Virus record (IMG/VR): IMGVR_UViG_3300010885_084005
Span: 1 to 26,189 of that record
Source of the DNA: a virus
Length of the DNA stretch: 26,189 bases
Direction: 5' to 3' (one strand)
Positions within the stretch are counted from its first letter, which is position 1. Each line of letters opens with the position of its first letter. The position numbers were made by a program, and so were the translations under genes. Shown one piece after another: positions 1 through 26,189 of the stretch. The notes below the pieces were generated by a model. The model had not been told where the DNA came from. It was given only the letters and a program-made list of their open reading frames with translations, and did not search any database.

Positions 1-144
1 ATGTATATGACTCCTCAAGAAGCTGCTCAAGGATTAGCTCTAATGCAAAACTATCCAGATCATAATAGTGATTTACATGAGGTAAATGGCTATCGGGATC
101 TTACTGAGTTTACGATATTTAAAAATAACAAAACAATAAAATGA
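1..144 (+). CDS. 3' end of an unrecognised protein (partial)
   Basis: An open frame runs from the window edge to a TGA at 142-144, giving 47 codons; the ATG at position 1 may simply be an internal methionine of a longer gene. The visible part is hydrophilic, with a short segment LTEFTIFK near the end. The stop overlaps the start of the glycosyltransferase gene (ATGA at 141-144), so it belongs to the same operon and is probably another sugar-pathway gene. The short C-terminal tail is vaguely like those of sugar aminotransferases, but this is not enough to name it. Confidence 0.55.
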   Translation: MYMTPQEAAQGLALMQNYPDHNSDLHEVNGYRDLTEFTIFKNNKTIK

Positions 145-608
145 AAGCATTAGTAATAGTCCCACTGTACAATGCGTCTAGGTTCATAAACGAATGCCTG
201 ACTTCTATACTTTCACAGGGAGTGGAAGTTAGGTTGATAGTAGTAAACGACAAGTCGACCGATTCTAGTAAGACCGTAGTATCGAAGTTTAAGGACGTAG
301 AACTTCTCTCCAATGACAAGAACATGGGAACATATTACTCCATAAATCGTGCCTTAAAACACGCAGAGCCCGATCCGACTTGGACACACTATCTAATACA
401 TGGAGCAGACGATATTTCTTTATCAAGTAGGTTTATTAAACAGCTTTCATCATTTACTCAAAATACATTAGCAGTAGGTTGCGGATTCAATAGAGTTGAT
501 TTTATTTCAAAAAAAATAGTTAGCTCTAATACTAAAACTAATGAATCTGTCCTATTGTTTTCAAGAAAAGTAATTGATTTAATAGGATATTGCACGAGTA
601 GGTTGTGA
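141..608 (+). CDS. Family 2 glycosyltransferase, N-terminal part (gene frameshifted)
   Basis: This is a GT-A fold glycosyltransferase of the GT2 type, expected to transfer a sugar from a nucleotide-sugar in the cytoplasm. The sequence opens with the usual beta strand and turn, VIVPLYNASRFI (residues 5-16), followed by LIVVNDKSTD (32-41), and has an acidic motif GADDIS at 88-93, the place of the metal-binding DxD. The frame ends early, at 155 residues, in the unrelated tail CTSRL. The +1 frame then continues with sensible GT2 sequence (ARVGCDTEY) to 822, so the original gene was about 226 aa and has lost frame near 586-609. The start overlaps the preceding stop (ATGA). A sequencing or assembly error, a true mutation, or less likely a recoding site could explain the break. 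Confidence 0.8.
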   Translation: MKALVIVPLYNASRFINECLTSILSQGVEVRLIVVNDKSTDSSKTVVSKFKDVELLSNDKNMGTYYSINRALKHAEPDPTWTHYLIHGADDISLSSRFIKQLSSFTQNTLAVGCGFNRVDFISKKIVSSNTKTNESVLLFSRKVIDLIGYCTSRL

Positions 609-822
609 TACTGAATATAAAAGAAGACTACTTCTTTCTCAACCTAACTCAATACACCAATTAAATGAAATTTTAATACATTCATATTTACATAATGATA
701 ACTTAACACGAAGGGTTCCAATCGGCGGAATTATCAGAAAAGAATATGTCAACTCTTTCACTAAAAAACACGAAGAGATGAAAAAGAAACAAAATTTCTA
801 TTTACCATTTACTCAAAACTAA
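586..822 (+). pseudogene. C-terminal part of the frameshifted GT2 glycosyltransferase
   Basis: In the +1 frame relative to the upstream ORF, codons from about 592 to the TAA at 820-822 encode ARVGCDTEYKRRLLLSQ and onward to FYLPFTQN, with no start codon of its own. The segment RVGCDTEY matches the place in GT2 enzymes where a conserved (A/G)DxE/W-type motif is followed by an arginine-rich helix. In this frame stops lie at 580-582 and 583-585, so the crossing point must be between 586 and 609. The TAA overlaps the ATG of the next gene (TAATG at 820-824), as expected if this frame was the true gene end. A one-base change restores a single 226-aa protein. Confidence 0.75.
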
Positions 823-1655
823 TGAAATTAGGAGTCTCATATATTGTATTTGATGGAATAGAGCTATTAGAATCATCTATCGCTCAAATTAGACCTCATG
901 TTGAGTACATAAACGTCATTTATCAAAAAAGATCTTGGTTTGACGCAGAATTGCCTACGTACAGTCTAAGTATACTAACTTCTCTTAAAAATAAAGGGTT
1001 AATTGATGAGCTTACCTGTTTTGAAAAGTTTATTCCATTAAAGGATAAGGCTAGTAGCTCTATCGTTAAAGCAAAAGAATACGAAAGAAGTAAAAGAGAG
1101 CGTGGGCTCGCTAATTGTTTAACTAATAGATGCACCCATTTTCTTTGTATGGACGTCGATGAATTTTACGAACCTGATAAGTTTATTCAGGCAAAAAATG
1201 AGATAAAACAAAAGGGTTATACTGCAACAGCGGTTCGTTTTATCAATTATGTTAACCTACCGACTTTACATAGAGGATTTGATTCTATGCGAGTACCATT
1301 TATTTGTAAAATCGATCATGGAACCCGAATGGGAGCTTCATTTTTTGTAAAGTGCGATCATACTCGAGGTATAAGAAACGGTCTTGCTGGAAACCATGAA
1401 TTTCCTCATACTCAAATTATCATGCATCACATGGAAACAGTCAGAAAAGACTTACTCTTAAAGTATGGCTCAACTACTCGTGCAATATTCAATAGAAATA
1501 GAACAAATGAGTTAGTAAATAGTATAAAAGCAGTAAACGAAAAAACATTGAACTTTAGTTTTGGCAAAATCATCTTTCCGGGAATGGCTTCTACTCGTTT
1601 GGTGAGCTCAGAAAACATTTTCAATATACCTTACACTACATGGACAAAACAATAA
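822..1655 (+). CDS. Glycosyltransferase-like protein (GT-A, GT2/GT92-like)
   Basis: A 277-aa protein that probably transfers a sugar onto a cell-surface or virion glycan. It has an opening strand GVSYIVFDGIELLESS (residues 4-19), a middle segment THFLCMDVDEFYEP (105-118) with the DxD metal site at D111 and D113, and a basic, aromatic C-terminal half. DVDEFY is typical of GT2- and GT92-like enzymes in which the DxD is followed by an aromatic residue. No signal peptide or membrane segment is apparent, so it is likely cytosolic. It starts on the TAATG left by the previous glycosyltransferase and overlaps the NeuB-like gene by 16 nt, which argues for translational coupling. The substrate cannot be deduced. 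Confidence 0.72.
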   Translation: MKLGVSYIVFDGIELLESSIAQIRPHVEYINVIYQKRSWFDAELPTYSLSILTSLKNKGLIDELTCFEKFIPLKDKASSSIVKAKEYERSKRERGLANCLTNRCTHFLCMDVDEFYEPDKFIQAKNEIKQKGYTATAVRFINYVNLPTLHRGFDSMRVPFICKIDHGTRMGASFFVKCDHTRGIRNGLAGNHEFPHTQIIMHHMETVRKDLLLKYGSTTRAIFNRNRTNELVNSIKAVNEKTLNFSFGKIIFPGMASTRLVSSENIFNIPYTTWTKQ

Positions 1656-2536
1656 TTTGTGCTGAGATTGGACTAAACTATGCATATGGTCCAGATCGAT
1701 CAACGTTTCTCGATAATGTCAAGAAACTAATAGATATTGCCGTTGTCGCTGGCGTAGACTATGTAAAGTTTCAAAAAAGAGATCCAGAGAGTTGTGTTCC
1801 TAGTACGGTTCGAGAAACTCCAAAAAGAGTTCCTTGGAGAAAAGAAGAAACTACGTATTTTCAATATAAACTAGATATTGAGCTTAGTCAAGAACAATAC
1901 AGTGCAATCGACGATTATTGCAGAGAAAAAGGAATCTCATGGTTTGCATCAGTTTGGGACAAACCTTCTTGTGATTTTATGAGAAATAATAATTATGCGA
2001 AGCTACCCGATGGAAAATATGGCGTAATGACTAAAGTTCCTTCTGCTCTAATTACTGATCTTGATCTAGTTGAATACGCAAGAGAAAATTCTGACTACTT
2101 TTTAATTTCTACTGGCATGAGCGATCAAACAATGATTGATGCCGCGATTATTGCCGGTTCCCCGGATGTCGTTTTCCATACTAACTCTACCTATCCAGCC
2201 CCAACGTCAGAGTTAAATTTAGACTATCTTACGTATTTGACTCATATTAGCAACGGTAAAGACTTTGAAAAGTCATTTGACGTTGGCTATTCAGGTCATG
2301 AGTTTGGATTAAACACTACTATCGCTGCTACCTTGCTTGGTGCAAAGTGGATCGAACGCCATATTACGTTAGACCGGACCTTTTGGGGTAGCGATCAGAT
2401 GGCATCAGTTGAACCTCAAGGCCTGATTAAATTAGTAAAGAGTATTAGAGATATTGAAAGCGCTAGAGGCGGTTATGGACCTAGAGAAATATATTCTTCT
2501 GAGCAAGGAAAACTAAAAACACTTAGAGGAAAATGA
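1640..2536 (+). CDS. neuB: NeuB-family nonulosonic acid synthase without SAF domain
   Basis: Members condense phosphoenolpyruvate with an N-acyl hexosamine or a hexose phosphate to give a nine-carbon sialic-acid-type sugar. Visible family motifs are AEIGLN (residues 8-13), GVDYVKFQKRD (38-48), ISTGMSD (156-162), VFHTNSTYPAP (178-188), YSGHEFG (217-223) and IERHITLDR with SDQMASVEP (238-259), which carry the usual metal and PEP ligands including H220 and H241. The protein stops at 298 aa, where typical NeuB enzymes (about 340-350 aa) continue into an antifreeze-like SAF domain that caps the partner active site; that domain is absent. The next genes encode a small Cys-rich protein and a HAD phosphatase. 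A synthase-phosphatase pair is the logic of KDN-9-phosphate pathways, so a phosphorylated substrate is possible (inference). Confidence 0.88.
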   Translation: MDKTIICAEIGLNYAYGPDRSTFLDNVKKLIDIAVVAGVDYVKFQKRDPESCVPSTVRETPKRVPWRKEETTYFQYKLDIELSQEQYSAIDDYCREKGISWFASVWDKPSCDFMRNNNYAKLPDGKYGVMTKVPSALITDLDLVEYARENSDYFLISTGMSDQTMIDAAIIAGSPDVVFHTNSTYPAPTSELNLDYLTYLTHISNGKDFEKSFDVGYSGHEFGLNTTIAATLLGAKWIERHITLDRTFWGSDQMASVEPQGLIKLVKSIRDIESARGGYGPREIYSSEQGKLKTLRGK

Positions 2537-2832
2537 AGATTACACCAAAAAAGGTTTTTCAATTTATCGAGGGTAACTTAAAAATGTTGGGCGATCAGTT
2601 ACACCTCCTGCCCCAACACGAAAGAGAACAGGTATTTTATCGTTCTCAAATTTGTAAAGACGATTGTGTAAAATTTGGATATTGCGTTTTTTGTGGATGC
2701 AGTATTCCTGGAAAAATGTACGTCAAAGAATCATGTAATGACGGATCACGTTTTCCAAACTTAATGAATGAAGAAAACTGGGAAAAATTTAAAAAAGACA
2801 ATGGGATTGAAATCAAAGACATACTACATTGA
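2533..2832 (+). CDS. Small Cys-rich, probably zinc-binding protein
   Basis: The 99-aa protein has six cysteines at C41, C45, C51, C54, C56 and C68, in the pattern CxxxC, CxxCxC and a later C, followed by an acidic and basic tail. Closely spaced cysteines in a small soluble protein suggest a structural zinc site; an Fe-S site is possible. It lies between the NeuB-like and HAD genes, with its start overlapping the NeuB stop by four bases (ATGA at 2533-2536), so it is translated with the sugar cassette. It may be a small partner of one of these enzymes. I do not recognise the family and assign no function. Confidence 0.7.
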   Translation: MKITPKKVFQFIEGNLKMLGDQLHLLPQHEREQVFYRSQICKDDCVKFGYCVFCGCSIPGKMYVKESCNDGSRFPNLMNEENWEKFKKDNGIEIKDILH

Positions 2833-3121
2833 CATCGACGATACTATTTGTACTCTTACTGAGCACTTAAATTATTCGTCGGCTGTTCCGATCCAAAAAG
2901 CAATAGATAACGTTAATCAGTTATATGATATAGGTCATCATATCGTTTTCTGGACGGCCAGAGGGACCCTTTCAGGCATCGACTTTAGATCATTAACCGA
3001 AAAACAACTTGAGTCCTGGGGTGTTCGCTATCATAAATTAAAATTTGGTAAACCAGTCTACGATTTTTTTATTGACGATAAGAATATTAATTCAAAAGAT
3101 TGGTTGAATGAGCCCAGTTAA
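2801..3121 (+). CDS. Small HAD-superfamily sugar phosphatase
   Basis: A 106-aa haloacid-dehalogenase-fold phosphatase. Motif I is YIDIDDTI (D11 nucleophile, D13 acid-base), motif II is VFWTARG (T52), the motif III lysine is probably K84, and motif IV is FFIDDKN (D92, D93). This compact, capless form resembles the small phosphatases found in capsule and LPS gene clusters. I chose ATG 2801 because it leaves only seven residues before motif I; an in-frame ATG at 2768 would add eleven residues with no family counterpart and a deeper overlap with the previous gene. It overlaps the following gene by 14 nt. Next to NeuB it may dephosphorylate a nonulosonate-9-phosphate or another sugar phosphate; the substrate is inferred from context only. 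Confidence 0.78.
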   Translation: MGLKSKTYYIDIDDTICTLTEHLNYSSAVPIQKAIDNVNQLYDIGHHIVFWTARGTLSGIDFRSLTEKQLESWGVRYHKLKFGKPVYDFFIDDKNINSKDWLNEPS

Positions 3122-3719
3122 AGTTCTTGTATTGGGAAATGATCCACAAATCAATAATATTGACTTTATAAGACTTCAGCCCAATGTTGTCACGTTAGGT
3201 GTAAATCGTATTTGGTTAAAGCACATTCCCAATTATTTTTTCTTTAATGACCATGTTATTTTGGACGAACTTATGCTCGAACCAGAAAAACTAGAGCAGT
3301 TAAAAGAAAAGAGCACTATTTTTTCGAGCGATTGGATGACGCGTGGTCTACGTAGGAAAGCTAATTATCCTGTGCCCTCATGGGTCAACGTATCGCCTCG
3401 ACCAGACTTTATGAAATTTCCCGATTCTGTCACGACCGCGATGGAAATTTTTTCTAGAAAGTATTTCGGTGGTCAGCGCTGCGTCTTTTACATTGCTGGA
3501 GTATCTCTCATATGGCAAGAACCAAGTCATTTTTGGAAAGACCTTAATTACTCCGGTAAAAATAGTTTTGGCGAAACCTGGTATTCTCCTAGGTTCAAGA
3601 GAATCGATAAAAACTTTAGAACCTTAAAAGATAAGGGCCATACTATGATTTCAGTAAATCCAAATTCTATTTTGAATAAGACGATGCGATATGAAAGCAT
3701 CGATAACTTATATCAATGA
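3108..3719 (+). CDS. Rossmann-type glycosyltransferase candidate, GT42 sialyltransferase-like
   Basis: The 203-aa protein begins KVLVLGNDPQINNIDF (residues 5-20), followed by VVTLGVNRIWL, then a segment ending YIAGVSLIW and a late SVNPNSILN. This order, a glycine-rich turn with an Asn, a 'xxNR/QxxL' strand and a C-terminal PNSxLxN, parallels the Campylobacter sialyltransferases of family GT42 (AGNGPS, RCNQFYF, CPNSLLANF). I could not place the GT42 catalytic histidine, so the enzyme may be divergent or belong to another Rossmann family such as the MptE-like proteins. It is the last gene of the sugar cassette, just after a NeuB synthase, which favours transfer of a nonulosonic acid. Its stop overlaps the convergent gp5-like gene by 7 nt. 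Confidence 0.5.
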   Translation: MSPVKVLVLGNDPQINNIDFIRLQPNVVTLGVNRIWLKHIPNYFFFNDHVILDELMLEPEKLEQLKEKSTIFSSDWMTRGLRRKANYPVPSWVNVSPRPDFMKFPDSVTTAMEIFSRKYFGGQRCVFYIAGVSLIWQEPSHFWKDLNYSGKNSFGETWYSPRFKRIDKNFRTLKDKGHTMISVNPNSILNKTMRYESIDNLYQ

Positions 3720-4504
3720 GAGACTTTAACTGTCTTCGATAGGGTTGTTTCTTGAAAACTATTTACGATTGCAGTTGTCGCCCCAGGAGTTGGAGGAAAT
3801 TTTGCATCGATTGCCGATGCCATTGCAGATAACAATAAAAAGAGATTATCTCCCAACACTGCAGGACCAGTCACTGGATTATGTCCTACTTTTACAAAGT
3901 TACCATTGATCCATACATCATTAGATGCCGCTTCTATTTCGCTGCCCGATGTTAGTTCGATTCTAGAATTTGCATGGATGGAAATGTTTCCTCCTCTAAG
4001 TTCAATAATAGATTGCGTCTGATCGTGCTCAATAGTAATCGACTTATCTCGACCTATGTTTATTCTAGATCCTTTGAGCTGCATGGTGATTCCTTTACTG
4101 ATCGTGAACCAAATCTTTAACTCTTCATCGCCATCAAAAAGCACAACGTGCGAACCTAAATATTCTCCGTCTTTTCCTAATTCTTGACGAATATCTTCTG
4201 CTACTTCATGAATAGAATAGTATTCTGGAGAATATGGATTTCCATTATCGAATCGAACTACAACGACTGCCCCTTTTTTTGGAACAGACATCGACCCTCC
4301 CAATCCAGATTTACCAAAGAATGCGCTTTTCTGCTTGGGATATGCCCACGGCAGATCCTCTACTGGCAAATCATCGAATATGCTAATTACTCTGATTTTT
4401 GCCCGCCCTTCTTTACGTGGATCGTTGGGATCTTCGACTATTCCTAAAAATTGTTTATCGATTAGATCTTGTTCTCTTCTATCTATGTCATGATTGTTTT
4501 CCAT
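3713..4504 (-). CDS. gp5-like baseplate spike protein (OB fold plus beta-helix, no lysozyme)
   Basis: This is the membrane-puncturing spike at the tip of a contractile tail. Residues about 18-105 form a gp5/VgrG-type OB domain: FLGIVEDPNDPRKEGRAKIRV, then DLPWAYP, SVPKKGAVVVVRF and a PYSP segment. From about 125 to 205 come short repeating beta strands (ITMQLKGSRINIG, SITIEHD, SIIELRGG, NISIHANS, RIELTSGSEI) typical of a triple-stranded beta-helix, then a C-terminal helix and tail. T4 gp5 carries a lysozyme domain between these two parts; it is absent here and the protein is only 263 aa, as in many other phages. It is the last gene of the baseplate operon, 15 nt after the preceding stop, and is convergent with the sugar cassette. 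Confidence 0.85.
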   Translation of the reverse strand: MENNHDIDRREQDLIDKQFLGIVEDPNDPRKEGRAKIRVISIFDDLPVEDLPWAYPKQKSAFFGKSGLGGSMSVPKKGAVVVVRFDNGNPYSPEYYSIHEVAEDIRQELGKDGEYLGSHVVLFDGDEELKIWFTISKGITMQLKGSRINIGRDKSITIEHDQTQSIIELRGGNISIHANSRIELTSGSEIEAASNDVWINGNFVKVGHNPVTGPAVLGDNLFLLLSAMASAIDAKFPPTPGATTAIVNSFQETTLSKTVKVSH

Positions 4505-4519
4505 ACTTAAGATTATACA

Positions 4520-5575
4520 TTAACGACGATAAACGTTTCCTAAATTTTTTACTGGAGGATCTAAAAATGCGCTTGCTGCACCCAAGGTAGGATTAATAAG
4601 TCCACCGATTTTTGCAAGAGACTCTTGTACCTTTTGTCCAGCTCTCTGTATGTCATCTCCAATGACTGGCATGCCAGAAAGAAAAGATGCCATATTCTTA
4701 GTCGTAGTTCCAATATTTCTAATGCTCCATGGATTATGTACGTCTGACGAGGTAAAATCATCGTATAATCTACTTCCATCTGGATACTTGCTCTCTTCTT
4801 CAAAATAACCAATATTAATCTTAAAAGAGTTAGTTGCTGGAGTATTTTTGGTAGTTACTTCAAGTTTTGATCCGCCAGCAAAAGAGTCCGAAAAATCAAA
4901 TTCGCACTGTCTACACTTAAACTTTACATAACCGTATTGCTCAAGTACATTAGACAGGAGATTTCCTCCGCCTAAGATGTTACCTAGTGTTGCAGTATTG
5001 ATACCAAATGTTGTTGCAACATTTTGACCTATTCCAGGAAGTCTAAATCGTAGATTTCTGGCTTCCGCAATATAGATGTCCATTGAAAACCAACGTAGGT
5101 TATCCGGTACTCTTTCTCTCATGTATACTTTATCATACACTGCATTTCGATAAATATCTGCAAGTTCAGTGATCCTAAAGTCGACTGCTTCTAGCGTTTC
5201 TACGGTTAACGAAAGTCCTTTTGATTTCCAGCCTCCATCAACATCAGTTGCCTGTTTCCACATAGTATTCAATCCGGAAACAGATTGAAAATACCATGGC
5301 GCATCAAAGGTAAGATATCGTAATATTTCTTTAAATACTTTTATGCTATGCGCTTTATCGCTATATCCTCGGCTTGAAAGATAGTTTGACATTCCTCCAT
5401 CTGATTCTACAAATAGTGGAGAATCCCATAGATGTTGTGCCATGAGAGTTGAAGAGCTTCCCTCAAAATTAAAATCAATTGAAAACGTTAAAAAAGTAGG
5501 TTCATCATAGGGATCGATGTAAACTCCTTTTCTAAAGTTATCAGTTTTATTGTTTATGCCAATAAAATTGTGCAT
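4520..5575 (-). CDS. Baseplate or tail-tube-associated structural protein
   Basis: A 351-aa protein between hub and spike genes, hence almost certainly part of the baseplate. The sequence has an N-terminal strand-rich part (GVYIDPYDEPTFLTFSIDF, residues 16-34), a central region rich in aromatic and charged residues with DLRWFSMDIYIAEARNL-like strands, one CxxC (KCRQCEF), and a C-terminal helical segment with Gly and Ala. Length and position suit the tube initiator/baseplate proteins of the gp48/gp54 class, but I see no decisive motif. I take the ATG at 5573-5575 because it forms a TAATG overlap with the stop of the hub gene, like other junctions of this operon; an in-frame ATG at 5605 would add ten residues and overlap more. 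Confidence 0.6.
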   Translation of the reverse strand: MHNFIGINNKTDNFRKGVYIDPYDEPTFLTFSIDFNFEGSSSTLMAQHLWDSPLFVESDGGMSNYLSSRGYSDKAHSIKVFKEILRYLTFDAPWYFQSVSGLNTMWKQATDVDGGWKSKGLSLTVETLEAVDFRITELADIYRNAVYDKVYMRERVPDNLRWFSMDIYIAEARNLRFRLPGIGQNVATTFGINTATLGNILGGGNLLSNVLEQYGYVKFKCRQCEFDFSDSFAGGSKLEVTTKNTPATNSFKINIGYFEEESKYPDGSRLYDDFTSSDVHNPWSIRNIGTTTKNMASFLSGMPVIGDDIQRAGQKVQESLAKIGGLINPTLGAASAFLDPPVKNLGNVYRR

Positions 5576-7077
5576 TATTTGTCGATTATTTTTGAGAGTT
5601 GCCACTCTCTTCTAGCAAGAAAGAGTTCAGTATAGAGACCGTTTTGATGTAATTTATCGTAGTGATATTTTACTCCACTTACATAATAATAGCCAGTTAG
5701 CTGTTTATCTGGAGTTTGTTTTGCTAGAGTGTCAGCGTCATCTTCATTTTTGTCTTTTTCAACATCTCCTTTTTCAGCTGCCTTAAGAATTTTTTCAGCC
5801 TGTTGAATTGATACATATACAGGAACCGTGAATCCTCTAACTACTTGGAAATTTATACCATCTGTGGTTACCTTTAGCTTGATCTTTTCAAGCTCTTTGA
5901 TGTTTTGCGAGTTTATTAACCTAGATGCATTCCAATCTGGATGAGTATTTCCATAATCAATATTCATCCATTTTTTAATTCTATTCGCCTCTAAGCTAGC
6001 TTCAGTCGGCACTAAAAATTGATTTTGATCTCTGTCTTGGCTCTTTAATGGGGTAGTGTAAAAATCTGTGAACTTTTCCTTTGGACTCTTTGTTCCTCCC
6101 TTAAGATGGTTATAATAGTAAATATTTTTCTTATAACCGTGTCTTTTTACTATATCTCCATGTTCAGATGTTAGATTTAAGCTAGTAATATAATTCGCTC
6201 TTCCTTTATATTCAAGTTCAGTAGTAAGATAGTTTACCGTCGTTGTCTCTTGGAATTTTTTAAAGTCAGCCGAGTCCTTTGCTTCTTGATTTATTTCAGT
6301 CATCATTGAATTAGAAGGATTAACAAATGTTTTTTGTGCCTCTTCGACCTTTAGCTGGTGATTTACTTCAATATAATTTAGATAATAGTACTTATCGATA
6401 AATCCAATAAAAAAAGTATCATCGTTTTGATATGAATGTTCTAATACCGTTTTAATAAAATGAATATTGGACGTATTATAGTTTATCCACGTCATCGCAT
6501 CATTTGGCGCGCTTTCATTTTCTGCAAAACCTAATCCTAATTCATCACATATCTTTTTTAAAGCATCTTTCGATGTCACTTTTGCATAACTCTTTGAAAG
6601 ATTAGTATAGATGTTTGGAACATATAACTCTCCCTTAATTGTATATGTTGTTCCTATGTTGTATGCTCTACGTTCATTCTTTTTTGTAGATGGCATTGAT
6701 TTAACACTAGTTATCAAAAAATCACAACGAATTGGTTTAAACTTATCGTTACCTGTTTTTAGATAAACGTTCATTATCAAGTTAGTCTTTGGAAATCTAT
6801 CTCCTGCAAATTCACCTAAGTTATCAATGAACGTTAATGCTATAGTAGGAATAAAATTAGTTTCATCAATCGTCATCGTATCAATATCTGTAACAATTTG
6901 ACCGCCTATCTTTATAAAGGGTAGTGCTGCACCTGTCTTTTGCGAAGAATCAGGCAGGTATGATGGTGCTTTTCGAACAGCATTATTCTTTGCATCCACT
7001 GATGTGTCTTCTTCCCATAAAGTTTTTAAAGGAACTTTTGGATATACTGTTCCTTTTATAATTTGATTAAACGACAT
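5575..7077 (-). CDS. Baseplate hub protein, gp27/gpD-like
   Basis: A 500-aa protein with the layout of contractile-tail hub proteins. The first half contains beta strands with a tube-like domain (FIKIGGQIVTDIDTMTIDE, then FIPTIALTFID near residues 55-85, and CDFLITSVKSM) and a central helix block with KDALKKICDELGLGF and an aromatic segment (FIGFIDKYYYLNYIE). The late region has VRGFTVPVYV and LTGYYYVSGVKYHYD, which close the barrel. The hub forms a trimer on which the gp5-like spike sits, and its gene lies two genes before the spike, as hub and spike genes usually do. The start overlaps the gp53-like stop as TAATG at 7075-7079. Assignment rests on layout and context. Confidence 0.68.
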   Translation of the reverse strand: MSFNQIIKGTVYPKVPLKTLWEEDTSVDAKNNAVRKAPSYLPDSSQKTGAALPFIKIGGQIVTDIDTMTIDETNFIPTIALTFIDNLGEFAGDRFPKTNLIMNVYLKTGNDKFKPIRCDFLITSVKSMPSTKKNERRAYNIGTTYTIKGELYVPNIYTNLSKSYAKVTSKDALKKICDELGLGFAENESAPNDAMTWINYNTSNIHFIKTVLEHSYQNDDTFFIGFIDKYYYLNYIEVNHQLKVEEAQKTFVNPSNSMMTEINQEAKDSADFKKFQETTTVNYLTTELEYKGRANYITSLNLTSEHGDIVKRHGYKKNIYYYNHLKGGTKSPKEKFTDFYTTPLKSQDRDQNQFLVPTEASLEANRIKKWMNIDYGNTHPDWNASRLINSQNIKELEKIKLKVTTDGINFQVVRGFTVPVYVSIQQAEKILKAAEKGDVEKDKNEDDADTLAKQTPDKQLTGYYYVSGVKYHYDKLHQNGLYTELFLARREWQLSKIIDK

Positions 7078-7664
7078 TAGAATAGGTTTGCTTTAGTAAG
7101 TTGTTGTATTAGTCTAGCTCTTGAAATAGGTATAGGACAGTTATCCTTGTTTACTTGAGTAACGTCTTCTCCAAATATAACCTTTCCGTCCTTTACCTTA
7201 ACATTCTTATTTCCACTAGTGTTAATATTAGGCGGAACTATCTCTTTTAATCTATCCTTCAAAGATTCAAGTCTTTTTTTATCCTTATCTGTCTTTGGAT
7301 TTAAGAGAGTAGTTTCATTGCTATTTGTTTTAACTATTCCCTTTTCAATTATATTTTTAGGAGGAACTATCATTTTTTCTAAACTCCTAAAAGGAGGAGC
7401 AAGTAAAATTTCTCCAGGGGATATTGAAAAAGGATTGGATATTCCATTGTATTTCATCAGCACTTCATAATTTGAAGTATCTGAATACATTCTATATGAA
7501 ATTAAATCAGGTCGCATCGCTTCTTCTTCTCGAACTAATAAGTATCCTTCAGATGCAACTCCACCCTTATCAAAATTAAAGGTCGAGCTTATCAAGTCTA
7601 CAATATTGTCTCCATTGGAATGAGTAAAAATAGATTTTACTCTAAATATTTTGCTAATTAACAT
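7077..7664 (-). CDS. gp53-like baseplate wedge protein with LysM segment
   Basis: A 195-aa protein with a gp53/LysM-type core at about residues 40-91: EEAMRPDLISYRMYSDTSNY, then EVLMKYNGISNPFSISPGEILLAPP. The combination of RPDxIS, YxDxxxY, LMxxNxIxNPF and PGxxLxxP is that of baseplate wedge LysM proteins, which help join wedges around the hub in T4. The rest is a lysine-rich, low-complexity linker and a C-terminal stretch ending SRARLIQQLTKANLF. It follows the 640-aa structural gene by one base and overlaps the hub gene as TAATG. In T4 gene 53 likewise sits beside gene 5, which supports the call. Confidence 0.75.
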   Translation of the reverse strand: MLISKIFRVKSIFTHSNGDNIVDLISSTFNFDKGGVASEGYLLVREEEAMRPDLISYRMYSDTSNYEVLMKYNGISNPFSISPGEILLAPPFRSLEKMIVPPKNIIEKGIVKTNSNETTLLNPKTDKDKKRLESLKDRLKEIVPPNINTSGNKNVKVKDGKVIFGEDVTQVNKDNCPIPISRARLIQQLTKANLF

Positions 7665-7665
7665 C

Positions 7666-9588
7666 TTAATCTTTAGTTTTTAAGTCTTTGAAATAATCTA
7701 CTAGGATTGGAGATTTTGAGAATTTAGAACCATACGCTTTTTCTATAGATTTTTCAAAATAAGCTGCTAAATTTTCAGCTGGATTAATTGATGCTGGTGC
7801 TAATGGCGTTTGAGTGCTAATATCAGCAGAAATTCCTTGAGTAGACACTGTTCCGTTTGGAGTTTTAGAGTCAACCTTTTTATTTGCACCATATGCTTCT
7901 GCTGATGTAATACTATTATGTTCTCCAAATGATCCATATGCGCTAGAAGGTGGCGCAAGGGCGCTAAAATACATTCCTCCTCCACCTAAGTTAAACATTG
8001 ATTCAATATCTTGTTTTGCACGGTCTCTTCCGTGAGTAAGGGTTACTGTAAATGTTACTTCAGTTGGAAAATCATCCAATCCTAATGCTTCTGAGAATTT
8101 GATCTTAGTTGTTTTTAAACAAAGATTTCCAATTACTGCCAGTGGGTCCATTGGATTACCGACAGTTAAGTGCCATTCTCCTACCGCACGCCCATCTAAT
8201 AAGGCTCTCATAGTTAATGGCGTTTGCATTAAGCTTTTAACTCGAGTCGCAACTATTGTTTGCGCAAAGGTAGACGCCTCGACATTGCTAAATATTTTAT
8301 TTAGATTTCCAGCTTGAGCATTTTTTGCAAGCTCACCAATCGCTGCGCTAATATCTCCTCCTTTTTGTTGAACTTGCGTCATTAGATATTTTATAACATC
8401 TTTTGCTCCACCAATGAAATCCGCATTTTCGAATTTTTCAGTAGGCATACCCGGTAAGATAAAACCTGTCTTTTGGAAATATCGGATTCCTCCTCCCCAA
8501 AAGGCTGCATTATTATATGTCAAAGAGAGAAAGTTTGAAATAAGATCAAGCATTGCAATCTTTGGGTTAATGTTATTAAATGATCGAAGCTTATAAGTAA
8601 AATTTAAAGTAATATCATGAGTAAAATTAAATCCTTTCTTTCTGTTTTGAGTTTCCGTAATTACGTTTACTGGACCTAATACTCTGTTCCAATATTGGCC
8701 ATTTGATCCATATGCATCCTGTATCCATAGTTGTAATTTCTCATCGTATCCAGTCGCAGCAAATGAATTACTGGAGTCACCAGCGAGTAACACTTGTAAC
8801 ACCTGTCTAAACGTGGCATTTTCGGCTTGAGTAAGACCTAGTGCATCTAATAAATCTGAAGCCTTGACTTCATTACCTGCAACATTCTGCATGTCTGAAT
8901 TAATTGGATCCCAGTTAAAACCATATTCCATTCCTAGAATAGAATTTAGACTATTTTGGGTCTCTCCTCCCCACCAGGTAACTGCTTGTGCAATAGGAAT
9001 TAATGGAGCCTTTTGTTTACTGATTTGTAAGTTATCTTCTACTGGAATAGGATATCGACGTAAAGTCAGCAATCGATTGTTTGGCATTTTTCCATACCAC
9101 TTGCACCATAAAAAGTCATTCCATTGATATGGAGTAGGACCTAATGTAGTTCCGTCTGAGTCTTGATCTCCTGCATTTACTGCATATTCTATAATTTTTG
9201 CAGCTGATGGATTTTCAATAATGGTTTTATGTAAATCCCTAATTGATTCAGGTTTTACAACTGACATTATGTCAGTTCGGTCAGTACGTAACATTCTAAT
9301 TACATCTGCTGAATTTCTATGATATTCAGGATAATATTGTTTACCATCCGTGCTGCCATATTTAGCATATCTAAAAATGTAAAAAGGATTAAATAGCGAG
9401 TCTGTACCTAAAACCGGTTGGGTTGTACCACCAGCACCTATCGCAGCTGCCTCTTTATTTTCGTATCTAGATGAAAGGTGAGTAAACGTTTGATTTTTCC
9501 CAAGTATAGTATTTAGGACACTGCTTCCTGTAGTTACACTTTCTGCAACAGTATTATTCGAGCCTAAAATCGTTGGATCACTCGCCAT
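7666..9588 (-). CDS. Large baseplate/tail structural protein
   Basis: A 640-aa protein, beta-rich with many aromatic residues. Two stretches stand out: HDITLNFTYKLRSFNNINPK followed by a helix LDLISNFLSLTYNNAAFWGG (about residues 320-365), and a later region AVGEWHLTVGNPMDPL, IGNLCLKTTKIKF, GLDDFPTEVTFTVTLTHGRDR followed by IESMFNLGGG. Patterns like the second are common in large tail-tip and baseplate proteins. The C-terminal 90 residues are low-complexity, rich in Ser, Thr and Ala. I cannot match it to a specific T4 gene. A late-promoter-like motif lies 18 nt before its ATG (9606-9614), and it is followed after one base by the gp53-like gene. The role as a structural protein is inferred from composition and operon. 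Confidence 0.6.
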   Translation of the reverse strand: MASDPTILGSNNTVAESVTTGSSVLNTILGKNQTFTHLSSRYENKEAAAIGAGGTTQPVLGTDSLFNPFYIFRYAKYGSTDGKQYYPEYHRNSADVIRMLRTDRTDIMSVVKPESIRDLHKTIIENPSAAKIIEYAVNAGDQDSDGTTLGPTPYQWNDFLWCKWYGKMPNNRLLTLRRYPIPVEDNLQISKQKAPLIPIAQAVTWWGGETQNSLNSILGMEYGFNWDPINSDMQNVAGNEVKASDLLDALGLTQAENATFRQVLQVLLAGDSSNSFAATGYDEKLQLWIQDAYGSNGQYWNRVLGPVNVITETQNRKKGFNFTHDITLNFTYKLRSFNNINPKIAMLDLISNFLSLTYNNAAFWGGGIRYFQKTGFILPGMPTEKFENADFIGGAKDVIKYLMTQVQQKGGDISAAIGELAKNAQAGNLNKIFSNVEASTFAQTIVATRVKSLMQTPLTMRALLDGRAVGEWHLTVGNPMDPLAVIGNLCLKTTKIKFSEALGLDDFPTEVTFTVTLTHGRDRAKQDIESMFNLGGGGMYFSALAPPSSAYGSFGEHNSITSAEAYGANKKVDSKTPNGTVSTQGISADISTQTPLAPASINPAENLAAYFEKSIEKAYGSKFSKSPILVDYFKDLKTKD

Positions 9589-9605
9589 TTTTGTTAATCT
9601 TTTTG

Positions 9606-9614
9606 TTATTTATT
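9606..9614 (-). promoter_or_regulatory. T4-type late promoter motif before the 640-aa gene
   Basis: The minus strand reads AATAAATAA, an 8-of-9 relative of the late -10 element TATAAATA used by the T4 gp55 sigma factor. It lies 18 nt before the ATG at 9588, the spacing seen before other probable late genes in this window. No -35 element is expected for such promoters. In AT-rich DNA this motif can occur by chance, so the weight comes from position. Confidence 0.5.
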
Positions 9615-9642
9615 GAAAAAATGAGAGAGTAATAGTTTACCC

Positions 9643-11352
9643 TCACTTACTTTGCATAAACTCAGCAAAACTAGATACTCGTGTAGAAGATTTTGTCTCT
9701 TCCTGCTTTTTCTTCTTTTTCTTGGTCTTCTTTCCTGGACCAGCCAACGACAAAATGTCCATATTATTTGGAACAGTTGCTGAATCTGGAGTTTGCATAA
9801 ATTGGCCAGGAGTTTCTGGATTCATTAGAGGCGCTCCAGCCATTCCAACTGGGGCTAACATATCTTCTTTAACTTTCGATTTTCCTTTATCTCCGACATT
9901 AGGGATCTTCTCTGCATAGTCTCTGCCGGCTTGTTTGCCTCCAACTAGAGTAACTCCAGCTTTGACTATTGAGTTTAAGCCATTAAAAACAGCAATGTTT
10001 TGAGCTCTTGCTTTTTGCGCGAATGCTTCATTTCCTGTATCTGGAATCATTGAAAATAAACCTTTGATAATCGTTCCTAAACCAGATAGAAAATTTCTTA
10101 GCGGACTTTCTTTGATTCGGTCCGCTTCTGTTACTGGAAGTTTTACTCTAGCATATAGAGGTAGTCTTATTTCTGGTTTTAACTTAATACCTCCAAAATT
10201 TCCTAGATTAAAATCTCTAGAAAGATAATAGTTCTTAATTTCTTTTTCTTTCTCAGTCTTGGCATTATCGATTTTAGTGACAAAGTTGGTCTCTTCTTTA
10301 TCATTTAGCGAGCCGTCTTTATCACTCTTTATGTAACTTAAGCACCACGAATAAGCTGCTGCAAGATAAGTCAATTGATCTTCTTCTTTTGCGCTTTCCT
10401 TTATTCTTGCACTAGCGTTAAATGAAGATAAAGCTTCACTCTTACTCTTAAAGACGTATCTTTCTAGTGAAAGATCCATCCAAGCCGGATTTTGTTTTTC
10501 TAGAGCTTTAAAAAAGCGGTAATATTCTCCTTCTGCATCTATTTCTCCATTTGAAAGAGCTGGCAGCTGAGCAAGAGAAATAGAATCAATGAGTCGATTA
10601 CAAATTCTCTTCTTTTTCTTATTGGTGGCTACTGCACCTTTTTTCTGCTCGTCGGTTTCGATCTTTTTCTGTTTTGCATTTACTGAATCTCGTAAAAGAG
10701 AAAGTAAACCCAATTCATCAAGAATAGTTCTAATCCTGTCTAGATCTGAATCACCTACACTGTTTTCTGGAACTGATTCAATCCTCTTTTTTTCAATTTC
10801 AAGTATTTGAGTAAGTCCATCGATTCCTTTTTTTGATGAATTAAGAATATTGTTTACTTTTTTCTTTGTTTCATCGTCGAGAGTTATTGCTTCGTTGACT
10901 ACTGGCTCTGCCTGGATCTGATTGTTTACCAGATGATAGATCTTTAATAATCTTTCCGAAACCAATACGTATGTTGCATAGAGCTTTCGATAATTTATTG
11001 GGTCACGATCAATATCAATCGAATTAATACGATTGATAGTCGATATAGCCACATTTTCTTCCTTTTTTGCGTATTTTTCAAAAAAATCTATTCGGCTCTT
11101 ATCTGTTAGTGACTTAAAAATGTTCTCAAGATCGATATTTTTCTCGGTGCTCACATAACTAAGTGGCAGCTTATCGAATGCCTGTGACAACGCCTCAAAC
11201 GAGGTGGCAATCGCAGTAGAATCGTTAATTTCTCCGCCTACTTTACTATCGATTAGGTTCTTAACCTCTTCTGTTTTCACTTCACTAGTTACTTTCTCCT
11301 CAAATAGAGGTGAACTCTTTAAAAAGTGTGTTAAATATGTTCCAAAGCCCAT
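9643..11352 (-). CDS. Probable virion structural protein with basic C-terminal tail
   Basis: A 569-aa, strongly charged protein with long predicted helices and coiled-coil-like stretches in its N-terminal two thirds (for example EKKRIESVPENS and KEKEIKNYYLSRDF). Near residues 410-490 there is a more hydrophobic part, SPLRNFLSGLGTIIKGLFSMIP. The last 70 residues are Pro- and Gly-rich, then PGKKTKKKKKKQ and a final VSSFAEFMQSK. That end resembles the short amphipathic capsid-targeting-like peptides found at the N-termini of other proteins here, but at the wrong end. A late-type motif lies 16 nt before its ATG. It heads the baseplate block, so it is probably a structural or tail-associated protein; I do not recognise the family. 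Confidence 0.6.
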   Translation of the reverse strand: MGFGTYLTHFLKSSPLFEEKVTSEVKTEEVKNLIDSKVGGEINDSTAIATSFEALSQAFDKLPLSYVSTEKNIDLENIFKSLTDKSRIDFFEKYAKKEENVAISTINRINSIDIDRDPINYRKLYATYVLVSERLLKIYHLVNNQIQAEPVVNEAITLDDETKKKVNNILNSSKKGIDGLTQILEIEKKRIESVPENSVGDSDLDRIRTILDELGLLSLLRDSVNAKQKKIETDEQKKGAVATNKKKKRICNRLIDSISLAQLPALSNGEIDAEGEYYRFFKALEKQNPAWMDLSLERYVFKSKSEALSSFNASARIKESAKEEDQLTYLAAAYSWCLSYIKSDKDGSLNDKEETNFVTKIDNAKTEKEKEIKNYYLSRDFNLGNFGGIKLKPEIRLPLYARVKLPVTEADRIKESPLRNFLSGLGTIIKGLFSMIPDTGNEAFAQKARAQNIAVFNGLNSIVKAGVTLVGGKQAGRDYAEKIPNVGDKGKSKVKEDMLAPVGMAGAPLMNPETPGQFMQTPDSATVPNNMDILSLAGPGKKTKKKKKKQEETKSSTRVSSFAEFMQSK

Positions 11353-11367
11353 TCTTTTAGCTTTTAG

Positions 11368-11376
11368 TTATTTATC
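11368..11376 (-). promoter_or_regulatory. T4-type late promoter motif before the 569-aa gene
   Basis: The minus strand reads GATAAATAA, sixteen nt before the ATG at 11352. The motif overlaps the stop codon of the 62-aa gene upstream (TAA at 11368-11370). It matches seven of eight bases of the T4 late element and repeats the arrangement seen before several other genes in this window. Confidence 0.5.
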
Positions 11377-11556
11377 ACCTTTTTTAAACTGGCTATATGG
11401 AATCACCCAAAGCTTCCGGTTAATGCTCTTTTTCATGAAATCATAAATTGACGTCTTTGGATCTTCGTCAGGGTGTTGAAGAACAGCATTTGCTAAAGGT
11501 TCCTTTCCTTTTCTATAGTTTTCAACATTTTTCCAACTTTTGTCTTTGTGTTTCAC
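11368..11556 (-). CDS. Small basic protein of unknown function
   Basis: A 62-aa, lysine- and aromatic-rich protein with no recognisable domain, signal peptide or membrane segment (it contains SIYDFMKKSINRKLWVIPYSQF near residues 36-57). It is placed neatly between two genes: its start is 10 nt after the stop of the metallophosphoesterase gene and its stop overlaps the late motif 16 nt before the 569-aa gene. That fit, and its codon-like spacing, are the reasons for keeping it; nothing supports a specific role. It could be an artefact, but no larger overlapping gene competes for this stretch. Confidence 0.5.
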   Translation of the reverse strand: MKHKDKSWKNVENYRKGKEPLANAVLQHPDEDPKTSIYDFMKKSINRKLWVIPYSQFKKGDK

Positions 11557-11566
11557 GTTTGGGTGA

Positions 11567-13132
11567 TTATTTTAGGGTAGTGTACTCGCCATCGATGAAA
11601 TGGATATGCTGTGCCTTACTATCATTATGTATTATCACATGAGACTGTAACCACCCGCTAGCGCCAATATTATATCCTATTCTAAGATGAGTCGATGTAC
11701 CTACGGCCAGTGCTCCATCTTTTCTTCCAGGTGCATGATAGTGGCCGACCACTATTTTAGTGTTTAATTTTCTAAATTGTAACAGAGATCCGCGACTTCC
11801 GCCTGAACCAATATCTCCATGTTGACCAAGTTCCCATCCATTAACTATAAAACTATCGCTTCTGCCTAGCGTTTTGAAATGTGGATATTTTTTGGTAATC
11901 ACATATGGTATTATTCCATTTGGTGCTTCCTTATTTAAGATAGCCGCTGCAAATTGCATATACTCTAGAGAGTTTTTTGGCGTGACTGTTTTTCTCCAGT
12001 CGGTGTCCTTCAACCACCTGTCTATAAAATCGTCGTGATTACTGCGTACTATAACTACGTTATGTTCTTCAAATTCAGTAAGACCATCTAATAGTGCATC
12101 TATTTCTTTCTTTAAAGAATTTGTGCCATTCATTTCCTTTTCATATTGAATGAATGGATCCTTTATTTCATGGTGATTAATCGATGTTCCATCAAATACA
12201 TCATGTAAAATTACGTGTTCTGGCTTGAGCTTTTTCATGAGCTCAAAAGTTGTAGTGACTACCTTTGCGTCGTGTTTTCCATAGTGAATATCTCCCCAAA
12301 TAATAGCCGCAATACTATCTAATTGAGTGATTTTACTCTCGGTGTCTCCATACTCTACTCTAAAGAAGAGATCACTAAAGTTACCATCATCGGTTGCAGT
12401 AACGTGTCTAACAAAAAATATTTCTTCGTCCTTTATTTCAACTATCACAAAACCTAAAGTATGGTGAAATTCTCCCTTTTTGCCAGCCTTAGAATCAGTG
12501 TAATTATTTATAGTACATGCACCAGTGGTCAGCATCATCTTTGGCTTGTTTCCTTCTAGCACCGGAATCATCTCTAATTGAACCTTCGGTGAACCAAACA
12601 CACACGAGTTAACTCCACTCATACCCTGCAGGCCAGTCATTGGATTGACTGCAGTTGGCTGAATCTTTACATCAGACATGATCGAGAGATATCTGTGTAC
12701 ATTATGACGATTTGCATCTAAGTATTTTTCTATTCTCTCTGCCCAAGTATCATATGCACTGTCTGTGAATATTGAAGTAGGATTTTTATATCTACCGGCA
12801 ATTACATGAATATCTGCATCTAAAAATTCAGCATATTTTTCAATATTTGCGATAAACTGTTCGTGTACGGGAGTATCGTTTTGCGCCCAAGTAATAATAA
12901 AACGTTTTTTGTTTCTATTAAGCTCCCTAGATTTTGCAGTGATCAATTGAGGTGAGTCCTCAAGTTGTTTTGTAGTATATCCAAGTTTTGCAATCCAGTT
13001 ACAGATAGTTCTCTCAGATTTGTCGAATTTATCAGATAGCTTACGTATACGTTGATCCCAAGAAAGATCTTTATTAAAATAAACGTTTGCAATAAATTCT
13101 ATGTGCTCATTCTCCAGTTCGGTGAACTTCAT
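11567..13132 (-). CDS. HTH-fused calcineurin-like metallophosphoesterase
   Basis: A 521-aa protein with two parts. Residues about 20-55 read as a helix-turn-helix (WDQRIRKLSDKFDKSERTIC then NWIAKLG). From about 270 to 480 is a complete metallophosphoesterase core: GDIHYG (D281, H283), HDVFDG (D311), RSNHDD (N365, H366), GQHGD (H438) and GHYHAPG (H464, H466). Such enzymes cleave phosphodiesters or phosphomonoesters with two metals. The closest thing I know with an HTH-like start and this core is the A1-type protein of T5-like phages, linked with host DNA degradation, but I cannot confirm homology. It is followed by a small ORF and then the tail block, and preceded by the ligase fusion gene. 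Confidence 0.8.
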   Translation of the reverse strand: MKFTELENEHIEFIANVYFNKDLSWDQRIRKLSDKFDKSERTICNWIAKLGYTTKQLEDSPQLITAKSRELNRNKKRFIITWAQNDTPVHEQFIANIEKYAEFLDADIHVIAGRYKNPTSIFTDSAYDTWAERIEKYLDANRHNVHRYLSIMSDVKIQPTAVNPMTGLQGMSGVNSCVFGSPKVQLEMIPVLEGNKPKMMLTTGACTINNYTDSKAGKKGEFHHTLGFVIVEIKDEEIFFVRHVTATDDGNFSDLFFRVEYGDTESKITQLDSIAAIIWGDIHYGKHDAKVVTTTFELMKKLKPEHVILHDVFDGTSINHHEIKDPFIQYEKEMNGTNSLKKEIDALLDGLTEFEEHNVVIVRSNHDDFIDRWLKDTDWRKTVTPKNSLEYMQFAAAILNKEAPNGIIPYVITKKYPHFKTLGRSDSFIVNGWELGQHGDIGSGGSRGSLLQFRKLNTKIVVGHYHAPGRKDGALAVGTSTHLRIGYNIGASGWLQSHVIIHNDSKAQHIHFIDGEYTTLK

Positions 13133-13154
13133 GCAGCATAAAAATTTTTCTAAT

Positions 13155-13178
13155 CTTATATTAAAATTGTAATATAAG
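13155..13178 (-). terminator. AT-rich hairpin between two minus-strand genes
   Basis: CTTATATT (13155-13162) and AATATAAG (13171-13178) form a perfect 8-bp inverted repeat with an 8-base loop. It sits right after the stop of the ligase-fusion gene (13181-13183) and before the start of the metallophosphoesterase gene (13132). With no GC pairs in the stem it is a weak terminator; it could also be an operator or a stem that affects translation of the next gene. A minus-strand AAAAATTTTT stretch follows toward 13132. Confidence 0.3.
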
Positions 13179-13180
13179 TT

Positions 13181-15112
13181 TTAGACGTCGCCTTCGTTAG
13201 CATCTTGCTCTTTTAGCTTCGGGTCGACGATTTCGGCAATAATTTGTTTTTCAAAGAGTTGTCTAAAATCGGCTGACTTAGTTGCACTCTCATTGACTTT
13301 ATTTTCAAGTTCCTTTTGTAAATTAAAAAAGTCAGATGCAATTGAATTAGGAACTAGTTTTTTAAATTCGCTAAAGTTAGAAGTCTTAATTGCATTAAGC
13401 ACATCGTCAGACTTGACGAATACTGGCAATTGTACTAATTTGAATTCTCCATCTAATCGAAGAGGAATGTTCTTCTTCTTTATATAATCCATTTGTAGAA
13501 GATAGTCTTTGCTTCTTTTCTCAGATGTTCCCCATAGTGTAGGTTTATATTCTGGTGTTAAGCTGTCGATTACTTCTTCCAAGTGGTTTGAAGAAATGAT
13601 TTTAATTCCTTCTATTAATTCAGGATATTCTCTAGCTACTTTTTCAAGAATTAATTTAGTTTGTTTAAGAGAAAAAGGAGAAAACTTAGTCTTGTTATCT
13701 GTCTTAATTGCTATCAAGATAGATTTATTTCCATTTTTGTCTTTTAGCTTTTGGGCAGCGATAATATGTCCCATATTTAAGGGTTGGAAATTTCCAATCA
13801 AAAGATTTACTTCGATTGGTTCCACTTTGTTTTTAACTCGTTCTGCTGCTTCTTTTTCGTTTAATAGGTGTTCTTCATTTGCCGCACCAATAAATTCGCT
13901 AAAACTTGGAAATAAACTTTCATAGATTTCATCTCCCATTATCACGTTTTTGATTTTGGTCACGATAATATTTAATTGAGTTAATAGGTCTGAAGTAAAA
14001 AATCCAGACGACGATCTTTTTCTAGTGCGACGAAAGAAGTTCAACAGTATCTTATAGATTTCTGAATATGTTGAACCTGATTTAATAATTCTTTCTACTT
14101 CTGGATCCTTAATTAGGGTAGCGTCAAGTTCAAATTCAGGGCGCTTTAGGTATTCCGGCACTTCTAACATCAGTCCTTCATATTTACCCTCATATTCCTT
14201 GACAAAATCTTTAAATATTGAATTGATTAGCTGAACATATCTTTCTTCAAAACTTCCATCTCCAGAAATTTTTCTCAGTTCATCAAGACTATACATCTCA
14301 AAGTGATTCATTAGATCGATCACAATAAGCCAAATATAATCTCGTGATTTATTTTCTGATTGATTAGACTGATTCGTACTTGTATGTTGGAAAATAGGAT
14401 CAACTAATTTTGCAAGAAAAACTTTTTCTTCTGGATTTTCTTCGGTTTCATCATAAAATCTAAACACGATGGTCTCAATACTTCCATCTAAGTTCTTCTT
14501 TAAGAATGAAGCATCCTTTTCTACATCTAATATGGAGATGATGTACTTAGTAAATGAGGTGGTCTTAAATTTCTTAAAAAGATCTTCGTTTGACGAATAC
14601 ACAAATTCAAGGATTGCCGATTTTTGCTCGTCAGTTAAGTGACCTTCGAATATAATCGGTGAACGCTCAACTCCTAAATAGTCTGCCCATTTATCAAGTT
14701 GTTCTTTATTTTGAACAGTTGATATTACCTTTCCTTCATCTTCCAAGCGATGAATATATGATAGCACTAAACTATTTTTTGGAAGATAATCGTATTTGCT
14801 GCTCAGCGAATCGCCGTTTGTAAAATACTCAAAACCGAAATAAAAATTCGCCGGTATTCTCTGTCTTTTTTCAAGAGACATTGATTCAAAATGAGAAATC
14901 GCTGAATTGTAATATTTCATCAATACTCGATCTACATAATTGATTTCTCCAGATTTTTTAAAGTATCTAAAAGTATCATCCTTGCTTTTCTTTATGCCAA
15001 AGAAGGTTCCATCCACTTTTTCATTGATGATGATATAGTGGTTTAGGAGACTTTTTAAAAATTCTTCTCCCTTCTTTTCATATACTTCTTTTAAGTGATT
15101 GATCCCTGCCAT
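13181..15112 (-). CDS. Ligase-like adenylyltransferase fused to cytidylyltransferase-fold domain
   Basis: A 643-aa, apparently bifunctional protein. The N-terminal domain (about 1-245) has polynucleotide-ligase-type motifs: EKVDG with nucleophile K32 (motif I, residues 31-35), YFGFEYF (91-97, motif III), ETIVFRF (213-219, motif IV) and AKLVDP (234-239, motif V). A helical middle part follows (260-400). The C-terminal domain (about 433-595) has LIGNFQPLNMGH (438-449, the GxFxPxxxGH signature of NMNAT/cytidylyltransferases with Asn for the first His), WGTSEKR (527-533) and an ISxTxxR-like VKSDDVLNAIKTSNFSEFKK (566-585) whose final Arg is replaced. The linker has FPSFSEFIGAANEE (401-414), like the capsid-targeting peptides in this phage. 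Functions are inferred; a role in RNA repair or NAD metabolism is plausible. Confidence 0.75.
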   Translation of the reverse strand: MAGINHLKEVYEKKGEEFLKSLLNHYIIINEKVDGTFFGIKKSKDDTFRYFKKSGEINYVDRVLMKYYNSAISHFESMSLEKRQRIPANFYFGFEYFTNGDSLSSKYDYLPKNSLVLSYIHRLEDEGKVISTVQNKEQLDKWADYLGVERSPIIFEGHLTDEQKSAILEFVYSSNEDLFKKFKTTSFTKYIISILDVEKDASFLKKNLDGSIETIVFRFYDETEENPEEKVFLAKLVDPIFQHTSTNQSNQSENKSRDYIWLIVIDLMNHFEMYSLDELRKISGDGSFEERYVQLINSIFKDFVKEYEGKYEGLMLEVPEYLKRPEFELDATLIKDPEVERIIKSGSTYSEIYKILLNFFRRTRKRSSSGFFTSDLLTQLNIIVTKIKNVIMGDEIYESLFPSFSEFIGAANEEHLLNEKEAAERVKNKVEPIEVNLLIGNFQPLNMGHIIAAQKLKDKNGNKSILIAIKTDNKTKFSPFSLKQTKLILEKVAREYPELIEGIKIISSNHLEEVIDSLTPEYKPTLWGTSEKRSKDYLLQMDYIKKKNIPLRLDGEFKLVQLPVFVKSDDVLNAIKTSNFSEFKKLVPNSIASDFFNLQKELENKVNESATKSADFRQLFEKQIIAEIVDPKLKEQDANEGDV

Positions 15113-15118
15113 AGGTGG

Positions 15119-15691
15119 TTATGTGGTTTGCTCATCGGTAGGCTTTTCAGTTTTTGCTGAAGGCTCTTCGCTGGCTAACTGTTGTTCTTGTTTAATTGGT
15201 TCCGGTTCTTTGTTCATAGCTTTACGGATACTCATTGCATCCATACTAATTGAAATGCTACGCACATTATCTGAATCTTCAGCGTTTTCAGTAAAGTAGT
15301 TGATGATCTTTTTCAAGTTCATGTTCATTTTTTCTTCACCGAATCCTCCTGCTTGTGAAATCTTTTTCTTTAGGTTAGTAGTTGCTTTCCAGCTACCTGC
15401 ATAGCTAATTGACCAGCAGTAAAAACAAACGTCTTCACCTTTGCTAGTGTAATAGTGTTGCATGTCTTTGATTTTTTGGATTGCTCCATTTGCATCGCGA
15501 TATGTTGTTGTTCGACCTAATGTGTCAGAAGGAACTCCAAATCGCACTTCATCTGATAGAAGTTCCATTAACTCGGAGATTCTAGAAACGATCTGATCTG
15601 CAGTATATCCTTTAAGCGGTCTTGACAAGTCAGCAGCTACTTCTTCTGCTTCCGTAAGGAATTGCGAAAAGGTTTTTAATGGATTATACAT
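15119..15691 (-). CDS. Probable capsid-internal protein with targeting peptide
   Basis: A 190-aa protein that opens MYNPLKTFSQFLTEAEEVAA. The segment KTFSQFLTE-A is strikingly like the T4 internal-protein targeting peptide (MKTYQEFIAE-A), cut by the gp21 protease after the Glu. The rest is helical, with a Cys pair (CFYC) and a disordered Glu/Pro/Lys-rich end. A late-type motif lies 18 nt upstream. The stop is six bases before the start of the ligase-fusion gene, so both are transcribed together. I infer co-packaging into the head; function after injection is unknown. Confidence 0.65.
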   Translation of the reverse strand: MYNPLKTFSQFLTEAEEVAADLSRPLKGYTADQIVSRISELMELLSDEVRFGVPSDTLGRTTTYRDANGAIQKIKDMQHYYTSKGEDVCFYCWSISYAGSWKATTNLKKKISQAGGFGEEKMNMNLKKIINYFTENAEDSDNVRSISISMDAMSIRKAMNKEPEPIKQEQQLASEEPSAKTEKPTDEQTT

Positions 15692-15708
15692 CTCAAATGA
15701 TTTTCTTA

Positions 15709-15717
15709 TTATTTATT
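15709..15717 (-). promoter_or_regulatory. T4-type late promoter motif before the 190-aa gene
   Basis: The minus strand reads AATAAATAA inside TAATAAATAATAAG, eighteen nt before the ATG at 15691. Same form and spacing as the motifs before the other probable late genes. The flanking TAA repeat makes an exact boundary uncertain. Confidence 0.5.
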
Positions 15718-15738
15718 ACTTGAAAAGCTCAGTTTAAT

Positions 15739-16332
15739 TCATCTAGTTGCTAATGAATTTAATATTTCACAAAAGTCAGAGACGCTAGTTGTATCAAAGT
15801 TATTTGTAAATGTCATAAAGTGATTGCTTTTCTTTGAATCAATGATTTCGCTTCTAAAATCTTTAAAAATATCTTCAAACAGTTTCTTCTCTATTGTATA
15901 GTTTTCAAAGTTTCCAAAATAGTCCTTTTCTCTCTTCTCAGGGTCAGTTTCTTGATTTCGAGTCAAGTATAAGACTGTACACTCCTGATAAAGTTCACCG
16001 TTTAGAATCTTACTAAATTCTGACAGCAATCTGGCTTTTGGCATTCTTTTTCTGTATATCGACCACACATATGCTGAAAAAATAGATCGATCAAAAATCA
16101 TGATCTTGTCTTTAAGCAGAGTTCGATTTAATTCTAAGATGGTGAGAACGTTTGCTATGCTAAAATAGTGCACGCCTGGACCAGCTTCATGATCTCTAAA
16201 ACCCAACTCTTCAATGTATTTTGCAAATTGAAACTTATAGTAGATGATATCTGGGTTCTTGTTTTGAGCAAAAAATGAATTAATTAAGTGAGTTTTTCCA
16301 ACGTGGCGCGGACCTTCAATAAAGATAATCAT
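15739..16332 (-). CDS. P-loop nucleoside or nucleic acid kinase
   Basis: A 197-aa NTP-binding kinase. The Walker A motif is GPRHVGKT (residues 7-14), and IFDRSIFSAYVW (79-90) supplies the Asp-Arg pair (D81, R82) seen in deoxynucleoside and thymidylate kinases, where the Arg binds phosphate. A lid-like segment LYLTRNQETDPEKREKD follows. The likely reaction is transfer of the gamma-phosphate of ATP to a nucleoside, nucleotide, or polynucleotide 5'-OH. Its start overlaps the stop of the HAD gene in an ATGA, so the two are coupled. A kinase beside a HAD phosphatase echoes T4 Pnk (kinase plus 3'-phosphatase), but the DR-S motif is more like the nucleoside kinases; the substrate is open. Confidence 0.7.
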   Translation of the reverse strand: MIIFIEGPRHVGKTHLINSFFAQNKNPDIIYYKFQFAKYIEELGFRDHEAGPGVHYFSIANVLTILELNRTLLKDKIMIFDRSIFSAYVWSIYRKRMPKARLLSEFSKILNGELYQECTVLYLTRNQETDPEKREKDYFGNFENYTIEKKLFEDIFKDFRSEIIDSKKSNHFMTFTNNFDTTSVSDFCEILNSLATR

Positions 16333-16907
16333 ATTAGTTTAATTCGTTTTTCTTCAGTTAGAAGTATGTTTTCGATGCGATACGTCTTGGATTTGTCTAC
16401 AATATAGATCTTGATCTCAATTTCATTTTTTCCTTCTTTCCACACTCTTTCTGTATTTAACCTAGCGAAGAATGTTTGATACGCGAATATCTGTTGGATC
16501 GAGTCCTCATAGATTTCAATCGATACTACTGAAGGCAAGGATTTTACTAATTCTTCAGCAATATCAATTTTCCTTTTAGTTCTACCCAAAAAGAACATTT
16601 TATCCAACTTGACGCCACGGTCATTTAAGATCGATGTCACTTTCTCAGAAAGACTTTGGACTCTGTGCGTGATCAATACTGAGTATACAGTACTATCTTC
16701 CGAGCCATTTTTCCAAGCATCGTATACTGGGGAGATAAGTTGAATATTATGAGTATCTTCGCATAGTGATTTTGGATGGTCGTAGAACTCATATGGTTGG
16801 TTAAACTGCAACTCCTTGGATTCTACTTGTTTTTTACTAGTATATCCTGGAGCTCTAACGATCGTTTCGTCAAAATCGAATATCTGTAAAGTTTTTATTA
16901 TGCTCAT
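16329..16907 (-). CDS. HAD-superfamily phosphatase
   Basis: A 192-aa protein with HAD motifs: FDFDETIV (D11 nucleophile and D13), LITHR (T80) as motif II, a Lys in GRTKRK (111-113), and IEIYEDS (E134, D135) as motif IV. An acidic pair preceded by a Tyr, and the TxR (THR) motif II, resemble the HAD domain of the 'Swiss Army Knife' RNA-repair proteins and of polynucleotide phosphatases. It ends in a basic segment. Its TGA overlaps the kinase ATG (ATGA at 16329-16332), so a functional pair is likely. Possible roles are 3'-phosphate removal from nucleic acid or dephosphorylation of a nucleotide; context favours the former but does not prove it. Confidence 0.7.
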   Translation of the reverse strand: MSIIKTLQIFDFDETIVRAPGYTSKKQVESKELQFNQPYEFYDHPKSLCEDTHNIQLISPVYDAWKNGSEDSTVYSVLITHRVQSLSEKVTSILNDRGVKLDKMFFLGRTKRKIDIAEELVKSLPSVVSIEIYEDSIQQIFAYQTFFARLNTERVWKEGKNEIEIKIYIVDKSKTYRIENILLTEEKRIKLI

Positions 16908-16923
16908 ATACTTATCTTTTATT

Positions 16924-16932
16924 GATAAATAA
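16924..16932 (+). promoter_or_regulatory. T4-type late promoter motif in a divergent region
   Basis: The plus strand reads GATAAATAA twenty-two nt before the GTG at 16954, in the 46-nt gap between divergent genes. It fits the NATAAATAA pattern of the other motifs. No equally good copy points toward the HAD gene on the other strand. Confidence 0.5.
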
Positions 16933-16953
16933 TAAAAAGTTTTGATCTAGATA

Positions 16954-17445
16954 GTGAGAAAATTCATTAAGTTATTTGAAGATTTTGAAAAGGATATAAA
17001 GGCTCAAATATCTGAAACCCAACACACTTGGACTGACATTCGGGACGCTATTCAGATGAAACGGCCCTTTGTAATTATTGTCTTTCGAACAAAGTCTAGC
17101 TATCTAGAAGCTTTGCAAGCAGATCTAAGTCAATATGATTATATTAAGCAGACTGCATTTTTATTAAAAGATGGAAATCTTATGAAATATCCATCTGTCT
17201 TTTTTACTCTGGATCGAGAAATAGACTTTAGCACTAAGGTTCGTCAATTATACGAGGATTTCGATATCAAACAACTAATCATCGGTAAATCAAATTCAGA
17301 ATATGCTAATCTGTATGCTCAAGATGGAACTTCTAGCGAATTTGGTAACGAAATCATCTCTGGTCTCAGTGCTGATGAATTTTCAATCGAAGACCACTTT
17401 AAGATGGGGTCGACATACTATCGTTTCTTAGCATTCGAAGGTTAA
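16954..17445 (+). CDS. Probable virion protein with targeting-like N-terminus
   Basis: A 163-aa protein whose start is GTG: an in-frame TAG at 16948-16950 rules out anything further upstream. It opens with RKFIKLFEDFEKDI, an amphipathic helix like the capsid-targeting peptides elsewhere in this window, although no clear cleavage motif follows within ten residues. The rest alternates strands and helices (FVIIVFRTKSSYLEAL, PSVFFTLDREIDFS). I do not recognise the fold. A late-type motif lies 22 nt upstream. It is followed by the UvsY-like gene after 42 nt. Confidence 0.6.
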   Translation: MRKFIKLFEDFEKDIKAQISETQHTWTDIRDAIQMKRPFVIIVFRTKSSYLEALQADLSQYDYIKQTAFLLKDGNLMKYPSVFFTLDREIDFSTKVRQLYEDFDIKQLIIGKSNSEYANLYAQDGTSSEFGNEIISGLSADEFSIEDHFKMGSTYYRFLAFEG

Positions 17446-17464
17446 ACTTTCTCACTTTTTTTAG

Positions 17465-17470
17465 TATAAT
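17465..17470 (+). promoter_or_regulatory. Possible -10 element TATAAT before the UvsY-like gene
   Basis: A perfect TATAAT lies 17 nt before the ATG at 17488, after a T-rich stretch (CACTTTTTTTAG). T4 expresses uvsY from a middle promoter with such a -10 box. No convincing -35 or MotA-like box is visible, so this is a weak call. Confidence 0.3.
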
Positions 17471-17487
17471 AAGTTAAATTGGCAAAA

Positions 17488-17931
17488 ATGAGCGAGCAAC
17501 CGACCGATAAGAAATCAAACATTATTTCAAAGTTTCAAAAGCGTCGAGAAGACGTTTCAAAGGAAATTTATGAAAGCATTGAAAAACTTTCAAATCTAAA
17601 GACTCTAAAGGAGGCACAGGTTAACATGCTTTCATTAAGACAGCGCTTGTTGGAAGATAACCATACTTTGCTTGAACATATTACTGTTCTTCGAAAAAAG
17701 TTTAGAGAAGAAAAATCTGTCGAAATGGATAATATCTCCAGAAACATGCAGATGCGATATCAGTCTACTGAAAAGACAGTAATTATAGACGGTCGTACTG
17801 CAGCAACTAAAGAATTTCTAGAGATATTTGAAAACCAGGTCTCTTTCTTTACTGAGTCTATTAAGACAATAGACAATATTATTTTCGGTATTAAGACCCG
17901 TCTAGATATCGAGAAGACATTAGGTCTATAA
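17488..17931 (+). CDS. uvsY: UvsY-like recombination mediator (candidate)
   Basis: A 147-aa helical protein directly before UvsW. It has a basic helical N-terminal half, then RYQSTEKTVIIDGRT (about residues 91-105) and a C-terminal helix FLEIFENQVSFFTESIKTID leading into NIIFGIKTR. T4 UvsY (137 aa) has the matching layout: an EKSEMKTVLSAD-type segment followed by a helix and an IxxI end. UvsY loads the recombinase UvsX onto single strands coated with gp32. I use ATG 17488 because a TTG at 17479 would add only three residues. Next to UvsW, a T4 recombination gene, the call is reasonable but not certain. Confidence 0.6.
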   Translation: MSEQPTDKKSNIISKFQKRREDVSKEIYESIEKLSNLKTLKEAQVNMLSLRQRLLEDNHTLLEHITVLRKKFREEKSVEMDNISRNMQMRYQSTEKTVIIDGRTAATKEFLEIFENQVSFFTESIKTIDNIIFGIKTRLDIEKTLGL

Positions 17932-17943
17932 AATAATGAAAAG

Positions 17944-19524
17944 GTGCTACAGTTTAAGATCACAGATGATTTAAAGAACGTTAAGTTAATTGATTTTTCT
18001 CTCAATTCTGAAAGAAGAGATCTTTTTACATTCTTCAAAAAGAAATCAAAGAAAGCTGCATTCAACGTGTTAGTTGATCGTGGTATTTGGGACGGGTATG
18101 ATTCATTTATTACCAAAGAAGGCGAGATTAGCATAGGATTATGGAAAGAAGTCTATAACTTTGCTGAAGCCTACGGTTACGACATTGAAATTGAAGGTAT
18201 CGATTCAATGTTAAGTCTTGGATTAGACCGAGAAAAATACGAAAAGTATGTAGAAAGATTGCTCGATGGAATCGTCGACGAAAAGGGCATATCGATTGTG
18301 CCTCGAGATTATCAGTTAGAAGGAGCATTTCGAGCTATACAGTACAAGTTTTGTACACAAGAACTAGCTACATCTGCAGGTAAAACTCTCATTTTTTATA
18401 TCTACGCTTCTTTTTTAAGAGATGCAAAGAAGATTAGCGTTAATACTAAGTCTTTGATTATCGTACCTAGCATCACGCTAGTTGGACAGACTGCTGAAAA
18501 ATTTAAGTTATATTCAGTAGGTCGTACTCCATGGAAAATATCCACCATTGGAGGCAGCGACAAGTTTACCCAAAACAGATTCGATGAAAGCGAAATAGTT
18601 ATCTCAACTTATCAAAGCTTACAAAACCTAGATCCGCAAATATTTACTAGGTTTAGTACAGTGTGTGTCGATGAAACCCACAAGAGTAGGGGTAACGTAA
18701 TCCAAACTATCTTAAAATCATGCACAAATTGCATTTATAAGCTAGGTCTATCCGGAACCGTTAAGATAGAAGAATCTTTTTCTGATTTTTATAAAATGCA
18801 AGAAAACGTTGGCCCTCTAGTTATGGTTCTTTCAGCAAAGCACCTGATCGACCATGGATATTCACCAAACGTTAAGATAAAAATAGTCGAACTTAGCTAT
18901 AATCGACAAGATCCATACTTACAAAAATATTGGGCACTTAAAGCAGAAGGTAAGCAGATGTACAGGAATCCAAAAGATTACGGTAGAGACATGCTTTCGA
19001 TTGAGAGAGGCTTTATTTTTGAAAACAAGGAGCGTATCGATTTCATTAGTAACCTTGTTAAAAAGTTAGGTAAAAATACGCTAATTCTTTTTTCAGACGT
19101 TAAAAACGGATACGGTAAAAAGATTCAACAAAAACTGTTAGAGTGGAACGAAAACACTTTCTATATAGACGGAGAAGTAGAGTCTGAAAACCGTGACGAA
19201 TTTAAAGACATGATGGAGTCCAGCAATGATGTAATAATAGTTGCATCTTTTGGCACTTTTTCAACAGGAATCGATCTCAAGAACGTGCACCACATTATCT
19301 TTGCTGAATCGACCAAAGCTGAAATTACTATTCGCCAATCGATTGGACGCGGTATGCGAAAGCTGGCTGAAAAGATTAAAGTTGTGATATGGGATCTAGT
19401 AGATCAGCTCGATGGCTACATGGTAAAACACGGAGCAAAGCGAGAAGAGATCTATATAGACCAGTGTTTTGAGATAACTAGAAATAAGGTAGATTTAAGT
19501 ACGCCGGTTATCGATAAAGAATGA
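17944..19524 (+). CDS. uvsW: UvsW-type superfamily 2 recombination helicase
   Basis: UvsW is a 3'-5' SF2 helicase that unwinds branched DNA and R-loops and controls origin use. The 526-aa protein (T4: 503) has an N-terminal domain (1-110), PRDYQLEGA Q motif (120-128), Walker A ATSAGKT (142-148), motif Ia IVPSITLVGQ (173-182), Walker B VDETH (242-246), motif III LSGTV (269-273), FSTGIDL and motif VI QSIGRGMRK (465-473). The start is GTG 17944: an in-frame TAA at 17929-17931 (also the stop of the UvsY-like gene) lies just upstream and no ATG fits the frame. The 3' end overlaps the next gene, on the opposite strand, by 17 nt. Confidence 0.92.
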   Translation: MLQFKITDDLKNVKLIDFSLNSERRDLFTFFKKKSKKAAFNVLVDRGIWDGYDSFITKEGEISIGLWKEVYNFAEAYGYDIEIEGIDSMLSLGLDREKYEKYVERLLDGIVDEKGISIVPRDYQLEGAFRAIQYKFCTQELATSAGKTLIFYIYASFLRDAKKISVNTKSLIIVPSITLVGQTAEKFKLYSVGRTPWKISTIGGSDKFTQNRFDESEIVISTYQSLQNLDPQIFTRFSTVCVDETHKSRGNVIQTILKSCTNCIYKLGLSGTVKIEESFSDFYKMQENVGPLVMVLSAKHLIDHGYSPNVKIKIVELSYNRQDPYLQKYWALKAEGKQMYRNPKDYGRDMLSIERGFIFENKERIDFISNLVKKLGKNTLILFSDVKNGYGKKIQQKLLEWNENTFYIDGEVESENRDEFKDMMESSNDVIIVASFGTFSTGIDLKNVHHIIFAESTKAEITIRQSIGRGMRKLAEKIKVVIWDLVDQLDGYMVKHGAKREEIYIDQCFEITRNKVDLSTPVIDKE

Positions 19525-19855
19525 CCCAGTCTCCAAACTCTTCATCGAACACTTGTAATAAATGTTCGTAATCGTTGCTCATTAGTTCTGCAGCAAAAAG
19601 ATCTGCTGCACTTGGCAAATCTTCTCCAAATTTTCGAGCAGCTCCTCTTGATATGTTCCCGCTTCTTGTTCTCTCAGGATACTTTTGTTTATAGAGATTT
19701 TTTGCTAATCCTATAAGATAGTAAGCGTTACCTTCTGGTCCAGATAAATCGATTTCTATTTTTCGATGAGGTTTTTCTTCACGAGGAACTATTGCCATCT
19801 CGGTTATTGAAGAAACCCGATTAAATTTTCCAAAGTTTAAAATAAAATTCTTCAT
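19508..19855 (-). CDS. Small conserved phage protein of unknown function
   Basis: A 115-aa protein. The central IDLSGPEGNAYYLIGLAKNL (residues 35-54), a distinct motif near ELMSNDYEHLLQVFDEEFGD (90-109) and an aromatic end are a pattern I associate with small proteins found in many phages, with no known function. The N-terminus MKNFILNFGKF could be a weak targeting-like helix. An AATAAATAA-type run lies only 6-10 nt before the ATG, too near to call it a promoter with confidence. The gene follows PhoH by 9 nt and is convergent with uvsW. Confidence 0.65.
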   Translation of the reverse strand: MKNFILNFGKFNRVSSITEMAIVPREEKPHRKIEIDLSGPEGNAYYLIGLAKNLYKQKYPERTRSGNISRGAARKFGEDLPSAADLFAAELMSNDYEHLLQVFDEEFGDWVILYR

Positions 19856-19864
19856 ATTGCTTAT

Positions 19865-20647
19865 TTATTTATTTTGTGAAGATTTACCGTTTAATCCTTC
19901 AGATTCTTCAATCCTATCGAAAATATCCTCTATCTTTTTAATGATCGGATGGCGAACGATATCTTCCTTGCCTAATTCAACTATTCCAATTTCATCAATT
20001 TCAGTAAAGTGTTCTTTTAATATTTCAAGAGCACTTTTCTCTCTCTTATTAACTGATTTTTGCTTAATATCGCCTAGGAAAATCATTTTTGCATTGTTAC
20101 CAATTCGAGTAATCAAGGTACGCAAGTTATCCTTTGAAATCTGTTGAGCTTCATCGACAATAATAATAGAATCGTCTAATGTTACGCCCAATGCAAATTT
20201 TATTGGTAGGATTTCTATAATACCGTGACTCTGTAGGTATTCTGTTGTTGCTTTTCCAACAACCTTATGAAAGTTTGAGATAAATGGATACATGTACATC
20301 TCCATTTTTTCTTCAAGTGTTCCCTTTAAGAACCCAATCTCCTCGTCCTTTGGTACATTCACTGATTTGATTAAGACGATCTTTCTATATGTTAGAGCTT
20401 CATCTTTAATAAATTTTACTGCTCTTGCACAAGAGAGATAGGTTTTTCCAGTTCCCGGAGGACCAGTTATGATTGTGATGACCTTTTTTTCAATCGCATC
20501 CACAACTTCTTTCTGTGCCTTCGATCTACACTTGATCTCTATTTTTCCAGTTAATGCTTTACTTGAATTAAAAGCAGTGCGATCGCGATCCCAGTTTTCA
20601 ATCTCTTCTGAATCTTCCGTTGATAATCTTTTCTTCTTTACTGACAT
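19865..20647 (-). CDS. phoH: PhoH-like ATPase
   Basis: A 260-aa P-loop ATPase of the PhoH family. Residues 42-60 (SKAQKEVVDAIEKK and a beta strand) lead to Walker A GPPGTGKT (62-69), with Walker B IIIVDEAQ (161-168) and a later sensor FLGDIKQK (around 190-197). These are typical PhoH landmarks, and phage PhoH is common in marine and environmental tailed phages. Family members are linked with RNA helicase or nuclease activity and phosphate stress in bacteria; the phage role is not settled. It starts two nt after the stop of the 204-aa gene and has no Shine-Dalgarno sequence. Confidence 0.9.
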   Translation of the reverse strand: MSVKKKRLSTEDSEEIENWDRDRTAFNSSKALTGKIEIKCRSKAQKEVVDAIEKKVITIITGPPGTGKTYLSCARAVKFIKDEALTYRKIVLIKSVNVPKDEEIGFLKGTLEEKMEMYMYPFISNFHKVVGKATTEYLQSHGIIEILPIKFALGVTLDDSIIIVDEAQQISKDNLRTLITRIGNNAKMIFLGDIKQKSVNKREKSALEILKEHFTEIDEIGIVELGKEDIVRHPIIKKIEDIFDRIEESEGLNGKSSQNK

Positions 20648-20649
20648 AA

Positions 20650-21264
20650 TTAGTATATTTTAGCGGCAATTACGATTCCTAACAGAATCTTTGCATAGTT
20701 TAATTTAAAATTGAGGTATGCTCGAATCATATTGACTTCATTTAGGCTTAATGCCTTGCTCATTATCTTAGTTAAATTAAGCTTTTGTAAACCTAGTTTT
20801 TGTTCAGACGTTATGTGGGCTTCGTAAAGTTTCAATAGATCGTCTAATATATCTTCGAAAGGTAATTCAAAAACACTTCCTGAGCCTAGTGATTGGCTAA
20901 ATTTTTTGCTCTTTTTTGCTTGTGCAAGCTTTACTTCAATATCGCCACACTGGATTGCAATATCTAGGTCGTCGTGTACAGAATCTAATTTTTTGATCCT
21001 ATTTGATATTTCAGAAATAAAAGCAACATCGTCTTGAAAAAAACTGACCTGGATCTTATATTCTCCTTCCATATAGAAAAAATTGACCTTTTGGTCGGTT
21101 CCAAAAGTTCCCAAGGCATTAATAATAATTGGATCTATTCCCAAATCTGACGCGTCTGTACCTTCCTTTTCCAGCGTTATCTCGTATTCCTCGAATGGAA
21201 ATGCTTCCATGAAAGGTAGAACCTTGTATAACTCTGAAGTTTTATCTGATGACAGTTCACCCAT
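20650..21264 (-). CDS. Unknown 204-aa protein, late gene candidate
   Basis: A protein with acidic N-terminal half (EEYEITLEKEGTD near residue 25-37), a central segment FELPFEDILDDLLKLYE (around 132-148), and helical C-terminus LNFKLNYAKILLGIVIAAKIY, whose last residues are hydrophobic and may bury or touch a membrane. No known domain seen. A late-type motif lies 18 nt before the ATG at 21264, and AGAGG at a fair spacing makes this one of few genes in the window with a Shine-Dalgarno-like site. It is co-transcribed with phoH. Confidence 0.6.
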   Translation of the reverse strand: MGELSSDKTSELYKVLPFMEAFPFEEYEITLEKEGTDASDLGIDPIIINALGTFGTDQKVNFFYMEGEYKIQVSFFQDDVAFISEISNRIKKLDSVHDDLDIAIQCGDIEVKLAQAKKSKKFSQSLGSGSVFELPFEDILDDLLKLYEAHITSEQKLGLQKLNLTKIMSKALSLNEVNMIRAYLNFKLNYAKILLGIVIAAKIY

Positions 21265-21281
21265 ATAAAACCTCTTTCTTA

Positions 21282-21290
21282 TTATTTATC
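21282..21290 (-). promoter_or_regulatory. T4-type late promoter motif before the 204-aa gene
   Basis: The minus strand reads GATAAATAA eighteen nt before the ATG at 21264. Same form and spacing as the others; it would drive the 204-aa gene, phoH and the 115-aa gene. Confidence 0.5.
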
Positions 21291-21342
21291 CGCCAGACTG
21301 CCTGAACATATTAAGGCTAGCCCATTTCTTTTATAAAGAGAG

Positions 21343-22854
21343 TTACGCTTGTTCCGGTTTATTAACTATTGTCTGCAAAGATTGGCTAATTGGCGTGAGA
21401 GTTGCAGCATCTGGAGCTCCGGCATTTATTTTTGCTGCAATATCTTTGTACAACAACCCAGCAGTCAAGCGATTTAGTTTACCTCTACTTGCGGTTATTG
21501 CATCTTTGCTTTTACTATCAGTCGTTTTGCTTAATACTTGATCTTGATATTTAGTGACTGCAGCTTGTGTAAGAGGACCAAATTTACCATCTGGTTTAGT
21601 TGGAAAGCCAAGAGCAGTCAATGCTTGTTGGAAAATAGTTACATTGGAATTTACAGTATAATTATTAGTCTCCCCTTCATAACTTGCAACTTCTTGTTCT
21701 AAGTATGCAAGTGAGGCGGCAGACGCGGTCGCTGGATCTAGGTCTGCCATGCTTTCAAGCTTAGTATAATCGATACTGCTACCGTCATTTAGCAATGAAT
21801 CAGCTAGTCTTTTTACAAAAATAGGTACCATTACACCAGCTCCTTTCCTAAACCATGGTTCGATTATGCTGTTACGAAGGAAAGTTTCAGCAGGTACAGT
21901 AAGCGTGCCGCCGTTTGCAAATTTTGCAATTGCTTTACCATCAGCTGTCGTGCCTTTAAATATAACAGTCGTAACTTTACCTGCATTTTTACCGCTAGCT
22001 GAAAGATAACGATACTGTAATCCTGGAGAAAGGCCAAACTTTTTAAAAGCCATCGGCAGTTTCGAAATAGATATTTGTGGCATTTTACTAGCAAATTTAG
22101 TAATAGCTGCTTTTGCAGAAGTTGTAATTGCAGTTAATCCTAGTTTTGTACCAGCTTTTACTGTTGCTTTTTCACCTGCTTTAGCCGCAGTCTTTTCTGC
22201 TTCTTTACTTGAAGTCGCCATTAATTTTTCAAATAACGGCTTGACTTTACTTGTAAACTTAGAAATAAAGCCAGAAATTTTTGTACCCCACTTACCCACT
22301 ACTTTAGAAGCTAGTGGAGAGGCTAATGCTTTTGAAACTGCGCTTGGTAACTTAAGCAATAGCGTGTCTAACATCGATCCTACTATTTTTAAAGCGCCAA
22401 GTGCAGCTTTACCAACAATCTTACCTCCAGATTTTACTGCATTTTTTAAAGTAATTGCTACTGCTTGAATAGGTCCAGGAATAGCAACGAATGCGAAAGT
22501 GATTGCTGCCATCAAATAAAGATTGTTCTTTTTTTCTTCAGAATCTTGAAACTGTGCTTCAATGATGTAACTGATCGTATTTAGAGTGTCAACGATTGCA
22601 CCTGATCCAGGAAAAGCAATGTCTAACCCTGCTGATAACAAGTCTGCTCCGGCATGTAGAGTATCACTAAGAGTCCACTCTTCGTTTAATGAAATTACTT
22701 CTCCAGTTTCAGTAGAGTAGAGTCTACCTTCAATAAGACAATATCTAAAGTCAGAGGTAAACTGCGCTCTGTGCATTACTTCAGCTGGCCTAGGCCCCAT
22801 CTTTTGTTCTATAACAAAATTACTATATGAATTAATGTGTTTTAGCTGGTGCAT
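21343..22854 (-). CDS. Large virion protein with targeting peptide and peptidoglycan-binding-like segment
   Basis: A 503-aa protein that starts MHQLKHINSYSNFVIEQKMG, where NSYSNFVIE-Q resembles a capsid-targeting peptide with a cleavable Glu. Residues about 63-140 hold a hydrophobic helical region, DLLSAGLDIAFPGSGAIVDT and onward, similar to pre-toxin 'PT-TG'-type helices with a PGxGxIVD turn and then AAITFAFVAIPGPI. The middle (about 215-250) is an Ala/Lys-rich low-complexity run. Residues 398-440 (FQQALTALGFPTKPDGKFGP then LTQAAVTKYQ) look like a peptidoglycan-binding domain of the PG_binding_1 type. A TATAAATAA motif lies 22 nt before the ATG. It is likely packaged and injected; function unknown. 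Confidence 0.6.
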   Translation of the reverse strand: MHQLKHINSYSNFVIEQKMGPRPAEVMHRAQFTSDFRYCLIEGRLYSTETGEVISLNEEWTLSDTLHAGADLLSAGLDIAFPGSGAIVDTLNTISYIIEAQFQDSEEKKNNLYLMAAITFAFVAIPGPIQAVAITLKNAVKSGGKIVGKAALGALKIVGSMLDTLLLKLPSAVSKALASPLASKVVGKWGTKISGFISKFTSKVKPLFEKLMATSSKEAEKTAAKAGEKATVKAGTKLGLTAITTSAKAAITKFASKMPQISISKLPMAFKKFGLSPGLQYRYLSASGKNAGKVTTVIFKGTTADGKAIAKFANGGTLTVPAETFLRNSIIEPWFRKGAGVMVPIFVKRLADSLLNDGSSIDYTKLESMADLDPATASAASLAYLEQEVASYEGETNNYTVNSNVTIFQQALTALGFPTKPDGKFGPLTQAAVTKYQDQVLSKTTDSKSKDAITASRGKLNRLTAGLLYKDIAAKINAGAPDAATLTPISQSLQTIVNKPEQA

Positions 22855-22875
22855 AGATATTGATAGATATTTATA

Positions 22876-22884
22876 TTATTTATA
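22876..22884 (-). promoter_or_regulatory. T4-type late promoter, best match, before the 503-aa gene
   Basis: The minus strand reads TATAAATAA, which contains the exact T4 late consensus TATAAATA, 22 nt before the ATG at 22854. It is the best of the set and supports the reading of the others. Confidence 0.6.
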
Positions 22885-22980
22885 ATCGCTTTAACATAAA
22901 CTGACGTCTTTTCCAGGCCTGCTTTTTGAATATTCATATACCTATCTTATTCCAGTAACTATCGCTAATAAAAACGTTAA

Positions 22981-23009
22981 TTGACAAATTTGTGTATTTT
23001 TATTTATTT
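22981..23009 (+). promoter_or_regulatory. Possible sigma70-like early promoter before the polymerase fragment
   Basis: The 193-nt stretch between the divergent genes (22855-23047) holds no gene. On the plus strand TTGACA (22981-22986) and a TTATTT about 17 nt further form a weak -35/-10 pair, 39 nt before the ATG at 23048. A minus-strand AATAAATAA also occurs at 23000-23008, so this AT-rich stretch can be read in several ways. If the host is a Bacteroidota, its own consensus differs from this. Confidence 0.25.
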
Positions 23010-23047
23010 TTTCTTAAACTCTGCGCGTTCTATTAGTATTATAAAGT

Positions 23048-24472
23048 ATGGAAGATAAATCGAGACAGATAAAGAAATTAGACCTCAAACAAAACGCTAT
23101 TAAAATCTTAATCAATTCGATATATGGAGCTTTTGGAAACAAATGGTTCTATTTTTATAATCCAGACATAGCTCAATCCATCACTTTACAGGGCCAAGAT
23201 CTTATCAAATTTAGTATTAAGGCAGTAAACCACTACTTTATGGATCGTTGGCATCTCGATACTGAGCTACACCAACTCCTAGGTATTGATAAGTATAAAA
23301 TAAATCAAATTACAGAAGAAGCGGCAATTTATACAGACACGGACTCAATTTATGTTCAATTTGAATCTGCGATCCATTCAATTGAGGGTGCTACCTTTAC
23401 TAGAGAAGAAGCTTTAAAGCTATGTGTCGTGATAGACAATAATCGTCTTTCTAAATATTTTGATATCTGCTTTGAAAAGTATGGGCGAATCTTTAATACT
23501 AAAAATCGTCTTAAATTTAAGCTTGAAAACTTATCAGAATACGGTATTTGGCTAAAGAAGAAGAATTATGCGATTAAAGTATCATATGACCCAAATCCAG
23601 CAATGGAACTAATGACTCATGAAAAGAGATACTTAGTCATAAAGGGATTAGATTCAATTAAAGGCTCATATCCAATCTGGGCAAGAAAAAAACTTGTTGC
23701 TCTTACTGAATATATCATGGAGATAGGAAAGACTCTAGATCTTGAACGTGATATTCTTCCTAAACTAAAGGAATTAAAAGAAGAATTTAATGGCCTATCA
23801 ATAGATGATGTTGCTCTAAACTTTAAAATTACAGTATTCGATAAGTATATTGATAATATTGAAACCTGTTCTTTAAGAAAAGGAATATCGATATTTGCAA
23901 GATCTGCTGCATATTATAATCATCTTCTTATTAAGACTGGTTTAAATGTAAAGTATGCTCCACTCAGAGAAAAGGACAAGATCAAATTTTATCACTGTGC
24001 ACCAAATGAACATAATTTTGATATATTTGCCTACTCGCCTGCAAGTTTTCCAGCAGAGCTTGTAGTACCGATCGACATGAACCATCAGTTTTTTATATTA
24101 ATTATTGAACCTGTAAATAAGTTACTTGCTGCCATGAAAGTTGGCGTAATTGATATACATCTAAAACGTAGTATCGATGTAATAACAATAAAGAGTAAAA
24201 AACCATTAACTGACGATCAGATATATCCTCTTTATGTAGTTGACCAAGAGTCACTAGCATCAATAGAAGTTCCAGAAAAGTTTTGGAAGATTATCGGTAA
24301 CCCTGATGCAGATATTCCAGAAAGCAATTTTGCTGAGTATCTATCATTAATAACTACATATGGTCTAAATTCAATAATCGTTCCGAAGTTTGAACTTGAA
24401 AAATATCTCAAGCGACTTGCAAAGAAGAAAGAAGTACCAGTTGCAGAAGTTGAAGAGGAAGAAGTAGAATAA
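23048..24472 (+). CDS. Family B DNA polymerase, C-terminal part only (split gp43)
   Basis: The replicative polymerase of T4-like phages, here reduced to its second half (474 aa against about 900 for T4 gp43). Motif B appears at once, KQNAIKILINSIYGAFGNK (residues 14-32), then motif C IYTDTDSIYV (94-103) with the catalytic aspartates D97 and D99, then the thumb and C-terminal region and an acidic tail. The exonuclease domain, the N-terminal domain and motif A of the palm are missing. A TAA in frame at 23042-23044, right before the ATG, and a gene on the other strand upstream exclude a hidden N-terminal part here. The rest must lie elsewhere, as in the split gp43A/gp43B of some Aeromonas phages. 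Adjacent primase supports a working replication gene. Confidence 0.88.
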   Translation: MEDKSRQIKKLDLKQNAIKILINSIYGAFGNKWFYFYNPDIAQSITLQGQDLIKFSIKAVNHYFMDRWHLDTELHQLLGIDKYKINQITEEAAIYTDTDSIYVQFESAIHSIEGATFTREEALKLCVVIDNNRLSKYFDICFEKYGRIFNTKNRLKFKLENLSEYGIWLKKKNYAIKVSYDPNPAMELMTHEKRYLVIKGLDSIKGSYPIWARKKLVALTEYIMEIGKTLDLERDILPKLKELKEEFNGLSIDDVALNFKITVFDKYIDNIETCSLRKGISIFARSAAYYNHLLIKTGLNVKYAPLREKDKIKFYHCAPNEHNFDIFAYSPASFPAELVVPIDMNHQFFILIIEPVNKLLAAMKVGVIDIHLKRSIDVITIKSKKPLTDDQIYPLYVVDQESLASIEVPEKFWKIIGNPDADIPESNFAEYLSLITTYGLNSIIVPKFELEKYLKRLAKKKEVPVAEVEEEEVE

Positions 24473-24476
24473 AAAT

Positions 24477-25619
24477 ATGTTTAAATTAGACGTGAGTTAC
24501 ACAGTTGTTAAATTTGTCGAAGATGTTCTTAAGAAGAGATTTCCAGGAGAGCATCTTCGACAAAAAATAAATGATACTGACGAGGATAAGCTTAATTTTG
24601 CCTGCCCATATTGTGGTGACTCACTAACTGATCCAAATAAGAAGAGGGGCCACCTTTACCTGAGTACGCAAACTTATAAATGCTACAACGATGGTTGTTC
24701 TACTTGGGTTCCTCTTGAAAAGTTTATCTCAAAGTTTGCTCTTAAATATACACTAGGTGTTCCTGGAGTAGAGAAGAAGAAAGTAGAGTATAAACCTGCA
24801 ACTTCGATCAAGAAGAAAGGTTTCCTAATTGAATTCTTAATTAACCGAGAAGTAGGTAAGCAACTGCTTGTATTTAGTGAGGTAGTTGATCGTTTTTCTC
24901 TTATTCCATGTAAAGATGCAGAAGCCGACAGCCCGATTGGAATATTTATTGAAAAACGAAAAATTAATAAACTTCCAGTATTTGAACAGAGCTGTTATTA
25001 TGATTCTCGACAAGACAAGGTGTATATTTTTAACCTTGACATTAAATCAGGAAAAGTTATTGGCTTTGCATTACGTCGTATTAACGATGATTATCCAGGT
25101 CCAAAATACGATATTAAGAACTATACTGAATTTAAGAAGAATGGACTTGTTCCAGACCTAGATGAAGATTTTATCACTCAAGTTAACTCACTAAACAATT
25201 ATTTTAATATTCTAAACATAAATTTTACCCAAAAGATCACTATTACTGAGGGCCAAATTGATTCAATGTTTGTCCGAAACTGTATTGCCACTACTGGAGT
25301 TACAAAAAGTAAGCAGTTACTGGCCAGCTTAGTTACGAAAGAAAAATCTCGAATCTTTTTTGATAATGATAAAGCCGGTAAGGAAGCATCAATTGAATTG
25401 CTAATGAAAGGTTACTCAGTGTTCTTATGGAATTTACTAATTACTGATTTAAGAAAAACTTACCCGGCTTTAACTAGAGAGATCACTACTAAGGTCAAAG
25501 ACGTTAATGATCTCTTTAGATTTATGCTAAATCAACAGCCAGCTCTTACTTTTGATGAATTTAATGAGACTCTGGACAAATACTTTTCCGATTCAGCCTT
25601 CGACTTATTACTTGTTTAA
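24477..25619 (+). CDS. gp61-like DNA primase (zinc ribbon plus TOPRIM)
   Basis: A 380-aa primase that makes RNA primers for lagging-strand synthesis. The N-terminal zinc ribbon has CPYCGDS (C43, C46) and later C69 and C74 (CYNDGC). The TOPRIM catalytic centre shows ITEGQIDS (E258) and FFDNDKAGKEA (D296, D298). T4 gp61 is 342 aa with the same architecture. It starts four bases after the polymerase fragment stop, so both are in one operon. Confidence 0.88.
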   Translation: MFKLDVSYTVVKFVEDVLKKRFPGEHLRQKINDTDEDKLNFACPYCGDSLTDPNKKRGHLYLSTQTYKCYNDGCSTWVPLEKFISKFALKYTLGVPGVEKKKVEYKPATSIKKKGFLIEFLINREVGKQLLVFSEVVDRFSLIPCKDAEADSPIGIFIEKRKINKLPVFEQSCYYDSRQDKVYIFNLDIKSGKVIGFALRRINDDYPGPKYDIKNYTEFKKNGLVPDLDEDFITQVNSLNNYFNILNINFTQKITITEGQIDSMFVRNCIATTGVTKSKQLLASLVTKEKSRIFFDNDKAGKEASIELLMKGYSVFLWNLLITDLRKTYPALTREITTKVKDVNDLFRFMLNQQPALTFDEFNETLDKYFSDSAFDLLLV

Positions 25620-25626
25620 TAAATAA
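25618..25626 (+). promoter_or_regulatory. T4-type late promoter motif before the 109-aa gene
   Basis: The plus strand reads AATAAATAA, overlapping the end of the primase stop codon and lying 19 nt before the ATG at 25645. It separates the early replication genes from the head-type genes that follow. Confidence 0.5.
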
Positions 25627-25644
25627 TAAAAATATTGAACAATA

Positions 25645-25974
25645 ATGAACAATAAGATCATGTCTCTTTTGGAATACAGTAGTTCTCCAGCTTCATATAA
25701 AATGGGAGCAGAGCCATCTGAAGAATTAAATATTAATGACGACATCCTAGATGCTCTAGTTGAACTAGTCGGATCTGAAGAGGAAGTAGAGTCAGCTGCA
25801 GAAGCAGCATTTAACGATCTTGCAGCTTCTTTTGAAAAGAATGAAATTGAAATGTCTGAGGAGGCCGTTCCAGAAAAACTAGCAGTTGCTGCATTGATCG
25901 TAAAATTAGTGGAACTAGGTAAACTTGGTCCAGAAGAAGCAGATCAATTTATCGACGACCATTTAGAAAACTAA
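25645..25974 (+). CDS. Small acidic protein, possible head protein
   Basis: A 109-aa, very acidic protein rich in Glu and Ala (ELVGSEEEVESAAEAAF near residues 40-56). It begins MNNKIMSLLEYSSSPASYKM, a hydrophobic N-terminus that might act as a targeting peptide. A late motif lies upstream and the gp4-like head gene follows after one base, so a prohead core or internal protein is possible (T4 gp67 is small and acidic as well). There is no motif to decide. Confidence 0.55.
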   Translation: MNNKIMSLLEYSSSPASYKMGAEPSEELNINDDILDALVELVGSEEEVESAAEAAFNDLAASFEKNEIEMSEEAVPEKLAVAALIVKLVELGKLGPEEADQFIDDHLEN

Positions 25975-25975
25975 G

Positions 25976-26189
25976 ATGGACATCAAGAGTGTTAAGCCAA
26001 CACGAACAACCGGATATCAGCAAGGTTATTTTACTCCTCAAAAGCCTGATAAGTATGACGGCGACTCTTCCCAGATTATCTTTAGATCATCTTGGGAGTT
26101 AAAGTTTATGGAGTTTTGTGATACAAATGAACGTATCCTTACGTGGGGCAGTGAAACTGTATCGATTCCATATATTAATCCTATCCTTA
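25976..26189 (+). CDS. gp4-like head completion protein, 5' part
   Basis: The first 71 codons of a gene cut by the window edge. Residues 22-67 include KYDGDSSQIIFRSSWELKF, then FCDTNERILTWGSETVSIPY. T4 gp4 has the same series (KYRGD, ITYRSNWE, WLDKNPEIIAWGSET, IPY). Gp4 helps complete the head after DNA packaging and has a nuclease-like fold. Its start is one base after the stop of the 109-aa gene and needs no separate promoter. Confidence 0.88.
   Translation, partial: MDIKSVKPTRTTGYQQGYFTPQKPDKYDGDSSQIIFRSSWELKFMEFCDTNERILTWGSETVSIPYINPIL

Follow-up and report, generated by a model that had tools for sequence, protein, structure and literature searches.

What would a phage gain from a single chain that joins a ligase-like nucleotidyltransferase to a domain of NMNAT fold, and where in the infection cycle would such a protein act? 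The question is raised by an open reading frame of an uncultured T4-related phage in the stretch analyzed here (26,189 nucleotides, hereafter the window), a 26-kb sequence that constitutes the entire virus record. An earlier note on this DNA had read the product as a ligase-like adenylyltransferase fused to a cytidylyltransferase-fold domain and had proposed profile searches and structure prediction as checks, both of which agree with that reading. In the window protein alone, Pfam RNA_ligase matches residues 26-218 (E 3e-4) and CTP_transf_like matches residues 438-549 (E 1e-3), each just under the curated cut-off, and the two models match 20/26 (best E 1.3e-5) and 26/26 (best E 4.2e-8) aligned relatives, respectively. 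In Foldseek comparisons of an AlphaFold model based on an alignment of 103 sequences (mean pLDDT 80), the first half resembles T4 RNA ligase 2 (2hvq, E 2.4e-7) and the fungal ligase Trl1, and the second half of the same chain resembles archaeal NMNAT (1m8j, E 2.3e-5) and PPAT. A profile search of the PDB returned essentially NMNAT/PPAT matches only, and phmmer of the PDB gave no match. As modelled, the N-terminal half shares the fold of T4 RNA ligase 2 and Trl1 but differs from them in its very weak sequence likeness, the absence of one motif V lysine, and an extra helical region (residues 257-392), whereas the C-terminal half has the fold and the GxFQPxxxGH motif of archaeal NMNAT (NadM). Judged on these predicted models, the two-domain architecture is secure, and it is conserved among relatives (Table 1).

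Table 1. Features of the fusion gene and its neighbors in the window (arrows mark proposed protease cuts)
Feature	Residues	Position	Strand	Remarks
Fusion ORF	643 aa	13181..15112	(-)	Ligase-like nucleotidyltransferase, disordered linker, NMNAT-fold domain
Rnl2/Trl1-like covalent nucleotidyltransferase domain	1-392	13937..15112	(-)	Pfam RNA_ligase; Foldseek to 2hvq, Trl1
Motif I, EKVDG (K32)	31-35	15008..15022	(-)	Weakly aligned with T4 Rnl2 REKIHG
Motif V, FLAKLVDP	232-239	14396..14419	(-)	K235 kept in 47/47 of the window's clade
Linker, ESLFPSFSEFIGAANEEHLLNEKEAAER	398-425	13838..13921	(-)	SFxEF + LNE; proposed capsid-targeting and prohead-protease region
NMNAT/PPAT-fold domain	430-602	13307..13825	(-)	GNFQPLNMGH; ISxTxxR lost
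Conserved upstream neighbor (cluster 10)		15119..15691	(-)	N-terminus FSQFLTE↓AEE, similar to T4 gp23 FGSFLTE↓AE; predicted head protein
P-loop kinase, thymidylate-kinase-like		15739..16332	(-)
HAD phosphatase		16329..16907	(-)	Pfam HAD_SAK_1 (RNA-repair associated), E 1.6e-6, above cut-off
Calcineurin-like phosphoesterase, annotated as DNA transfer protein (phrog_1745)		11567..13132	(-)	E 1.4e-151; conserved downstream

Relatives are common in uncultured phages and nearly absent from cultured ones. Successive scans of IMG/VR yielded 32, then 238 and 82 candidates; the best 80 of the 238 and the best 80 of the 82 were used, and these sets overlap. Among annotated phage records, the ligase half was matched only in uncultured huge-phage genomes, one of which (462 kb) carries the fused form, and a scan of genome contigs found no relatives. 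At five loci, both halves are encoded by separate, nearby ORFs.

The ligase half of the window protein contains the motif I lysine proposed previously (K32, within INEKVDG) and a motif IV, IETIVFRF, at residues about 212-219. A colinear alignment to T4 Rnl2, of low significance (P 0.09), pairs K32 with K35, K53 with R55, and E95 with E99; K32 is provisionally assigned to the nucleotide pocket by motif alignment rather than by model coordinates. Of the 47 proteins in the window's clade, 42 retain K32; K52, R218, and K235 are each present in 47/47; and the position of K53 is occupied by K or R in all 47. The Rnl2 pattern has two motif V lysines, of which only K235 is present here, position 233 being Leu in 47/47. 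A second, marine clade (52 proteins) keeps K32, yet its KxDG is usually KxQA or KxAA. We infer that this half most likely joins nucleic-acid ends, and of the two functions suggested in the earlier note, a nucleic-acid-end modifying enzyme is the better one.

The second domain is degenerate in the window's clade, as had been supposed, although one of the two arguments given for this does not hold. The window protein has Asn at the first position of the HxGH motif (GNFQPLNMGH), which had been taken as loss of a His; however, that position is T in 85, H in 15, and N in 8 relatives, and because Thr, the normal TxGH form, prevails, the Asn is weak evidence and the lost His was rejected as an argument for an altered domain. 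The second His is kept in 46/47 proteins of the clade, the remaining one having a gap. The other argument stands, since no member of the clade has the Arg of ISxTxxR, and that of GRFQP is missing too (among the clade residues listed). Both ATP-binding arginines of NMNAT are therefore missing, and the NMNAT half of the window protein has probably lost catalysis and is probably no working NAD synthase, as far as its motifs indicate. Conversely, the marine clade retains complete NMNAT motifs (GRFQP/TxGH and ISATxVR). The loss varies by lineage, affecting the NMNAT Arg in the window's clade and the ligase lysine in others, so that one of the two active sites has often been lost.

Between the domains lies a linker predicted to be disordered (low pLDDT), whose signature the earlier note did not remark on; 25 aligned proteins share F401, P402, S403, F404, F407, and E419 without exception. 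Its motifs were counted in 36 representatives sharing <70% identity, with expected counts from shuffles. Of these, 33/36 have F..[FYW] and then [LIVMF]xE (4.3 expected), and 27/36 have [LIV]xE[AG] (3.5 expected); hydrophobic-x-Glu by itself rises only slightly above its shuffled count (36/36 versus 28.9), and it is therefore the stricter forms that carry the argument for packaging. All marine-clade linkers (52/52) contain [LIVM]xE↓[AG] with a variable P2, lying 13 residues before the NMNAT fold in 51 and 16 in one. The window's own sites, IYE↓S and LNE↓K, have no A/G after the cut. Comparable sites, FGSFLTE↓A and YQEFIAE↓A, are carried by T4 gp23, IPII, and IPIII. T4 core proteins carry their targeting sequence at the N-terminus; gp21 trims these tagged proteins, which are then injected (PMC9958956, PMC7411985). 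Head packaging, protease trimming, and injection, which would liken the window protein to T4 IPI-III and Alt, are only proposed for it, and its targeting-like signature is internal instead of N-terminal. Among the larger related contigs, a gp21-type protease is present in 20/24 and gp23 in 15/17, and N-terminal tag-like motifs are about 5x over expectation among neighboring gene clusters (54.4 versus 10.7 of 238).

Gene order is shared within the window's clade: HAD phosphatase, P-loop kinase, the small protein beginning FSQFLTE↓AEE, the fusion, and the calcineurin-like phosphoesterase. HAD phosphatases of the HAD_SAK_1 kind occur in jumbo-phage repair systems (PMC7824862). The phosphatase and kinase were also considered as a "split Pnkp", which was rejected; thymidylate-kinase and AAA models are the only ones that match the kinase, and it resembles a nucleotide kinase more than a polynucleotide kinase. 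In marine relatives, the upstream gene encodes a second ligase-motif protein with EKTDGQN (L041:4733-5998 and 52 related ORFs, cluster 4); most of these proteins start with a tag-like sequence and usually have [LIVM]xE↓GG, and the members tested received no Pfam or PHROG name. Upstream of some split-gene relatives is a Pol-beta-like GS...DxD protein (L152:3755-4732, L164:4144-5070) with no convincing Pfam match.

The earlier note knew of no characterized enzyme with this combination; the protein is indeed uncharacterized, but it is not unique, since a split counterpart exists in cyanophages and a fused one in S-PM2. The NMNAT half is homologous to the T4-GC190 "cytitidyltransferase" (hhalign 93-96%; tblastn down to E 6e-9), which adjoins T4-GC71 (Pfam DUF6267, PF19782; e.g., L204:4845-5756) in 65/65 loci where both were scored. 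T4-GC71 has motifs like those of covalent nucleotidyltransferases (KWDGAPA, EGFV, KLVDR), which offer a candidate function for DUF6267; KWDGAPA occurs in 72/72 scored proteins, a count that is partly by construction because they were picked by the pattern KxDGxPA. The pair resembles the window protein in placing a ligase-motif protein beside an NMNAT-fold protein with a T4-like N-terminal site, but it consists of two genes, and hhalign and hmmsearch detected no significant relation between the ligase half and DUF6267, for which sequence homology is not claimed. A tag-like N-terminal signature (FSAFLxE↓A) is present in 75/76 complete GC190 N-termini, such as MKKFSAFLNE↓AE in S-SM1. GC190 was detected in the S-SM1 virion and is listed as not detected for S-PM2 (PMC3037559), and NMNAT-like proteins were reported in virions of four other cyanophages, with one report warning of possible co-purification (PMC10665884). 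In the cultured S-PM2, S-PM2d138 (591 aa, LN828717) also has a ligase-motif half followed by an NMNAT half in one chain; however, its first half is DUF6267 and it is without the targeting linker. As sequence comparison gives no significant relation between the two ligase-like families, this fusion seems to have arisen separately. It is a single ORF in LN828717 (L288:2986-4761) versus two CDS in the older NC_006820 (103025-104804), probably a frameshift or sequencing difference. Ligase-like and NMNAT-like proteins are tied together in hundreds of T4-like phages.

We consider it about an even bet (roughly 50%) that the fusion is packaged into the head as a precursor, is probably cleaved into two parts, and delivers a nucleic-acid end-repair enzyme. 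The gene would encode the precursor form of a head protein in a T4-like phage, with a lysine-dependent nucleotidyltransferase of RNA ligase type as its N-terminal half, an NMNAT fold as its C-terminal half, and a linker that holds a hydrophobic-x-Glu site and a segment resembling capsid-targeting sequences. It would probably enter the prohead core and probably be cut there into two proteins by a gp21-type protease, and the products would be injected alongside the phage DNA. Once inside the newly infected cell, the ligase half would act on broken nucleic-acid ends by joining or adenylylating them, possibly together with the adjacent HAD phosphatase, while the NMNAT half would serve in binding or assembly in the window's clade and, in the marine clade, may have kept the ability to produce NAD or something related. 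A repair role is in keeping with the HAD_SAK_1 neighbor and with the second ligase-motif gene next to the fusion in marine relatives. Head packaging and cleavage of the fusion protein, though unproven, have several lines in their support. A fuller version is more tentative: the prohead protease would release both a nucleic-acid ligase and an enzyme of NMNAT type, together forming a preloaded kit for repair and counter-defence, and the internal targeting sequence would serve both halves. The head-packaging reading predicts repair enzymes carried inside phage heads, a claim addressable in the cultured cyanophages S-PM2 and S-SM1 without the window's phage in culture.

The strongest competitor, which we nevertheless regard as rather improbable, is a non-packaged repair fusion whose domains cooperate in the cytoplasm during infection, the linker motif being a docking element and not a protease site. 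Linkage of the two protein types does recur, both in the adjacent cyanophage genes and in the S-PM2 fusion that lacks the signature, and fusion genes are often near replication and repair genes, e.g., UvsW and primase. What speaks for packaging instead is the locked position of [LIVM]xE↓[AG] despite its variable P2 throughout the marine proteins, and the presence of the homologous GC190 in virions (PMC3037559).

Two decayed enzymes might also have become a structural or nucleotide-binding virion protein with little or no catalysis, which seems unlikely. In 19/129 proteins, another residue (N, Q, D, R, or V) stands in place of K32, with about seven changes on a FastTree tree, so that not every lineage depends on ligation; the NMNAT Arg is lost across the window's clade; and phages of 634-735 kb have the ligase-like half only, in which D or N replaces the K. 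Nonetheless, the near-complete retention of K32 and the invariance of K52, R218, and K235 in the window's clade, as well as the intact NMNAT motifs of the marine clade, argue against decay. Least probable by far is an NAD-supply enzyme whose NMNAT half makes NAD for the ligase half or against host NAD depletion, even though phages are known to synthesize NAD (PMC7824862, PMC9503650) and the marine motifs would suit it. NAD supply to the ligase, the other function suggested in the earlier note, is not borne out for the window protein, since both ATP-binding arginines are missing clade-wide and NadV was found in only 6/27 related records (contigs partial), where it is not adjacent to the fusion; furthermore, no NAD-dependent LigA is among the PDB matches listed by Foldseek for the ligase half.

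Some fusions have extra C-terminal regions of ~250-500 aa (L041:5998-9348, L025:6001-8601, L128:6001-8946), which in the first of these is preceded by TFNDFINESLITE. In addition, the window contains a NeuB-family (sialic acid synthase) gene at 1640-2536, near a glycosyltransferase gene at 141-608.
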